This document shows positions 1-62,420 of a stretch of 62,420 nucleotides of DNA, one piece after another. A program made the position numbers and the translations under genes. Within the stretch, counting starts at the first letter, position 1. Each line of letters begins with the position of its first letter. The notes under the pieces are model-generated. The model ran no database searches. It saw nothing but the letters and a program-made list of their open reading frames with translations, and had not been told where the DNA came from. Source of the stretch: Sporomusaceae bacterium (GTDB lineage: Bacteria; Bacillota; Negativicutes; Acidaminococcales; JAJUGR01); NCBI GenBank assembly GCA_029265905.1, contig JAJUGR010000013.1:1-62420 (forward strand). The letters run 5' to 3'.

Positions 1-285
1 ATATACATAGTGACTTCAACCTCCATTTGCTGGTTTTGATTGATTTGTCACTTGATAAATTCGGCAAATGTAGGGGTGAAGTCCTTTTTATTGCCTCTAA
101 AACCCTTGATTTATCTGGGTTCAGAATTATGAAAATTACTCGAATTATAAGAAAACTTGCAAAAAAATGAACGACGGCAGACACGCCGCCCGGCAGAACT
201 GGATCCGCTGCCGGCGGCCGAGGGCCTGTTGCCATTTAGCCTGCAAGGGTTAACGAGTTTTTACTAAAAATAGAGGAGGCCGACA

Positions 286-1647
286 ATGTTAACCATATTG
301 GGTTACGCAATGATCATTACTTTCTTGGTACTGTTGACGAAGCGAAAACTGTCGGTGTTTACAGCACTGATTTTAGTGCCGGTTGTCTTTGGGCTTGCCG
401 CTGCCCTGTACCTGGGCAAGGACCCGCTGCTAGTGCTCAGCTGGATTAAAAATGGACTTTTCTATACAGTGAATCCGGCGACCAAGGCCGTCAAGATGGG
501 TGTTATGTCCGGTTTGGTGCTGATCTTCTTTGCCGTGCTGTATTTTGGCGTCATGCTGAAGGCCGGCCTGTTCGATCCGCTGTGCATTTTCTTTATTAAA
601 AAGGCCAAAGGCGATCCGCTCAAAATCGCCCTCGCCACGGTCATGGTCGCGAGCATGGTGACGCTCGACGGCGACACGACGACGACGATCGTTGTTTGTA
701 CCGCTGCCTTCATACCGCTGTTCAAACGCATGAAGATGAAATTGTCCTACCTGGCGATCCTGATCACGATGCCGATCGGCATCTTCAACCAGTTGCCCTG
801 GGGCGGCCCCTTGGTGGCCTGCTCGATTGCCCTCGGCGTTGACATGGGCGAGCTGTTCACGAAAATCCTGCCGGGCATGCTGGTTGCGGAAGTATATACG
901 ATTTTCGCCGCCTACCTGATTGGCAAAAAAGAACGGGCCAGGCTCAATTACGACCCCGCCCACGCTAACTTGGTCACCGACGAGCACATCAATGAAATGA
1001 TCGCCTCCGTCAAAAACTTTGAACCGGACTTCAAACGGCCCCAATACTTCTGGTTCAACCTGGCCCTGACAGTGGTTGTGGTCGGCGGCCTGATTGCCGG
1101 CGTCGGCCATGGCGGCATCCTGTTCATGACCGGCGCGGCGATTGCGATGACGGTCAACTTCGATTTGGTCACGCAGCGCGAATTGGTTAACAACTGCGCG
1201 TCCGACGTCCTGCTGCCGTCTTTGGCGACTTTTGCAGCCGGCGCTTTTACCGGCATCCTGGGGAGCAGCGGCATGTCGACGGCGATTGCCAAGAGCATCA
1301 TCAGCGTCATCCCGCAATCGATTGGCGTGCACATGGCCCCGATTTATGCAGTCATCGCCGCACCGGCGATCTGCTTCTTGCCGCAGGACGCCTTCTATTT
1401 CGGCATCGCGTCGATTATCGCGCCGGTTGCCGTCCAATTGGGCGTCAGCCTTGAGCAGCATGCGGTTGCCTCAATGGTCGGACAGGCCTTCCGCCTGGCG
1501 AGCCCGGTTATTCCCGCGCTGTATTTGCTCTGCGAGCGGACGGACATGAACTTTGTTGAATACCAGAAACTGTTCTTCAGCTGGACCTGGCCGGTGCTGC
1601 TCATTTACCTGGCCGTGCATACGCTCACCGGCGTAATGCCGTTTTAA
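286..1647 (+). CDS. CitMHS-family carboxylate transporter
   Basis: Predicted inner-membrane symporter of 453 residues, about the usual length for the CitMHS (citrate-metal:proton symporter) family. It is hydrophobic throughout, with two conserved re-entrant-like motifs: LDGDTTTT (about residues 127-134) and QLPWGGP (169-175), matching the family's LDGDGSTT and LPWGGP signatures. The ATG follows a clear GAGG Shine-Dalgarno. It is followed after 87 bases by tartrate dehydratase genes, so the physiological substrate may be L-tartrate or another dicarboxylate or tricarboxylate rather than metal-citrate; that is inference from context. The 285 bases upstream are AT-rich at first and hold no gene that I can see. 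The family call is firm; the substrate is open. Confidence 0.85.
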   Translation: MLTILGYAMIITFLVLLTKRKLSVFTALILVPVVFGLAAALYLGKDPLLVLSWIKNGLFYTVNPATKAVKMGVMSGLVLIFFAVLYFGVMLKAGLFDPLCIFFIKKAKGDPLKIALATVMVASMVTLDGDTTTTIVVCTAAFIPLFKRMKMKLSYLAILITMPIGIFNQLPWGGPLVACSIALGVDMGELFTKILPGMLVAEVYTIFAAYLIGKKERARLNYDPAHANLVTDEHINEMIASVKNFEPDFKRPQYFWFNLALTVVVVGGLIAGVGHGGILFMTGAAIAMTVNFDLVTQRELVNNCASDVLLPSLATFAAGAFTGILGSSGMSTAIAKSIISVIPQSIGVHMAPIYAVIAAPAICFLPQDAFYFGIASIIAPVAVQLGVSLEQHAVASMVGQAFRLASPVIPALYLLCERTDMNFVEYQKLFFSWTWPVLLIYLAVHTLTGVMPF

Positions 1648-1683
1648 GCCGCTAGTCGGCCCTAGTTGACGGGTTGGAATAAG

Positions 1684-1704
1684 TCAATGAGTACAACTCA
1701 TTGA
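1684..1704. repeat. Perfect inverted repeat between transporter and ttdA
   Basis: TCAATGAGT and ACTCATTGA are separated by ACA, giving a 9-bp perfect inverted repeat 30 bases before the ttdA start. It has no T tract, so it is not an ordinary terminator. It could be an operator or an mRNA hairpin that separates expression of transporter and enzyme. Confidence 0.5.
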
Positions 1705-1734
1705 AATAAGCTAAAAAAGAGGGGGAACTACCGC

Positions 1735-2634
1735 ATGGAACGCCAAGAAGCGTTGGAGTTACTGACTGGTAAAGTTGCAAACTTTGTAGGCCTGGTGGGG
1801 AAAGTGCTGCCGGGCGATGTAACGGCTAAGCTCAAAGAGCTGAGTGAAAATGAAACCGTGCCAATGGCAAAAATGATTTATGAGTTCATGGAAAAAAATC
1901 AACGGGAAGCGGCGGAATTAAACCGGCCGTCCTGCCAGGATACCGGCTTGATTCAAATGTTTGTCCGCGTTGGCACCAAGTTCCCGTATATCGATGACTT
2001 GAAACCGGTACTCAAGGAGGCCGTGTTTATTGCGACGAAAGAGGCGCCGTTGCGCCACAATGCGGTCGAGACGTTCGACGAAGTCAACACTGGCACCAAC
2101 ACCGGCACGGACGCGCCGTGGCTGTACTGGGACATTATTCCGAACAGCGACAAGCTGGAGCTCGACGTGTACATGGCAGGGGGCGGTTGCTCGCTGCCGG
2201 GCCAAGGCAAAACGCTCATGCCGGGCGAAGGCTATGAAGGTGTCGTCAAGTTTGTGCTCGACGTCATGACATCCTATGGCCTGAACGCCTGCCCGCCGCT
2301 CTTGGTCGGCGTCGGCATCGGCACGTCGATTGACTCGGCGGCATTTATGGCGAAAAAAGCACTGATGCGTCCAGTTGGCAGCCACAATGCCAACCCCAAA
2401 GCGGCGGCTTTGGAAGACGAAATGACGGCGGCGATCGATTCCATCGGCCTGGGGCCGCAAGGCTTGAAAGGCTCGAAATCGGTCATGGGCGTCAACATTG
2501 AAAACTCGGCGCGTCATCCGTCGGTTATTTCCTGCGCCGTCAATGTCGGCTGCTGGTCGCATCGCCGCGGCACGATCACGTTCAACAGCGATTTGAGCTA
2601 CCAGTCCAGCACACACGAGGGGGTTGCGTTATGA
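1735..2634 (+). CDS. ttdA: L(+)-tartrate dehydratase alpha subunit (class I fumarase type)
   Basis: Fe-S hydro-lyase alpha subunit, 299 residues, close to E. coli TtdA (about 303). With the beta subunit it dehydrates L(+)-tartrate to oxaloacetate; close relatives dehydrate malate to fumarate. Cysteines expected to hold the [4Fe-4S] cluster are visible: C67 in PSCQDTG, C186 in ACPPLLVG and probably C273 in NVGCW; the C67-C186 spacing of 119 equals the spacing known for class I fumarases. The NTGTNTG motif lies near residue 100. It overlaps the beta gene by 4 bases (ATGA), so the two are translationally coupled. Tartrate versus fumarate specificity is decided mainly by the partner, which matches TtdB very closely. 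Confidence 0.85.
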
Positions 2635-3245
2635 AAAAGATTCTGACTACGCCTGTTTCCGCTGAAGACCTAAAAGACATTAAAGTCGGCGACGTTGTTT
2701 ATCTCAACGGACATATCGTCACCTGCCGCGACGTGGCGCACAGACGGCTGATTGAGCTGGGCCGCGAGCTGCCGGTCGATTTGAAAGGCGGCGCGATCTT
2801 CCATGCCGGCCCGATCGTGCGCAAAATCGAGGGTGAAGAAGATAAGTTTGAAATGGTTTCCGTCGGGCCGACGACTAGCATGCGCATGGAGAAGTTTGAA
2901 AAAGAATTCATCGAACAAACCGGCGTGAAGGTAATCGTCGGCAAGGGCGGCATGGGGCCGAATACGGAAGCGGGCTGCCGGGAGAATAAGGCAATCCATT
3001 GCGTCTTCCCCGCCGGATGCGCGGTGGCGGCGGCGACCTGCGTCGAGGAAATTGAAGGCGCCTACTGGCGCGACCTGGGGATGCCGGAAACCTTGTGGGT
3101 TTGCCGCGTGAAGGAGTTCGGCCCGCTGATCGTATCAATTGATGCCGAGGGCAACAATATCTTCGAGCAAAACAAGGTCGAGTTCAACAAGCGCAAAGAG
3201 GAAGCGCTCGAGGCGCTCTACCCGAAGGTGAAATTCATTAAATAA
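2631..3245 (+). CDS. ttdB: L(+)-tartrate dehydratase beta subunit
   Basis: Swivel-domain beta subunit of the Fe-S hydro-lyase, 204 residues against 201 in E. coli TtdB. Long stretches agree with remembered E. coli TtdB: MKKILTTP at the N-terminus, [56 protein letters not shown]-like, FPAGCAV and [17 protein letters not shown]. This is much closer to TtdB than to the C-terminal domain of FumA, which is why I prefer tartrate dehydratase over fumarase. The start overlaps the ttdA stop. A rho-independent terminator follows 19 bases after the stop, closing the transporter-ttdAB unit. Confidence 0.92.
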
Positions 3246-3263
3246 AGGCGGTCAGCCTGCCTC

Positions 3264-3305
3264 ACCCCGCAAATCCCGCCTCGGGTTTTGCGGGGTTTTC
3301 ATTTT
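3264..3305 (+). terminator. Terminator after ttdB
   Basis: ACCCCGCAAA pairs with TTTGCGGGGT around a 12-base loop and is followed by a T-rich stretch (TTTTCATTTTG). It is placed directly after ttdB and before the DUF1847 gene. Confidence 0.8.
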
Positions 3306-3375
3306 GTTGGAACCACGGATGCTCTGGTGGTATGATAAGGTTGTGTGAAGCGATGACGGCAAAGGAGTGGTTTGA

Positions 3376-3966
3376 TTGAAATGCGCAAAATGCGTTCACA
3401 GAAAATGCTACACCGAGGGGCAAAACTGCACGAGCATCAGCCCGGCGGATGTCAAGGACGCCTATACAGGGCAACAGCTGGAAATTATGAAGGCGGCGGC
3501 CTGCACCGAGGGGCGGTTTTACGGCAACCTGACCCGGCTGGAGGAGACCGTCGAGTTCTGCAAGCTGATGGGCTATAAAAAAATCGGCATGGCGTTTTGC
3601 GTCGGCTTGAACCAGGAAGCCAAGCTGATCGAAGAATATTTTGCGAAGTTTTTTGAAGTCGATTCCGTTTGCTGCAAGGTCTGCGGCGTGCCCAAGGAAA
3701 ATCTCGAACTAGAACAAATCAAGCCGGGCCGCGAAACGATGTGCAATCCGCTGACGCAGGCCAAAATCCTGCAGGAAAAGGGCGTTGAATTCTGCGTCAC
3801 GGTCGGCCTGTGCGTCGGCCATGACGCGCTGTTCACCAGCGGCTGCACGGCGCCGGTTTCCTGCCTGGTGGCCAAGGACCGCGTGCTGGCCCACAATCCG
3901 CTGGGTGCGGTCTATTCCCGCTACTGGCGCCGGAAACTAGGGATCAATCCCCCTGAGCAGGTGTAA
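3376..3966 (+). CDS. DUF1847 cysteine-rich metal-binding protein
   Basis: Soluble protein of 196 residues with a TTG start; AAAGGAG lies 7 bases upstream. It is rich in cysteine, with CAKC and C-x6-C at the N-terminus, then CCKVCG near 100 and CNP, FCVTVGLCVGHD and GCTAPVSC towards the end. The pattern fits DUF1847 proteins, which are predicted metal-binding proteins common in anaerobic Firmicutes and of unknown function. The terminator upstream separates it from ttdB, and hexokinase follows 52 bases downstream, so it may be transcribed with hexokinase. No activity should be assigned. Confidence 0.75.
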   Translation: MKCAKCVHRKCYTEGQNCTSISPADVKDAYTGQQLEIMKAAACTEGRFYGNLTRLEETVEFCKLMGYKKIGMAFCVGLNQEAKLIEEYFAKFFEVDSVCCKVCGVPKENLELEQIKPGRETMCNPLTQAKILQEKGVEFCVTVGLCVGHDALFTSGCTAPVSCLVAKDRVLAHNPLGAVYSRYWRRKLGINPPEQV

Positions 3967-4018
3967 GCGCTATGCCATCGGAGTGGCGCGGGGCCAAGGC
4001 AAAACGAGGTGAACGGCA

Positions 4019-5194
4019 ATGGTGAGCATTCAGGAAGTGCAGCAGGCCTTTTCGCTGTCGCAAGCGCAGTTGCTTGCCGTGCGCGACGGTGTGACGGCGG
4101 CGATCGAAGCGCGGCTGGCGGGGCAGGATTCCTCTTTGGCCCTGCTGCCGTCCTTTTTGCGGCGGCCCGCCTGCTTGCCAAGCGGGTCTTATCTGGCCCT
4201 TGATTTTGGCGGCAGCAATGTCCGCGCGGCCCGGATCGAACTATCCGCGGGACGGATGCAGGTGAAAAACGTGGCCCAACGGCCGTTGGCTGATCCGGCG
4301 GGCGGCTATGACTACCGGCGGGGAGTGACAACAAAAGCGCTGTTTGCCTTTGTGGCGTCCGTTGTCAGCGAAGCGGCCGGAACGGAAGGCGGCTTTTTGG
4401 GGCATACCTTTTCCTTTCCGGCTGATCAAACGGGCATCAACGCGGCTTGTTTGCGCCAGTGGACGAAAGAGATGGCGGTTGCCGGCGCCGAAGGGCGCGA
4501 CGTGCAGCAGCTGTTGACGGAGGCGCTGTGCGCGCTCGGGCGCGCAGACATCGAGCCGGTCGCGCTCGTCAATGACACGGTGGCAACGCTGCTGGCCGGC
4601 GCGCAAATCGTGCCGACGACCGTCGCCGGCACGATTTGCGGCACCGGTCACAACAGCTGCTATGAGGAGCGGGCTTTGCCGCTCCCCATGATTGTGAACG
4701 CCGAAAGCGGCAATTTTGACGGCGCGCCGTCAAATCGCTTCGACGAGGCGCTGGACCGGCAAAGCCAGTTTCCCGGGCGCCAGCGTTTGGAAAAAATGAC
4801 GTCCGGTCAGTATCTCGGCGAACTGGTGCGCCTGGCGGCGGCAGAGGCGGATGTCGCCCTGCCGGACGGCTGGCAGTCGGCTTCGTTTGGGCCGGCGCTG
4901 GCGCCCGGGGCGGCTCCTGACGTGGCGGCGCTTGTCCGCGCGGTGACAGAGCGGGCCGGGCAATTGGTGGCGGCGGAACTGGCGGCGCTGGTCCGCCGTT
5001 CTGTCCTGGCGCCCGGCGTGACGCCGGCCGTGGCGGCGGACGGCTCGGTGTTCGCCCGCCTGCCGCTTTTTTGCCAGACTGTGCAGGCGTGGCTGCCGGT
5101 TTTGGCGGAGCGCCCGGTCCGCTTGCACCTGACGCCGGACGGCTCGCTGCTTGGCGCGGCGATTGCGGCGGCGTGGGCTTGTGAACAGAAGTGA
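4019..5194 (+). CDS. Hexokinase, eukaryotic-type (actin-like ATPase fold)
   Basis: Phosphorylates glucose or other hexoses with ATP in the cytoplasm. At 391 residues it is about the length of one hexokinase lobe. Motifs are in order: phosphate-1 loop LDFGGSNVRAA (61-71), sugar-binding loop with catalytic base LVNDT (D186), phosphate-2 loop GTICGTGHNSCYEE (204-217), and the NAESGNFDG and DRQSQFPGRQRLEKMTSGQYLGEL-like stretch typical of yeast/mammalian hexokinase rather than of the bacterial ROK or Glk families. The start is an ATG with GAGGTG 8 bases upstream. It could feed glucose-6-phosphate to the glycogen genes about 3 kb downstream, but motAB lie between and no shared transcript is evident. 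Confidence 0.85.
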   Translation: MVSIQEVQQAFSLSQAQLLAVRDGVTAAIEARLAGQDSSLALLPSFLRRPACLPSGSYLALDFGGSNVRAARIELSAGRMQVKNVAQRPLADPAGGYDYRRGVTTKALFAFVASVVSEAAGTEGGFLGHTFSFPADQTGINAACLRQWTKEMAVAGAEGRDVQQLLTEALCALGRADIEPVALVNDTVATLLAGAQIVPTTVAGTICGTGHNSCYEERALPLPMIVNAESGNFDGAPSNRFDEALDRQSQFPGRQRLEKMTSGQYLGELVRLAAAEADVALPDGWQSASFGPALAPGAAPDVAALVRAVTERAGQLVAAELAALVRRSVLAPGVTPAVAADGSVFARLPLFCQTVQAWLPVLAERPVRLHLTPDGSLLGAAIAAAWACEQK

Positions 5195-5225
5195 GGCGCG
5201 GCGAAGGGTGGGACGAAGGGCGGTA

Positions 5226-5254
5226 TGGACGCTGCTGTAAATAAGTGTTACAAT
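5226..5254 (+). promoter_or_regulatory. Possible sigma-70/A promoter for motAB
   Basis: TGGACG (5226-5231) and TACAAT (5249-5254) are 17 bases apart, four and five matches to the -35 and -10 consensus. It lies after the hexokinase stop and about 90 bases before the motA start. Weak -35, so tentative. Confidence 0.4.
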
Positions 5255-5341
5255 TTAATTTAGCTAGGTGTAGGCATTTTTAAATTGCTGGTTGCAGGAA
5301 AAGACAGCAAGGTACATACAGGCGGAGAGGATGAATTTAGG

Positions 5342-6127
5342 TTGGAACTTTCGACCGTTGTCGGCTTATCCTTGGGGTTGGTTGCTGTTGTGGTGGGTAT
5401 GATGCTGAAGGGGGCAAGCTTGGCCTCGCTCATCAATCCGGCGGCGATTATGATCATTTTCGTCGGTACGGCGGGGGCGGTCTTAAATGCGCTGCCGATG
5501 GGGCAGGCCAAAAAATTTCCGTTGCTGCTGAAAAAATTGTTTAATAAGCAGGCGTTGATTCCGGTCGCGACCTTGCTGAAGCTGTTTGTCGAGCTGTCTC
5601 AGGTGGCGCGCCGCGAAGGCCTGTTGGCCCTGGAGAGCCGTCTGGGCGAGATTGATGACCCGTTTTTGCGGAACGGCATGAGCATGATGATCGACGGGAT
5701 GGACGCCGAGTTCATCCGGGACGTCATGGAGGCGGACGTGATGGCGATGGAGGAGCGGCACCGCCATGGCTCGCTGCTTTTCTCCCAAGCCGGCATGTAC
5801 GCGCCGACGCTGGGCGTGTTGGGGGCGGTTATCGGTCTTGTCGCCGCGTTGGGTAATTTGAGCGATATCGATGCGCTGGGCCATTCTATTGCAGCCGCGT
5901 TCATTGCCACCATGTACGGCATTTTCACCGGGTATGTCCTCTGGCATCCGTTTGCTACGAAGCTGAAGCTGATGAGCCAGGAAGAGGTGGCAGTCAAGCG
6001 GCTGATGATCGAGGGCATTTTGTCGCTGCAGGCCGGCGATTCGCCGATGGCGGTCGAGGCGAAGCTCAAGGCGTTCATGCCGCAGTCGGCGCGGAGTGCC
6101 GTTGATATGTCAGCAAAGGAGGCTTAG
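5342..6127 (+). CDS. motA: Flagellar stator protein MotA
   Basis: Proton-conducting stator subunit of the flagellar motor. I chose the TTG at 5342, giving MELSTVVGLSLG, because MotA proteins begin this way and a GGAGAGG lies 11 bases before; longer in-frame extension upstream lacks family similarity. The product is 261 residues with four membrane segments: two near the N-terminus (about 3-60) and two at 140-205, separated by a charged cytoplasmic loop holding the torque-generating region. The motif AGMYAPTLGVLGAVIGLVAAL precedes the third to fourth helices. motB follows after 6 bases. Chemotaxis and other flagellar genes are not in the window. Confidence 0.88.
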   Translation: MELSTVVGLSLGLVAVVVGMMLKGASLASLINPAAIMIIFVGTAGAVLNALPMGQAKKFPLLLKKLFNKQALIPVATLLKLFVELSQVARREGLLALESRLGEIDDPFLRNGMSMMIDGMDAEFIRDVMEADVMAMEERHRHGSLLFSQAGMYAPTLGVLGAVIGLVAALGNLSDIDALGHSIAAAFIATMYGIFTGYVLWHPFATKLKLMSQEEVAVKRLMIEGILSLQAGDSPMAVEAKLKAFMPQSARSAVDMSAKEA

Positions 6128-6133
6128 CTGCAG

Positions 6134-6868
6134 ATGGCTAAACGTAAGCATGGGCCGCCGCATGAAGAGCATGCGGATGAGACGTGGCTCGTTCCTTATT
6201 CTGATTTGCTGACGCTGCTGTTGGCGCTGTTTATCGTGCTGTTTGCCTCCAGCCAGGTTGATGCCAGGAAGTTCGCCGCCGTGGCCTCTTCGTTTGAATC
6301 CGCCTTTGCCGGGCCGTTCAGCAGCCAGCCGGGCGGCGCTTATTCGATCAAGCCGCCGGGCGGCGCCCAGCCTCAGCCGCAGGAGATGTCAGCGGTGCAG
6401 ATGGAGCTGGCGCAATTAACGGCCGTTAAAGCGCAAATTGACGCGTACATAAGGGAAAAGCGGCTGTCGGGCGAATTTGACACGAGCATTACCGAGCAGG
6501 GACTGGTGATCCGGATCCGCGACCAGGTGTTTTTTGATTCGGGCAGCGCGGCGCTGTATCCCGCCGCCCGCGAAATTGCCGGAAGTATTGCCGCCGTGTT
6601 GGGGCAGATTCCGCAGCAGGTGATTATATCCGGCCATACGGACAATGTGCCGATCAACACGGCGGAATTCCCTTCCAACTGGGATTTGAGCTCCAAGCGG
6701 GCCCTGAACGTGATGAAGTTTATGCTGTACAACCATCCGGAATTGAATCCGGAACGGTTCAGCGCGGTCGGTTATGGCGAATACCGGCCGCTGGTGTCGA
6801 ATGGCACGGAAGAAGGCCGGGTGAAAAACCGGCGCGTCGAGGTGCTGATCTTGCGATCGGCCAAATAA
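6134..6868 (+). CDS. motB: Flagellar stator protein MotB (OmpA-like)
   Basis: Second stator subunit, 244 residues. A single membrane helix (about 20-42) contains the proton-accepting aspartate D24 in PYSDLLTLLLALFIVLFASSQ. A linker rich in Gly, Pro and Gln follows, then a C-terminal OmpA/MotB peptidoglycan-binding domain with SGHTDNVPI, SNWDLSSKRALNVM and GYGEYRPL-type motifs. It anchors the stator to the cell wall. It is the last gene of the motAB pair; an M48 peptidase begins 15 bases downstream and may be co-transcribed. Confidence 0.9.
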   Translation: MAKRKHGPPHEEHADETWLVPYSDLLTLLLALFIVLFASSQVDARKFAAVASSFESAFAGPFSSQPGGAYSIKPPGGAQPQPQEMSAVQMELAQLTAVKAQIDAYIREKRLSGEFDTSITEQGLVIRIRDQVFFDSGSAALYPAAREIAGSIAAVLGQIPQQVIISGHTDNVPINTAEFPSNWDLSSKRALNVMKFMLYNHPELNPERFSAVGYGEYRPLVSNGTEEGRVKNRRVEVLILRSAK

Positions 6869-6883
6869 CGAAGGGAGGCGGCA

Positions 6884-7927
6884 GTGATGGGAAAACGCGT
6901 GCGTTTGCTCGGTCTGCTGCTCTTTTTTTGCCTGTGGCTTGTGCCGCCGCCGGCGGAGGCCGGCTTCATCAGCACGAAACAGGAAATTTCCATGGGCAAA
7001 GATGTGGCGCAGCAGCTGGAGAAAAAATACGGCCTTGTTGAGGACGAAGCCCTGCAGGCGCGGGTGAATGCCATCGGCCAGCGCTTGGTCGGGGTGTCGG
7101 AGCGCAAGGATATTTCGTACAGCTTCAAGGTGCTGAATACAAAGGATGTGAACGCCCTGGCGGTTCCGGGGGGCTATATTTACCTGTTCAAGGGGCTGGT
7201 TGATTTGATGCCGACGGACGACGAACTGGCCGGCGTCATCGGGCATGAGGTCGGCCACGTGGTGCGGCGCCATTCCGTGAAGCAGGTGGAGAAGTCGTTG
7301 GGGACGACGCTGCTGTTTGCTGTTGTGTTCGGCGACAAGGCGGTCATGCTCCAGCAGTTGGGCATGCAGGCCCTGATGGCCGGCTACAGCCGGGGCGATG
7401 AGCGCGAGGCTGACGCCCTCGGTTTCAAGTATTCCTACGCCGCAGGCTTCAATCCGTACAGCTCGCTGATCACGATGCACAAGATCAACGACCTGGAGAA
7501 AAAGGGCAGCTACGGCATCTTCTCCAGCCATCCGGAGCCGGAGGCGCGCATCGCCCGGCTGGATGCCTATCTGAAAGAGAAAAAGGTGACGCCGGTGGTG
7601 GCGGCGAATGAGCAAGGAGCGACGGTGACGGAAGGCGGCTGGTCGTACGCCATTCGGCGCAGCGGCGGCGGCAACAAGCCGCTGTATAGGGGCTATTTGC
7701 TGGCGGGCGCCCTGTTTCGCATCGGGCAGCAGCCCAACCTGTCGCCGGACGGGTTTATTGTCATTGAAGAAGGCGAGAACGCGGTCGTCTATTATGGCGA
7801 CTGGCGCGTGCGCGTGATTTACCCGAGCGATGCCGAAGGCACGGGCCTATCGGTGCTGGAACTGGCGACGCAGGAGGCGGATGCTTTCCGCGATTGGGCG
7901 GGGCGGCGGAGTGCGCCTGCAGCGTAG
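6884..7927 (+). CDS. M48-family metallopeptidase, exported
   Basis: Zinc peptidase of 347 residues with an N-terminal signal or anchor (about 1-27, ending PPAEAG). The zinc site is visible as HEVGH (H121, E122, H125) and the downstream glutamate E175 in DEREADALGF. The FSSHPEPEARI motif around 205-217 is typical of the BepA/LoiP/YcaL group, which act on envelope proteins outside the cytoplasm. A C-terminal extension of about 110 residues (from about 235) has no obvious repeat and may be a substrate or partner domain. The start is GTG 6884 or the adjacent ATG 6887 after GGGAGGCGG. A strong terminator follows the stop. Confidence 0.85.
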   Translation: MMGKRVRLLGLLLFFCLWLVPPPAEAGFISTKQEISMGKDVAQQLEKKYGLVEDEALQARVNAIGQRLVGVSERKDISYSFKVLNTKDVNALAVPGGYIYLFKGLVDLMPTDDELAGVIGHEVGHVVRRHSVKQVEKSLGTTLLFAVVFGDKAVMLQQLGMQALMAGYSRGDEREADALGFKYSYAAGFNPYSSLITMHKINDLEKKGSYGIFSSHPEPEARIARLDAYLKEKKVTPVVAANEQGATVTEGGWSYAIRRSGGGNKPLYRGYLLAGALFRIGQQPNLSPDGFIVIEEGENAVVYYGDWRVRVIYPSDAEGTGLSVLELATQEADAFRDWAGRRSAPAA

Positions 7928-7936
7928 ACAAAGGGG

Positions 7937-7967
7937 GACGGCTGTTTTCGAACAGTCGTCTTTTTTT
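7937..7967 (+). terminator. Terminator after M48 peptidase
   Basis: GACGGCTGTT and AACAGTCGTC form a 10-bp stem (one G-T pair) with a TTCG tetraloop, followed by seven T residues. The next 200 bases up to glgC hold no gene; TGTCTGT and ACAGACA there could fold the glg leader, but no known riboswitch pattern is recognised. Confidence 0.9.
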
Positions 7968-8176
7968 ACAAAAAGATAAGAATTGGCGCCTGGCGAGCGG
8001 GAAAACGTTAGAGGATTTGCCCGGTTTTCGCCGAACTAAATAATAGTGTTGTCTGTGTATCGATGCCGATGGAAATGACTGACGGGTTGGAGCGGACAGA
8101 CAGGGTCGTGCATGCTGCGGAAAGGCGCGGCTGTTTGGAAGTGAAATAGCAGAAAATGACATGAGGAGGCGAGGCT

Positions 8177-9334
8177 ATGCTAAAACGAGAATGCGTTGCC
8201 ATGATTTTAGCGGGAGGGCAAGGAAGCAGGCTTGGCGTACTGACGCAGAAACTGGCCAAACCGGCGATGCCTTTTGGCGGCAAGTACCGCATCATTGATT
8301 TTCCCTTGAGCAATTGCTGCAATTCCGGCATTTACACGGTCGGGGTCTTGACCCAATATCAGCCGCTGGCGCTGCATACTTACATCGGGATCGGCAGTTC
8401 ATGGGATTTGGACCGACAAAACGGCGGCGTCTACATTCTTCCCCCGTATGCGCATGCGGCGGGGGCCGAGTGGTACAAGGGAACGGCGGACGCCATTGCG
8501 CAGAACCTGAACTGGATCGAGGCGCAGCATCCGGAGCACGTGCTCATTTTATCCGGGGACCATATCTACAAGATGAATTACGGCGACATGCTGCTGCAGC
8601 ATGTCGAACAGCAAGCTGACGCGACGATCGCGGTGATTGAGGTGCCTTACGAAGAGGCAAACCGGTTCGGGATCATGAATACGGACGAGAGCGGGCGTAT
8701 TGTTGAATTTGAAGAAAAGCCCCGCCGGCCCAAAAGCAATTTGGCGTCGATGGGGGTTTACATTTTCCGCTGGGAGGCGCTGCGCGACCAGTTGCTGCGC
8801 GACCAGCAGGAGGAGAATTCCGAACACGACTTTGGCAAGAACATCATTCCGAACATGCTGGCGGAAGAGGCGCGCCTGTTTGCCCATCGTTTCCGCGGCT
8901 ACTGGAAGGATGTCGGCACGATCGAAAGCTACTGGCAGGCGAATATGGACCTCCTGGATGACCAGCCGGAGCTGGACCTGTACGACACGGAATGGGCGAT
9001 ATTCGCCGTCAATCCGGCGCAGCCGCCGCATTACGTCGGCAAAGACGGCGCCGTCCGGCGCTCCATGGTGGCTGAAGGCTGCCGGATTGAAGGCAGGGTC
9101 GAGCGGTCGGTGCTGTTTTACGGCACGCAGGTCGGCGCGGGGGCCGTAGTCAAGGATTCCGTCATCATGGGGGACGTGAAGATCGGCGACGGGGCGCAGG
9201 TGAACCGGGCGATTTTGGCGCCCGGCGCCGTTGTGGCGCCCGGGGCTGTCGTCGGCTCGGCCGATGAACTGACGCCATTGACGGTAATTGGCGAAAATAC
9301 GGTGGTAAATTGCCAGACAGGCGGTGAAGCATAA
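8177..9334 (+). CDS. glgC: Glucose-1-phosphate adenylyltransferase, catalytic subunit
   Basis: Makes ADP-glucose from glucose-1-phosphate and ATP, the committed step of glycogen synthesis. At 385 residues it has the nucleotidyltransferase signature [13 protein letters not shown] near the N-terminus, [19 protein letters not shown] (about 29-47), [14 protein letters not shown] (about 127-140), FEEKP, and [19 protein letters not shown]. The C-terminal part shows left-handed beta-helix hexapeptide repeats (about 295-375). The ATG follows GAGGCGAGG. The stop overlaps the glgD start by one base (TAATG), so the two are coupled, as in Bacillus, where GlgC and GlgD act as a heteromer. Confidence 0.93.
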
Positions 9335-10452
9335 TGCGGCAGGTAATGGGGCTTATCAACTTGCATGAGGATGATCGCTACATTCAGGAACTGACAGGAA
9401 ACCGTCCCTTGGCGGCGGTGCCGTTTGGCGGCAAGTACCGGGTAATCGACTTTTTGTTGTCGAACATGGTCAATTCCGGCTTGAACAATGTCGGGATTCT
9501 GATGCCGGAAAAATACCGTTCGCTGCTTGACCACCTTCGCTCCGGCAAGGAATGGGATTTGGCGCGCAAGCGCGACGGCCTCTTCATTTTGCCGCCGGCC
9601 AGCGAACGCTACTCGCGGGCGCACCGGGGCAACGTGGAGCACCTGTTCCAGCAGCTTGACTATTTGTCCTGCGTGCGGCGCGATTACGTACTGATCGGTG
9701 AAAGCCATTTTGTTTACAATATGAATTACCAGGCGCTGTTCGCGCAGCACCTGCGGACCGGCGCCGACGTGACGTTGCTGTACAAGGAAATGGAGACGGC
9801 GCAAACGGTTGTCCCCGGGGCGATCAGGCTGAATTTTGCCGAGGGCTCGGACCGGATCGCCGGCATGGAAATTTCCCCCTGGCGGTCCGAAAGCCGCAAC
9901 CTTTGCATGAATATCGCCCTGTTGTCCAAGAGCCTGTTCCTGGACCTGGTCAACCAGGCCATGAGCCGCGGCGGCGGCGATTTTGCCACTGACTGCCTGG
10001 CGGCTAACTTAAATCAGCTCATGATCCGCGGCCTGCGGTTTGACGGCTGCGCTGCGCGCATTTCCACCGTGAACGAGTATTACCGCTACAACATGGAGCT
10101 GCTTAAGCCGGAGGCGTCGGCGGCGCTGTTCCACCCGCAGCGGCCCATCTATACCAAGGTCAAGGACTCGGCGCCGACCAAGTACCAGGATGCGGCCGAG
10201 GTAAGCGACAGCATGGTCGCCAATGGCTGCTTTTTGGAAGGCTGCGTGAAAAACAGCATGCTGTTCCGGGCGGTCAAGGTACAGCGGCAGGCGCAGGTCA
10301 GCCATTCGATCATCATGCAAAAAACGACGGTCGGTGAAGGCGCCGTTTTGGAATACGTCATCTGCGACAAGGATGTGGTCATTACGCCCGGCCGCGTGCT
10401 AAAGGGCGACCCGAACTATCCGCTGGTCATTCGCAAAGGGACGGTGATTTGA
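9334..10452 (+). CDS. glgD: GlgD, ADP-glucose pyrophosphorylase regulatory subunit
   Basis: Paralogue of GlgC, 372 residues, with the same fold but a degenerate active site: the N-terminal GGQGSRL loop is missing and the protein begins [14 protein letters not shown]. It retains VPFGGKYRVIDFLLSNMVNSGLNNVGI and a C-terminal hexapeptide region. In Firmicutes GlgD is weakly active alone and raises the activity of GlgC in a GlgCD heterotetramer. The start overlaps the glgC stop, and glgA begins one base after its stop. Confidence 0.9.
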   Translation: MRQVMGLINLHEDDRYIQELTGNRPLAAVPFGGKYRVIDFLLSNMVNSGLNNVGILMPEKYRSLLDHLRSGKEWDLARKRDGLFILPPASERYSRAHRGNVEHLFQQLDYLSCVRRDYVLIGESHFVYNMNYQALFAQHLRTGADVTLLYKEMETAQTVVPGAIRLNFAEGSDRIAGMEISPWRSESRNLCMNIALLSKSLFLDLVNQAMSRGGGDFATDCLAANLNQLMIRGLRFDGCAARISTVNEYYRYNMELLKPEASAALFHPQRPIYTKVKDSAPTKYQDAAEVSDSMVANGCFLEGCVKNSMLFRAVKVQRQAQVSHSIIMQKTTVGEGAVLEYVICDKDVVITPGRVLKGDPNYPLVIRKGTVI

Positions 10453-10453
10453 C

Positions 10454-11914
10454 ATGCTCAAAGTGTGGTTCGTGGCGGCGGAGGCGTCGCCTTTCGCCAA
10501 AACGGGCGGTTTGGGCGATGTAGCCGGCTCCCTGCCGCAGGCGCTGAAAAAACTGGGCGTGGACGTGCGCGTCTGCCTGCCCGCGTATAAAGCCATCCCG
10601 GAGAAACTGCTGGAGAAGAAGCGCAAGGCGGTGAAGAAGCACGTTCATCTGGCTTGGCGGAACCAGCCTCTGACCGTGTGGCAAGTCGAACAAGACGGCG
10701 TGCCGGTCTACCTGCTTGACCAGCCGTACTATTTTGACCGGCCCGGCTGCTACGGCTATTATGACGATGCGGAGCGCTTCGCCTTTTTCAGCCGCGCGGC
10801 GGTGGACATTTTGCCTGACATCGATTTTCAGGCCGATGTCATTCATGTCCACGACTGGCATGCGGCGCTGGTGCCGCTTTATCTGCGCGGTCTTTATGCC
10901 CGGTCGCCGTTTTGGCAGAACATGGGCAGTATGCTGACGATCCACAATCTCGGCTATCAGGGGCGGTTTGCGCCGTCGGTGGCGGAGGATGTGTTCGGTT
11001 TGGGCTGGGATTACCATAGCGGTTCGCTGGAGTATTACGACTCGGTCAACTGCATGAAGGGTGGTATTTTGGCCGCCGATTACGTGACGACTGTCAGCCC
11101 GTCCTATGCGGCGGAAATCTGCACGGTCGAAGGCGGCGAAGGGCTGGACGCCGAACTGCGCTCGCGCGGCAGCCGGCTGGTTGGCATTGTGAACGGCATC
11201 GACACGGACGGCTATAACCCCTGGCGCGACCAGGCGCTGCCGAACTGCTTCCATAAGGGGCTGCTGAAGCGCCGGGCGGAAAACAAGCGGGCGCTGCAGC
11301 GGGAAGTGGGGCTGCCGGCTTCGGACGGGCCGCTGGTGGTGATGGTCACGCGCCTGGTGGCGGCGAAGGGGATCGACTTGGTTTGCGACGTGATCGGCGA
11401 CCTTGTCGCCCAAGGCTGCCAGTTTGCGCTCTTGGGCAATGGCGAGGCGCATTATGAAGCCTTCTTCCGCTATGCGGCGAAGAAATGGCCGAATAACTTT
11501 GCCGCCCACATCGGTTTTGACGATGCCCTGGCGCGCCGCTTCTACGGCGCCGGCGATTTGCTGCTCATGCCGTCCTTATACGAGCCGTGCGGCATCAGCC
11601 AGCTGATCGCCATGCGCTACGGCTGCCTGCCGCTGGTGCGGGAGACAGGCGGGCTGCGGGACACGGTGCGGCCCTATAACCGCTATACGGGCGAGGGCAC
11701 CGGCTTTTCCTTCCGGGCGCCGAACCGGGACAGCTTTAACGGCGCCTTGGCGGAGGCGGTCGCCTTGTACCAGAACAAGGACGCTTGGCAGGCGGTTGTC
11801 AAGCAGGCGATGAGCCAGGACTTCGGTTGGGCGGCGTCGGCTAAGGCCTATCGCAACCTGTACCAAACGTTGAGGAGGGAAAAACATGGCGGCGGTGACG
11901 CGGGACAGCATTAG
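10454..11914 (+). CDS. glgA: Glycogen synthase (ADP-glucose)
   Basis: GT5 glycosyltransferase of 486 residues that extends alpha-1,4-glucan from ADP-glucose. The N-terminal domain carries the ADP-glucose-binding motif K16TGGLGDVAGSLP. VIHVHDWHAALVP, TIHNLGYQG and GIVNGIDTDGYNPW follow, and the C-terminal Rossmann domain has MVTRLVAAKGIDL and the catalytic-loop region SLYEPCGISQLIAMRYGCLPLVRETGGLRDTV. All are classic GlgA motifs at the expected spacing. It overlaps glgP by 29 bases, so the C-terminal KHGGGDAGQH tail is read over the glgP Shine-Dalgarno and start. Confidence 0.93.
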   Translation: MLKVWFVAAEASPFAKTGGLGDVAGSLPQALKKLGVDVRVCLPAYKAIPEKLLEKKRKAVKKHVHLAWRNQPLTVWQVEQDGVPVYLLDQPYYFDRPGCYGYYDDAERFAFFSRAAVDILPDIDFQADVIHVHDWHAALVPLYLRGLYARSPFWQNMGSMLTIHNLGYQGRFAPSVAEDVFGLGWDYHSGSLEYYDSVNCMKGGILAADYVTTVSPSYAAEICTVEGGEGLDAELRSRGSRLVGIVNGIDTDGYNPWRDQALPNCFHKGLLKRRAENKRALQREVGLPASDGPLVVMVTRLVAAKGIDLVCDVIGDLVAQGCQFALLGNGEAHYEAFFRYAAKKWPNNFAAHIGFDDALARRFYGAGDLLLMPSLYEPCGISQLIAMRYGCLPLVRETGGLRDTVRPYNRYTGEGTGFSFRAPNRDSFNGALAEAVALYQNKDAWQAVVKQAMSQDFGWAASAKAYRNLYQTLRREKHGGGDAGQH

Positions 11915-14321
11915 GGAAGCCTTTGTAGACCGCTTCCAGAGCATATATGCCAAGACGCTGGAGTCGGGCTCGCAGCAGGAATATTACCACACGCTGGTGC
12001 ACTTGCTGAAGGACTCGATTGGCCACAGCTGGGCTAGGACCAACAGCGAATACGAAACCCATAAGGTCAAGCAGGTCTATTATTTCTCCATTGAGTTTTT
12101 GCCGGGGCGCCTCTTGAAAAACTACCTGCTTTCCACCGGCGTGGAGCAAATTTGCCGGGAGGCGCTGGCCGACCTGCACCTCGACCTGGATGCCATCTAC
12201 CGGGAAGAGCACGAACTGGGCATCGGCAGCGGCGGCTTGGGCCGCTTGGCTTCCTGCCTGCTCGACTCCATGGCGGCGATGCGCATTCCGGGGCATGGCT
12301 GCGGCATCCGCTACAAGTACGGCTTGTTCCGCCAGCAACTGGTGGAGGGCTACCAGGTGGAGCTGCCGGATGGCTGGCTGAAAAACGGCAATCCCTGGGA
12401 AACGGTCAAGCGCGACAAGGCCGTGGTCGTCCGCTTCGGCGGGCGGGCCTGGGCGGAAAGCGTCGGCGAGCGGCTGGTGTTCCACCACGAGGATTACGAG
12501 TCCGTGCTGGCTGTTCCGTACGACATGCCGCTAGTCGGCTACGGCAACCGGACGGTGAACACGCTGCGCCTATGGAGCGCCGAGGCGGTTGCGGACAGTT
12601 TCGATTTTCAGGGCTTCAACCGGGGCGACTACAGCAAATCCGTCGAGTACAAGTATTCGGTCGAATCAATAACGGAAATTCTTTATCCTGATGATAGCAA
12701 CTACCACGGGCGGGTTTTGCGCCTCAAGCAGCAGTACTTTTTTGTGTCCGCCGGCGTGCAGAGCATCGTACGCTATGTCAAGCGCAAATGCGGCTCGATC
12801 CACTACCTGGATGATTTGGCGGCGATCCATATCAACGACACCCATCCGGCGCTGGTCATTCCGGAACTCATGCGCATCCTGATGGACGAAGAGGGCATGG
12901 GCTGGCAGGAAGCCTGGCAGATGGTGTCGGGCACGGTTTCCTACACCAACCATACCGTCTTGCCCGAAGCGATGGAGAAGTGGCCGGTAGAGATCATCCA
13001 ACAGCTGCTGCCCCGCATTTATATGATTATCCAGGAGATCAACGAACGCTTCTGCCGCGAACTGGCGGCCAGATACGGAGCGGACAGCGAGCGGATCCGG
13101 GAAATGGCCATCATCAAGGACGGCTATGTGCACATGGCCAATATGGCGGTTGTCGCATGCTCCAGCGTCAACGGGGTGGCGAAAATCCACACGGAAATTT
13201 TGAAAAAGGACGTCCTGCGCCCTTTCTATGAGCACCGGCCGTATAAGTTCAACAACAAGACGAACGGCATCACGCATCGCCGCTGGCTGCTGCAGGCGAA
13301 TCCCGAACTGGCCAAGGTCATCACGCGCGTCATCGGCAACTCCTGGATCAGCCATCCGGAGGACTTGGAAAAGCTGCTGCGCTTTGTGCATGACGCCGGG
13401 CTGCAGGAGGAAATCGCCCGCGTCAAAAAGGGCAATAAGATCCTGCTCGCTAACCACATCAGCACGCAATGCGGCGTCGCCATCGACCCGGACTCGCTAT
13501 TTGACGTGCACATCAAACGCATCCATGCCTACAAGCGCCAATTGCTCAAGCTGTTTCACGTGATGGCGCTGTACAACGCCATTTTGGCCAAGCCGGACCT
13601 GGAGATGCTGCCGCGGACCGTGGTTTTTGCCGGCAAGGCATCGCCCGGGTATTACCTGGCCAAGAACATTATTAAGCTGATCAATACCGTGGCGCAAAAG
13701 ATCAACCATGACCCGGCGGTCAAAGGCCGCCTGAAGATCGTGTTTATGGAAAATTACTCTGTTTCGCTGGCGGAGCGGATTATTCCGGCCGCCGATTTGA
13801 GCGAGCAGATTTCCACGGCCAGCAAGGAGGCGTCCGGCACCGGCAACATGAAGCTGATGATGAATGGCGCCCTCACAGTCGGCACGCTCGACGGCGCCAA
13901 CATTGAAATCCGCGACGAGGTCGGGCCGGAGAACTTTTTTGCTTTCGGCCTGACGGCCGACGAGGTGCTGGCCTATCAGCTGCACGGCGGCTATTCGGCG
14001 CGCCAATTGCTGGAGCAGGAGCCGCAGCTGGACCTGATTGTCGACCAGCTGAGCAACGGCTTTTTGGAGGCGGGCAGCGAGGAATTCAGCGATATTGTGC
14101 GTCATTTGATCGATGCCAATGACGAGTACTTCGTGCTGCGGGATTTTGCCGCCTATCAGGTGGCGCAGCAGGATGTAGAGATGGCTTATCGCGACCCGCA
14201 CCACTGGCGGCACATGGCGGCGGTGAATATTGCCCGTTCCGGGCAGTTTTCCAGCGACCGGACCGTCGGTGAATATGCAGTCGGCATCTGGAAAGTGAGA
14301 CCGCTGGTGTTAGACAACTAA
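11886..14321 (+). CDS. glgP: Glycogen (maltodextrin) phosphorylase
   Basis: GT35 phosphorylase of 811 residues that releases glucose-1-phosphate from alpha-1,4-glucan ends using pyridoxal phosphate. The PLP lysine is K656 in EASGTGNMKLMMNGALTVG, followed by TLDGANIEI. N-terminal motifs include YFSIEFLPGRLL, LGIGSGGLGRLASCLLDS and HINDTHPALVIPELMRIL. The ATG at 11886 has GAGGAGGGAAAA just upstream inside the end of glgA; the 29-base overlap is real because both frames are conserved there. It closes the degradation side of the glycogen operon and feeds the GH13-GH77 protein that follows. Confidence 0.93.
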   Translation: MAAVTRDSIREAFVDRFQSIYAKTLESGSQQEYYHTLVHLLKDSIGHSWARTNSEYETHKVKQVYYFSIEFLPGRLLKNYLLSTGVEQICREALADLHLDLDAIYREEHELGIGSGGLGRLASCLLDSMAAMRIPGHGCGIRYKYGLFRQQLVEGYQVELPDGWLKNGNPWETVKRDKAVVVRFGGRAWAESVGERLVFHHEDYESVLAVPYDMPLVGYGNRTVNTLRLWSAEAVADSFDFQGFNRGDYSKSVEYKYSVESITEILYPDDSNYHGRVLRLKQQYFFVSAGVQSIVRYVKRKCGSIHYLDDLAAIHINDTHPALVIPELMRILMDEEGMGWQEAWQMVSGTVSYTNHTVLPEAMEKWPVEIIQQLLPRIYMIIQEINERFCRELAARYGADSERIREMAIIKDGYVHMANMAVVACSSVNGVAKIHTEILKKDVLRPFYEHRPYKFNNKTNGITHRRWLLQANPELAKVITRVIGNSWISHPEDLEKLLRFVHDAGLQEEIARVKKGNKILLANHISTQCGVAIDPDSLFDVHIKRIHAYKRQLLKLFHVMALYNAILAKPDLEMLPRTVVFAGKASPGYYLAKNIIKLINTVAQKINHDPAVKGRLKIVFMENYSVSLAERIIPAADLSEQISTASKEASGTGNMKLMMNGALTVGTLDGANIEIRDEVGPENFFAFGLTADEVLAYQLHGGYSARQLLEQEPQLDLIVDQLSNGFLEAGSEEFSDIVRHLIDANDEYFVLRDFAAYQVAQQDVEMAYRDPHHWRHMAAVNIARSGQFSSDRTVGEYAVGIWKVRPLVLDN

Positions 14322-14338
14322 GAACCGAGGTGAAGCGG

Positions 14339-17300
14339 ATGCGGCTGCTGCACAATTCGCATCTATTGGCCTTCCGGACGCCATTTGGGGCGGTTCCGAC
14401 CAATACGCCCGTTACGCTGCGCCTGGTTGTTTTCGGCGATCCGGCGCCGGACCGGGTCGTCGTACGTTTTTGGGATTACCAGGAGAGCCGGCTGCCTATG
14501 CAGTGCGAAAGCGTTTCGCCCGGAAAAAGAATCTACCGGGGCGACTTTGCTGCGCCGGACAAGGCGACGATCCTGTGGTACTTTTTTCAGGTGGAGGCGG
14601 CCGGGCGAATTTTGTATTACGGCGATCAACCTGACGGCTGCGGCGGCGTCGGGCTCGAAGCGGAGACGCCGCCGCTTTCCTACCAACTGACGGTTTATGA
14701 GCCGTGGCCGGTTCCGGCCTGGTTGTGCGGGGCGATCGTGTATCAGGTTTTTCCTGACCGCTTTTATAATCCCTATGACAGGCCGATTGCCCTGCCGCCC
14801 GGCGCGCTCGTTCACGGCGATTGGCGCCAGCCGCCTCTCTACGCCCGGGCGTGCGACACGGGGGAGATCCTGGGGTATGACTTTTACGGCGGCAATCTGC
14901 CCGGCATCCAGGCAAAACTGCCGTATCTGGCGGATCTGGGCGTCAGGGTGATTTATTGCAACCCAGTCTTTTCCGCGGTGAGCAACCATAAGTATGATAC
15001 GGGCGACTACGAAACGGTGGACGCCGGCTTTGGCGGGACGGAGGCGCTGGCCGCGCTGTGCCGGGCGGCGTCCGGCTATGGCATCCGCATTGTTTTAGAC
15101 GGCGTATTCAGCCATACCGGCAGCAACAGCCGATATTTCAACAAAGACAACCACTATGCCGACGTAGGGGCCTATCAATCGGAAGACTCCCCTTATCACG
15201 GCTGGTACCGGTTCCGCTCCTGGCCGGATGATTACGAATGCTGGTGGGGGAACGACAACCTGCCGAATGTCAACGAATTGGCGCCCTCCTACCTGGACTA
15301 TATGATCCGCGCTGAAAACAGCATTGTCGCCCGCTGGCAAAAGGCTGGCATCAAGGGCTGGCGTTTGGACGTGGCGGACGAGCTGCCGACGGCGTTCATC
15401 CGCCTTTTCCGGGAGCGGCTAAAGGCGCTTGATCCGGACAGCGTGCTGATCGGCGAGGTGTGGGAGGACGCCAGCCGCAAGGTCAGTTATGGTGAGCTGC
15501 GCTCCTACTTTAACGGGCGCGAGCTGGACAGCGTGATGAATTATCCTTTCCGCGATGCGGTGGTCGGCTTTTTGACCGGCGCGCTGGACGGGGCGACGGC
15601 CTTGCGCCGGCTGTACGGCTTGTACGAGCATTACCCGCGGCCGGCGTTCCTGTCGCTGCTGAACCTGCTTGGCACGCATGACGTAGTCCGCATTCTCACG
15701 GCCTTGGGCGAGGCTTCGGCGGAAGGCCTCACGGAGCAGGGGCGGCGGTGCTACCGCTTGCCGCCGCCCCTGAAGAAGAAGGCCATTGCCCGGCTGAGGC
15801 TGGCGGTCTTTTGGCAGATGACCTTCCCCGGGGCGCCGATGATTTACTACGGCGATGAAGCCGGGCTGGAGGGGTTTTCTGACCCCTATAACCGGGGCGC
15901 ATTTCCCTGGGGGCGCGAGGAGGAGGCCGTCTTGAGCTGGCATTGGCGCATGACGGGCCTGCGCGGCCGCTATCCGGCGCTGGCGCAAGGGGACTGGCGG
16001 CTGCTGCCGGCGATGACGGACGCGGTGGCCTTCGCGCGTACTACGGAACAAGACGTGGCGCTAGCGGCGCTCAACCGCTCCGCCGAGGCGTCCGCCCGGA
16101 TCGAACTGGCCGATGATGTCGGGCTGGCCGGAACCGTGACGGAGGTGTTTACCGGCGAGCAGGTTGTGCTTGGGCCGGGGGCAAAGCTTGTCACGCCGCC
16201 CGGCGAGTGCCGGTTGTGGGTCAGCGAAGTCCGCTGGCCGGATCGCAAGCGTGCGGCGGGCGTGCTGCTCCACCCGACGGCTTTGCCTTCGGCTTACGGC
16301 GGTGATATCGGACCGGCCGCGCTGCGCTTTCTTGATTTTTTGGCGTCCGCCGGCCAAACGGTGTGGCAATTTCTCCCGCTGAATCCAACCGGCTGGGAAG
16401 GATCGCCGTATGCGGGCACTTCGGCTATGGCCGTGTCCTGCCTGCTGATTTCACCCGAGCGCTTGTGGCAGGACGGCTGGCTGGACAAGGCGGCGCTTGA
16501 AAGCGCCCAGGCGACCGGCCGGGCGATTGAACGGTTCCGCCCGGTGGAGACGGCGCGCCGGAAAAGCCGCCTGTTTCACCAGGCCTGGTCAGCGGCCCAA
16601 AAGCAGCTGCCGCCCGACTATGAGCTGTTCTGCCACGAGCAGGCGTGGTGGCTGGAGGACTACGCGCTGTTCGCCGTTTGCCGCAAGCGCTTTGGCGGCC
16701 AGGGCTGGTGGTCTTGGCCTGCAGAGCTGCGGACGCGCCAGCGCGCGGCGCTGGAGGCGTGCCGCCGTGACTGGGCGGAGGAGCTTGGCTACCAGCGCTT
16801 CCTGCAGTACGTTGTGCAGCGGCAGTGGCAGGAAGTGCGGGCGCGGGCAAAGGGGTTGGGCATCTCCCTGGTGGGCGATGTGCCGCTGTATGTGGCGGCC
16901 GACAGCGCCGATGTGTGGGCGCATCCGGAATGGTTCATGCTTGATGGACAGGGGCGCCCGACGATGGTGGCGGGCGTGCCGCCCGATTACTTTTCGGCGG
17001 AGGGACAGCTGTGGGGCAACCCGCTTTACCGGTGGGAGGTCATGGCTCAGGACGGGTATCGCTGGTGGACGGAACGGCTGCGGCGCACGCTGACCTTTTG
17101 CGATGTGGTGCGTCTTGATCACTTCCGCGGTTTGGAGCAGCACTGGGCGGTGCCGGCCGGCGAACGGACGGCTAGGAGCGGGCAGTGGCTGCCTGGCCCC
17201 GGCGCCGACTTCTTGCGCACGCTTCGCGCCGGCTTGGGCTCATTGCCCTGCCTGGCGGAGGACTTGGGCGTCATCACGCGGGAAGTCCGCCTCTTGCGCG

Positions 17301-17701
17301 CGCAATTTCATTTGCCGGGCATGGAGGTGCTGCAGTTCATGCGGCCGGCCTGCCGCGACGCCGTTTTGTACACGGGCACGCATGACAATGCGACCCTCTT
17401 GAGCTGGTATTTGGCAGCGGAGCCGCAGGCCAAAGCGCTTTGCCGGGAGCTCGGCATCGTTCATGGCCGGAGCGCTCCGGCGGAAGCGGTTGAAGCCCTG
17501 CTGCAATACGCCTATGCGGCGGGCAACACCTGGGTGGTGACGCCGCTGGCCGATTTGCTGAAGCTGGGCGACGGCGCGCGGTTCAACCGGCCGGGGACGG
17601 TTAGCGATGAAAACTGGTCTTGGCGCGTGCCGCCGAATACATTAAGCTTGCAACTGGCGGAAGAAATCCGCCGCAGAACACAAGCGGCAAGGCGTTGCTG
17701 A
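14339..17701 (+). CDS. GH13 alpha-amylase/debranching-type enzyme fused to 4-alpha-glucanotransferase (MalQ)
   Basis: Large two-enzyme fusion of 1120 residues. I chose the ATG at 14339 because GAGGTG lies 6 bases before; GTG 14330 is in frame but sits inside that site. Residues about 1-120 look like an N-terminal beta-sandwich. Residues about 130-530 form a GH13 barrel with nucleophile D344 (GWRLDVADEL), acid E373 (LIGEVWED) and D448 (GTHDVVRI). Residues about 635-1115 form GH77 MalQ with D927 (VVRLDHFRGLE), E974 (CLAEDLGVI) and D1016 (GTHDNATL). Both active sites are complete. Similar fusions are annotated in other Firmicutes as bifunctional glycogen debranching protein/4-alpha-glucanotransferase. 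It likely processes limit dextrins left by GlgP. Confidence 0.9.
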   Translation: MRLLHNSHLLAFRTPFGAVPTNTPVTLRLVVFGDPAPDRVVVRFWDYQESRLPMQCESVSPGKRIYRGDFAAPDKATILWYFFQVEAAGRILYYGDQPDGCGGVGLEAETPPLSYQLTVYEPWPVPAWLCGAIVYQVFPDRFYNPYDRPIALPPGALVHGDWRQPPLYARACDTGEILGYDFYGGNLPGIQAKLPYLADLGVRVIYCNPVFSAVSNHKYDTGDYETVDAGFGGTEALAALCRAASGYGIRIVLDGVFSHTGSNSRYFNKDNHYADVGAYQSEDSPYHGWYRFRSWPDDYECWWGNDNLPNVNELAPSYLDYMIRAENSIVARWQKAGIKGWRLDVADELPTAFIRLFRERLKALDPDSVLIGEVWEDASRKVSYGELRSYFNGRELDSVMNYPFRDAVVGFLTGALDGATALRRLYGLYEHYPRPAFLSLLNLLGTHDVVRILTALGEASAEGLTEQGRRCYRLPPPLKKKAIARLRLAVFWQMTFPGAPMIYYGDEAGLEGFSDPYNRGAFPWGREEEAVLSWHWRMTGLRGRYPALAQGDWRLLPAMTDAVAFARTTEQDVALAALNRSAEASARIELADDVGLAGTVTEVFTGEQVVLGPGAKLVTPPGECRLWVSEVRWPDRKRAAGVLLHPTALPSAYGGDIGPAALRFLDFLASAGQTVWQFLPLNPTGWEGSPYAGTSAMAVSCLLISPERLWQDGWLDKAALESAQATGRAIERFRPVETARRKSRLFHQAWSAAQKQLPPDYELFCHEQAWWLEDYALFAVCRKRFGGQGWWSWPAELRTRQRAALEACRRDWAEELGYQRFLQYVVQRQWQEVRARAKGLGISLVGDVPLYVAADSADVWAHPEWFMLDGQGRPTMVAGVPPDYFSAEGQLWGNPLYRWEVMAQDGYRWWTERLRRTLTFCDVVRLDHFRGLEQHWAVPAGERTARSGQWLPGPGADFLRTLRAGLGSLPCLAEDLGVITREVRLLRAQFHLPGMEVLQFMRPACRDAVLYTGTHDNATLLSWYLAAEPQAKALCRELGIVHGRSAPAEAVEALLQYAYAAGNTWVVTPLADLLKLGDGARFNRPGTVSDENWSWRVPPNTLSLQLAEEIRRRTQAARRC

Positions 17702-17720
17702 CAACAAAGGGGAGAACATA

Positions 17721-18437
17721 GTGGCGGTTGATTTGCTGTACACGGTGGACAAAGCCTGTGCGCTGTGCGGGCGCGCTTTTCCTGTCGTCAGGGTGCGCAA
17801 CCGGCTGCGGATGATCAGGCAGGACGCCGATTTTTGCACTGTCTATGCGGATATTAATCCCTACTATTACGACGTATGGGTTTGCCCTCATTGCGGCTAT
17901 GCGGCGCAAGAGAGCTGGTTTGCGGAGCTGAAGGACAGCGCCGCGGACAAGCTGAAGGCTTTTCTTGCCGGCAAGGACGTGCAGCTTGATTTCAGCGGGG
18001 AGCGCTCCCGGCGTCAGGCCCTGGACACATATCGCCTGGCGATTTTTTACGCGGGATTGACCGGACAGCCGGCCAGCCGCCTGGGCGCCCTGTTTTTGCG
18101 CATGGCCTGGCTGTTCCGGGAAGCGGGCGACGAAATGCACGAGCGGCCGGCGCTCCTGGAGGCGCGCAAGCATTACGAGCAGGCGCTCATGCGCGAGCCG
18201 CTGCCGATCGGCAATCTGTCTGAACTGGCCTTGGAATATCTGGTGGCGGAGCTTTACCGCCGCACCGGCGAACTGGACCGGGCGCTGGCCGGTTTCAGCC
18301 GCATTGTCGGCAATCCCAAAGCAAAGCTGGAAAAGCGGCTGCTGGAGATGGCCAGGGAAGCCTGGCAGGCGACGCGTGACTTGCGCGACGGGCGCAAAAG
18401 CGAGCCCAAACCGGCGCCGGAGCTCCTGACCCCCTGA
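17721..18437 (+). CDS. DUF2225 protein with two Cys pairs and TPR-like tail
   Basis: Cytoplasmic protein of 238 residues beginning at GTG 17721. The N-terminal part has CALCG (C13, C16) and WVCPHCGYAAQE, which would form a zinc ribbon. The remainder is helical with repeated Leu/Ala-rich helices, resembling tetratricopeptide units (RLGALFLRMAWLFREAGDE, ALEYLVAELYRRTGELDRALAGF). This arrangement fits DUF2225, a family of unknown function frequent in Clostridia and Negativicutes. It starts 19 bases after the glucanotransferase and is probably the last gene of the glycogen operon; whether it takes part in glycogen metabolism is unknown. Confidence 0.75.
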   Translation: MAVDLLYTVDKACALCGRAFPVVRVRNRLRMIRQDADFCTVYADINPYYYDVWVCPHCGYAAQESWFAELKDSAADKLKAFLAGKDVQLDFSGERSRRQALDTYRLAIFYAGLTGQPASRLGALFLRMAWLFREAGDEMHERPALLEARKHYEQALMREPLPIGNLSELALEYLVAELYRRTGELDRALAGFSRIVGNPKAKLEKRLLEMAREAWQATRDLRDGRKSEPKPAPELLTP

Positions 18438-18493
18438 ATAAAAAACGGCTGGCCGAGAAGATGCCTCTTCCCGGCCAGCCGTTTTTTATTCAG
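18434..18493. terminator. Bidirectional terminator, 21-bp perfect stem
   Basis: Arms 18434-18454 and 18473-18493 are perfect inverted copies of 21 bases, with an A6/T6 tract at each outer side of a GC-rich core (CGGCTGGCC). The stop codon of the DUF2225 gene (18435-18437) and the stop codon of the convergent cupin gene (18490-18492) both lie inside the arms. It can terminate transcription from either side. Confidence 0.92.
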
Positions 18494-18837
18494 TCTAAGG
18501 GAAACATGACGACAAGCAGCATTTTAAAGGGGGTGTTGGCCAAGACCGCATGGGGGATGCCGGCGGGCATGACGATGGCGTCGCCGGCTTTGACGACCTG
18601 CGTCTTGCCGCCGATGGTGACGGACGCCTCGCCGTCAAGCGCAACGACGAGCGCGTCGCCGCTGGAGGTGTGGGAGCTGATTTCTTCTTGGGCGGCGAAG
18701 GCGAACAGGGTAACGTTCGCCGCCTTGTTTTGGGCTAATGTCCGGCTGACCACCGTGCCGGGCTGGTATCCGACCAAGCCGGCGAATTGCAGCGCCTGCT
18801 CCAGCTCCAGGTTTTTAAACAGGGATTGTCTTTCCAT
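18490..18837 (-). CDS. Small cupin-domain protein
   Basis: Single-domain cupin of 115 residues. The beta-barrel core is visible: SSHTSSGDALVVALDGEASVTIGGK followed by VVKAGDAIVMPAGIPHAVLA, matching cupin motifs 1 and 2, with histidines at about 56 and 94 that can bind a metal. It begins MERQSLFKNLELEQALQF, a start common to small cupins found near redox or transport genes in anaerobes. Substrate and function cannot be told from sequence. It is transcribed away from tatA and shares the intervening regulatory region with it. Confidence 0.8.
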   Translation of the reverse strand: MERQSLFKNLELEQALQFAGLVGYQPGTVVSRTLAQNKAANVTLFAFAAQEEISSHTSSGDALVVALDGEASVTIGGKTQVVKAGDAIVMPAGIPHAVLANTPFKMLLVVMFPLD

Positions 18838-18888
18838 CGTGCAATCGACTCCTTTTATCGCAATCTAATCTGAACTTGCCTTACCTGC

Positions 18889-18894
18889 AGTATA
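18889..18894 (-). promoter_or_regulatory. -10 element of cupin promoter
   Basis: On the minus strand this reads TATACT, five of six matches to the -10 consensus. A start about 7 bases further down would put the Crp/Fnr-like site centre near -41.5. No good -35 is present, as expected of an activator-dependent promoter. Confidence 0.5.
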
Positions 18895-18915
18895 GCACAA
18901 ACCCGAGCTGGCTAC

Positions 18916-18931
18916 TGTGATTTTTATCACG
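18916..18931. promoter_or_regulatory. Crp/Fnr-family operator candidate
   Basis: TGTGATTTTTATCACG matches TGTGA-N6-TCACA in nine of ten conserved bases. It lies between the divergent cupin gene and tatA, centred about 41.5 bases before the predicted cupin start point and about 56 before the predicted tatA start point. The regulator is not encoded in the window. Confidence 0.6.
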
Positions 18932-18944
18932 GTACAGCTTTTTC

Positions 18945-18973
18945 TTGCCGCTGGGGCGCAAAGCGGGTAGAAT
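18945..18973 (+). promoter_or_regulatory. Promoter for tatAC
   Basis: TTGCCG and TAGAAT are separated by 17 bases, four and five matches to consensus, placed 45 bases before the tatA start. Confidence 0.5.
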
Positions 18974-19017
18974 GAGAAGAAAACGGCTGATTTTTACAGC
19001 AAAGGGGCGGACGCAGC

Positions 19018-19230
19018 GTGTTTAATATAGGCATGCCGGAGTTGATTCTTATCTTGGTGATTGCGCTGGTTGTGTTCGGGCCGGGCAAGCTGCCGGAGAT
19101 CGGCAACGCGCTGGGCAAGGCCATCCGGGAATTTAAACGGGCCACGACGCAGCCGGCCGAAACGGACGACGAAGCGGCGAAAAAGAAGGCGCCGAAAAAA
19201 ACCGAGGACGATAAAAAGCCGGAAGCGTGA
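19018..19230 (+). CDS. tatA: Sec-independent translocase subunit TatA
   Basis: Pore-forming subunit of the twin-arginine export system, 70 residues. One N-terminal membrane helix (about 5-22), the conserved [20 protein letters not shown] amphipathic helix, and a charged tail rich in Lys, Glu and Ala. It starts at GTG 19018 after AAAGGGGCGG. tatC overlaps its stop by 4 bases, so this is a minimal TatAC system without tatB, the usual Firmicutes arrangement. TatA here must serve both TatA and TatB roles. Confidence 0.92.
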
Positions 19231-19976
19231 GGCGCGACATGGAGCAGGATCAGGACAACAAAATGCATGACGAGCCCGGCCGCGGCGGCGAGATGACGCT
19301 TGTCGAGCATCTGGCGGAACTGCGCCGGCGGATTATCCGGGTGCTGGCGGCGGTGGCGGCGGCGACGGCGGCCTGCTATGCCGTTATCGACAAGATTATG
19401 CAGTATCTCGTCGCCCCGGCGGGAAAGCTATACTACCTGACGCCGGCCGAGGCCTTCTTCACCTATTTTAAGGTGGCGCTGGTAACCGGGCTGCTGGTTG
19501 CTTTGCCGGTTATCTGCTACCAGGTGTGGGCCTTTTTCGCGCCGGCGCTGACCGGCAAGGAAAAGCGGATCGGGCTGGTTCTGGTGCCGGGGGCGGTCAT
19601 CTTGTTTTATGCCGGAACCGCCTTCGCTTATCTGCTGGCGCTGCCGGCGGCTGTGCGCTTTTTCCTCGGCTTCGCCTCTGATTCGCTTGCGCCGATGCTG
19701 TCCTTGGGCGGCTACGTGTCGTTCGTTTTGTCCTTTTGTCTCCCCTTTGGCTTCGTGTTCCAGCTGCCGGTCGTGATGCTGGTGCTGGCGCTGTTCGGAA
19801 TTTTGAAGCCGGCGTTCTTGGCCGGCAAGCGAAAGTACGTCGTTGTCCTGGCTTTCGTGGCGGGGGCGGTCATCTCGCCGACGCCGGACATTTTCGGGCA
19901 GACGCTCTTGGCCTTGCCGATCATCGTCCTGTATGAACTGAGTTTGCTGTTGCTTCGGCTGCTGGTGCGCGGCTGA
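19227..19976 (+). CDS. tatC: Sec-independent translocase subunit TatC
   Basis: Receptor subunit that recognises twin-arginine signals. 249 residues with six membrane segments; the signature [13 protein letters not shown] is near residue 25-37, followed by [14 protein letters not shown] and the late [23 protein letters not shown] motif. The GTG start at 19227 overlaps the tatA stop (GTGA); a later ATG at 19239 in frame is possible. Terminator at 19990 ends the operon. Confidence 0.92.
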
Positions 19977-19989
19977 CAATACTGAGCGG

Positions 19990-20032
19990 GCGCCTAAAAT
20001 AGGCTTTGCAACCCTATTTTGGGCGCTTTTTT
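19990..20032 (+). terminator. Terminator after tatC
   Basis: GCGCCTAAAATAGG and CCTATTTTGGGCGC pair (one mismatch/GT) around a 9-base loop and are followed by TTTTTT. Confidence 0.88.
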
Positions 20033-20155
20033 ACTGGCCTGTTGCGAACTGCTTGGGCGATTTTTCTTGCATTATTCAGTCAATTGCAGGAGGAAAATGC
20101 AGTAAATTGGCCGAATAGTAAAATGTATTAAGCATTACATAAGGAGGCTGACATC

Positions 20156-21190
20156 GTGGTTAATAAAAAGAAGTGGGCGGCGCTCGCTATGGCGGCGCTA
20201 TTCTCCGCTGGAGTGCTGGCGGCGGGCTGCGGCGGAGAGAAAAAGGCGGCCGAGAAGAAACCGGAGAAGCTGACGCTCTATTGCGGCCTGATGGAAGACC
20301 ACATGATCAAGACGGTCAAGGAGTTTGAGAAGGATACCGGCATCAAAGTCGAGGCCGTGCGGATGAGTTCGGGCGAGATTTTAGGCCGGATCAACGCGGA
20401 GAAGAATGCGCCGAAAGCCAGCGTCTGGTACGGCGGGCCGGCGGACGGCTTTATCCAGGCCCAGGAATACGGCCTGCTGGACAAATACGTTTCGCCCAAT
20501 GCGGCGAAAATCCCCGATAAGTTCAAGGACAAGGACGGCTATTGGACCGGCATTTATGTCGGGTACCTTGGTTTTTCCTCCAACCAGAAGCTTCTGGCGG
20601 AAAAGGGCGTAGAGGCGCCGAAAACCTGGCAGGATCTGTTGAAGCCGGAGTTCAAAGGGCAGGTCGTCATGGCGAATCCGGGCTCCTCCGGCACGGCCTA
20701 CACGATGCTGGCGACGATGGTCCAATTGCTGGGCGAGGAAAAGGGCTTGGCCTATATGAAGGCCCTGAACGGACAGATCAAAACGTACACGAAATCCGGC
20801 ACGGCGCCTGGCCGCATGGCCGGTCAGGGCGAGTGCACGGTCGGCATTACCTTCCTGCATGATGCGATCAAATACCGCGAGGAAGGCATGAAGGATCTTG
20901 TCCTGACCGCCCCGGCCGAAGGAACCGGTTATGAAATCGGCGCGGTTGCCATGATCAAAGGCGGCCCGGAACAGGAAGCAGCGAAAAAGTTCATCGACTG
21001 GATCTTGACGAAAAAAGCGCAGGAAATGGGCTCCACTACTGGCTCCTATCAGTTCCTGACCAATCCGGAAGCGGCGCCGCCCAAGCAAGCCGCCGAGATC
21101 AAGGATACGAAGCTGATCAACTACGACTTGAAGTGGGCCGGGACGAACCGGGCCAAATTGGTAGAAAAATGGAATGCGGCGGTTAACTAG
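20156..21190 (+). CDS. ABC importer substrate-binding lipoprotein, Fe(III) type
   Basis: Type II periplasmic binding protein of 344 residues. A lipoprotein signal ends in VLAAGCGG, followed by a Lys/Glu-rich linker. The mature domain (KLTLYCGLMEDHMIKTVKEFEKDTGIKVE, ASVWYGGPADGFIQAQEYGLLDKY, WTGIYVGYLGFSSNQ, ECTVGITFLHDAI) resembles the AfuA/FbpA group (COG1840) for ferric iron or related anions; the YYxxR-like iron motif is not obvious, so phosphonate or another ligand is possible. GTG start after AAGGAGG. It is the first gene of an importer operon; the large hairpin after it probably favours higher amounts of this subunit. Confidence 0.8.
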   Translation: MVNKKKWAALAMAALFSAGVLAAGCGGEKKAAEKKPEKLTLYCGLMEDHMIKTVKEFEKDTGIKVEAVRMSSGEILGRINAEKNAPKASVWYGGPADGFIQAQEYGLLDKYVSPNAAKIPDKFKDKDGYWTGIYVGYLGFSSNQKLLAEKGVEAPKTWQDLLKPEFKGQVVMANPGSSGTAYTMLATMVQLLGEEKGLAYMKALNGQIKTYTKSGTAPGRMAGQGECTVGITFLHDAIKYREEGMKDLVLTAPAEGTGYEIGAVAMIKGGPEQEAAKKFIDWILTKKAQEMGSTTGSYQFLTNPEAAPPKQAAEIKDTKLINYDLKWAGTNRAKLVEKWNAAVN

Positions 21191-21211
21191 GCTGCCGGCG
21201 CCACAATAGCA

Positions 21212-21252
21212 GCGCAACAAGCCCATCACATGCGGCGATGGGCTTGTTGCGC
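21212..21252 (+). other. Intercistronic hairpin, 16-bp perfect stem
   Basis: GCGCAACAAGCCCATC and GATGGGCTTGTTGCGC are perfect complements around a 9-base loop. No T tract follows. It sits between the binding-protein gene and the permease gene, the usual place for an mRNA-stabilising or partially terminating hairpin in ABC operons. Confidence 0.7.
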
Positions 21253-21283
21253 GCAGGCGGCTAAATGGGGAGTGTGAAGTGCC

Positions 21284-22957
21284 GTGCTAAAAACCAACAA
21301 TGCGGACTGGCAGAAGGTCGTGCGCGATCCGATCCTGCTCGGCGCAGTTTCCGTTGTGATCCTGTCCTTAATCGTGTTTATTGTCTGGCCGCTGTTTGAA
21401 GTGCTGCAAGAAGGCTTCTTTACCTTGAACGGCCGCTTTACGCTGCAATACTATGAAGAAGTGTTCCGCCAGTCGGAGAATATCAAGGTTTTGTCCAACA
21501 CCATCGGACTGGGGCTGTTTGTCAGCTTCATTTCGACTGGCATCGGCTTTTTGTTCGCCTACGCGGATGCGTTCGTCCGGCTGCGGGGCAAGAAAATCTT
21601 CAACATCCTGGCGATATTGCCGATCATTTCCCCGCCTTTTGCCCTGGCGATGTCGTTTATCATGCTGTTTGGGCAGCGCGGCTTTGTCACCAACCGGCTG
21701 CTGGGGATTCCGGACGCGAATGTGTACGGCTTTTTTGGCCTGGCGATCGTCCAGGTGCTGACTTTTTTTCCGGTCGCCTACCTCGTGCTGGCGGGGCTCA
21801 TGCGGCAGATTGATCCGGCGTATGAAGAGGCGGCCCGCAATTTGGGCGCGACGCGCTACGGCACGTTCAAGACGGTTTTGCTGCCGCTCTTGCTGCCTGG
21901 CATTGCGAACAGTTTTCTGCTCGTATTCATCCAGAGCGTCGCTGATTTTGGCAATGCGATGGTGATCGGCGGCAATTTTACGACCCTGGCGGTAAAAACG
22001 TATTTGCAGGCCATGGGAAACTACGACATCAAGGGCGGCACGGCCCTGGCGACTGTCCTGCTGACGATTTCCGTCCTCATGTTTGTGGTGCAGAAGTACT
22101 GGCTGGGCGGGCGTTCATATGTTACGGTCACCGGCAAGCCTTCCCGGCAGCGTGAACTAATCGACGGCCAGACGGAGCGGCTCTTGGTTGGCGTGCCGTG
22201 CCTGCTGATCAGCGCTTTCATTTTTATTTTATACATTCTGATCCCCGTCGGCTCGTTTGTGAAGCTGTGGGGCATCGACTACACCCCGACGCTGCGGCAT
22301 TATGAGTATGTTTTTGATTTGGGGATGAAGCCGATCCTTGACACGACCTGGCTGTCGATCATCTCCATGCCGATCACGGGCGTGTTGGGCATGATCATCG
22401 CTTTTTTGATTGTGCGCAAGCGCTTCCCCGGCCGGGAGTGGGTAGAGTTTATCTCACTTTTGTCGATGGCGATTCCCGGCACGGTTATCGGCATGGGCTA
22501 TGTCCTGGCCTACAACAAGCCGCCGCTGGTCCTGACCGGGACGGCGGCGATTATCGTGCTCTCGTTTGTCTTCCGCAGCATGCCGGTCGGCATCCGGGCC
22601 GGCATGGCGTCCTTGCAGCAGATCGATCCGGCGATTGAAGAGGCGGCGCAGGACATGGGCGCCAACACGTTTAAGGTTTTTACCTCCGTGACGATTCCGC
22701 TGATCAAGTCCGCTTTCTTCAGCGGCCTCCTGTACAGCTTCGTCCGTTCCATGACCGCCGTCAGCGCGGTTATTTTCCTCGTGTCCGCCAGCTACAACCT
22801 GCTGACAGTTTCGATCATGTCCCAGGTTGACGTAGGCCGGATTGGTGTGGCGGCGGCTTACTCGACGGTGTTGATTGCCATCGTGCTGGTGGTGACGGGC
22901 GTGCTCAAATTCCTGCTGGGGCGTTTGGGCGTGGATATTAACGAAGTAAACGGCTGA
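21284..22957 (+). CDS. ABC importer permease, fused double-module (FbpB/AfuB type)
   Basis: Inner-membrane permease of 557 residues made of two homologous BPD transport modules. Each carries an EAA loop that docks to the ATPase: EEAARNLGATRYGTFKTVLLPLLLPGI (about residues 183-209) and EEAAQDMGANTFKVFTSVTIPLI (about 453-475). About twelve membrane helices are expected. Such fused permeases are the rule in Fe(III) and some phosphonate/thiamine importers. GTG 21284 start. The ATPase gene follows after 8 bases. Confidence 0.88.
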   Translation: MLKTNNADWQKVVRDPILLGAVSVVILSLIVFIVWPLFEVLQEGFFTLNGRFTLQYYEEVFRQSENIKVLSNTIGLGLFVSFISTGIGFLFAYADAFVRLRGKKIFNILAILPIISPPFALAMSFIMLFGQRGFVTNRLLGIPDANVYGFFGLAIVQVLTFFPVAYLVLAGLMRQIDPAYEEAARNLGATRYGTFKTVLLPLLLPGIANSFLLVFIQSVADFGNAMVIGGNFTTLAVKTYLQAMGNYDIKGGTALATVLLTISVLMFVVQKYWLGGRSYVTVTGKPSRQRELIDGQTERLLVGVPCLLISAFIFILYILIPVGSFVKLWGIDYTPTLRHYEYVFDLGMKPILDTTWLSIISMPITGVLGMIIAFLIVRKRFPGREWVEFISLLSMAIPGTVIGMGYVLAYNKPPLVLTGTAAIIVLSFVFRSMPVGIRAGMASLQQIDPAIEEAAQDMGANTFKVFTSVTIPLIKSAFFSGLLYSFVRSMTAVSAVIFLVSASYNLLTVSIMSQVDVGRIGVAAAYSTVLIAIVLVVTGVLKFLLGRLGVDINEVNG

Positions 22958-22965
22958 GGTGACTG

Positions 22966-24051
22966 ATGATGTCTACTATCGGAACAAAGAAAGTGTCCAT
23001 TCAAAATTTGGTTAAGATCTATCAGCAGCCGGGCCATAAAACGGTTACGGCGGTTGACGACGTGTCGCTGGAGATCGCCCCGGGCGAATTTGTGACGCTG
23101 CTCGGACCGTCGGGCTGCGGCAAGACGACGATTTTGCGCATGGTGGCCGGGTTCGAAGTGCCTACGGATGGGCGCGTGCTGATCGGCGCGGACGATGTGA
23201 CCGGCCTGACGCCGGATAAGCGGGACACGGCCATGGTTTTTCAAAGCTATGCCCTGTTCCCGCACTTGAACGTGTTTGACAATATCGCCTACGGCTTGAA
23301 AATTAAAAAGCTGCCTGCCGCTGTCATCAAGGAAAAGGTGATGGAGATTTTGGAACTGGTCGGGCTCGGCGAACTGGAAAAGCGCGCCCCCAACCAGCTG
23401 TCGGGCGGCCAGCAGCAGCGGGTTGCCTTGGCGCGGGCGCTGGTGATGGAGCCGGGCGTGCTGCTGTTTGACGAGCCGCTCTCCAACCTCGACGCGAAGC
23501 TGCGCGTCCACATGCGTGCCGAGATCCGCCGCATCCAGCGCAAGATCGGCATCACCAGCATTTACGTCACCCACGACCAAGCTGAGGCGATGAGCATGAG
23601 CGATCGGGTCATCGTCATGAAAAAGGGCAAGGTCGAGCAGATCGGGACCCCGCACGACATATATGCGCATCCGGCGACGGAGTTCGTGGCGGACTTTATT
23701 GGCACGGCGAATATCTTGGACGGGCAGGTGGTGTCAGTGGCGGGCGACGAGGCGGAAGTCGCTGTCTTGGGGACGACTTTTCGCCTGCGCGGCACGCGGC
23801 CGGTTGTTTCGGGGGAAGCGGTGCGGGCGGTTATCCGGCCGGAGGCGGTGGAGCTGCGCGCTAGTGGCGGCCTGCCTGCGGAGGTTCTTTCCTCGGTCTT
23901 CATGGGTTCGTATCAGGATTACCACCTGCGCGTCGGCGGGCAGCTGCTCAGCGTGGTGGATACGAACCCTGCCTTCAAGCGGGTGTTCTGCGAGGGCGAG
24001 CAGGCATTTGTCGGCATCCGCCCCGACAGTCTGCATATTGTGGCGAAATAG
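22966..24051 (+). CDS. ABC importer ATPase, Fe(III)/polyamine (MOI) type
   Basis: Cytoplasmic ATPase of 361 residues. Walker A GPSGCGKTT (about 46-54), Q-loop VFQSYALFPHLNVFDNIAYGL, signature LSGGQQQRVALARAL, Walker B VLLFDEPLSNLDAKLR and H-loop VTHDQAEAMSMSDR are all intact. The C-terminal 110 residues form a TOBE-type beta domain (MFVADFIGTANILDGQV onwards, FMGSYQDYHLRVGGQLLSVVD). Start ATG 22966 or 22969 after GAGGTG. It drives the permease encoded just upstream; a 15-bp-stem terminator follows. Confidence 0.9.
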   Translation: MMSTIGTKKVSIQNLVKIYQQPGHKTVTAVDDVSLEIAPGEFVTLLGPSGCGKTTILRMVAGFEVPTDGRVLIGADDVTGLTPDKRDTAMVFQSYALFPHLNVFDNIAYGLKIKKLPAAVIKEKVMEILELVGLGELEKRAPNQLSGGQQQRVALARALVMEPGVLLFDEPLSNLDAKLRVHMRAEIRRIQRKIGITSIYVTHDQAEAMSMSDRVIVMKKGKVEQIGTPHDIYAHPATEFVADFIGTANILDGQVVSVAGDEAEVAVLGTTFRLRGTRPVVSGEAVRAVIRPEAVELRASGGLPAEVLSSVFMGSYQDYHLRVGGQLLSVVDTNPAFKRVFCEGEQAFVGIRPDSLHIVAK

Positions 24052-24065
24052 CGCCGGATAAGGCA

Positions 24066-24116
24066 GCAAAGCAACCGCCACCCGCCCTGTCACGGCTGGC
24101 GGTTGCTTTGCTTTGG
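24066..24116 (+). terminator. Terminator after ABC ATPase gene
   Basis: GCAAAGCAACCGCCA and TGGCGGTTGCTTTGC form a 15-bp perfect stem around a 16-base loop, ending in CTTTGCTTT. The T tract is imperfect but the stem is very stable. Confidence 0.75.
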
Positions 24117-24185
24117 CAGCGTTGAAACAGCTTAAGGTAAGTAAAATAATAGTACATTATTGGTGTGATCTCCAGTTGCTTCCGC

Positions 24186-24191
24186 TATAAT
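24186..24191 (+). promoter_or_regulatory. -10 element before secreted-protein gene
   Basis: A perfect TATAAT lies 49 bases before the start of the secreted-protein gene. The best -35 (TTGGTG, 24160) is 20 bases away, so the promoter is only probable. Confidence 0.4.
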
Positions 24192-24239
24192 AGGGGGTAG
24201 AACAGGTACGCTGTGGGCGGATGGGAAGGAGAGCGCATT

Positions 24240-25037
24240 ATGATGCGGATGTTAGGCAAATCCATGCTGCTTTGGCTGCTGGTGTTAGGCTGTTTGAATG
24301 GTTCGGCGGCAGCGGAGCCGTTGCCGGAGTCGGACTCGGGGTATGAAGTGATTGAAAGCGGCGAAGCGGACGTGCTGGGGCGGGGGACGCCGCAGCAGGT
24401 GCAACTGCTGGGCAAAAAGGTTGGCTTCGGGACGGCTTTTTATAAGGACGTTTATCTCAATGTGATGGAGGGGGAGGCGATCATTTCCAGCCTGCCTTTA
24501 GATCAGATGAGCGGCTATTACGGCGTTAGAAAGGCGCTTTTCTTCGGCGACTTTACCGGAGACCAAGTGCCGGAGGTGTTCGTGTCACTGCCGACCGGCG
24601 GCAGCGGCGGCCTGATCAACTACCGGCTGGTTACCTGGCAGGACGGTCAGGGACTGCTCCTGTTCAGCGCCGCGCAAAACCGCGGTCTTGCCTGCACGTT
24701 GACGAGCGCCAACGACTGGCGGTTGCAGGTGAGAACCGAGCAGGGCGGGGCGACGTTGTTCTTAGACGGCGCGGTGCGCCGCGCCGAGTACCGGCGGCTC
24801 GGCTATTTCGACGAGCAAGGGAACGTGCTGAAGCCGCTGCCGGCCTTCGTCGCCCCTTTTGGCTGGCTTGAGCCGGAGGATCGTGACGGCGACGGACATT
24901 ATTTGCTGCGCGGTTGGCAGCAACTGTCGGGGGCTTATCGCGCCGACCAGTTGGGTTGGATTGAATCGCTCTGGCGGTATGAAAACGGAACTTGGAATAT
25001 CTTGAACGTGAACCTGGGGCAGCGGATGATGCCGTAA
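24240..25037 (+). CDS. Secreted protein with Asp-rich repeat-like motif, unknown function
   Basis: 265 residues from ATG 24240, which has AAGGAGAG 6 bases upstream; longer in-frame extension is not supported. A signal peptide (about 1-24, ending GSAAAEP) is followed by beta-rich sequence with FFGDFTGDQVPEVFVSLPTGGSGG (about 100-123) and PEDRDGDGHYLLRG (about 220-233), which look like FG-GAP/VCBS calcium-binding loops. I do not recognise the family. The last third is likely a single beta-propeller-like blade. It ends 21 bases before the lysR gene and may be co-transcribed with it. Confidence 0.6.
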   Translation: MMRMLGKSMLLWLLVLGCLNGSAAAEPLPESDSGYEVIESGEADVLGRGTPQQVQLLGKKVGFGTAFYKDVYLNVMEGEAIISSLPLDQMSGYYGVRKALFFGDFTGDQVPEVFVSLPTGGSGGLINYRLVTWQDGQGLLLFSAAQNRGLACTLTSANDWRLQVRTEQGGATLFLDGAVRRAEYRRLGYFDEQGNVLKPLPAFVAPFGWLEPEDRDGDGHYLLRGWQQLSGAYRADQLGWIESLWRYENGTWNILNVNLGQRMMP

Positions 25038-25058
25038 TCCGGCGAGGGAGGCTGAACG

Positions 25059-25967
25059 ATGGAATTTCATCAATTGCAGTATGTGGTGGCGGTTGCAGAA
25101 GAGCTAAATTTTACCCGGGCTGCCGACAAGGTCAGCGTGAGCCAGTCGACGCTGTCGCACCAGATTGCCAAACTGGAGGATGAATTAGGCATCAAGCTGT
25201 TCGACCGCAGCTCGCGCTCCGTGCATGTCACGCAGGCCGGCGCGGATTTCGTGCGCCGGGCGCGGCTCATGCTGACGGATTTAGTGGCCGCGCAGCAGAG
25301 TATGGAGGCGTTTCGCGGGCTCTTGAAGGGTACCTTGCGGATTGGCACGATCGCCTCAACCGGGATGATTGACTTTGCCAGCCTGCTGGCGCATTTCCAC
25401 CAGCGCCATCCCAATTTGAATTTTGCGGTCAATCAATCCGGCACGTACGGCTTGCTGAAGGACCTGCATGCCGGCGAAATCGACATCGCTCTTACCACGA
25501 GGCCGTCGGACCCCCCCTACGACGAAATCGATTTTACGCATTTGGCCGACGATTACTACGTTCTGGTTGTGCCGCCCACGCACCGTTTTGCCGGACGGGA
25601 CGAGATTGATTTGGCGGAAGCGAGCGAGGAACGGTTCGTGTTTTACTCAGGCTCGGGCAGCCTCTACTACACTTGCATGGCGGCGTGCACGGCTGCCGGG
25701 TTCAAGCCCAACATCGTTTGCTACAGCGATGATGCGGCTACGCGTTTTTCCCTGATTAGCGCCGGCATGGGAGTCGGTTTTTTCCCGCAGGCGGAAGCGC
25801 GTCGCCCGCCGTTTCATGTGGCGTCAGTCCGGCTCAAGCAGACATTAAACAAAGAAATCGTGCTGGCGATGTCGGCGCGCTCGCGGACGGTGCCGGTCGC
25901 AACGGCGTTTTATCAGTTCGCCCTGGAGTGGGCTAGAGACATGGGGCTGGGTAATCCGGGTGCCTGA
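25059..25967 (+). CDS. LysR-family transcriptional regulator
   Basis: 302 residues. The N-terminal winged helix-turn-helix (1-60) reads MEFHQLQYVVAVAEELNFTRAADKVSVSQSTLSHQIAKLEDELGIKLFDRSSRSVHVT, a textbook LysR head. The effector-binding domain spans about 90-295. It lies directly upstream of the aldehyde dehydrogenase gene in the same direction, and a near-ideal LysR box lies between them, so it most likely regulates that gene in response to its substrate or product. The effector cannot be read from sequence. RBS GGGAGG precedes the ATG. Confidence 0.9.
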   Translation: MEFHQLQYVVAVAEELNFTRAADKVSVSQSTLSHQIAKLEDELGIKLFDRSSRSVHVTQAGADFVRRARLMLTDLVAAQQSMEAFRGLLKGTLRIGTIASTGMIDFASLLAHFHQRHPNLNFAVNQSGTYGLLKDLHAGEIDIALTTRPSDPPYDEIDFTHLADDYYVLVVPPTHRFAGRDEIDLAEASEERFVFYSGSGSLYYTCMAACTAAGFKPNIVCYSDDAATRFSLISAGMGVGFFPQAEARRPPFHVASVRLKQTLNKEIVLAMSARSRTVPVATAFYQFALEWARDMGLGNPGA

Positions 25968-25991
25968 AAAGGCGCCTTTTTCTTTTGGCAA

Positions 25992-26014
25992 AACAATCGA
26001 TGCCATCGATTGTT
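25992..26014. promoter_or_regulatory. LysR-type operator (T-N11-A palindrome)
   Basis: An 11-bp perfect palindrome with one central base: AACAATCGATG-c-CATCGATTGTT in halves. It contains ATC-N9-GAT, the classic LysR core. Its centre is about 64 bases before the start point predicted from the promoter at 26032-26060, the usual place for a LysR recognition site. Confidence 0.7.
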
Positions 26015-26031
26015 CGAATGGATAATGTGAT

Positions 26032-26060
26032 TTGCTAAGAATTTTAAAAAGGCGTAAAAT
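26032..26060 (+). promoter_or_regulatory. Promoter of aldehyde dehydrogenase gene
   Basis: TTGCTA and TAAAAT are 17 bases apart. The -35 is weak (4 of 6), as expected for an activated promoter. Confidence 0.5.
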
Positions 26061-26106
26061 TCAGATAAGGTCAAAAAACAGCAAGTGAATTAGGGAGGAA
26101 AGAACA

Positions 26107-27534
26107 ATGAGTGAGGAAAAAAAGGTCAAGACCATTACTCCGGAGCAGCAAGCTGAGTTAGACGATAAAATGGCGAGAGCAAGAGCCGCCTTGAAAATTA
26201 TTGAAACGTACAGCCAAGAGCGCGTCGACCGTCTGTGCCAAGCGGTCGCCTGGGCCGTGGCCAACAAGAAAACCTTCACCCGCTTGGTTGACATGGGCAT
26301 CGCCGAGAGCGGCTTGGGTGACCCGGTCAGCCGCATGAACAAGCGCTTTAAAATCCGCGGCGTGCTCCGCGATGCGCTGCGCCAAAAGAGCGTCGGCATT
26401 ATTGAAGAGATTCCGGAAAAGGGTATTGTCAAATACGGCAAACCGGCCGGCGTTGTCGCCTGCATCGTTCCGACCACCAACCCTGACCTGACTCCGGCCG
26501 GCAACGCGATTTACGCGATCAAAGCCCGCGACGTCGTCGTTTATTCCGCCCATCCCCGTTCCAAGAAAACCACGATGGAAACGGTCAACCTGATGCGCGC
26601 CGCCTTGGAGCGCGAAGGCGCCCCGGCTGACATTCTCCAATGCCTGGAAACCGCTAGCATCCCGATGGCCAATGCGCTGATGGCGGCCTCCGACCTGGTT
26701 ATCGCCACCGGCGGTCAGCCGATGGTGCGTGCGGCCTACAGCTCCGGCACCCCGGCTTACGGTGTAGGCGCCGGCAATTCGACGATGATTTTCGACGAAA
26801 CGGCTGACGTGGTGGAAGCCTGCCACAATTCCATGCTCAGCAAAACTTCTGACTTCGGTTCCGGCTGCTCGGCGGACGGCAACCTCATCATCCACGAGAG
26901 CATCTATGACCAGTGCCTCGAACAACTGCAAAAAGAAGGCGGCTATTTCGCCAAAGGCGAAGAACGCGAAAAACTGCGTGCTGTGATGTGGGACGACGAA
27001 TTCCACAGACTTTCCGATACGGTGGCGATCGCGCCGCAACAGCTGGCCCAAATCGCCGGCTTCACCATCCCGGCAGACCGCAAGTTCATTTTCGTTGAAG
27101 CGGACGGACAAGGCCCGGAATACTTCTTCTGCCGTGAAAAGCTGACGACCCTGCTGGCGACCCATAAATACCATGGCGAATTCCAAAACGCGATCGACAT
27201 GATGTTCAAAGTGTACTCGACTGGCGGCATCGGCCATTCCTGCGGCATTTACTCCTTCAACGACGAACACATCCACAGACTGGCTTTGGCTGCGCCGGTA
27301 AGCCGGATGATGGTTCGCCAAGCGCAATCCAAAAACAATGCCGGTTCCTTCACTAACGGCATGCCGATGACGTCCAGCATGGGCTGCGGCACGTGGGGCG
27401 GCAACATCACTTCCGAGAACGTTCACCTGAAACACTATATGAACACCACCTGGGTGTCCCGCACGATTCCGGAAGACAGACCGTCTGACCAAGAACTGTT
27501 CGGCGAATTCTACGATCCGGAATGTGAAAAATAA
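26107..27534 (+). CDS. CoA-acylating aldehyde dehydrogenase
   Basis: 475 residues of the aldehyde dehydrogenase superfamily, in the group that converts an aldehyde plus CoA and NAD(P) to acyl-CoA. The nucleophile is C254 in DFGSGCSADGN. KPAGVVACIVPTTNP (about 117-131) and the glycine-rich IATGGQPMVRAAYSSGTPAYGVGAGN are typical of acylating enzymes such as EutE/AdhE-N and of acylating sulfoacetaldehyde dehydrogenases. The exact aldehyde is not decided by what I can see; the GSGCSADGN loop differs from the CASEQ-type loop of AdhE. RBS GGGAGGA. A LysR gene and box lie upstream; an HMG-CoA-lyase-family gene lies 100 bases downstream. Confidence 0.82.
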   Translation: MSEEKKVKTITPEQQAELDDKMARARAALKIIETYSQERVDRLCQAVAWAVANKKTFTRLVDMGIAESGLGDPVSRMNKRFKIRGVLRDALRQKSVGIIEEIPEKGIVKYGKPAGVVACIVPTTNPDLTPAGNAIYAIKARDVVVYSAHPRSKKTTMETVNLMRAALEREGAPADILQCLETASIPMANALMAASDLVIATGGQPMVRAAYSSGTPAYGVGAGNSTMIFDETADVVEACHNSMLSKTSDFGSGCSADGNLIIHESIYDQCLEQLQKEGGYFAKGEEREKLRAVMWDDEFHRLSDTVAIAPQQLAQIAGFTIPADRKFIFVEADGQGPEYFFCREKLTTLLATHKYHGEFQNAIDMMFKVYSTGGIGHSCGIYSFNDEHIHRLALAAPVSRMMVRQAQSKNNAGSFTNGMPMTSSMGCGTWGGNITSENVHLKHYMNTTWVSRTIPEDRPSDQELFGEFYDPECEK

Positions 27535-27552
27535 TCAATAAATGAAGCGCAA

Positions 27553-27593
27553 GCAACCCACGTGGCCCCGTTTCGGGTAGTTGCGTGGGTTGT
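27553..27593 (+). other. Hairpin between aldehyde dehydrogenase and lyase genes
   Basis: GCAACCCACG pairs with CGTGGGTTGT around a 21-base loop. There is no T tract, so it may only attenuate transcription into the next gene or stabilise the upstream mRNA. Confidence 0.5.
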
Positions 27594-27636
27594 GCTGCAG
27601 ATTGCCGTTTTAATGACGGTGTGAGGGGGAAAGATG

Positions 27637-28587
27637 ATGAGCGAATGGAAATGGCCGGACCACGTCACGATTTGCGAGGTCGGTTTGCGGGATGGGCTGC
27701 AAAATGAAAAGAAGATTCTGAGCGTCGAGGAAAAACTGGCGCTGTTGGATATGGTTGTCGACTCCGGGATCAAGATCATCGAGGTCGGCTCGTTTGTCCA
27801 TCCAAAAGCCGTGCCGCAGATGGCAGACACGGAAGAGGTCGCCCGGAAGATGAAGCGGGTCGAGGGCGTGGAGTACCGGGCGCTGGTGCCGAACCTCAAA
27901 GGCCTGGAGCGGGCGCACAACGCCGGCTTGACGAAGGCGAAGCTGACGGTGTCGGTCAGCGATACGCACTGCATGGTGAACTTCAACAAAAAGCCGGTGG
28001 AAATGATGGCCGGCTTTGCCGAATGCGTCGAGTACGCGGCGAAAAACAGCATCACGATTTCCGGCGCCCTGTCGTCGGCCTGGGGCTGCGCGTTCGAAGG
28101 GCGGATCCCGGTGGAACAGATTGAAAAAATCGTCCGCGAGTTCTTGAAGCTCGGGATCACGGAATTGTCGCTGTCGGACGCGACCGGCATGGGCAATCCG
28201 CGCCAGGTGTATGAAGTCTGCAGCTACATGGTCAAAGCCTTCCCGCAGGTGAGCTGGGTGCTGCACTTCCACAACACGCGCGACATGGCGATGGCCAACA
28301 TCGTCGCCGGACTGCAGGCGGGGGTCACGAAGTTTGACGGCGCGTTCGCTGGTCTGGGCGGCTGCCCGTATATTCCCGGCGCGGCCGGCAATATCGCCAC
28401 CGAGGATGTCGTCCATATGCTGCAGGAGATGGGGCTCAACACCGGCGTCGATTTGCGCAAGGCGATGGCGACCGCCCGGGCGGCGCAGGAGATGGTCGGC
28501 CATCCCGGCGCCAGCGCCGTGCTGCGGGCCGGGTGCAATGACGACTTGAAGACGGCGCAAAACGCCAAGCGGCAAGAGAATAAATAA
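27637..28587 (+). CDS. Hydroxymethylglutaryl-CoA lyase family protein
   Basis: HMGL-like TIM barrel, 316 residues from ATG 27637 (ATG 27634 also possible; GAGGGGG upstream favours 27637). HMG-CoA lyase cleaves HMG-CoA to acetoacetate and acetyl-CoA. Signatures: EVGLRDGLQNE at residues 14-24 (metal Asp and catalytic Arg), EVGSFVHPKAVPQMAD, LHFHNTRDM (metal histidines) and the active-site loop AGLGGCPYIPGAAGNIATED with catalytic C243. All key residues are present. Related enzymes act on other 3-hydroxy-3-methyl acyl-CoAs, so the exact substrate is not proven. A terminator follows. Confidence 0.85.
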   Translation: MSEWKWPDHVTICEVGLRDGLQNEKKILSVEEKLALLDMVVDSGIKIIEVGSFVHPKAVPQMADTEEVARKMKRVEGVEYRALVPNLKGLERAHNAGLTKAKLTVSVSDTHCMVNFNKKPVEMMAGFAECVEYAAKNSITISGALSSAWGCAFEGRIPVEQIEKIVREFLKLGITELSLSDATGMGNPRQVYEVCSYMVKAFPQVSWVLHFHNTRDMAMANIVAGLQAGVTKFDGAFAGLGGCPYIPGAAGNIATEDVVHMLQEMGLNTGVDLRKAMATARAAQEMVGHPGASAVLRAGCNDDLKTAQNAKRQENK

Positions 28588-28606
28588 GCTGTAATTCGGC
28601 TCAGAC

Positions 28607-28657
28607 AAGGTCTGTCAGTCTGTCAGTCTGTGGATTGACAGAACTGACAGACCTTTT
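28607..28657 (+). terminator. Terminator after lyase gene
   Basis: AAGGTCTGTCAG pairs with CTGACAGACCTT, followed by TTTTTT. The loop contains two more copies of TCTGTCAG-like sequence, so the hairpin can slip. Confidence 0.88.
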
Positions 28658-28790
28658 TTCGCAAAGGCTGCCAGATTATGAAAAGGCGGCCGATTTTTCA
28701 TCAGCCGCGTTGCGGCTCGTCAACAAGACGGACTTGGACTGAACGGGCGAGGCCTTGACATAAAATGTGTTAATAACCATACATTTGCCG

Positions 28791-28820
28791 TTGACTTTTT
28801 TTGGCGAAAAATGCGATAAT
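28791..28820 (+). promoter_or_regulatory. Promoter of tetR-type gene
   Basis: TTGACT (28791-28796) and GATAAT (28815-28820) are 18 bases apart, each five of six matches. The TetR operator candidate begins 7 bases after the -10, so bound repressor would cover the start point. Confidence 0.75.
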
Positions 28821-28826
28821 GGATAA

Positions 28827-28845
28827 CATACCGACCGGTAGGTTT
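28827..28845. promoter_or_regulatory. TetR operator, copy 1
   Basis: CATACCGACCGGTAGGTTT, with the imperfect palindrome ACCGACCGGTAGGT (12 of 14 bases symmetric). An almost identical sequence lies before the efflux operon at 29474, which supports an operator role. Confidence 0.75.
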
Positions 28846-28862
28846 CTGAAAGGGGGGAGAAG

Positions 28863-29450
28863 ATGAAGAACAAAATTGTCGTGGCGGCGCTCAAGCTGTT
28901 TTTGCTGCGCGGCTACAAATACGTCTCCCTGGTTGAGGTGGCGGGGGAAGTCGGTATCACAAAGGGCGGCATTTACCATTACTTTGAGAATAAGGAGCGT
29001 TTGCTCCAGGCGTCCGTGCAGCATTTGTTCGAACATGTGAAGCTGCGCTTCATCAACCTGTTTTCCGCCGACAAGAGCTTGCGGGAAACGTTTCAGGCCA
29101 TCCTTGTCGGACGGGCGATTGAATGCTATGTTGAGGAAATGACTGGAGTAAGCTGCGAACAGGTCAGCGCGGCTGACGAGATATCATTCCGACTGGAAAT
29201 CATGCAGCATTTTCCGCACCTGTGCGAGCGCTTCGAACGGGATCAGCAGGAAATCTGCCACGCCTTGAAAGCGAGGCTAGAGCAGGCGATGCAAGCAGGC
29301 GACATGCGTACCGACCTGGCGGCGGATTCTTTGGCGACGTTTTGCTGGGCGGCGCTCAACGGGCAAAAAGCCTTGCCGGGTTTTTTCTGCGAACTAAAGA
29401 CACGCCAGCAAACCTATGAGACGCTATGCAGCCTGCTGGCGCTCAAATGA
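28863..29450 (+). CDS. TetR/AcrR-family transcriptional regulator
   Basis: 195 residues. The N-terminal helix-turn-helix (about 5-50) reads KIVVAALKLFLLRGYKYVSLVEVAGEVGITKGGIYHYFENKERLL, the standard TetR head including GxxxGxxYxxFxxKExL. The ligand-binding C-terminal domain (60-195) is less conserved, as usual. ATG 28863 follows AGGGGGGAGAAG. Operator copies before its own start and before the TolC-MFP-RND genes predict autorepression plus repression of the pump, relieved by a toxic ligand. Confidence 0.9.
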   Translation: MKNKIVVAALKLFLLRGYKYVSLVEVAGEVGITKGGIYHYFENKERLLQASVQHLFEHVKLRFINLFSADKSLRETFQAILVGRAIECYVEEMTGVSCEQVSAADEISFRLEIMQHFPHLCERFERDQQEICHALKARLEQAMQAGDMRTDLAADSLATFCWAALNGQKALPGFFCELKTRQQTYETLCSLLALK

Positions 29451-29473
29451 AGGCGTGTTTTTTCATGCCTTCT

Positions 29474-29492
29474 ACATACCGACTGGTAGGTT
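29474..29492. promoter_or_regulatory. TetR operator, copy 2
   Basis: ACATACCGACTGGTAGGTT differs from copy 1 by one base within the ACCGACYGGTAGGT core. It lies between tetR and the outer-membrane factor gene, about 75 bases before the latter. Confidence 0.75.
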
Positions 29493-29564
29493 GGCGGTGT
29501 TCATAGCCTTTTTCAAGCTGGCTGTGGTTTACTGGAATAGAATTGAGCATAGGGGGTTTTGGGT

Positions 29565-30845
29565 ATGAGGTTTTATCAACGTGTTGCTGCCGCGGCTTTG
29601 CCGGTGATAATGGCACTGTCGTTGCAGCAGGCGGTTTGGGCCGCGCCGCTGGAGTTGTCCGTCGAGGACAGCATCGCGCTGGCCTTGCGCAACAACCATG
29701 ACCTGCGCTACGCGCGGTCGGCGCAAGAAAAGGCATATTGGGCGCTTAAGCAGGCCAAGGGCAACAAGGGCGTGTCGCTTGACTACACCAACCTGGCCGA
29801 ACGTTCTGACAAGACCTTGTCGCTCACGGGGGGCAAGGATGAAATCATGCATACGGTCGGCGTATCGCTGCCGCTTTATTCGGGCGGCAGCCTGGAAAAC
29901 CAGGTCAAGCAGGCTGATCTGAATCTGACGGTGGCGAAGCTGGAGGTAGAAGCGGCCAAGCAGCAGCTGAAGCTGGACGTGGTGACGAACTACCTGTCGG
30001 TGTTGGAGTACCGGCATGAAGTGCAGGTCAATCAGGACACGGTCAAAAACTACGAGGACCACTTGAACCTGGTGAAAGCCAAATACGACATCGGCTTGGT
30101 TGCAAAAACGGACGTGCTGGCCAGCGAAGTGGATCTGGCCAACGCGCAAGACAATCTCATCCAGGCGCAAAACAATTACAACAACGCGCTGGCGGCCCTG
30201 AACAATACGCTTGGCTTGCCGCATGACACGGAAATTGTTTTGAAAGACAGCTTTGGCCAGGAACGGCTGGCGATGACGCTCGAAGAGTGCTTGCGCTATG
30301 CGCTGCTGAACCGGCCGGAGATTGGGCAGTATGAAGCGAAGGCGGCCAGCGCCCAATACGACATCAAGATCGCCAAAAGCGGGCGGTTGCCGGCGGTGAG
30401 CCTGTCCGCGCAGCAGAATTGGTACGATAAGGACTGGCCGGGGACGGATGAAAGCAACTGGCTGGTCGGGCTGACGACCACGTTTAATGTCTTTGATTCC
30501 GGCGTGACGAAGGCGAAGATCGAGCAGGCGAAGCACAACGCCGCTATGGTGGATGATCAATACCAGACGATTCGTGACGCGATCTTGCTCGGCGTGCGCC
30601 AGGCCTACCTGAGCATGGCGGAAGCGGAAAAACGGATTGCGACCAACACCAAGACGGTTGCGCAGGCCCAAGAAAACATGATGATCCAAAAAGCGCGCTA
30701 TCAAGTCGGCGTGGGGACGAACCTTGACCTGCGCGACACGGTGCTGGCGCTCGACACGGCCAAGAAGAACTATTTCAAGGCGCTGTATGATTACAACACC
30801 AGCAAGGCCCAGCTTGAGCAGGCGATGGGCAAGCCGGTCCAATAA
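29565..30845 (+). CDS. TolC-family outer-membrane efflux protein
   Basis: 426 residues from ATG 29565 (AGGGGG 8 bases upstream; TTG 29559 is in frame but lacks spacing). Signal peptide about 1-26 ending AVWA. The mature part carries two outer-membrane-efflux repeats rich in long alpha-helices (EDSIALALRNNHDLRYARSAQEKAYWALKQAKG; AEAEKRIATNTKTVAQAQENMMIQKARYQVGVGTNLD). It forms the outer-membrane duct of the pump encoded downstream and implies a second membrane. Spacing to the adaptor gene is 31 bases. Confidence 0.9.
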   Translation: MRFYQRVAAAALPVIMALSLQQAVWAAPLELSVEDSIALALRNNHDLRYARSAQEKAYWALKQAKGNKGVSLDYTNLAERSDKTLSLTGGKDEIMHTVGVSLPLYSGGSLENQVKQADLNLTVAKLEVEAAKQQLKLDVVTNYLSVLEYRHEVQVNQDTVKNYEDHLNLVKAKYDIGLVAKTDVLASEVDLANAQDNLIQAQNNYNNALAALNNTLGLPHDTEIVLKDSFGQERLAMTLEECLRYALLNRPEIGQYEAKAASAQYDIKIAKSGRLPAVSLSAQQNWYDKDWPGTDESNWLVGLTTTFNVFDSGVTKAKIEQAKHNAAMVDDQYQTIRDAILLGVRQAYLSMAEAEKRIATNTKTVAQAQENMMIQKARYQVGVGTNLDLRDTVLALDTAKKNYFKALYDYNTSKAQLEQAMGKPVQ

Positions 30846-30876
30846 AAAGCGAAGTTTGCGGCAGGAGGGATAAACA

Positions 30877-32055
30877 GTGAACAACAAGTTTTTCAGCCAA
30901 TGGTCAACGAAACGCTGGGCGAGCATCGTCGTGCTGGCGGTGTTGGTCGGCCTCGGCATAATGAAGGGCGGCGCCTTTTCCAAGACGCAGAGCGCGCCAA
31001 TGGCCAGAGAAGTAGAAGTTAAGGCGATGCAGGTGGTGCAAAAAGACGCGCAGCTGCAGTATGAATTTGTCGGCAAGGTCCAGTCCAAAAACGAAGTGAA
31101 AATCATGTCCAAGGTGGCCGGCAATGTCGTGGAGAAGATGGTCAAGGGCGGCGACCGGGTCTATAAGGGACAGCCCTTGTTCCGGATCGACGACAAGCAG
31201 TACCAGTCGTCGATCCGCTCCGCGCGCGCGACCGTGAACCAGTCGCAAGCGGCCTTGAACAATGCCCGCAAGGATCTGGGCCGGTATGAGCAGCTGGTGG
31301 CAATCAAGGGCATTTCCCAGCAGTCGTATGACGCGCAGGCCGCGCAGGTTGAGCAGTACGAAGCTGATGTGGCGGCCAATGTGGCGCGCCTGCAGCAAGC
31401 CGAGGAAGATGCGCTTGACACGTTGATCGTCTCGCCGGTAGACGGACGCATCGATGTGAACGATGTCAGCATCGGCCAATATGTGGCGCCCGGCTCCACG
31501 ACCTTGGCCACCGTTTCGTCGCTTGACCCGATTTGGGTGCAGTTCAGCATGAGTGAAAACGAGTACCTGAAGTTTGCCTTGCTGGGCGGCGGCAGCCTGC
31601 CGGAGGCGTTCAAGAACAACTTGAAGCTGACGCTGAGCAACGGCGCGCTTTATCCGGGCGTCGGACGTGTTGAGCAAATTGACAAAGGCATCGCGGAAAA
31701 CATGGGCACCATCACCATCAAGGCTTCCTTTGACAACAGCACGAATCTCTTGCTGCCGGGCATGTTCGGCCGCGTCATCGCCCAGGGCGAGGTGAAAAAG
31801 AATGCGCTGCTGATTCCGCAGCGTTCAGTCAAGGAATTGCTCGACAGCAATTACGTGATGGTGCTGTCGCCCGACAACAAGGTTGAGCGCCGCGCGGTCA
31901 AGATGGGGGAAAAGCTCGGCAACATGTGGATTGTTGAGGAGGGTTTGACGGCGTCTGACCGCGTGATTGTCGAGGGAATCGACAAGGTCAAGCAGGGGGC
32001 GACCGTAAAAGCGACGATGATGACTCCGGAGCAACTGGCTTCGGCTAAGCAATAG
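30877..32055 (+). CDS. RND efflux periplasmic adaptor (MFP/HlyD family)
   Basis: 392 residues with an N-terminal membrane anchor (about 14-30) and no lipobox cysteine. Lipoyl half-motifs IMSKVAGNVVEKMVKGGDRVYKGQPLFRIDDK (about 70-101) and LIVSPVDGRIDVNDVSIGQYV flank a coiled-coil hairpin (about 105-180), followed by beta-barrel and membrane-proximal domains. It joins the TolC-like duct to the RND pump. GTG start after GGAGGGA. The pump gene starts 11 bases after its stop. Confidence 0.9.
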   Translation: MNNKFFSQWSTKRWASIVVLAVLVGLGIMKGGAFSKTQSAPMAREVEVKAMQVVQKDAQLQYEFVGKVQSKNEVKIMSKVAGNVVEKMVKGGDRVYKGQPLFRIDDKQYQSSIRSARATVNQSQAALNNARKDLGRYEQLVAIKGISQQSYDAQAAQVEQYEADVAANVARLQQAEEDALDTLIVSPVDGRIDVNDVSIGQYVAPGSTTLATVSSLDPIWVQFSMSENEYLKFALLGGGSLPEAFKNNLKLTLSNGALYPGVGRVEQIDKGIAENMGTITIKASFDNSTNLLLPGMFGRVIAQGEVKKNALLIPQRSVKELLDSNYVMVLSPDNKVERRAVKMGEKLGNMWIVEEGLTASDRVIVEGIDKVKQGATVKATMMTPEQLASAKQ

Positions 32056-32066
32056 GGGGCGGCTGC

Positions 32067-35000
32067 ATGGCTAAGTTTTTTATCAACCGCCCTGTTTTCG
32101 CCATTGTTCTATCGCTGATCATCACGATCCTGGGCCTTGTCTCGGCGGTGAATCTGCCGGTCGCCCAGTATCCGCAAATCTCGCCGCCGACGATTTCGAT
32201 CCGAACGGCTTATGTCGGTGCGAACGCCGACGTTGTCGAACAGACGGTCGCCCAGGCCATCGAACAGCAGGTCAACGGTGTTGAGGGCATGGTGAGCATG
32301 TCTTCGACGAGCACGGATACCGGCTCGTACCAACTGGACGTGCAATTTGAGTCCGGGCGGGACGCCGATACGGCCTCCGTGCAGACGCAAAACCGCGTTT
32401 CCGAAGCCAACCCTTCCCTGCCGAGCGAAGTAAAGTCGTCCGGCGTGTCGACGCGCAAGTCATCGGCCGAAATGGCGATGGTGTTCACGTTGTGGTCGCC
32501 GGATGACCGGTTTTCCACGAACTTTTTGAAAAACTACGGCACGGTTTACTTGGTTGAGGATCTGAAGCGCATCAAGGGCGTTGGCTCGGTAATGGAATTC
32601 GGCTCCGACTACAGCATGCGGATTTGGCTGCAGCCGGAGAAAATGGCCAACCTCGGCATTTCCGCCAGCGAGGTGACGGCGGCGATTGCCGCGCAGAACC
32701 AGCAGGCGGCAGCCGGCTCGCTGGGCAAAATGCCTACGGACATGAATCAGGAGTTCCAGTATACGGCCAAGGTGAAGGGCCGCTTGACGACGAACGAAGA
32801 GTTTGAGAATATCGTCATTCGCTCCAAAGCGGACGGCTCGTTCGTGCGGTTGAAGGATGTCGCCCGGGTTGAGTTTGCCAGCAAGGAATACAATTACAAC
32901 AGTGCGATGAACGGTCATGTGAGCGCCGGCTTTGCCATTCAGCTGACGAATGACGCCAACGCACTGGAAACCGTCGGACAGGTAAAACAATTGCTGGCCA
33001 AGGCCTCGGCTAATTTCCCGGAAGGGATGGAATATCACGTTATCGTCGATAACACCAAGTTTGTCAAGGAGTCCATGACGGAGGTCGCCAAAACCTTCGC
33101 CGAAGCGCTGCTGTTGGTCATCATCGTCGTGTTCGTCTTCTTGCAGAGCTGGCGGGCGACGCTGATTCCGGTGCTGGCGATCCCGGTGTCTTTGATCGGC
33201 ACCTTCGGCGCCTTCAGCCTGCTTGGCTTTACGATCAATACGCTGACCATGTTCGCGATGGTGTTGGCGATCGGCCTGGTTGTCGACGACGCGATTGTCG
33301 TCGTCGAGGCGGTCGAACATCATATGCGCTATTCGAATTTGAGTCCGAAGGCGGCGACCGTCCGGGCGATGGAAGAAGTCTCCGGGCCGGTTGTGGCGAT
33401 CGCCTTCGTGTTGGCGGCGGTCTTTATTCCGGTTGCCTTCTTTGGCGGCATGATGGGCGTGCTGTACAAGCAGTTTGCGCTGACAATCGCCGTTTCGATG
33501 GCGCTGTCGGCGGTCGTGGCGCTGTCTTTGACCCCGGCGCTGTGCATTCTGCTGCTCAAGCCGTATGATCCTGACGCGCACGGCGACAAGCTCAGCAAAT
33601 TTTTTGACGCCTTCAACAATTGGTTTGAAGCGCTGGTGGAAAAATACGGCTTCGGCTTGGGGAAGGTCATTTACCGGGCGCGCACGGCGATCGTCGGCTT
33701 GCTCGTCGTGCTGCTTTTGACCGGCGGGCTGGCGAAGCTGGTGCCGTCTTCCTTTGTGCCGGAAGAGGATCAGGGCTACTACATGACGGCCTTGACGCTG
33801 CCGGAAGCCTCCAGCCTGAACCGGACGATCAAGGCTTTGAACGAGGTCAGCGAAATGGTCCGCCAACAGGCGGGCGTTGACGGCGCGATGGCGGTAGCAG
33901 GCTTTGACCTGCTGGGCGGCGGCGTCAAGCCGAACACAGGCGTGCTGTTCGTGCAGCTGGACCCGTGGGCGCAGCGCAAGACGCCCAATACGCAGCTGAA
34001 AGCGGAAATCGGCCAGACCTTTGCCAGCGGCATGCATTTGCCGGAGGGCAACGTGATTGCGTTTGCGCCTCCTTCCCTGCCGGGGTTGGGCATGGTCGGC
34101 GGCTTTACGATGATGCTGCAGGACCGCAGCGGCGGCTCACTGGAAGATTTGGATGCGGTCGCACAGCAGTTTGTCGCGGCGGCGCGGCAGCGTCCGGAGA
34201 TCGGCTCGATCTCCTCGAGCTTCAAGTCTGACACGCCAAGCTATGAATTTGAAGTTGACCGCGAGAAGGCGCTGCAGCTGGGCGTGGACGTGGATGACGT
34301 GTTCACGACCCTGCAGGCCTTCATCGGCAGCATTCAAGTCAACGACATCAACAAATACGGACGAACTTACAAGGTAACCGTTCAGGCGGAAGGCAATTTC
34401 CGCAGCGACCCGGAAGCGCTTCGCTACTTGTACGCTAAGAGCGCCAGCGGTGCCATGGTGCCGCTGAACACGCTGATCAAAGCGAAGCGGACGAATGCGC
34501 CGACTGTCATCACGCGCTACAACGGCGTCAAAGCCGTCAAAATCAGCGGCACGCAAGGGTCCGGCTACAGTTCCGGCCAGGCGCTGACCGCCTTGGAAGA
34601 GGTCGGAAAAGAAGTGCTGCCGCCCGGCTATACGTACGAATGGTCCGGGCAGAGCCGGGAGGAAAAACTCTCCGGCAGCCGCGCGCCGGTTGTGTTCGGC
34701 ATGGCGATCCTGTTCGTTTTCTTGTGCCTGGCGGCCTTGTACGAAAGCTGGAGCGTGCCGTTCGCCGTGCTGCTGGCCGTGCCGACCGGCATCTTTGGCG
34801 CCTTCTTGTTCCAGTATGTCAACGGGCTTGAAAACAGCGTCTATATGCAGATCGGCCTCGTCATGCTGATCGGCCTGGCGGCGAAGAATGCCATTTTGAT
34901 CGTCGAGTTCGCCAAAGTCAGGGCGGACGCCGGCATGGATGTTGTGCAGGCGGCGATTGAAGCGGCGAAGATCCGCCTGCGTCCGATTTTGATGACCTCG

Positions 35001-35198
35001 CTGGCCTTCATCATCGGTTGCCTGCCGCTCATGCTCGCCAGCGGTGCGGGTGCGGGGGCGAGAAACGCCATGGGCACGGCGGTCGTCGGCGGCATGCTGA
35101 TGGCGACCCTCCTGGGAATCTTTTTGATTCCGGTCCTGTTTGTGGTGATCGAAAAAATCACGCAAAAACTCTCCCGCCGCAAGGAACAAGTGAATTAG
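32067..35198 (+). CDS. RND multidrug efflux pump (AcrB/HAE1 family)
   Basis: 1043 residues, the full HAE1 length. It begins MAKFFINRPVFAIVLSLIITILGLVS, the usual first helix. Proton-relay residues align in number with AcrB: D407 and D408 in GLVVDDAIVVVE and K940 in GLAAKNAILIVEFA. Two large periplasmic loops and twelve membrane helices are evident. It exports drugs, bile-salt-like detergents or solvents using the proton gradient. Substrates are unknown. It ends the tetR-regulated operon; the next hairpin covers the guanine deaminase leader. Confidence 0.95.
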   Translation: MAKFFINRPVFAIVLSLIITILGLVSAVNLPVAQYPQISPPTISIRTAYVGANADVVEQTVAQAIEQQVNGVEGMVSMSSTSTDTGSYQLDVQFESGRDADTASVQTQNRVSEANPSLPSEVKSSGVSTRKSSAEMAMVFTLWSPDDRFSTNFLKNYGTVYLVEDLKRIKGVGSVMEFGSDYSMRIWLQPEKMANLGISASEVTAAIAAQNQQAAAGSLGKMPTDMNQEFQYTAKVKGRLTTNEEFENIVIRSKADGSFVRLKDVARVEFASKEYNYNSAMNGHVSAGFAIQLTNDANALETVGQVKQLLAKASANFPEGMEYHVIVDNTKFVKESMTEVAKTFAEALLLVIIVVFVFLQSWRATLIPVLAIPVSLIGTFGAFSLLGFTINTLTMFAMVLAIGLVVDDAIVVVEAVEHHMRYSNLSPKAATVRAMEEVSGPVVAIAFVLAAVFIPVAFFGGMMGVLYKQFALTIAVSMALSAVVALSLTPALCILLLKPYDPDAHGDKLSKFFDAFNNWFEALVEKYGFGLGKVIYRARTAIVGLLVVLLLTGGLAKLVPSSFVPEEDQGYYMTALTLPEASSLNRTIKALNEVSEMVRQQAGVDGAMAVAGFDLLGGGVKPNTGVLFVQLDPWAQRKTPNTQLKAEIGQTFASGMHLPEGNVIAFAPPSLPGLGMVGGFTMMLQDRSGGSLEDLDAVAQQFVAAARQRPEIGSISSSFKSDTPSYEFEVDREKALQLGVDVDDVFTTLQAFIGSIQVNDINKYGRTYKVTVQAEGNFRSDPEALRYLYAKSASGAMVPLNTLIKAKRTNAPTVITRYNGVKAVKISGTQGSGYSSGQALTALEEVGKEVLPPGYTYEWSGQSREEKLSGSRAPVVFGMAILFVFLCLAALYESWSVPFAVLLAVPTGIFGAFLFQYVNGLENSVYMQIGLVMLIGLAAKNAILIVEFAKVRADAGMDVVQAAIEAAKIRLRPILMTSLAFIIGCLPLMLASGAGAGARNAMGTAVVGGMLMATLLGIFLIPVLFVVIEKITQKLSRRKEQVN

Positions 35199-35212
35199 CA
35201 GGTTTTTAACCG

Positions 35213-35259
35213 GGGCTTGCCGAACCCTTCTGCAAAGAGTCAGAAGGGGGGGCAAGCCC
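35213..35259 (+). other. Two-part hairpin spanning guaD ribosome-binding site
   Basis: GGGCTTGCC (35213-35221) pairs with GGCAAGCCC (35251-35259), and CCCTTCTG (35225-35232) with CAGAAGGG (35241-35248) inside it. It ends 3 bases before the guaD ATG and buries AAGGGGGG, the only Shine-Dalgarno candidate. It may be a terminator for the pump operon, a translational control of guaD, or both. Confidence 0.6.
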
Positions 35260-35262
35260 TTT

Positions 35263-36516
35263 ATGCATGCCGATACGTTGCTTGTCAGAGGCACGATTGT
35301 GTTCACGCCGGACGCCGGCGCCTTCGCTGTGCATCCCGCCAGTTATCTCGTTGTGCGCAACGGGCTTGTCTGCGGGCTGTTTGAGCAGCTGCCGTCGGAA
35401 TATGCCGCGGCTTCGGTCGTCGATTATGGCGCGCGGCTCATCATTCCGGGCTTCGTCGACCTGCACACGCACGCCGCGCAATTTTTTCAGCAGGGGCTGG
35501 GCCTCGACCGTCCGCTCCTGACCTGGCTTGAGCGCTACACCTTCCCGCAAGAAGCGCGGCTGGCCGACCCGGCCTACGCAAAAGAAGCCTACGAGGCGTT
35601 CGCCGCTGAACTGCTGCGCCAAGGGACGACGCGGGCGGCCGTCTATGGCTCGATCCATGCCGAGACAGTCCGCAGCCTGGCGGAAATCTTGACGCAAAAA
35701 GGGATCGGCGCCTATGTCGGCAAGGTGAATATGGACAGCCGCTGCCCGGCCGGCTTGCGGGAAGAAACGGCCGCCTCGCTGCGGGAAACGGAAGCCTTGC
35801 TAGCCGACTGGCCTGGCGGTCCCTTTGTGAAGCCGATTCTGACGCCGCGGTTTGCGCCCGTCTGCAGCCGCGCGCTGCTCGGCGGATTGGGCGAGCTGGC
35901 GCAGCGCTATCAGGCGCCGGTCCAGTCGCACCTGGCGGAAACGCGCGAGGAGGCGGCCTTGGTGCAAGCGCTGTTTCCGGAATTTGAAGAATATCACGAA
36001 GTCTACGATGCGTTCGGTTTGTTCGGGCAGACGCCGACTTTGATGGCCCATTGCCTTTACTTAAGCGACAAGGCCATTGCCAGAATGCGCCAGCAGGGGG
36101 TAGTCGCCGTTCATTGCCCTGACTCCAACTTAAACCTTGGCAGCGGCGTGATGCCGGTTCGCAAGCTCCTGTCGGCCGGCGTGCCGATTGGGCTGGGGAC
36201 GGACGTGGGGGCCGGCCATACGCTCAGCATGCGCCAGGCGATCATTCGGGCCGTGCAGCTGTCGAAGCTGCCGCAGATAGTGGAGACCTCTGGTGCGGCG
36301 CTGTCCTTGGCGGAAGCCTTTTATCTGGCGACAAAAGGCGGCGGAGCGTTTTTTGGCCGGGTCGGCTCGTTCGAGCCTGGCTACAGCTTTGATGCCTTGG
36401 TGGTGGAGCCGGAGCGTTCCGGCCTGTCGCCGGTGGAAGCGCTGCAGCAATTCATTTACGCCGACCGCGCGGAGCGGATTGTCGCCCGCTACGTGGCGGG
36501 ACGCAAGCTGCAATAA
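35263..36516 (+). CDS. guaD: Guanine deaminase
   Basis: Amidohydrolase that converts guanine to xanthine, 417 residues. Metal and active-site residues: PGFVDLHTHAAQF with H68 and H70, QSHLAET with H223 and E226, LMAHC with H263, and GLGTDVGAG with D314. The FVDLHTHAAQ, TRAAVYGSIHAE, DSRCP and HCPDSNLNLGSG stretches are characteristic of GuaD rather than of other amidohydrolases. Its start lies at the edge of a hairpin that hides the ribosome site. No other purine catabolism gene is in the window. It converges with the pseudopilin genes across a bidirectional terminator. Confidence 0.9.
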   Translation: MHADTLLVRGTIVFTPDAGAFAVHPASYLVVRNGLVCGLFEQLPSEYAAASVVDYGARLIIPGFVDLHTHAAQFFQQGLGLDRPLLTWLERYTFPQEARLADPAYAKEAYEAFAAELLRQGTTRAAVYGSIHAETVRSLAEILTQKGIGAYVGKVNMDSRCPAGLREETAASLRETEALLADWPGGPFVKPILTPRFAPVCSRALLGGLGELAQRYQAPVQSHLAETREEAALVQALFPEFEEYHEVYDAFGLFGQTPTLMAHCLYLSDKAIARMRQQGVVAVHCPDSNLNLGSGVMPVRKLLSAGVPIGLGTDVGAGHTLSMRQAIIRAVQLSKLPQIVETSGAALSLAEAFYLATKGGGAFFGRVGSFEPGYSFDALVVEPERSGLSPVEALQQFIYADRAERIVARYVAGRKLQ

Positions 36517-36573
36517 AAGAAAACAACCGTTCCTCGCTTTGCCAAGTAAGCAAGGAACGGTTGTTTTCTTTTA
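36514..36573. terminator. Bidirectional terminator, 21-bp perfect stem
   Basis: Arms 36514-36534 and 36553-36573 are perfect inverted copies (outer TAAAAGAAAACAACC). T/A tracts on both sides allow it to serve guaD on the plus strand and the pilin-like gene on the minus strand. The left arm begins within the guaD stop codon. Confidence 0.9.
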
Positions 36574-36690
36574 TTTGTATTAGAGAGGGAAAGTGGTTGT
36601 TAAAATTTTCACTATGTTTGTATTATACCAGATGCGGATGCCTTTGGCTAGCACTTTGTGTGAAATTTCACGACAAAAAGCAAGATTTGT

Positions 36691-37902
36691 TTATGAAGTT
36701 GGAATGGCGTTGGCATCATAAGTAATATTGGTGGCCCCTTCTAGCGTCATGGTTCCCCGGCTGTAGACGGCCCCTGTTACTTGCGCCCCGCTCAGAACAA
36801 CGCTATTGTCGCCAAACATAAAGGCTTTGTCATAGGTGCCGGCGGTTACATGCAAATTTTGCAAACTCATAAACAAACCGTAACCCGTTACGGAACGGTA
36901 GATTCGCATGTCCTTTTTTGAGTAAAATTCGATATGGCCCGTACAAGCGGCGTCGAGCTGAATGTCGCCCTCGGCGATCAAGGCGAAGTGACCGGAAAGC
37001 GGAGAATTAATAATAATATCCTTGCTGGAATAAATGATCACCCGGCTCCCATTCGCTAGCGTGAGTGGGGTATTGACGACGACTTTGCCGGATACTTCAT
37101 AAAAGCTGTAGCCAGAGGGAAAGATAATTCGCGAATTTGTCCAGAGGTCTCCCCAACTGCTGCTGTACTGCAAATCAGGATTCATTACTGAGTCCATCGT
37201 TTTTCTGGTGTAGGCGGAAAACAAGGTGTTGGTCGGCTTGAAAAAGGTGGCCTCCAATAATTTCAAATCAACATTCTTGACTTGGTCGATTGCCGGAATT
37301 TGCACGCGGTAACTTTTGGGATCGATTTTTTTCGTAGTTGCAAGCGCATAGTTTGCGCCGTACTTATTGTTCGCAACTGCATTTCCGGACCAGGCTGTCA
37401 GCGCTCCGTCCGACAAAGCTGCATACTTAATAGTATTTGCATAGTCTGTGGTGGCGGGTGGTGTCCAAATGACGTCGGCATCACCGCTGCCCCCGCCGCT
37501 GGCGGTATAATATTCGGTAACCGTTTGGCTAACGCCGTTGTATGTGCCTGTAGACGTGATGGCATAAATAGTGCCGGGGGTTAAGGCCGTATTAGCGGCT
37601 AACTGAGTTGTGCCGTTTTGCGGCGTGATGCTCAGGGAGTATTGCGCGGCCTTGTTGTTTACTTGCCCCATGGATAGGGACTGATAAAATGTGTTGCCGT
37701 CGATTGTGTTGCTTGCCTGCAAGCTGAGATAAGCGTGCTTGATCCCCGCCTCTGCGGCGTAGCGGGCTTGCAAAACATTGTGGTCAGTTGTGATAGCTTT
37801 TAATTCTTGATTCATCATGGGGATAAGGCCGGAGATGATGATTGAAAAAAAAAGCATCACCATAATGGCTAGCAAGGTTGCAGAACCGTTTCGCTTATTC
37901 AT
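36691..37902 (-). CDS. PilX-like type IV pilus/secretion assembly protein
   Basis: 403 residues. The N-terminus MNKRNGSATLLAIMVMLFFSIIISGLIPMMNQELKAI followed by RYAAEAGIKHAYLSL matches the PilX N-terminal domain: one membrane helix, then an A-E-A-G helix. The rest (about 120-403) is Ser/Thr/Asn-rich and looks like a beta-helical or lectin-like exported domain; repeated AEGDIQLDA, SKKDMRIYR and FGDNSVVLSGAQVTG stretches fit a beta-helix with DUF-type polymer adhesin features. It is the last of three pilin-like genes transcribed together, 11 bases after the previous one. Base composition is visibly lower in GC than the flanking genes. Confidence 0.72.
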   Translation of the reverse strand: MNKRNGSATLLAIMVMLFFSIIISGLIPMMNQELKAITTDHNVLQARYAAEAGIKHAYLSLQASNTIDGNTFYQSLSMGQVNNKAAQYSLSITPQNGTTQLAANTALTPGTIYAITSTGTYNGVSQTVTEYYTASGGGSGDADVIWTPPATTDYANTIKYAALSDGALTAWSGNAVANNKYGANYALATTKKIDPKSYRVQIPAIDQVKNVDLKLLEATFFKPTNTLFSAYTRKTMDSVMNPDLQYSSSWGDLWTNSRIIFPSGYSFYEVSGKVVVNTPLTLANGSRVIIYSSKDIIINSPLSGHFALIAEGDIQLDAACTGHIEFYSKKDMRIYRSVTGYGLFMSLQNLHVTAGTYDKAFMFGDNSVVLSGAQVTGAVYSRGTMTLEGATNITYDANAIPTS

Positions 37903-37913
37903 CGCTTCACCAC

Positions 37914-38402
37914 CTATAGGAGAGGTCCGGTCATAATCATAGTATTAAAGAAAGTGGTTTGACTTGTGGCGTTTGTGTTGCTTACCAAATGCAGTGATAA
38001 TTCAACAATGCTGTTGGATTGTGTGAACTGGCTGGCGGCATCCAATAATCCCGTGGCATAAGCGGTTCTAAGCGCCGGAGCTTGTGATAAGTCGTCTATG
38101 TAAAGGGCGTGGTTGGTAGAATCGATGATGATTTGTTTAGTTTTAGCGCCTTTACTGGCATGGGTTGTGTAAGTAAGGATTTGCCCATCTGCAGACACAT
38201 TGGTTATAGTGGATTGCCGCAATTCATTTGAAACAGCGGCAACCGTTTTCCGCCCCTCGTTAAATATCCGCTCTTGAGCGAAATTATGCTTTTGGATTAG
38301 GAGGCCATTGTTCAACATCAAGAAGGTGGCTGCCAATACGAAACTTGAAATTGCAATGCCAATCACTAATTCGAGCAGAGTGAAGCCTTTTTGGGATAGC
38401 AT
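37914..38402 (-). CDS. Prepilin-type protein, PilW/PulJ-like minor pseudopilin
   Basis: 162 residues from the ATG at 38402, which has GGAGGT 8 bases upstream; the frame extends further but without a ribosome site. The prepilin peptidase site is MLSQKG-FTLLELVIGIAISSFVL, with Gly at -1, Phe at +1 and Glu at +5, followed by the hydrophobic assembly helix. The C-terminal domain is small and beta-rich. Likely a minor subunit that primes a type IV pilus or type II-like pseudopilus. No ATPase, platform or peptidase gene is in the window. Confidence 0.82.
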   Translation of the reverse strand: MLSQKGFTLLELVIGIAISSFVLAATFLMLNNGLLIQKHNFAQERIFNEGRKTVAAVSNELRQSTITNVSADGQILTYTTHASKGAKTKQIIIDSTNHALYIDDLSQAPALRTAYATGLLDAASQFTQSNSIVELSLHLVSNTNATSQTTFFNTMIMTGPLL

Positions 38403-38418
38403 GGCGTTGAACCTCCGG

Positions 38419-38817
38419 CTATTGAAGATAAAGATATGCCTGCAGAGATAAATTATCATTAGTGTTCCAGGAAACGGTCACCGACAACGGGATGATTTTA
38501 TCGTAGGCGGCTACCGACGCTGGCCGAGGTAAGACCGTTGTAATGACAGAAAAAGTCTTGTTATTGTGGATAACTGAATTTACATGACCAGTGACAGGGC
38601 CCGCTGTTTTTTCGTACAGTTGCCGCATTGATTCCAGTTCGTTCTGGGCAAGATAAAGAGCGGTCTGTCGCTCGGTTGCCGCGATGGAGACCTTAGTGCT
38701 TTGCGTATATGTCATAATTAGCGCAATGAGCGCTATTGATACAATAACTGTGGCGATTAGGGCATCGACAAAGACGAATCCGTTTTGAACACAAGGTAAA
38801 AAGCGCTTTTGACTCAT
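38419..38817 (-). CDS. Prepilin-type protein, PilV/PulI-like minor pseudopilin
   Basis: 132 residues. The leader ends QNG followed by FVFVDALIATVIVSIALIALI, a prepilin helix in which the usual Glu at +5 is replaced by Asp. A short globular part follows (RQTALYLAQNELESMRQLYEKTAG, typical of PilV/PulI). It is the first gene of the minus-strand pilin set and stops 16 bases before the next start. The Glu to Asp change is uncommon and could weaken its position in the filament. Confidence 0.78.
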   Translation of the reverse strand: MSQKRFLPCVQNGFVFVDALIATVIVSIALIALIMTYTQSTKVSIAATERQTALYLAQNELESMRQLYEKTAGPVTGHVNSVIHNNKTFSVITTVLPRPASVAAYDKIIPLSVTVSWNTNDNLSLQAYLYLQ

Positions 38818-38886
38818 AAAGCGATGCCTGCCTTTCTGCGCCGGTCAGATATGACTAGTATAGCATGAACAGATAAAAATTTACCC

Positions 38887-38919
38887 AAAATGTCGGCCCC
38901 CTATGACGACCGACATTTT
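38887..38919 (-). terminator. Terminator after substrate-binding protein gene
   Basis: AAAATGTCGG and CCGACATTTT form a 10-bp stem around a 13-base loop, directly beyond the stop of the minus-strand binding-protein gene. Confidence 0.75.
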
Positions 38920-38921
38920 GC

Positions 38922-39887
38922 CTATTTCCCTACGTTGGCGATCATGGTGCTGATGTCGATTTTCTTGTCGAGCAGCTTGCTGGCGATCAAGAAGTCCTGG
39001 GTTTTTTCCAGTTCCTTGATGTCGGCCGGACGGATGGTCGGGTCAAAGTCGTACCAGCCGGCCATCGCCTTGACCTGGTCGAGCGTCAGTCCCGTTTCCT
39101 CCGCCGTCAGGCGGTAGGCCTCCTCCGGGTTGTCCTTGATGACCTTCAGGCTGGCGTTGTGGACGGCCAGGAAGCGGTTGACCAAGTCGGGCTGGGCCTT
39201 GATAAACTTGTCGCTGGCGGCGATGACGATGATGCCGTCGACCAGCCCTTCGCCGGTGGCGATGACGCGGGCGCCCGCTTCGGCTGCCTTCAACACGGCC
39301 GGGCCGGCGACCAGGGCGGCGTCAACATGGCCGGCGACAAGCGCCGACACCGCCTGGGGCAGATCCATGTTGGCAAAGGCGACGTCGTTTGATGACAGGC
39401 CGTTTTGCTCCAGCGCGCTGAGCAACACCTGGTGCAGGATCGTGCCTTTCGGACCGGCGACCTTTTTGCCTTTCAGGTCGGCGGCGGATTTGATCTCGGG
39501 GTTCATGGCCAAAATCGTGAAGGCCTTGGGCGCGCGGCTGTAGACGCCGATGACCTTGACGTCAACGCCGTTGGCGGCGGCTAAAATGGCCGACGTGCCA
39601 CCCAGCGCGTTCAAGAATTCCAGCGAGCCGGCGGCCAGCGCTTCGGTCTGCTTGGCCCCCGAGGTGATTTCCGGGTATTCGATCTTGATGTTGTCCTTGC
39701 CGAATTCCTTTTCAAAGAGCTGTTGCTTTTTCTCAACGATCGAAGGGATGTTGAGCGGGGCCTTTACATAGGTGATGCGCAGCGTGGACGGTTTGGGCGC
39801 GCTCTTGGGCGCGGGCGGCTTTGCCGTGCCGCAGCCCAGGGTAAGAAGCAGGGCCGCGGCGACTAGCAATGACAGTGCTTTTTTCAT
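38922..39887 (-). CDS. ABC importer substrate-binding lipoprotein, SsuA/TauA-NMT1 type
   Basis: 321 residues from ATG 39887, which has AGGAGG 7 bases upstream. Lipoprotein signal MKKALSLLVAAALLLTLGC. The mature domain shows ITYVKAPLNIPSIVEKKQQLFEKEFG, EITSGAKQTEALAAGSLEFLNALGG, MNPEIKSAADLKGKKVAGPKGT and DAALVAGPAV, the pattern of NMT1/SsuA-like proteins that bind nitrate, sulfonates, taurine, riboflavin or thiamine precursors. The ligand cannot be told. It is encoded last in a permease-ATPase-binding protein order. Confidence 0.85.
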   Translation of the reverse strand: MKKALSLLVAAALLLTLGCGTAKPPAPKSAPKPSTLRITYVKAPLNIPSIVEKKQQLFEKEFGKDNIKIEYPEITSGAKQTEALAAGSLEFLNALGGTSAILAAANGVDVKVIGVYSRAPKAFTILAMNPEIKSAADLKGKKVAGPKGTILHQVLLSALEQNGLSSNDVAFANMDLPQAVSALVAGHVDAALVAGPAVLKAAEAGARVIATGEGLVDGIIVIAASDKFIKAQPDLVNRFLAVHNASLKVIKDNPEEAYRLTAEETGLTLDQVKAMAGWYDFDPTIRPADIKELEKTQDFLIASKLLDKKIDISTMIANVGK

Positions 39888-39907
39888 CAAAATTCCTCCT
39901 AACATGA

Positions 39908-40619
<712 letters not shown>

Positions 40620-40633
<14 letters not shown>

Positions 40634-41384
40634 GGAGGCTCTCTCCTTTCTGCCAGGGCAGGAGTTTTTTGCCGAAGACGAAGAAGGCTTCGTCGAGCAG
40701 CGAGCCGAGGATTCCGATGGAAAAAATGCCGACCAAGACGATGTCCGGGCGCGACAGTTGCTCGGCGTCCAAGATCAGGTAGCCGAGCCCCGACGTGGCG
40801 GCGATCAGCTCCGCGCCGATCAGCGAACGCCAGCTGTAGCCGAGGCCAAGCCTGATGCCCAGGAAAATGTCCGGCAGGGCGGCCGGCAGCAGAAGCCGGA
40901 AAAAGATCGCCCGGGACGGCAGGCCGAACACGCGGCCGACTTCGATGAGCTTCGGGTCGACGGTGCGGATGCCATGCTCCGTGTTCAAAAAGACGGGGAA
41001 AAACGTGGCCATGACGATGACGGCCAGCTTGGGCAATTCGCCGATGCCAAACCACAGGATCAACAGGGGGATGGTGGCGATCGGCGGGATGTGGCGGAAA
41101 AACTCAAACAGAGGGGTGGTGAAGCGCTGCAGGCGCGGCGAGCGCCCTGACAGGATGCCGAGCGGAAAGGCGAATAAAAAGGCGAGGGCGAAGCCGGCTA
41201 CCACGCGGCTGAAACTGACGGCCAGATGCTTGGCCAGGTCGCCGCTGGACACGAGCGAGACAAACGCCCGGGCGACGGACGACGGCGGCGGCACTAAAAA
41301 TGGCGGGAAAAGGGCCAACATGCTGCAGGCTTGCCAGGCCGACAACAAGAGCAGCGGGAAAAACCAGGGTATCAGACGGTGCAC
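40620..41384 (-). CDS. ABC importer permease, SsuC/TauC type
   Basis: 254 residues with about six membrane helices and the EAA-like docking loop EVGRVFGLPSRAIFFRLLLPAALPDIFLGIRLGLGYSWRSLIGAELIAATSGLGYLI, which is characteristic of SsuC/TauC/NrtB permeases. It opens the minus-strand importer operon. An ATG start with GAGAAAGGAGCG upstream. Substrate unknown. Confidence 0.88.
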
Positions 41385-41483
41385 ATAATCGCTCCTTTCT
41401 CTCCGCCTACTCTTTTTCGACGCGGGCGGGGCGCTTCCTGCCGCCGGGCGGATTTATTTGCCGTGGCCGCCGCCTGCGAATAC

Positions 41484-41514
41484 TTGTCTATGGAGCGGCG
41501 CCTTGTGGTATAAT
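41484..41514 (+). promoter_or_regulatory. Promoter of CNNM/CBS gene
   Basis: Perfect -10 TATAAT at 41509-41514 with a weak TTGTCT 19 bases upstream. It lies 47 bases before the start. Confidence 0.5.
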
Positions 41515-41560
41515 GGTAAGCAATAGCTTGATTTAGCTAAAAGGAGTGTGACGGTTCGAG

Positions 41561-42901
41561 TTGGATCCTGCGAGTATAGGCTGGGAGATTTTCATTATTT
41601 TGTTGTTGGTGGTGCTTAACGGGCTGCTGTCTTTGATGGAGATGGCGGTTGTGTCTTCGCGCAAAAGCCGGCTGGAGCAGTTGGCCGATGAAGGCGTGCC
41701 CGGGGCGGCGGCGGCGCTTAAGCTGGCCGAAGAGCCAGGGGAGCTTTTGTCGACCGTGCAGGTTGGCATCACGCTGGTGGGGATCGGCACGGGCGTCTAC
41801 AGCGGCGCGACGTTGGCGACGCCGCTTGGCGCGGTTTTGCATGAGATGCCGCCTTTGGCCCGCTATGCCGATACGCTTGCTTATGGCGTGGTCGTCTTTG
41901 CCGTAACTTATCTGAGCTTGGTCTTTGGCGAGTTGGCGCCTAAGCGGATGGCCTTGAACAATCCGGAGGGGCTGGCGATCCGCTTTTCCGGATTGATGAA
42001 AATGCTGATCCGGCTGTTTCGGCCGGTGACGCATTTGTTGAGCCGATCCACTCACTCTGTTCTGGTGACGGCCGGCGTCAAGCCGAGCACGGCGCCGCCG
42101 GTGACGGAGGAGGAGGTGCGGGTGCTCTTGGATCAGGGCACGGAGCACGGTATTTTTGAAGCCAGCGAACAGGAAATGATTGAAAATGTCTTTACGCTTG
42201 ATGATACGCGCGTCAACGCGTTGATGACGCCGCGGACGCAAATTGAATGGCTGGACCTGGATGACCCGCTTGAACACAACATTCGTCTGTTGGCGCAAAA
42301 ACGCTACTCCTGCTTTTTGGCCGGGCGAGGCAGCTTGGATGAGATTGTCGGGGTTGTGTATACGAAGGACTATTTGGCCCGGCGCCTGCTGGAGCTTGAC
42401 GTGCCGCTGGAAGAGGCGGTCCGTCAGCCGCTGTACGTGCCGGAAAACATGACGGCCTTGAAGGTGCTGGATTTGTTCAAGCGGCAGCGGACTAAGATCG
42501 CGCTGGTGGTGGATGAGTTCGGAGGCATAGCCGGCCTTGTGACGCTGCGCGATATAGTCGAGCACTTGGTGGGGGACTTGCCGTCTTACGACGAGGTGGA
42601 TGAGCCGTATATCGTGACCCGCGAAGACGGGTCGTGGCTTCTAGACGGGATGCTGGGCATCGAAGCGCTGAAGGAACTGCTGGGCGTTTCTTCCCTGCCG
42701 GACGAGGACCGGGTCGGATTCCAGACTTTGGGCGGCTTCATTGTTTCCCATCTGGGCGCAATCCCGGCCACGGGCGAAGTGTTTGACTGGCATCATTACC
42801 GGTTCGAAGTTCTGGATATGGACCGGACGCGGGTTGACAAGGTGCTGGTGACGCGCGTTGTGGAGGCGCAAACGCCGGTTGACTTTGCTGACCCGGAATG
42901 A
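41561..42901 (+). CDS. CNNM/CBS-domain membrane transporter (TlyC/CorC/hemolysin-C type)
   Basis: 446 residues. An in-frame stop at 41549 excludes a longer start, so TTG 41561 is the first usable codon, with AAGGAG 14 bases before. The N-terminal CNNM (DUF21) domain, about 5-185, has three to four membrane segments (ILLLVVLNGLLSLMEMAVVSSRKSRLEQLA, VGITLVGIGTGVYSGATLA, FGELAPKRMAL). Two CBS domains follow (about 215-340) and a CorC/HlyC C-terminal domain (about 355-440). The family transports or regulates Mg2+ and related cations. It is not shown to be a hemolysin. A bidirectional terminator follows. Confidence 0.88.
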   Translation: MDPASIGWEIFIILLLVVLNGLLSLMEMAVVSSRKSRLEQLADEGVPGAAAALKLAEEPGELLSTVQVGITLVGIGTGVYSGATLATPLGAVLHEMPPLARYADTLAYGVVVFAVTYLSLVFGELAPKRMALNNPEGLAIRFSGLMKMLIRLFRPVTHLLSRSTHSVLVTAGVKPSTAPPVTEEEVRVLLDQGTEHGIFEASEQEMIENVFTLDDTRVNALMTPRTQIEWLDLDDPLEHNIRLLAQKRYSCFLAGRGSLDEIVGVVYTKDYLARRLLELDVPLEEAVRQPLYVPENMTALKVLDLFKRQRTKIALVVDEFGGIAGLVTLRDIVEHLVGDLPSYDEVDEPYIVTREDGSWLLDGMLGIEALKELLGVSSLPDEDRVGFQTLGGFIVSHLGAIPATGEVFDWHHYRFEVLDMDRTRVDKVLVTRVVEAQTPVDFADPE

Positions 42902-42945
42902 AAAGACGAGACAGTTTCGTTGGGAACGAACTGTCTCGTCTTTTT

Positions 42946-42947
<2 letters not shown>
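42901..42947. terminator. Bidirectional terminator between CNNM gene and kdpE
   Basis: AAAAGACGAGACAGTT pairs with AACTGTCTCGTCTTTT, with a further TCGTT/AACGA extension offset by one base and seven T residues on the plus strand. It reaches the kdpE stop codon on the minus strand. Confidence 0.9.
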
Positions 42948-43627
<680 letters not shown>

Positions 43628-43635
<8 letters not shown>

Positions 43636-46309
43636 CTCCGTGGCCTGCCTTTCCTGGCTGTTCACTAATGGGGAGGAGAAGGGAAAAAACGGCGCCGCCC
43701 GCCGGGTGGTTATGGGCCGTTACGGTGCCGCCGTGCGCTTCGGCGATGCCCTTGACAATCGCCAAGCCGAGGCCGGTGCCGAAAATGTGGCTGTTGGCTG
43801 CGCTGCGGTAAAACTTGTCGAATAAGAACGGCAGCTCCCCCTCGTTGATGCCGGCGCCGTGGTCGGCAACGGATAGCACCAGCTTTTGGCCGGACTGAGC
43901 GGCGCTGATGGCGATCGGGGCGGTTGCCGGGGAATACTTATGGGCGTTTTCAATCAGGTTGGTCAGTGACTGCTCCAGCAGGACGAAATCCCCTCTGATC
44001 AGCGGCAAATCGTCCGGCAGGCTGATGTCAACCGGGCGCTTGCCCAAAATCGGGCCGAGCTGCTGCAGGGAGGCGCCGACCAGGTCCTCCACGTCGCACC
44101 AGTCGACCTTCAGGTGCAAGTGGCCTTGCTCGAGCCGGGCGGAGTCGAGCAAATTGGAGACGATGCGGTCCATGCGGGCGGCGGCGTCGCGAATGTTTTC
44201 AAGCAGCGCCGTTTGCTCTTCAAGCGAGAAGAGGTTCCGCTCCTCGACCAGGGCGGAAGCGCAGCCGGTAATGGAAGCCAGCGGCGTGCGCAACTCGTGC
44301 GAAACAGAATTGAACAGGGCGGTCCGCAGCTTGTCCGACTCCTCCAAGAGATTGGCCTGGCGCGCCCGTTCCGCGAGCAGGACGCGCTCGATGGCGAGGG
44401 CCGCCAGGCTTGTCCAGGCTTCTAAAAAACGGCGCTCTTCGGGCGCGAGAGGGCGGCCCTTGACCGTCAGGCCCAGGACGCCGAGCGTGTTGCCCCGCGT
44501 TGACAGCGGCAGGTACAGGTGGGCGGCGTTTGGGCTGGTGTCAGCGCCCGTGCCGGCGAGCCGGCCGTGCTGGTAAGTCCAGGCAGCCACCGCGCGCTCT
44601 TTTTCGCTTAATTCGGCGCTCGCCTCGGTGCTGCCGGTCCGGACAACGAGCTTGCCGTTTTCATCCGGGAGCAAGAGGAAAATCGGCCGGTCCAGGGACT
44701 CCAAGGCGCTGCGCAGCAAGGCGCGCAGAATATCGGGGATTTGATGCAGCGTAGCCAGCTGACGGCTGACCTCATACAGCGTGCGCGTGCTCTTTTCCCG
44801 CTGTTTGGCGAAGGCGGCCTCCTTGCGCAAGCGCTCCGTGCGCCCACCGATGACAAACGAGACGAATAGAAAAATCGCCACGCTGCCCAGATAGCGCAGA
44901 TCCGAGACCGCCAGCGTGTATTGCGGCGGAATAAACAAATAGTCATACGTCAGGATGCTGATCACCGCCGTGATGTAGGAGGGCCAGCGCCCCCACTGGT
45001 GGGCGACGAGCAGGACCGGCAAGAGGTACAACAGGGCAATATTGGTTTCATGCACCGTGTGGTCGAGGAGCAAGGCCCCGATCGAGACCAGGACCGTCAG
45101 CACGAGCCCGAAAATGCAGGGCGCGGCGGAAACGGAGCGCGGGGCTTTCATTTTCAACTGGGTCGGCGGCTGCTGTTCCTCTTCGCTTTGGACAATGTAG
45201 ACGTTGATCCCGTATGGGTTGTTGACCAGCTTTTCGACGACAGGGCCGTGCAGCAACTCGTAGAGACGGCTGTGCATGGGCTTGCCGACGACGATCGCCC
45301 CGACGTTGCGGGTCCGGGCGATTTCCAGCAGTTCGGCGGCCGGATCGCCGCCGACCACAGTCATGGTGATGGCGCCCAGCTCTTCGGCGAGCTTCATGTT
45401 ATCAGAAACACGGTTGATTTGTTCGCTGTTGATCGCAAAGCGAGGGTTGGCCATTTGCACATGCACGGCCAGCCACTCCGACTGCAGGCCCTTGGCCAAC
45501 TGGTGGGCGGAACGGATCAGCTGCGAGGAAAACGGGCTTGAACTGACGGCGACCAGCACCCGCTCGCCCGCCGGCCATGGTCCTTCGATCCGGTGGTGGC
45601 TGGTGTAATTGTCGACGTCGTGATTGACGCGGTTGGCCGTGACGCGCAGCGCCAGCTCCCGCAGCGCGGTCAGATTGCCGAGCCGGAAAAACTGCTTTTT
45701 ACCCTGCTCCGCCTGCCGGGGCCAGTGGACCTTGCCCTGCTCCAGGCGCTGCAGGAGTTCTGCGGGCGGCAGGTCGATTAGCTGGATGGCGTCGGCCTGC
45801 TCGATAATATAGTCGGGAACGGTTTCACGGACCTTGATGCCGGTGATGCGGAGCACGAGGTCGTTGAGGCTCTCAAGATGCTGAATGTTTAACGTCGTGT
45901 AGACGTCGATGCCGGCCGCGAGGAGCTCCTCCACGTCCTGAAAGCGGCGCTTGTGGCGTGAGCCCGGAGCATTGATGTGCGACAGGTCGTCGACGAGCAC
46001 CAAGGCGGGCTGTTTTTTCAGCAGCGCTTCGACGTTCATTTCGGCGAGCTTCTTGCCGTGGAAAAAGACGCGGCGCGGCACTGCGGCGGGGAGCGCGGCG
46101 ACAAGCTGCGCCATGTCGGCTTGGCCGTGCGTGTCAACCCAGCCGGCGACCACGTTGACGCCATCTTGCAGGCGCTGCGCGGCCTGGGTGAGCATGGCGT
46201 AGGTTTTGCCGACGCCGGCAGCGGCGCCTAAAAAAATGGTAAGCCTGCCGCGGTTGCTATGGGGCGCGGTGGGCGGTTCCTTGGCCATGAATACTACCTC
46301 GCTTGGCAT
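43628..46309 (-). CDS. kdpD: KdpD-type potassium/osmosensing histidine kinase
   Basis: 893 residues from ATG 46309; ATG 46288 is an alternative with GAGGT upstream. An earlier ATG at 46339 overlaps the -10 element and cannot lie in the transcript. The order is KdpD N-terminal domain with Walker A GAAAGVGKT (28-36), Usp-like domain (about 235-355), four membrane helices of DUF4118 (about 395-485), GAF-like domain (about 510-650), HisKA with H671 in SVSHELRTPL, and HATPase with TGLGLAIVKGIAEAHGG. All domains of a complete KdpD are present. It is preceded by a TrkA-type gene with a terminator between. Confidence 0.92.
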
Positions 46310-46337
46310 GACTGATTCCTTTAAAACATGCAACTTC

Positions 46338-46343
46338 ATTATA
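46338..46343 (-). promoter_or_regulatory. -10 element of kdpDE promoter
   Basis: Perfect TATAAT on the minus strand, about 28 bases before the chosen kdpD start. No good -35 at 17 bases. Confidence 0.5.
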
Positions 46344-46397
46344 CAGCGATTGTTTGGCCGGCGCTAGGTTGGGGCGGCCTGATCCGGACGCGGACGC

Positions 46398-46427
46398 AAA
46401 AAACCGCAGGTCCAATCAGGCCTGCGG
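46398..46427 (-). terminator. Terminator after trkA-type gene
   Basis: On the minus strand CCGCAGG-loop-CCTGCGG is followed by TTTTTT. It separates the trkA-type gene from kdpDE. Confidence 0.85.
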
Positions 46428-46447
46428 CGGTGGGGGCGTATTCCCGG

Positions 46448-47140
46448 TCAGTGGCTGTGCAGCTCCGTCGCCAGTGAAACGGCTGATTTGCCCAAGGTAA
46501 TGAGGATGTCGGACGGGGCCAGCTTCATATCGGAAGGCGGCGGCGAAAAAAGCTCCGGACCGCGTTTGAGGGCAATGACGTTGCTTTCCTGAAAGTACTG
46601 CCGGAAGCGTGGCGCGGCGATGTTTTCACCGACCAGCGCTGTGGGCAGCACGGTTTCGCAAATATGGAAGGCGGGCGAGGCCTCCAACTGCTGGACGGTG
46701 TCGGGCAACAGCAGGCTGGTGGCCACCTGGGCACCGACGGCCTGCTCCGGCATGATCACGCGGTCGACGCCGAGCTTTGTCAGCAGCCGCGCATGCAGGG
46801 GCGTTTCCGCCTTGGCGATAAGTTGCTTGGCGCCCGCCTCTTTCAACAGGGTGGCGATTGACAAGCTGACGTCGATGTTTTTGCCAAGGGCGAGGATGAC
46901 GGTGTCGTATTGCTTCAGGTCAAGGTGGTCCAGGACGCCAGGCTTCAGGACGTCGGCAATCAACAGGTCCGGTATGGACTCGGCGAGCGGCTGGACGACC
47001 TTGTCGCGGTGGTCGACGGCGGTAACCCTATAGCCGGAGTGTTGCAGCGTGACGGCCATCAACGAGCCAAAGGTGCCCAAGCCGATGACTAAAAAATGTC
47101 GGCCTTTTTTCCGCGGGCAAAGACGGGGCCAAAAAGACAT
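46448..47140 (-). CDS. TrkA/KtrA-type potassium uptake regulator (RCK domains)
   Basis: 230 residues. The RCK-N domain begins HFLVIGLGTFGSLMAVTLQHSGYRVTAVD (Rossmann GxGxFG), with DVLKPGVLDHLDLKQYDTVILALG after it; the RCK-C (TrkA-C) domain is about 145-225. It gates a Trk/Ktr-type potassium channel in response to nucleotide. No transporter partner (TrkH/KtrB) is visible next to it. GGAG Shine-Dalgarno 8 bases before the ATG. Confidence 0.85.
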   Translation of the reverse strand: MSFWPRLCPRKKGRHFLVIGLGTFGSLMAVTLQHSGYRVTAVDHRDKVVQPLAESIPDLLIADVLKPGVLDHLDLKQYDTVILALGKNIDVSLSIATLLKEAGAKQLIAKAETPLHARLLTKLGVDRVIMPEQAVGAQVATSLLLPDTVQQLEASPAFHICETVLPTALVGENIAAPRFRQYFQESNVIALKRGPELFSPPPSDMKLAPSDILITLGKSAVSLATELHSH

Positions 47141-47322
47141 GCTAATTCTCCTTTGCAGGAAGGTGTTGTTTCACTTGCTATCCATTCTAGCTTGCCGGGG
47201 AAGCGGGCGGGAATAAAAATAAGGGCGGTAAGTGTAAAAAAAATATAAAGATTAAGCGGCAAGGTTTTTTTGCTTTCATGGCGAAACAAGTAGGTGGATT
47301 TTCTGTACAGGGGGTGTTGTCG

Positions 47323-48093
47323 ATGGAGCGGCCGATTGGCTTTTTTGACTCCGGTGTTGGCGGCGTCAGCGTTTTGCGTGCTGCGCGGCACTTGATGCCG
47401 GAAGAAGACTACATTTATTACGGCGATTCCGCCCATGCTCCCTACGGTGTAAAAACGCCGGCGCAAGTGCAGGACCTGACACTGGCCGGTGTGGCTTTTT
47501 TGCTGGATAAGGGGGCCAAGGCGATTGTGATTGCCTGCAATACGGCCACGAGCGCGGCGATCCGGGCGGTGCGCGAGCGGTATCCGGATTTGGTGGTCGT
47601 GGGGCTAGAGCCGGCCGTCAAGCCCGCCGTGGAAAAACTGGCGGCGGAAAAGGTCGTTGTCTTGGCGACGACGGCGACGCTGGCCGGGGAAAAGTTCCGG
47701 CACCTGGCGGACGCTTTTCAGGCGACGGCGCAGATTGTGCCCTTGCCGTGCCCCGGGTTGATGGAGTTGATTGAACAGGGGGAGACCTCGGGGCCGCGCG
47801 TAGAGGCGTTTTTGCGCGAGAAGCTGGCCACGGTCGGTAGCCTGGAAAAAGCTGCGGTCGTCCTGGGGTGCACGCATTACCCCTTCGTGCGCCCTGCGCT
47901 TGCTGCCCTGCTGCCGGACGGCGTGCCGATTATCGACGGCAGCGAGGGCGCGGCACACCAACTGGAGCGCCTGCTGGTGCAAAGGGGGCTGCGCCGGACG
48001 GGCGGACAAGGGACGGTCGTCTTTTTTAATTCAGATGCACAGGCGGAGCGCCTAAATGCGCTGTGCCGGCAATTGCTCGAATTGCCTTATTGA
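47323..48093 (+). CDS. murI: Glutamate racemase
   Basis: 256 residues from ATG 47323, with AGGGGG 8 bases before. Converts L- to D-glutamate for peptidoglycan. The two catalytic cysteines are C72 in IACNTATS and C183 in LGCTHYP. Also the start motif IGFFDSGVGGVSVL and YYGDSAHAPYG, all standard MurI features. It is divergent from the trkA-type gene and followed closely by an FMN enzyme. Confidence 0.94.
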   Translation: MERPIGFFDSGVGGVSVLRAARHLMPEEDYIYYGDSAHAPYGVKTPAQVQDLTLAGVAFLLDKGAKAIVIACNTATSAAIRAVRERYPDLVVVGLEPAVKPAVEKLAAEKVVVLATTATLAGEKFRHLADAFQATAQIVPLPCPGLMELIEQGETSGPRVEAFLREKLATVGSLEKAAVVLGCTHYPFVRPALAALLPDGVPIIDGSEGAAHQLERLLVQRGLRRTGGQGTVVFFNSDAQAERLNALCRQLLELPY

Positions 48094-48127
48094 GGCGACA
48101 AGCGTTGAAAACAAAGGAGGAACAAAC

Positions 48128-49138
48128 ATGGATTACAAAACATTACGCGAACAAGCACGGCCGGCGTTTGGTCGTTTCTGCCGGGTCTGCCCGATCTGCG
48201 ACGGACGGGCGTGCGCGGGCGAGATTCCCGGCGCCGGTGGCGTCGGGACCGGCCGCTCCTTTCAAAATAACGTCAAGGCGCTGGCCGAAGTCAAGCTAAA
48301 GCAACGGATCATGCATAATGTGACTGACCCGGATACGAGCGTGACGCTGTTTGGACAAAAGCTGGCCCTGCCGGTGATGGCGGCGCCGATCAGCGGCATT
48401 GCGTTCAACTGGAACGGCTTTATTTCGGAAGTGGATTATGCCGCCGCCGTTGTGGGCGGTTCGGTCCAAGCCGGAACAATCGGCTGGATCGGCGACAGCA
48501 AGGATCCGGACCTGTACACGGCCGGCTTAGCAGCCGTGGCAGCCAACGGCGGGTGCGGCATCCCGACGATCAAGCCACGGGAGAACGAGGCGATTCTCGC
48601 CTTGATCGAACGCGCGGCGGCGACCGGCGCCCCGGCAGTGGCGATTGACGTCGATGCCGCGGCGTTGATCAACATGACGGCTGCCGGGCAGGCGGTCAGT
48701 GGCAAAACGGCGGAAGAAATCAAGATGCTTTGCGCCAAATCGCCGCTGCCGGTGATCATCAAAGGGGTTATGACGCCGGAAGAGGCGGTGGCGATTGCCG
48801 ACGCCGGAGCGGCAGGCATTGTGGTTTCTAACCATGGCGGCCGCGTGCTCGACGATACGCCCGGCACGGCGCAAGTGCTGCCGGAAATTGCGCAGGCGGT
48901 GGCCGGGCGGCTGCTGGTATTGGCTGACGGCGGCGTCCGCACCGGCTGGGATGTGTTGAAAATGCTGGCGCTCGGTGCCGATGCCGTGCTGATCGGCCGG
49001 CCGCTCCTGATCGGCGCGGTCGGCGGCGCGGACGGCGTGCAGGTGGTCATGGATAAATTGAAGGCCGAACTGGCGTCGGCGATGATTATGACGGGGTGCC
49101 CAAGCTGCGAGGCGGCGGGGGCGCACCTGTTGGCTTGA
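48128..49138 (+). CDS. FMN-dependent alpha-hydroxy-acid oxidizing family protein
   Basis: 336 residues from ATG 48128 after AAGGAGGA. A TIM barrel of the lactate/glycolate oxidase and IPP isomerase-2-like class: PVIIKGVMTPEEA (FMN lysine), VVSNHGGRVLDD with catalytic H236 and Arg, and LADGGVRTGWDVLKMLALGADAVLIGRPLL (phosphate site). The N-terminus has a cysteine cluster FCRVCPICDGRACAG (C18, C21, C24, C29) that is absent from classical lactate oxidase and could bind iron-sulfur or zinc. Another pair sits at TGCPSC near the end. This variant is widespread in anaerobes and its substrate is unknown. Confidence 0.8.
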   Translation: MDYKTLREQARPAFGRFCRVCPICDGRACAGEIPGAGGVGTGRSFQNNVKALAEVKLKQRIMHNVTDPDTSVTLFGQKLALPVMAAPISGIAFNWNGFISEVDYAAAVVGGSVQAGTIGWIGDSKDPDLYTAGLAAVAANGGCGIPTIKPRENEAILALIERAAATGAPAVAIDVDAAALINMTAAGQAVSGKTAEEIKMLCAKSPLPVIIKGVMTPEEAVAIADAGAAGIVVSNHGGRVLDDTPGTAQVLPEIAQAVAGRLLVLADGGVRTGWDVLKMLALGADAVLIGRPLLIGAVGGADGVQVVMDKLKAELASAMIMTGCPSCEAAGAHLLA

Positions 49139-49146
49139 CTTTTCAG

Positions 49147-49174
49147 GGGGTGCCGCAATGGCATCCCTTTTTTT
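49147..49174 (+). terminator. Terminator after FMN-enzyme gene
   Basis: GGGGTGCC pairs with GGCATCCC around GCAAT, followed by TTTTTTT. Confidence 0.85.
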
Positions 49175-49283
49175 GCGGCGGTCCCGGACCCGCGCGCAAA
49201 TTGCCCGCCCGGCTTTCCCTTCTGGCAGGAGTTGGGGCGCAGGCGGCGAAATGAGGAGTAAAACAGGGGAAGGAAGGGATGTC

Positions 49284-50651
49284 ATGTTCAAAGCGAGACT
49301 GGCGGGATTGCTGCTCGTCGTTGCTTGCCTGGCTTTTTCGGCTACGGCGGGCGCTGCCGAAGCGAATGAGCCAATGGATATAACCGTGCTGCGGCTGGAG
49401 GATAAGCTGCTGGCCAGGCTGGAGGAGGCGTCAGTCGTTTTGACGGATAATGACGCCCAGCAATTGATGCAGCAGACGTTCGGCAACCAGTTCGTCCCGT
49501 CCGCTGTGGCGAATATTCCGGATAAATTGCTGCGTGATCAGCTCGCGGCCTTGCGAAGCGAGGGGTACACGTTTTTGCCGGCTGAGGGCATGTACTATCT
49601 GGCGGTTGATTATCCCGCCCTGCTGCATGAATACGAGCACAAGGTCGGTCCGGAGGTGCGGGACTATCTGCGTCTGCAGGCGGAGGAAACAAGGACGCCT
49701 GCCTTTCGCGACGGCGGTCTGATGCTGACGTGGGAGACGCTGGGACGGCGGGCGTTGGCGGCGGAAGCCTTTTTGCGCCACAATCCGGAGAGTTACCGGC
49801 GCTCGCAGGTGAGCGATCTGTATTTTGCCTATGCATCGGCGTTCTTGTTTGGCGTTGACAATACACCGGCGTGGCCGGGCGGCGTGCTGCGGACGGAAGC
49901 CGCCAACGCCTGGTCGCGGATGACGCGCGAGCATGGCGGTAGCGCGCTGGCCGGCTACGTGCGGGCGGTGCGCGAGGCGGCGCAGAAGCCGGAAGGGGAG
50001 CGCTTCGCCGACCTGAAAGCGCTGCGGGTGCGGCTGCTGGCGGATACCTATCCCGAGCACCAGGGCGTTTACAGCGGCGAGCGCGGCCAGGCGACGCTGC
50101 TGCTTGCGGATGGCAGCCTGTTTTATATCGAGGACCGGTTTGGCGTGGCGGAACGGGCCGATCAGCTTGTCAATGGCGACGACGCCGGCCGGCCGATTTT
50201 GATGACGGTCCGCGGCGCGGTAAACCGGGCTTTGCCGGGCGCCGGACTGGCCTCCTTTTATAAGCGCATCATTGTCGTCGACCGGGTCAGCGATGTTTCG
50301 CACTGGTCGCTGGACGATCCGGCGATGCCGTTTGCCCTGGCGGGGGTGGGGACGGAGCCCTTTTGGCATGTGCGCGTGCTGGAAAACGGCTTTGTCTTTT
50401 TCTCGGAACTGGGCGAACCCGTGCAGCTGTTCTCCAATCCGGTAAAAGAGACGCTCCCGGATGGCTTTCGGTATTCCTTGAAGCGACCGGATGGCGCTGC
50501 GCTTGAAATTGCGGCGCAATGGGTGGCGGGCGGCGTCGGCGACGGCATGTCTGACAATCTGTATCCGTGCCGCGTAACGGTCGTAATTAACGGCAAGACG
50601 CTGAAGGGAAGCGGTTTTACGCAGACGGAAAAAGTGCGCAAGAATATTTGA
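49284..50651 (+). CDS. Exported protein of unknown function with COG3650-like C-terminal domain
   Basis: 455 residues from ATG 49284 (AAGGAAGGG 5-6 bases before). Signal peptide about 1-26 ending TAGAAEA. The middle (about 40-330) is helical and unfamiliar. The C-terminal part (about 345-455) has ALAGVGTEPFWHVRVLENGFVFFSELGEPVQLF and GDGMSDNLYPCRVTVVINGKTLKGSGF, the pattern of COG3650 envelope proteins, where the last Gly is followed by Cys; here it is Ser-Gly. The full protein is longer than that family and its N-terminal part may be a separate domain. Role unknown. Confidence 0.6.
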   Translation: MFKARLAGLLLVVACLAFSATAGAAEANEPMDITVLRLEDKLLARLEEASVVLTDNDAQQLMQQTFGNQFVPSAVANIPDKLLRDQLAALRSEGYTFLPAEGMYYLAVDYPALLHEYEHKVGPEVRDYLRLQAEETRTPAFRDGGLMLTWETLGRRALAAEAFLRHNPESYRRSQVSDLYFAYASAFLFGVDNTPAWPGGVLRTEAANAWSRMTREHGGSALAGYVRAVREAAQKPEGERFADLKALRVRLLADTYPEHQGVYSGERGQATLLLADGSLFYIEDRFGVAERADQLVNGDDAGRPILMTVRGAVNRALPGAGLASFYKRIIVVDRVSDVSHWSLDDPAMPFALAGVGTEPFWHVRVLENGFVFFSELGEPVQLFSNPVKETLPDGFRYSLKRPDGAALEIAAQWVAGGVGDGMSDNLYPCRVTVVINGKTLKGSGFTQTEKVRKNI

Positions 50652-50676
50652 CAAAAACACTCTGCTTTGCTAGACT
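50648..50676 (+). promoter_or_regulatory. Strong promoter of nifSU
   Basis: TTGACA (perfect) and TAGACT, 17 bases apart, overlapping the stop codon of the previous gene. Confidence 0.8.
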
Positions 50677-50685
50677 GTAAAGCAG
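50662..50685. promoter_or_regulatory. Inverted repeat over nifSU -10 region
   Basis: CTGCTTT and AAAGCAG, 10 bases apart, straddle the -10 element. Placement suits a repressor operator, possibly for Fe-S control, though it does not match a site I know. Confidence 0.45.
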
Positions 50686-50741
50686 ACAGGAACACTCGGA
50701 ATAAAACGGGTATTAAGTAGGAATTTGAAGGGGTGGCTTTC

Positions 50742-51977
50742 ATGAAGGTGTACTTGGATAACGCAGCGACGACAAAGACGGATGACGCTGTAATACAGGC
50801 GATGGCAGCGGCCATGGCGGAAACTTTTGGCAATGCATCCAGCGTGCACGGGTTTGGACGCCCGGCGCGTCAGGCGATAGAAAAGGCGCGCCGCCAGGTG
50901 GCGGCGCTAATCAACGCGCAGCCGGAAGAAATCTTGTTCACCAGCGGCGGCACGGAATCAGACAACCTGGCGCTGGTCGGCGTAGCGGAAGCTTACCGCC
51001 GCAAGGGCAACCATATTATTACGTCGCAGGTCGAGCACCATGCGGTGCTGCACACCTGCGAACATCTGGAAAAGCTGGGCTACACGGTCACGTACCTGCC
51101 GGTTGACGAATTCGGCCGCGTGACGGCCGAACAGGTGGAGGCGGCGATTACGGATGAAACGATTTTGGTCAGCATTATGTACGGCAATAACGAGGTCGGC
51201 ACGCTGATGCCGATTGCCGATATCGGCCGCGTGACGCGGGCCAAAGGCGTGCTCTTCCATACGGATGCCGTGCAGGCGGCGGGGCAAGTGCCGGTTGACG
51301 TGGTGGCCGACCAGGTTGACCTCCTGACGTTGACCGGGCACAAGCTGCACGGCCCGAAAGGGTGCGGCGCGCTGTTTGTCCGCAAAGGCGTCCGCGTTGC
51401 GCCGCAGCTGTTTGGCGGCGCGCAGGAGAGGGGGATCCGGCCAGGGACAGAGAATGTCCCGGGGATTGTCGGTCTTGGCGTGGCGGCGGAATTGGCCGGC
51501 GCGCGCTTGGCGGCTGACGGCAACCGCCGGATGCGGGAGCTGAGAAACTATCTGTTGAAGGGCATCTTGGAGCGCATTCCGGAAGTGAAGGTCAACGGCC
51601 ACACGATGGAGCGCCTGCCGAATAACGTCAACGTCAGCGTCAAGTTCATCGAGGGCGAAGGGATGCTTTTGTCCCTTGACATGGTCGGCATTGCCGCCTC
51701 CAGCGGTTCGGCCTGCACGTCCGGCTCACTTGATCCGTCGCATGTGCTGCTGGCCATGGGTCTCGACCATGCCACGGCCCACGGTTCGCTGCGCCTGACT
51801 TTGTCGCACGAGACGACGGCGGAAGAAATTGACTATGTGTTGGAGAAATTGCCGGCGATCGTCGAACGCCTGCGCGGCATGTCGCCGCTGTGGCAGGCGG
51901 CGCAGTCGAAGCTCGGTGAAGAGGTTGCCTGCGCCCGGCAAAACAGAGCGGGTTGTGCCTGCCCCTACAAGGGTTAA
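50742..51977 (+). CDS. nifS: Cysteine desulfurase NifS/IscS
   Basis: 411 residues from ATG 50742 (GAAGGGG 8 bases before). Removes sulfur from cysteine and delivers it for Fe-S assembly on the partner scaffold. PLP lysine K201 in LTGHKLHGPKG, catalytic cysteine C325 in SSGSACTSGS, VYLDNAATTK at the start. The end has extra cysteines CARQNRAGCACPYKG not needed for catalysis. It lies 14 bases before the scaffold gene and uses a strong promoter. The class-I-like short active loop fits NifS of clostridia. Confidence 0.92.
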   Translation: MKVYLDNAATTKTDDAVIQAMAAAMAETFGNASSVHGFGRPARQAIEKARRQVAALINAQPEEILFTSGGTESDNLALVGVAEAYRRKGNHIITSQVEHHAVLHTCEHLEKLGYTVTYLPVDEFGRVTAEQVEAAITDETILVSIMYGNNEVGTLMPIADIGRVTRAKGVLFHTDAVQAAGQVPVDVVADQVDLLTLTGHKLHGPKGCGALFVRKGVRVAPQLFGGAQERGIRPGTENVPGIVGLGVAAELAGARLAADGNRRMRELRNYLLKGILERIPEVKVNGHTMERLPNNVNVSVKFIEGEGMLLSLDMVGIAASSGSACTSGSLDPSHVLLAMGLDHATAHGSLRLTLSHETTAEEIDYVLEKLPAIVERLRGMSPLWQAAQSKLGEEVACARQNRAGCACPYKG

Positions 51978-51991
51978 GAGGAGGAAGCGAC

Positions 51992-52429
51992 ATGTATAGC
52001 GAAAAAGTAATGGACCATTTTTCCAACCCGCGCAATGTGGGCGAGGTGCCGGATGCGGACGGAATCGGCGAGGTCGGCAATCCGACCTGCGGCGACATCA
52101 TGCGGTTCAGCATCAAGGTGGAAGACGGCGTGATCACCGATATCAAGTTTAAAACCTTCGGCTGCGGCGCGGCGATTGCGACGAGCAGCATGGCGACGGA
52201 GCTGGCCAAGGGAAAAACGCTGGAAGAAGCGCTGCAACTGACGAACAAGGCGGTGGCGGAAGCGCTGGATGGGTTGCCGCCGGTGAAAATGCATTGCTCG
52301 AATTTGGCGGCGGATGCGTTGAAGGCCGCGATCCGCGACTACAAGCACCGCCGGGGCGAGGATACGAGCGAATTGGACTCCGTGCTGTGTGCCGGCGAGT
52401 GTCACGGCTGCGGCGGTCACGATCATTAA
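51992..52429 (+). CDS. nifU: Fe-S scaffold NifU/IscU
   Basis: 145 residues from ATG 51992 (GAGGAGGA). The three scaffold cysteines are C33 in GNPTCGD, C58 in FGCGAA and C102 in MHCSNL. The tail CAGECHGCGGHDH adds three Cys and a pair of His, not present in E. coli IscU. Works with the NifS just upstream. Ends at a terminator; the histidine kinase after it has its own promoter. Confidence 0.92.
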   Translation: MYSEKVMDHFSNPRNVGEVPDADGIGEVGNPTCGDIMRFSIKVEDGVITDIKFKTFGCGAAIATSSMATELAKGKTLEEALQLTNKAVAEALDGLPPVKMHCSNLAADALKAAIRDYKHRRGEDTSELDSVLCAGECHGCGGHDH

Positions 52430-52438
52430 GCAGTGGGG

Positions 52439-52465
52439 GACGGGTGCGTACGCGCCCGTCTTTTT
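52439..52465 (+). terminator. Terminator after nifU
   Basis: GACGGGTGCG pairs with CGCGCCCGTC around TA, then TTTTT. Confidence 0.88.
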
Positions 52466-52475
52466 CGCGGCTTTA

Positions 52476-52504
52476 TTTACAGTAAATTTGAAATATATTA
52501 CAAT
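52476..52504 (+). promoter_or_regulatory. Promoter of kinase-regulator operon
   Basis: TTTACA and TACAAT are 17 bases apart, five of six matches each. It lies 67 bases before the kinase start. Confidence 0.7.
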
Positions 52505-52570
52505 ATAAGCAAATGCGCGCCGTGAAGGTGGTGGCAGTGTGCATATCGGGTGAGTTGGGGGTGGTGGACG

Positions 52571-54073
52571 ATGGTGATGCGGCCGCTTTCGATCAGCGGG
52601 AGACTGCTGCTGTTAATCATCGTGGTTGTGGCCGTGCCGGTGCTGGCGTCGGGCTTTTTGATTTCCGTCCATTTGGAGGAGGCCTTGTCCGACGAAAAGA
52701 CGAGCAAGCTGTTTGGCGCGGCCAGGCTGCTGGATGCCGCCATGCCGGAGAGCTACCAGGACATCCTTGTAGAAAAGGGCGCCGTCCAGGCGGACCGGGA
52801 GGCAAAAATCCGGGTGCTCAACGAATTTTTGCACGAGCGAACCGAGCGTGTGGCCGCCGCTTACCCCGGAATCGGCGTCGGCTACTACAGCAAGGAGCTG
52901 GATGCGATTTTAAGCTACGGCCCTTCGGCGGAAATGGGGAACACCGTTGGAACGCCCATCGCTGACACGCATCGCGGGCGCGAGGTGATGGCCAGCGGAC
53001 GTGAGACCGTTCAAAAAGGGAGCCTGGTGCGCGGCAACGTTATGAATGCGATGCACCCGGTGATTCGCAACGGGGAAGTGATCGGCTACATATGGGCCAA
53101 TGAGTTGATGGCCAACATCGAAGTGCAGATGCAAGTGCTGCGCCGCAATATTTATCTGGCGATTGCAATCGGACTGCTGGTCGGACTGATCGGCGTTACA
53201 GAGCTGATCGACAAGTACATGGAGATGATTCAAACCATAAAGAGCGGAATCTTGAACTTGCAGCAAAACCACCGCTTTCGCCTGGCGCCGGTCAAAGACG
53301 AGATGGCCCCGATCGTGACGGCGGTCAACCAAATGGCGGACGAATTGGCGGCCCGCCGTGAGGCGGAGAGCCGCGCCCACCAGGCGGAGCGTCTGGCGGT
53401 GGTGGGCGAGATAGCCGCCGGTATGGCGCATGAAATTCGCAATCCGCTGATGTCGATCCGCGGCTTTGCCCAGTTGCTGCAGGAGGATATGCCGCCTGAC
53501 GGCGCTCAGCACCAATATCTCTCTATTATCGTCAAGGAAACACAGCGCATGAATGATTTGATCGAGCGACTGCTGCATTACGCGCGTCCGCCCGGCGGTC
53601 GCGAGGCCTTAGTCAGCGTCAATGCGGTTTTGTTAGATACGCTGCAGCTAACCGCAAGCCGGATTAGGAGGAAAAACATCAGCTTGGAGCACCGGCTGGC
53701 TGATGGCTTGCCGTGCGTTTACGCCGATCAGGAGCAGCTCAAGCAGGTTGTGCTGAATTTGCTGATCAACGCAATACAGGCTCTGGAAAACAGGCCGGGT
53801 GAGGGGAGTGTTCTGGCGGCGACCGGTTATGACGCAGAATTGGAGCGGGTAAAAATTAGCGTCAGCGACAACGGCGACGGCATTTCCGAAGAGATGATCG
53901 ATAAAATTTTCATGCCGTTCTTCACGACCAAGGAGCAGGGCACAGGGCTTGGGCTGGCGATGGTTGAAAAAACGGTGACGAATATGGGCGGCGCGGTGCA
54001 GGTGGCGTCAACTAAAGGTGAAGGTGCCTGCTTTACCCTGCTGCTGCCGCCCGCTAAGGGGGATGTTTGTTGA
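52571..54073 (+). CDS. AtoS/NtrB-type sensor histidine kinase
   Basis: 501 residues from ATG 52571 (GGGGGTGGTGG upstream; ATG 52577 also possible). Helix 1 at about 12-34, an external sensor region (35-190) of unassigned fold, helix 2 at about 192-212, then HAMP-like linker. HisKA has H287 in GMAHEIRNPLMSIRG; HATPase has NLLINAIQAL, VSDNGDGISEEMIDKIFMPFFTTKEQGTGLGLAMVEK. The HEIRNPL motif and adjacent NtrC-type regulator place it in the class that controls sigma-54 promoters. Its stop overlaps the regulator start. It likely senses a short-chain acid. Confidence 0.88.
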   Translation: MVMRPLSISGRLLLLIIVVVAVPVLASGFLISVHLEEALSDEKTSKLFGAARLLDAAMPESYQDILVEKGAVQADREAKIRVLNEFLHERTERVAAAYPGIGVGYYSKELDAILSYGPSAEMGNTVGTPIADTHRGREVMASGRETVQKGSLVRGNVMNAMHPVIRNGEVIGYIWANELMANIEVQMQVLRRNIYLAIAIGLLVGLIGVTELIDKYMEMIQTIKSGILNLQQNHRFRLAPVKDEMAPIVTAVNQMADELAARREAESRAHQAERLAVVGEIAAGMAHEIRNPLMSIRGFAQLLQEDMPPDGAQHQYLSIIVKETQRMNDLIERLLHYARPPGGREALVSVNAVLLDTLQLTASRIRRKNISLEHRLADGLPCVYADQEQLKQVVLNLLINAIQALENRPGEGSVLAATGYDAELERVKISVSDNGDGISEEMIDKIFMPFFTTKEQGTGLGLAMVEKTVTNMGGAVQVASTKGEGACFTLLLPPAKGDVC

Positions 54074-55464
54074 AAGAGCCGGTTATTTTAATTGTTGATG
54101 ATGAGGCGCCGGTCAGGCTGCTGCTGACGGAGATCGCGAAAAAAGAGGGGTTTGTCACCCAGACGGCCGAAAACGGTCAGGAAGCGGTTGATTTGGTGCG
54201 GTCGGAATGCCCGGATTTGGTGTTCATGGATATTCGGATGCCGGTGCTTGACGGCATGGCGGCTTTTGACATAATGCATGAGGCTTACCCTGATTTGCCG
54301 GTCGTGCTGCTGACGGCGTACGGGACGGTGGACATCGCTGTCGAGGCGATGCACAAGGGCGCGTTCGACTATTTGGTCAAACCGGCTGATGTGGTGGAAA
54401 TTCGGGCGGTGATGAACCGGGTGTTGGCCATTTGGCGCATGCGCGAGGAGTTGGACGGGCTCAGGCGGGAAACTGGCCTGTGGAAGGCGCCGGACAAGAT
54501 TGTCGGACGCAGCGCGGCGATGCAGAACCTGTATAAAATGGTGACGCGCGTGGCCGCTTCCTCGGCGACGGTGCTGATTACCGGCGAGAGCGGCAGCGGC
54601 AAGGAATTGATCGCGAAAACGATTCATGCCAACAGCCCGCGCGCCGGCGGCCGTTTTGTAAAAGTCAATTGCGGGGCGCTGCCGGAAAACCTGATCGAAA
54701 GCGAATTGTTCGGTTATGAAAAAGGCGCGTTTACTGGCGCGGTCGCCAGAAAACTGGGCCGTTTCGATTTGGCGCACGGCGGCACGCTGTTTTTGGATGA
54801 AATCGGCGATTTGCCGCTCGCCATGCAGGTGAAGCTGCTGCGGGTGCTGCAAGAGCAGACGTTTGAACGGGTGGGCGGCGTGGAAACAGTGCAGGTGAAC
54901 GTCCGCGTTTTGGCCGCCACCAATAAAGATTTGTCGAAGATGGCGGAAGCGGGCGCTTTCCGCAAGGACTTGTTCTACCGCCTGAACGTCGTGCCGGTCA
55001 AGGTGCCGCCGTTGCGCGAGCGGCGGGAGGACATTCCGCTGCTGGCGGAGCATTTTCTGCAGCTGTTTGCCAACTGCCACCACTGTGAGGCGCCGGTGAT
55101 GACGGAGGCGGCTCTGCGCGAATTGGTGCAATATGACTGGCCGGGCAATGTGCGGGACTTGGCCAATGTTTTGGAGCGGGCGGTGATTCTGTCGCAAGGG
55201 ATACTTGATGTGGAAGATTTTTCTTTTTTGGCGCCGGCGGCTCTCGCCGCAGCGCCGGGTAGCGACGAGGCTTTTTTTGACTCGCTGTTGAACCGGGGGA
55301 CGCTCAAAGAGATGCTGGCGGAAGTGGAGCGCCGTATTTTGCTACACGTCCTGAACGAAGTGGCGGGGAACCAGTCGCAGGCCGCGCTTCGTTTGGGGAT
55401 GAGCCGGCGGAACCTGATCTATAAGCTGCATGAGCATGACCTCATCCGGCAAGAAGAAGCTTAG
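54070..55464 (+). CDS. NtrC/AtoC-type sigma-54-dependent response regulator
   Basis: 464 residues from TTG 54070, which puts the phosphoacceptor at D54 as in NtrC; TTG 54067 is the alternative. Receiver domain (1-120), AAA+ domain (about 140-375) with Walker A GESGSGKE, sigma-54-contacting GAFTGA, Walker B GGTLFLDEIGDLP and arginine-finger region FRKDLFYRLNVVPVKVPPLRER, and C-terminal Fis-type helix-turn-helix (NQSQAALRLGMSRRNLIYKL). The two next operons both have sigma-54 promoters, so it is their likely activator. Confidence 0.92.
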   Translation: MKEPVILIVDDEAPVRLLLTEIAKKEGFVTQTAENGQEAVDLVRSECPDLVFMDIRMPVLDGMAAFDIMHEAYPDLPVVLLTAYGTVDIAVEAMHKGAFDYLVKPADVVEIRAVMNRVLAIWRMREELDGLRRETGLWKAPDKIVGRSAAMQNLYKMVTRVAASSATVLITGESGSGKELIAKTIHANSPRAGGRFVKVNCGALPENLIESELFGYEKGAFTGAVARKLGRFDLAHGGTLFLDEIGDLPLAMQVKLLRVLQEQTFERVGGVETVQVNVRVLAATNKDLSKMAEAGAFRKDLFYRLNVVPVKVPPLRERREDIPLLAEHFLQLFANCHHCEAPVMTEAALRELVQYDWPGNVRDLANVLERAVILSQGILDVEDFSFLAPAALAAAPGSDEAFFDSLLNRGTLKEMLAEVERRILLHVLNEVAGNQSQAALRLGMSRRNLIYKLHEHDLIRQEEA

Positions 55465-55483
55465 TTGCCAGGCAGATGCTTGT

Positions 55484-55539
55484 GCAAAACAGAACAGGCG
55501 AGTGTGCAACAAATTGCACACTCGCCTGTTCTGTTTTGC
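55484..55539 (+). terminator. 26-bp perfect hairpin after the regulator gene, possible activator site
   Basis: Arms 55484-55509 and 55514-55539 are perfect complements around CAAA; the outer end has GCAAAAC/GTTTTGC. Little T-run follows. Its centre contains TGTGCAA-CAAA-TTGCACA, a palindrome of the type bound by NtrC-class activators. It may be terminator, upstream activator sequence, or both. Confidence 0.7.
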
Positions 55540-55604
55540 TAATGGGCTGTGCGGTGTGCTTGTCAGGGCGCGCGCTGCCGGATGTTGTTCGTTTGAGAAA
55601 AAGT

Positions 55605-55620
55605 TGGCACGAAATTTGCA
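55605..55620 (+). promoter_or_regulatory. Sigma-54 promoter of atoB operon
   Basis: TGGCACGAAATTTGCA matches the consensus TGGCACG-N4-TTGCA exactly; the invariant GG and GC are 10 bases apart. The atoB start is 41 bases after it. Confidence 0.92.
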
Positions 55621-55660
55621 ATAGTAGAAATTGAACAAACAATACGAGGGGGTTATACCT

Positions 55661-56839
55661 ATGAAGGAAGTGGTTATTGTCAGTGCGGCGAGGACGCCGA
55701 TCGGCAATTTTAACGGGAGCTTGGCGCCTTTTTCCGCGCCGGAGCTCGGCGCAATTGCCATCAAAGCGGCGCTTGAGCGGGCGGGCATCAAGCCGGAACA
55801 AGTCGACGAAGTGATCATGGGGAACGTCCTGCAGGCTGGTCTTGGCCAAAACCCGGCCCGTCAGGCGGCGATCAAGGCCGGCATTCCAGTGGAGACGCCC
55901 AGCCTGACAATCAATAAGGTTTGCGGCTCAGGCCTGAAGGCAGTCAACCTGGCGGCACAGGCGATTGTGGCCGGCGATGCGGACATCGTCGTGGCCGGCG
56001 GCATGGAGAGCATGACGAATGCGCCGTATTTGCTGGAAAAAGCGCGCTGGGGGCAGCGGATGGGCGACGGCAAACTTGTCGACGTGATGATTCGTGATGG
56101 ATTGTGGGATGCGTTCAACGATTGCCACATGGGCATTACGGCTGAGAATGTGGCGGAACAATACGGCTTGACTAAAGAGCAGCAAGACGAGATGGCGGCG
56201 GCCTCGCAGCAAAAGGCCGTGGCGGCGATCGAAGCGGGTGCCTTTAAGGAAGAAATCGTGCCTGTGATTATCAAGGGTAAAAAAGGCGACACAGTCTTTG
56301 ATACGGACGAATATCCACGCGCGGGGACGACGACCGAGGCGCTGGCCAAGCTGAAACCGGCCTTTAAAAAGGACGGAACGGTCACGGCCGGCAATGCCTC
56401 CGGCATCAACGACGGCGCGTCGGCGGTGGTCGTTATGTCGAAGGAAAAAGCCGAAGCGCTGGGCATCAAACCGATGGCGAAGATCGCGGGCTATGGCTCC
56501 GGCGGCGTCGAGCCGGCGGTGATGGGCTTGGGGCCGGTGCCGGCGGCGAAACGGGCGCTGAAAAAGGCGGGCCTGACGATTGACCAGCTGGATTTGATCG
56601 AAGCCAACGAGGCGTTTGCCGCGCAGTGGCTGGCGGTCGGCAAGGAATTAGGCTTTGACGCGGATAAGGTCAACGTCAATGGCGGCGCGATCGCGCTCGG
56701 CCATCCGATTGGCGCCAGCGGCAACCGCATTCTCGTTTCACTGTTGCATGCCATGAAAAAACGCGGGGCCAAGCGCGGCCTGGCGACCCTTTGCATCGGC
56801 GGCGGCCAGGGGGCGGCGACGATTGTGGAATTGCTGTAA
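55661..56839 (+). CDS. atoB: Acetyl-CoA acetyltransferase (thiolase II)
   Basis: 392 residues from ATG 55661 with GAGGGGG about 9 bases before. Cleaves or forms acetoacetyl-CoA. Catalytic C88 in [12 protein letters not shown]348 in [10 protein letters not shown] and C378 in TLCIGGGQG. Numbers agree with classical biosynthetic thiolases. In this operon with a CoA transferase and AtoE the direction is probably cleavage to acetyl-CoA during use of acetoacetate or butyrate-level acids, though synthesis is equally possible in a fermenter. Confidence 0.95.
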
Positions 56840-56897
56840 GCCGTAATACGACAACCCCGGGACAAACAGGCTACCAAATATGAGGGAGGACGAAAAT

Positions 56898-58214
56898 ATG
56901 TTGCACGCAATGACCCGCTTTTTCGTCGTGTTGGTGCGCAAGTATTTGCCGGATGCTTATCTCTTCGCGGTGATCCTGACGTTCATCGCTTTTCTCGCCG
57001 CCTTGGCGACGACGGGGAAAACGGCAATGCAGTTGATTGGTTTTTGGGGCGACGGGCTGTGGGGGATCTTAGCCTTCACGATGCAGATGGTGATGGTGCT
57101 CGTGACAGGCCACGCACTGGCGAGCAGCAAGCCGGTGCGCCGCATCCTGGTGATGCTGGCGTCGATCCCGAAGGACAGCGCGCAAGCGGCGATGCTGTGC
57201 GTCTTTGTCGCCGGGGTCGCCAATTTCTTCAACTGGGGCTTCGGCCTGGTTGTAGCAGCGCTGCTGGCGCGTGAACTGGCCCGCAAGGTGCCGAACATGG
57301 ACTATGGTTTTGTCGTGGCCGCCGGCTACTCCGGCTTTGTCATCTGGCACGCCGGCATTTCCGGCTCCATTCCGCTGGCCATTGCTTCCAAGGGACATCT
57401 GGTTGAAAAACTGATTGGCATCGTCCCTACCTCCCAGACGATTTTCTCCTCGTGGAATTTGATCATCACTTGGACGATCATCATCACGCTGCCGTTCTTG
57501 TTCAAGTTCATGTGCCCGCCGGAACATGAAATCCGGCCGATTGATCCAGCCCTGTTGGTTGAACCGGAGGAGGAAAAGGAACCGGAAGTGCACACCCTTG
57601 CCACCTGGCTTGAACACAGCATGCTGATCAATGGTATCTTTGGCCTGATGGGCGTGCTCTATTTGGGCAACTACCTGGCTAAGAACGGCTTCAACCTGAG
57701 CTTGAACATTGTTATCTTCATCTTCATGTGGGCGGGCATCATCCTGCATAAGACGCCGATCAACTACGTCCGGGCCGTCAACGAGGCGATCAAGGGCGCC
57801 GGCGGTCTGGCGTTGCAGTTCCCGCTCTACGGCGGCATCCAGGGCATTATGATTTCGTCCGGCCTGGCCGCTTTGATCGCAAACTGGTTTGTTTCTTTCT
57901 CCACGCCGCAGACCTTCCCGCTCTTCACCTTCTTTGCCGGCGGCATCATCAACATGTTTGTGCCGTCCGGCGGCGGCCAATGGGTCGTGCAGGGGCCGAT
58001 CAACATTCCAGCCGGCATAGCGCTCGGCGTCGATCCGGCCAAGGTGGCGATGGGCATCGCCTATGGCGATCAATGGACGAACATGATCCAGCCGTTCTGG
58101 GCCTTGCCGCTGTTGGGCATCGCGAAGCTTGGCGTGCGCGACATCATGGGCTATTGCACGATGACGCTGATCTGGTCCGGCCTTATCATCAGCGCCGGAT
58201 TGTTGTGGCTGTAG
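56898..58214 (+). CDS. atoE: AtoE-type short-chain fatty acid transporter (first copy)
   Basis: 438 residues from ATG 56898 (GGGAGGA 8 bases before). Strongly hydrophobic, about 10-12 membrane segments, SCFA_trans family. Conserved pieces are NFFNWGFGLVVAALLARELAR, GYSGFVIWHAGISGSIPLAIA, LQFPLYGGIQGIMI, NMFVPSGGGQWVVQGPI and GDQWTNMIQPFWALPLL. Imports short-chain fatty acids or acetoacetate. The 20-20-fold similar protein at 60971 is a second member. It is followed by the CoA transferase genes. Confidence 0.9.
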   Translation: MLHAMTRFFVVLVRKYLPDAYLFAVILTFIAFLAALATTGKTAMQLIGFWGDGLWGILAFTMQMVMVLVTGHALASSKPVRRILVMLASIPKDSAQAAMLCVFVAGVANFFNWGFGLVVAALLARELARKVPNMDYGFVVAAGYSGFVIWHAGISGSIPLAIASKGHLVEKLIGIVPTSQTIFSSWNLIITWTIIITLPFLFKFMCPPEHEIRPIDPALLVEPEEEKEPEVHTLATWLEHSMLINGIFGLMGVLYLGNYLAKNGFNLSLNIVIFIFMWAGIILHKTPINYVRAVNEAIKGAGGLALQFPLYGGIQGIMISSGLAALIANWFVSFSTPQTFPLFTFFAGGIINMFVPSGGGQWVVQGPINIPAGIALGVDPAKVAMGIAYGDQWTNMIQPFWALPLLGIAKLGVRDIMGYCTMTLIWSGLIISAGLLWL

Positions 58215-58256
58215 TTTGAACGTGATGATAAGACACTGCAGGAGAGGATGGTTAAG

Positions 58257-58904
58257 ATGGCAAAACTGATAAGCGCGTCTGAGGCCGCGACGATGATCGA
58301 AGACGGCGCGAGTGTAATGATTGGCGGCTTTTTAAATTGCGGCGGGCCGGAAGCTTTGGTTGACGCGGTATTGGCCGCCGGGAAAAAAGACCTGACGCTG
58401 ATCGCCAACGATACGGCCTTCCCCGACAAGGGCATCGGCAAGCTGATTGTGGAAAAGCGGGCGCAAAAGGTGATCGTTTCCCACATCGGGACCAACAAGG
58501 AAACGGGCCGGCAAATGAACGCCGGCGAGCTGGCGGTCGAACTGGTTCCGCAAGGCACGCTGGCGGAGAGAATTCGGGCGGGCGGATTTGGCCTCGGCGG
58601 CTTTCTGACCCCGACCGGCGTTGGCACGCCGGTGGCGGAGGATAAGGAGGTCAAGGTGGTCAATGGGCGGACATACCTCCTGGAACTGCCCCTCACAGCG
58701 GATGTGGCGCTGGTGAAAGCCTATAAGGCGGATAAGGCGGGCAACCTCGTTTTCCGGCGGTCGGCGCGCAATTTCAACCCCTTGATGGCGACCGCGGCAG
58801 CGGTCACGATTGTCGAAGCGGAGCATATTGTGGAAATCGGCGAACTTGATCCGGACGAAATCGTCACGCCGAGCATTTTTGTCCAGTACCTGGTCCAGGG
58901 TTAA
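58257..58904 (+). CDS. atoD: Acetate/acetoacetate CoA-transferase subunit alpha
   Basis: 215 residues from ATG 58257, 9 bases after GGAGAGG; ATG 58248 directly touches that site and is less likely. Family I CoA transferase A subunit: IEDGASVMIGGFLNCGGPEALVDAV, NDTAFPDKGIGKLI, SHIGTNKETGRQMNAGELAVELVPQGTLAERIRAGG and GFLTPTGVGT. It moves CoA from acetyl-CoA to acetoacetate or a short-chain acid. Partner gene begins 12 bases downstream. Confidence 0.92.
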   Translation: MAKLISASEAATMIEDGASVMIGGFLNCGGPEALVDAVLAAGKKDLTLIANDTAFPDKGIGKLIVEKRAQKVIVSHIGTNKETGRQMNAGELAVELVPQGTLAERIRAGGFGLGGFLTPTGVGTPVAEDKEVKVVNGRTYLLELPLTADVALVKAYKADKAGNLVFRRSARNFNPLMATAAAVTIVEAEHIVEIGELDPDEIVTPSIFVQYLVQG

Positions 58905-58916
58905 GGAGGCATGAAC

Positions 58917-59570
58917 ATGGATGCAAAAACGATTATTGCCAAACGTGTTGCGCAAGAGTTTAAAGACGGCGATTATGTCAACCTAGGAATCGGCATTCCG
59001 ACCCTGGTCGCCAACCACCTGCCGGAGGGCGTGACAGTGGTGCTGCAGTCGGAGAACGGCTTTTTGGGCGTCGGTCCGGCACCGGCCCCGGAAGACGCGG
59101 ATAAGGATGTCGTCAACGCCGGCGGCCAGCCGGTGACGATCATGCCGGGCGGCGCCTGCTTTGACAGCGCGACTTCGTTCGGCATCATCCGCGGCGGGCA
59201 TTTGGCCGGTACGGTTCTCGGTGCGCTGGAAGTCGACGAAGAGGGAAACCTGGCCAACTGGATGATTCCCGGCAAGATGGTGCCAGGCATGGGCGGCGCG
59301 ATGGACCTGGTCGCCGGCGCGAAAAAAGTGATCATCGCCATGGAGCATACGGCCAAGGGCAGTCCGAAGATTCTACCCAAGTGCACGCTGCCGCTGACGG
59401 CGGCCAAAGAAGTGGATTTGATCATCACCGAACTAGCGGTGATGCAGGTAACCTTGGGCGGGCTTGTTTTGACCGAATTGGCGCCCGGCGTCAAGGTGGA
59501 AGACGTTCAGGCGGCGACGGCGGCGAACTTCGCCATCTCGCCGGATTTAAAGGAAATGTGTCTGGCATAG
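58917..59570 (+). CDS. atoA: Acetate/acetoacetate CoA-transferase subunit beta
   Basis: 217 residues from ATG 58917, 7 bases after AAGGAGG; ATG 58911 is too near it. Active glutamate E46 in [12 protein letters not shown], which forms the CoA thioester. [15 protein letters not shown] and [23 protein letters not shown] follow. Forms the heteromeric enzyme with the alpha subunit upstream. Last gene of the operon; a 20-bp-stem terminator lies 4 bases after the stop. Confidence 0.93.
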
Positions 59571-59574
59571 TTGC

Positions 59575-59628
59575 CTAAAAAACAAGCGCTTCGCACGCCC
59601 GAAATGGCGCGAAGCGCTTGTTTTTTAG
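59575..59628 (+). terminator. Terminator after atoA, 20-bp perfect stem
   Basis: CTAAAAAACAAGCGCTTCGC and its exact complement GCGAAGCGCTTGTTTTTTAG, with six T residues in the second arm. Confidence 0.9.
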
Positions 59629-59678
59629 CGGTGTGGAAGGGGGCGGCTGTAAAAAGGCGTGCCGGTTTGAGTTGAAGC

Positions 59679-59726
59679 CAAGTGATGAAAAGGCGCATCG
59701 CGATCGATGCGCCTTTTCATCACTTG
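59679..59726. repeat. 22-bp perfect inverted repeat with CGAT loop
   Basis: Arms 59679-59700 and 59705-59726 are exact complements (CAAGTGATGAAAAGGCGCATCG as two halves, written here as its first 11 and last 11 bases). No T tract follows. Second terminator or protein-binding site. Confidence 0.7.
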
Positions 59727-59764
59727 AAAGATCGGAAAAATCAGAGTATTGCCTGCTTTCAGGG

Positions 59765-59797
59765 TTTTGCGATGACATATTTCATCGAGAGCGCAAA
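59765..59797. promoter_or_regulatory. Nested inverted repeat upstream of second sigma-54 promoter
   Basis: Outer TTTTGC/GCAAAA and inner CGATGA-N6-TCATCG. Its centre is about 60 bases before the -24 element; position suits an enhancer site for the AtoC-type regulator. Confidence 0.45.
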
Positions 59798-59835
59798 AAT
59801 CCCCGGCAAAAGCCTGGTTGGCGGGGCATAAATGT

Positions 59836-59851
59836 TGGCACGAATTTTGCA
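59836..59851 (+). promoter_or_regulatory. Sigma-54 promoter of hbd-atoE2 operon
   Basis: TGGCACGAATTTTGCA again matches TGGCACG-N4-TTGCA exactly. The two promoters differ only in the N4 spacer. Confidence 0.92.
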
Positions 59852-59996
59852 TAAATTAAGAAATAGGAGCAAAAAGAGGGGCGGGTGACGAATTTAGTTT
59901 TTACTGTGTAAAGTCCGCGCGGCGCACAGGGCCGTGCCAGCGCCGGCGGACGCGCGCAAAATGTTGCGTTTGTCATGATAACGAGGAGGGGAAGGA

Positions 59997-60944
59997 ATGA
60001 TTCAGAAAATAGCGGTTTTGGGTTCGGGGACGATGGGGCATGGGATTGCGGAGTCGTTTGCACTGTACGGATACGATGTGAATCTGTATGATACTGATGA
60101 GAAGCGGCTGCAGGCGGCGATCGAGGAAATCAAGGCTGAGCTGGCCTTGTTGGCGGAAGAGGGCTTCATTGAAGCCGGGGCGATTGACGGCGTGCTGGGC
60201 CGGATCAAGCTGGTAGCGGATTTGAAGGAAACCGTTGCCGACCGCGACTTTGTCATCGAGGCGGTGCCGGAAATCATGGAGCTCAAGCAGAGCTTGTTCA
60301 AGCAGTTGGACGAGTATTGCCCGTCCTATACGATTTTCGCCAGCAACACTTCCAGCCTGCCGCTGGCGGGGATGATGGAGCGGGTCAGTGAGGTGCGCAA
60401 GGCGCGGATGATGGTCAACCATTGGTATAATCCCGGTCATCTGATGCCGATCGTCGAGCTCTCTTTCTTCGGCAATATGTCCGCCGATTTGTATGAAGAA
60501 GTGGCTGATATGTACCGCAGGATCAAAAAGCAGACGGTCAAGGTTTTGAAGGACGTGCCCGGGTTGGTGGCGAATCGGATCCAGCAGGGCGTGGCGAGGG
60601 AAGCCTTCTCCATCATCGAACAGGGGATCGCGGCGCCGGAGGACGTCGATAAGGCGCTGAAATTCGGCCCGGCCTTCCGCTATGCGACGACCGGGCAGTT
60701 GGAGGTGGCCGACTTTGGCGGCTTGGATATTTGGTGCGTTGTCGGCGACAACCTGCTCAAGGTGATGGACAACTCGCCGTGCGCCAATGCGCTGCTGCGG
60801 CAAAAAGTAGCGGAAGGAAAGCTGGGAGTGAAGTCCGGCGAAGGCTTTTACCAATACAAACCGGAAGAAATTCCGGAGATTAAACGGCGGTTTATGAAAA
60901 AGCTGATCCATCAGCTCAAGGCATCGGAATACTACGTTCAATAA
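59997..60944 (+). CDS. 3-hydroxyacyl-CoA dehydrogenase family protein
   Basis: 315 residues, about 30 longer than typical Hbd (282). NAD-binding loop VLGSGTMGHGIAES (7-20), the catalytic pair H142 and E154 in NHWYNPGHLMPIVE, and the C-terminal dimer domain KDVPGLVANRIQQGVAREAFSIIEQGIAAPEDVDKAL. It interconverts 3-hydroxyacyl-CoA and 3-oxoacyl-CoA, probably the 3-hydroxybutyryl-CoA step that meets the thiolase. The HWYNPGH motif departs from the usual HFFNP, so the substrate may differ. Followed by an AtoE gene after 26 bases. Confidence 0.85.
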   Translation: MIQKIAVLGSGTMGHGIAESFALYGYDVNLYDTDEKRLQAAIEEIKAELALLAEEGFIEAGAIDGVLGRIKLVADLKETVADRDFVIEAVPEIMELKQSLFKQLDEYCPSYTIFASNTSSLPLAGMMERVSEVRKARMMVNHWYNPGHLMPIVELSFFGNMSADLYEEVADMYRRIKKQTVKVLKDVPGLVANRIQQGVAREAFSIIEQGIAAPEDVDKALKFGPAFRYATTGQLEVADFGGLDIWCVVGDNLLKVMDNSPCANALLRQKVAEGKLGVKSGEGFYQYKPEEIPEIKRRFMKKLIHQLKASEYYVQ

Positions 60945-60970
60945 GAAAGGAAGCGAGGGGGAAAGCATAC

Positions 60971-62311
60971 ATGCTATGGAGACTATCGAAGAAATTCCAA
61001 TTTGCTGCTGATCGCATTATTCCGGACTCGTTCGTGTTTTGCGTCATCTTGACCCTGATCTGTTTTGGCGCCGGGCTGGTGGTCGCCCAGGGGCAGGCGA
61101 TGAAGCTGACGCTCGGCTGGTACAACGGGCTGTGGACGATGATCGCGTTCGCCTTCCAAATGTCGTTTATGGTCATCTGCTGCGGCGCCGCTGCCAAGTC
61201 GCCGTTTGTCGAGCGTTCGCTGGCCAAAGTCGCCAAGCTGCCCAGCTCGCCGGCCGTCGCGATGGTCGTGCTGCTGTTGTTCGGCTATATTTCCAGTTTG
61301 ATCAACTGGGCCTTTTCGACGATCCTGACGCCGATCCTGGCGATGCAGCTGTCGCGGAATGTGAAAGGGCTTCATTTTCCGATGATGATCGCCGCTGGTT
61401 ATACGACGATGATTGTCGGGCAGGTTTGGTGCCCCAGCGCCAGCGTCTACGCGCTGGTGGCGACGAAGGGGCACTTTTTGGAAAAGCAAATCGGCCTGTT
61501 CACCCAAGACGTGACCTGCTACAACCCAGTCAATACGGCCTTGTTTTTCATCCTGGTCGTCACCGTCATCTTGATCGGCGTGTTCACCCGCCCGCCGGAA
61601 TCAGAACTGATCATGTACCAGCCCAAGGATGAGGAGCCTGTGGCGGTTCAGGCGGCCGAGGAAGAGGAGACGCTCGCCGACAAAATGAACGGCAGCCGCT
61701 TCCTGATGATCATTCTGGGAGTTGCCGGCCTGGCCGTTATTGCACACGACATCATGGAAAAAGGAATTATCGCCTCGTTGAACTTCAACTTCGTCATCTT
61801 CATTTTCTTGACCCTGAACACGTTCTTGTACAATACGCCGCGCAAGTTCGTCGAGGCCTTTAAGGATACGATGAAGCCGGCCGCCGAGGTCATGCTGCAG
61901 TTTCCCTTCTACGGCGGCATCATGGGCATTATGACCGCCTCGGGCCTGGGCAAGGTCATTGCGAATTTCATTATCCAGGTGGCGACGCCTGACACGATCT
62001 ACACCTGGTCCTTCTTGTCGGCGGCGCTTCTGAACACCTTTATTCCGTCGCAAGGCGGGCAGTGGATCGTGCAGGGGCCGATTTTGATGGAGGCGGCCCA
62101 GGCGCTGAACGCCAACATCCCGCTCGTCATGAATGCCTTTGTTCATGGCGACGAGGTGACGAACTTGATCCAACCGCTGTACGTCATTCCGGCCTTGGCG
62201 CTTGTCGGCATGAAGCTGAAGGAAGTCTGGGGATTCATGGCCTTCATTTGCATGTTCTGGATGGTCATCGCTTCGGTTGGCTTCTGGATTCTGCCGAAAA
62301 TCTTGATGTAG
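60971..62311 (+). CDS. atoE: AtoE-type short-chain fatty acid transporter (second copy)
   Basis: 446 residues, about 10-12 membrane segments. Shares key stretches with the first copy: INWAFSTILTPILAMQLSRNVK, LQFPFYGGIMGIMTASGLGKVIANF, NTFIPSQGGQWIVQGPI and GDEVTNLIQPLYVIPAL. The cytoplasmic loop near 210-235 is more acidic than in the first copy. It probably imports a different but related acid together with the dehydrogenase encoded before it. The ATG follows GCGAGGGGGAAAGC. Confidence 0.9.
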   Translation: MLWRLSKKFQFAADRIIPDSFVFCVILTLICFGAGLVVAQGQAMKLTLGWYNGLWTMIAFAFQMSFMVICCGAAAKSPFVERSLAKVAKLPSSPAVAMVVLLLFGYISSLINWAFSTILTPILAMQLSRNVKGLHFPMMIAAGYTTMIVGQVWCPSASVYALVATKGHFLEKQIGLFTQDVTCYNPVNTALFFILVVTVILIGVFTRPPESELIMYQPKDEEPVAVQAAEEEETLADKMNGSRFLMIILGVAGLAVIAHDIMEKGIIASLNFNFVIFIFLTLNTFLYNTPRKFVEAFKDTMKPAAEVMLQFPFYGGIMGIMTASGLGKVIANFIIQVATPDTIYTWSFLSAALLNTFIPSQGGQWIVQGPILMEAAQALNANIPLVMNAFVHGDEVTNLIQPLYVIPALALVGMKLKEVWGFMAFICMFWMVIASVGFWILPKILM

Positions 62312-62331
62312 TGATTGCCTGAACCGGGCGT

Positions 62332-62420
62332 TGGGGGGGCGGGGGGGGGCCCCCCCCCCCAAAAAGAATAATTGGAGTGTGAAAAAAGAGAGGGGGGGAG
62401 ATAAAAAAAGAAATAATAAA
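62332..62420. other. Homopolymer-rich window end, likely sequence artefact
   Basis: After the last stop codon the sequence becomes runs of G, then 12 C, then A- and G-rich stretches with no coding or structural sense. It differs sharply from all preceding sequence and is best read as a low-quality contig end. Confidence 0.7.

Follow-up and report, generated by a model that had tools for sequence, protein, structure and literature searches.

The intergenic region between the AtoC-like regulator gene and the atoB-like gene of the window (the whole stretch of DNA analyzed, 62,420 nucleotides of contig JAJUGR010000013.1 from a Sporomusaceae bacterium) contains a perfect inverted repeat at 55484–55539. 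The explanation we favor, and consider probable, is that this element combines two roles in this genome, a composite AtoC enhancer for the atoB operon and a terminator for atoSC. Judged from its sequence, the dyad at the centre is very likely to be the enhancer on which AtoC acts, and a role for the same DNA as the atoSC terminator is plausible. The hairpin centre would be the upstream activating sequence (enhancer) for atoB and the rest of its operon, where an AtoC dimer would bind TGTGCAA-N4-TTGCACA, aided by at least one outer half-site at a distance of 22 bp; once phosphorylated, AtoC would form a ring and loop to the sigma-54 polymerase at 55605. Here the operator flanks would have become fully self-complementary, so that the same DNA, when transcribed from atoC, would yield a strong hairpin. 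Read-through from atoC would run into this hairpin, with its U-rich descending arm, as the only candidate terminator for atoSC.

Both regulator genes are on the forward strand. The sensor histidine kinase gene (52550–54073) has AtoS (NF008468) as its best NCBIfam match, with 514 bits, which is below the 646-bit equivalog cut-off; the best match of the sigma-54 response regulator gene (54067–55464) is AtoC (NF008469), with 527 bits, again below the cut-off (714 bits). The latter score weakens a claim of strict equivalence, but not the claim that the regulator is AtoC-like. Its C-terminal helix reads SRRNLIYKL, compared with SRRALMYKL in E. coli AtoC, and the SRR...YK pattern is found in the E. 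coli protein and in all 35 class regulators compared, versus three of 29 more distant relatives from a phylum search. Regulators whose loci have no good dyad show the pattern too, including the second AtoC-like protein of the same genome (L083), so the helix alone does not predict the site; it looks necessary, but not sufficient, for the dyad. Downstream, also on the forward strand, a −24/−12 sigma-54 promoter (TGGCAC-N5-TTGC, TGGCACGAAATTTGCA; 55605–55620) matches at 10 of 10 scored positions. It precedes the atoB-like acetyl-CoA acetyltransferase gene (55661–56839), with which the predicted regulated operon starts; atoE, atoD, and atoA follow.

The stem begins 19 bases after the stop codon of the AtoC-like gene at 55464, in keeping with an earlier note that placed a 26-bp perfect hairpin behind the regulator gene. 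The arms (55484–55509 and 55514–55539) are 26 nt each, 100% complementary, and separated by a 4-nt loop; a 96-nt RNA around the hairpin folds with −60 kcal/mol (z = −9.64), a value equaled by none of 200 shuffles. At the centre lies the dyad TGTGCAA-CAAA-TTGCACA (TGTGCAACAAATTGCACA; 55503–55520), the predicted enhancer. Its centre is ∼94 bp from the GG of the −24 element, close to the ∼95 bases given previously. An outer half-site, TGTGCAA (55481–55487, forward strand), starts exactly 22 bp before the central TGTGCAA, and a degenerate mirror of it, TTGCTAA (55536–55542, reverse strand), can be seen by eye, symmetric about 55511.5. Of a possible second site about two helical turns away, one outer half-site is clear, at 22 bp, and the partner half is degenerate. 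The T-rich portion CTGTTCTGTTTTGC sits within the stem and no T run follows it, in agreement with the earlier remark that a strong T tract is absent. An inner 15-bp stem would be followed by TTCTGTTT; in the full 26-bp stem, the same T tract is paired.

The dyad is unique in its genome. The exact form TGTGCAA-N4-TTGCACA occurs once in 2,422,892 bases, and the sole copy with one mismatch (L002) lies inside open frames, one of 184 aa, and is therefore probably coding sequence. The 26-bp arm length is not special, because long hairpins are frequent in this genome: 35 with arms of at least 16, at most one mismatch, and a loop of 3–14 were found in the 462 kb sampled, the longest arm being 30. A 26-bp stem as a remarkable feature in itself was ruled out by this background. 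The half-site was found in one of the 35 sampled hairpins, that at 55484–55539, and the chance of the apex 7-mer TGYGCAA in a given perfect stem is ∼1e-4, as estimated from base composition. Comparison with Rfam gave 13 weak matches (12 miRNA families and one sRNA family), all under the gathering scores, which were taken as noise due to hairpin shape.

The central dyad matches AtoC sites bound in vivo. The E. coli atoD sites GCTATGCAGAAATTTGCACA and GCTATGCAGAAAATTGCGCA were positive for AtoC binding by ChIP (PMC3118216, Table 5), and the target is described in that report as two inverted 20-bp sites. The K-12 sequence (L082) agrees with the published sites. On its other strand, the first site reads TGTGCAA-ATTT-CTGCATA and has 12 of 14 half-site bases in common with the window, along with the 4-bp spacer; the second, also read on the other strand, has 11 of 14 in common and an equal 4-bp spacer. 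Like the E. coli atoDAEB target, the window element lies downstream of atoC and upstream of an ato operon with a sigma-54 promoter, and the two share TGTGCAA-N4 dyads, an inverted-repeat layout, and a similar recognition helix in the regulator. They differ in architecture: the E. coli target consists of two dyads 19 bp apart in an inverted repeat with 20-bp arms (18/20 matching) and no T tract after it, whereas the window has one strong dyad that centres a 26-bp perfect stem, plus outer half-sites.

The palindrome had been described as NtrC-like, a label that does not hold. NtrC enhancers have the consensus TGCACC-N5-GGTGCA. The window dyad is like them in being a predicted binding site for a sigma-54 activator of the same superfamily, but the order within the half-site is wrong for NtrC, with TGTGCAA pointing inward. 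The window reads TGTGCAA-N4-TTGCACA, not the NtrC consensus; NtrC identity was therefore rejected, and the AtoC type fits.

The dyad recurs in ato loci of Negativicutes. A class-wide search for AtoC-like proteins (E ≤ 1e-120) gave 36 places in 30 of 380 genomes, from which one (G317:C64, with two internal stops) was omitted; the 36 loci examined comprise the window, 34 AtoC places, and L086, a linked ato contig of genome G310 that lacks atoC. At 13 of the 36 loci, a scored sigma-54 promoter is preceded, within 200 bp, by a dyad with at most one mismatch (16 distinct sites, 12 genomes). The remaining 23 have weaker forms (two to four mismatches) or none in that range; a one-mismatch dyad at L094 is too distant from the scored promoter and is outside the 16. 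Fourteen of the 16 sites have a left half-site (at most one mismatch) 16–22 bp upstream of the dyad, compared with none at 9–15, 23–29, or 37–43 bp and two at 30–36 bp. The exact dyad followed after 60–90 bp by a sigma-54 promoter was found at seven places in six of the 380 class genomes, and at none in the reversed control. Six of these places fall in an atoSC cluster, following atoC at a distance of ∼1.2 kb in G074, with an hbd-like gene in between; the seventh is on a short contig that carries atoD-, atoB-, and hbd-like genes and no atoC. None of 29 distant loci from the phylum search had a dyad with at most two mismatches in the 520 bases after the regulator gene (fewer where the locus ends), a control that is weak because an atoE-like gene lies downstream in only five of the 29. 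In some other bacteria, of Pseudomonas and Fibrobacteria (L047, L048, L051, L081, and other loci), the dyad occurs in tandem copies ∼22 bp apart before sigma-54 promoters, with no long stems.

Long palindromes around the dyad are a feature of some Negativicutes. Nine of the 16 sites have the dyad at the centre of one, by an extension score of 9 or more, and the divergent site of L085 would be a tenth, at 8.3. Exact-pattern operators in other records provided a control: none of 36, taken from a scan of 84,980 genomes after removal of three loci recognized as Negativicutes, has a long palindrome, the top extension score being 4.3. The difference gives a Fisher p of 3e-6, with no correction for related loci, which both groups contain: among the sites, L103 and L106 are nearly identical, and so are several of the Lonsdalea and Pseudomonas loci among the controls. 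The stems differ in sequence across lineages but remain self-complementary. In a flank-swap comparison of 12 sites (19 promoter-site pairs minus seven near-duplicates), a site's own flanks pair at a mean of 9.9 of 14 positions, versus 4.85 for swapped flanks. The locus of the closest AtoC relative (L084, from G081, JALHDB010000001) has the same central half-sites and the same half-site at 22 bp, set in an unrelated stem of 25 bp. Palindromes also lie between divergent atoS and atoD-like genes, where they span 22–23 positions with two or three mismatched in G308, and 22 positions, perfect, in G094 and G074. That of G310 (23, perfect) is probably divergent by synteny; its contig ends before atoS. 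On the atoE side the stems of sister sites have 21 (three of them G–T; L088), 18 (L085), eight (L087), and seven (L089) pairs, a variation that indicates that the stem is gained and lost. G–T pairs were inspected by eye at two sites for a strand bias that would separate selection on RNA from selection on DNA, and the deviations were too few.

The enhancer half of the proposal that a terminator doubles as an enhancer is well supported by the match to AtoC sites, the recurrence in ato operons, the distance to the sigma-54 promoter, and the recognition helix; the terminator half is plausible only. It is plausible here because no other T-tract hairpin was detected before the promoter, the genes are in tandem, and the arms are A- and T-rich. 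The element has a stable GC-rich stem at a gene end and resembles intrinsic (Rho-independent) bidirectional terminators in its long GC-rich stem, A-rich ascending and T-rich descending arms, and position. It differs from them in that the T tract is interrupted and paired in the stem, and the apex is a predicted protein-binding site. In both the window and L084, the interval from atoC to the promoter yielded a single T-tract hairpin, which overlaps the dyad. Elsewhere the arrangement varies: L099 and L101 combine a bare dyad with a terminator distinct from it; L085, L088, L103, and L106 have a palindromic dyad plus a separate terminator; and many relatives have no terminator by the T-tract hairpin rule, which is crude and missed a terminator visible by eye at L098. 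At eight ato loci (L083, on contig C26 of the same genome, L099, L101, L103–L106, and L108), a terminator stem after atoC ends 9–15 bases before the −24 element, so that the T tract of this terminator points at the sigma-54 promoter or enters it.

Gene orientation bears on the same question. Among intergenic regions of more than 60 bp, with orientation taken from crude ORF calls of which some are misassigned (e.g., hbd of the window), long hairpins numbered 12 per 102 tandem, 15 per 36 convergent, and three per 51 divergent regions in 462 kb of the window's own genome, and 26 per 242, 14 per 50, and one per 65, respectively, in 800 kb of G094. Long hairpins are rare in divergent regions, so an operator palindrome in such a region is not what one would expect of a terminator. 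Since operator palindromes of the relatives lie between divergent genes or beside a separate terminator, they need not exist for termination. A precedent for dual use is offered by the DNA uptake sequences of Neisseria and the Pasteurellaceae, which form terminator hairpins according to PMC1852404. There too a DNA word of other function makes terminator hairpins; however, uptake words are, in that account, generally present in at least 1,000 copies per genome, and the window has one operator beside its own regulator. Among the matches listed from the open PMC literature, at the level of titles and abstract openings, none described an AtoC or sigma-54 enhancer within a terminator hairpin, and the terms sought were absent from the available text of a study of sigma-54 regulons in Clostridiales (PMC6615313).

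The long operator palindromes in some Negativicutes may reflect a symmetric multi-dimer operator, a terminator or insulator, or mutational perfection. That the window hairpin is an ordinary intrinsic terminator whose apex resembles an AtoC-like word by chance strikes us as very improbable. It is placed at a tandem gene end, has a 26-bp stem, and is matched by a terminator scan (which gave seven sites in total versus 6.3 expected in shuffles), and long hairpins of this genome are mostly at gene ends, 27 of the 35 sampled being in tandem or convergent regions; but such a reading has to accommodate the ∼1e-4 chance of the apex word, the single exact site in this genome, the shared centre with a different stem in L084, and the dyads that follow atoC without a long stem in L098, L099, and L101. 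A stronger alternative, which we regard as a serious possibility if somewhat short of an even chance, is an extended symmetric AtoC operator, in which a central dimer is flanked by two outer sites, one of them the inverted copy of the other. The look of a terminator, A and T tracts included, would then be a by-product of the outer half-sites, GCAAAA...TTTTGC. This reading overlaps with the composite enhancer–terminator and differs from it on the reason for the stem. It is favored by the palindromes found where atoS and an atoD-like gene diverge, in G308, G094, G074, and probably G310, all of which have sigma-54 promoters within reach and outer TGAGCAA half-sites at 20–21 bp, and by the two inverted 20-bp sites reported for the E. 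coli target (PMC3118216). It is also favored by a AAAAAGTAGTCA-like element that stands just before the central half-site in L085, L087, L088, L089, L091, L093, L094, and L097 and may represent the weak half of a further AtoC site upstream. Against it, a right outer half-site (at most one mismatch, 16–22 bp) is present at only one of the 16 sites, and the stem between half-sites is unconserved yet complementary, whereas recognition of half-sites alone needs no pairing.

The palindrome could be mainly a product of mutation, with template switching at imperfect inverted repeats perfecting operator flanks that have no function of their own. Mutation by template switching has been documented for quasipalindromes (PMC7202029), and the unequal stems of the sister atoE-side sites (21, 18, eight, and seven pairs) are consistent with it. 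We nevertheless judge this origin unlikely, as none of the 36 similar operators in other bacteria has such a long palindrome and the stems at the divergent site, which differ in sequence, are perfect in three of the four genomes. A supercoiling-sensitive cruciform, whose extrusion would split the AtoC dyad and turn the enhancer off, would suit the perfect arms of 22–26 bp and 4-nt loops in several lineages; it is inference only, and we think it very doubtful. More broadly, and as a speculation to which we give only modest credence, Negativicutes AtoC operators may form a class of structured enhancers in which the palindromes stay complementary while their sequence turns over, and the fold (terminator, insulator, or cruciform) works with the apex-bound activator. 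If so, one DNA element would end or block transcription and drive the next operon.

The composite enhancer–terminator is of interest because enhancers and terminators are usually held to be separate modules, and in two lineages (the window and L084) a single short palindrome appears to combine them, with similar palindromes recurring in other lineages where no gene ends. The recurrent dyad suggests an AtoC operator motif for Negativicutes that would aid prediction of ato regulons there. Stem pairing and binding word can be separated by compensatory mutations, which makes a clean test possible.

Hairpins were also seen near other sigma-54 promoters. In L132 and L134, another NtrC-family gene is followed by a hairpin of 19 pairs (two G–T, one mismatch) centred on TGCCCA...TGGGCG and then by a sigma-54 promoter; this could be the same kind of fusion, serving another regulator. 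Within the window, the atoA–hbd gap (59575–59850) holds a pair of perfect hairpins, of 20 and 22 bp, together with a second sigma-54 promoter (TGGCACGAATTTTGCA, at 59836) that lacks an AtoC-type dyad; the arms TTTTGCG...CGCAAAA noted there by eye (59765–59798) may serve another activator.
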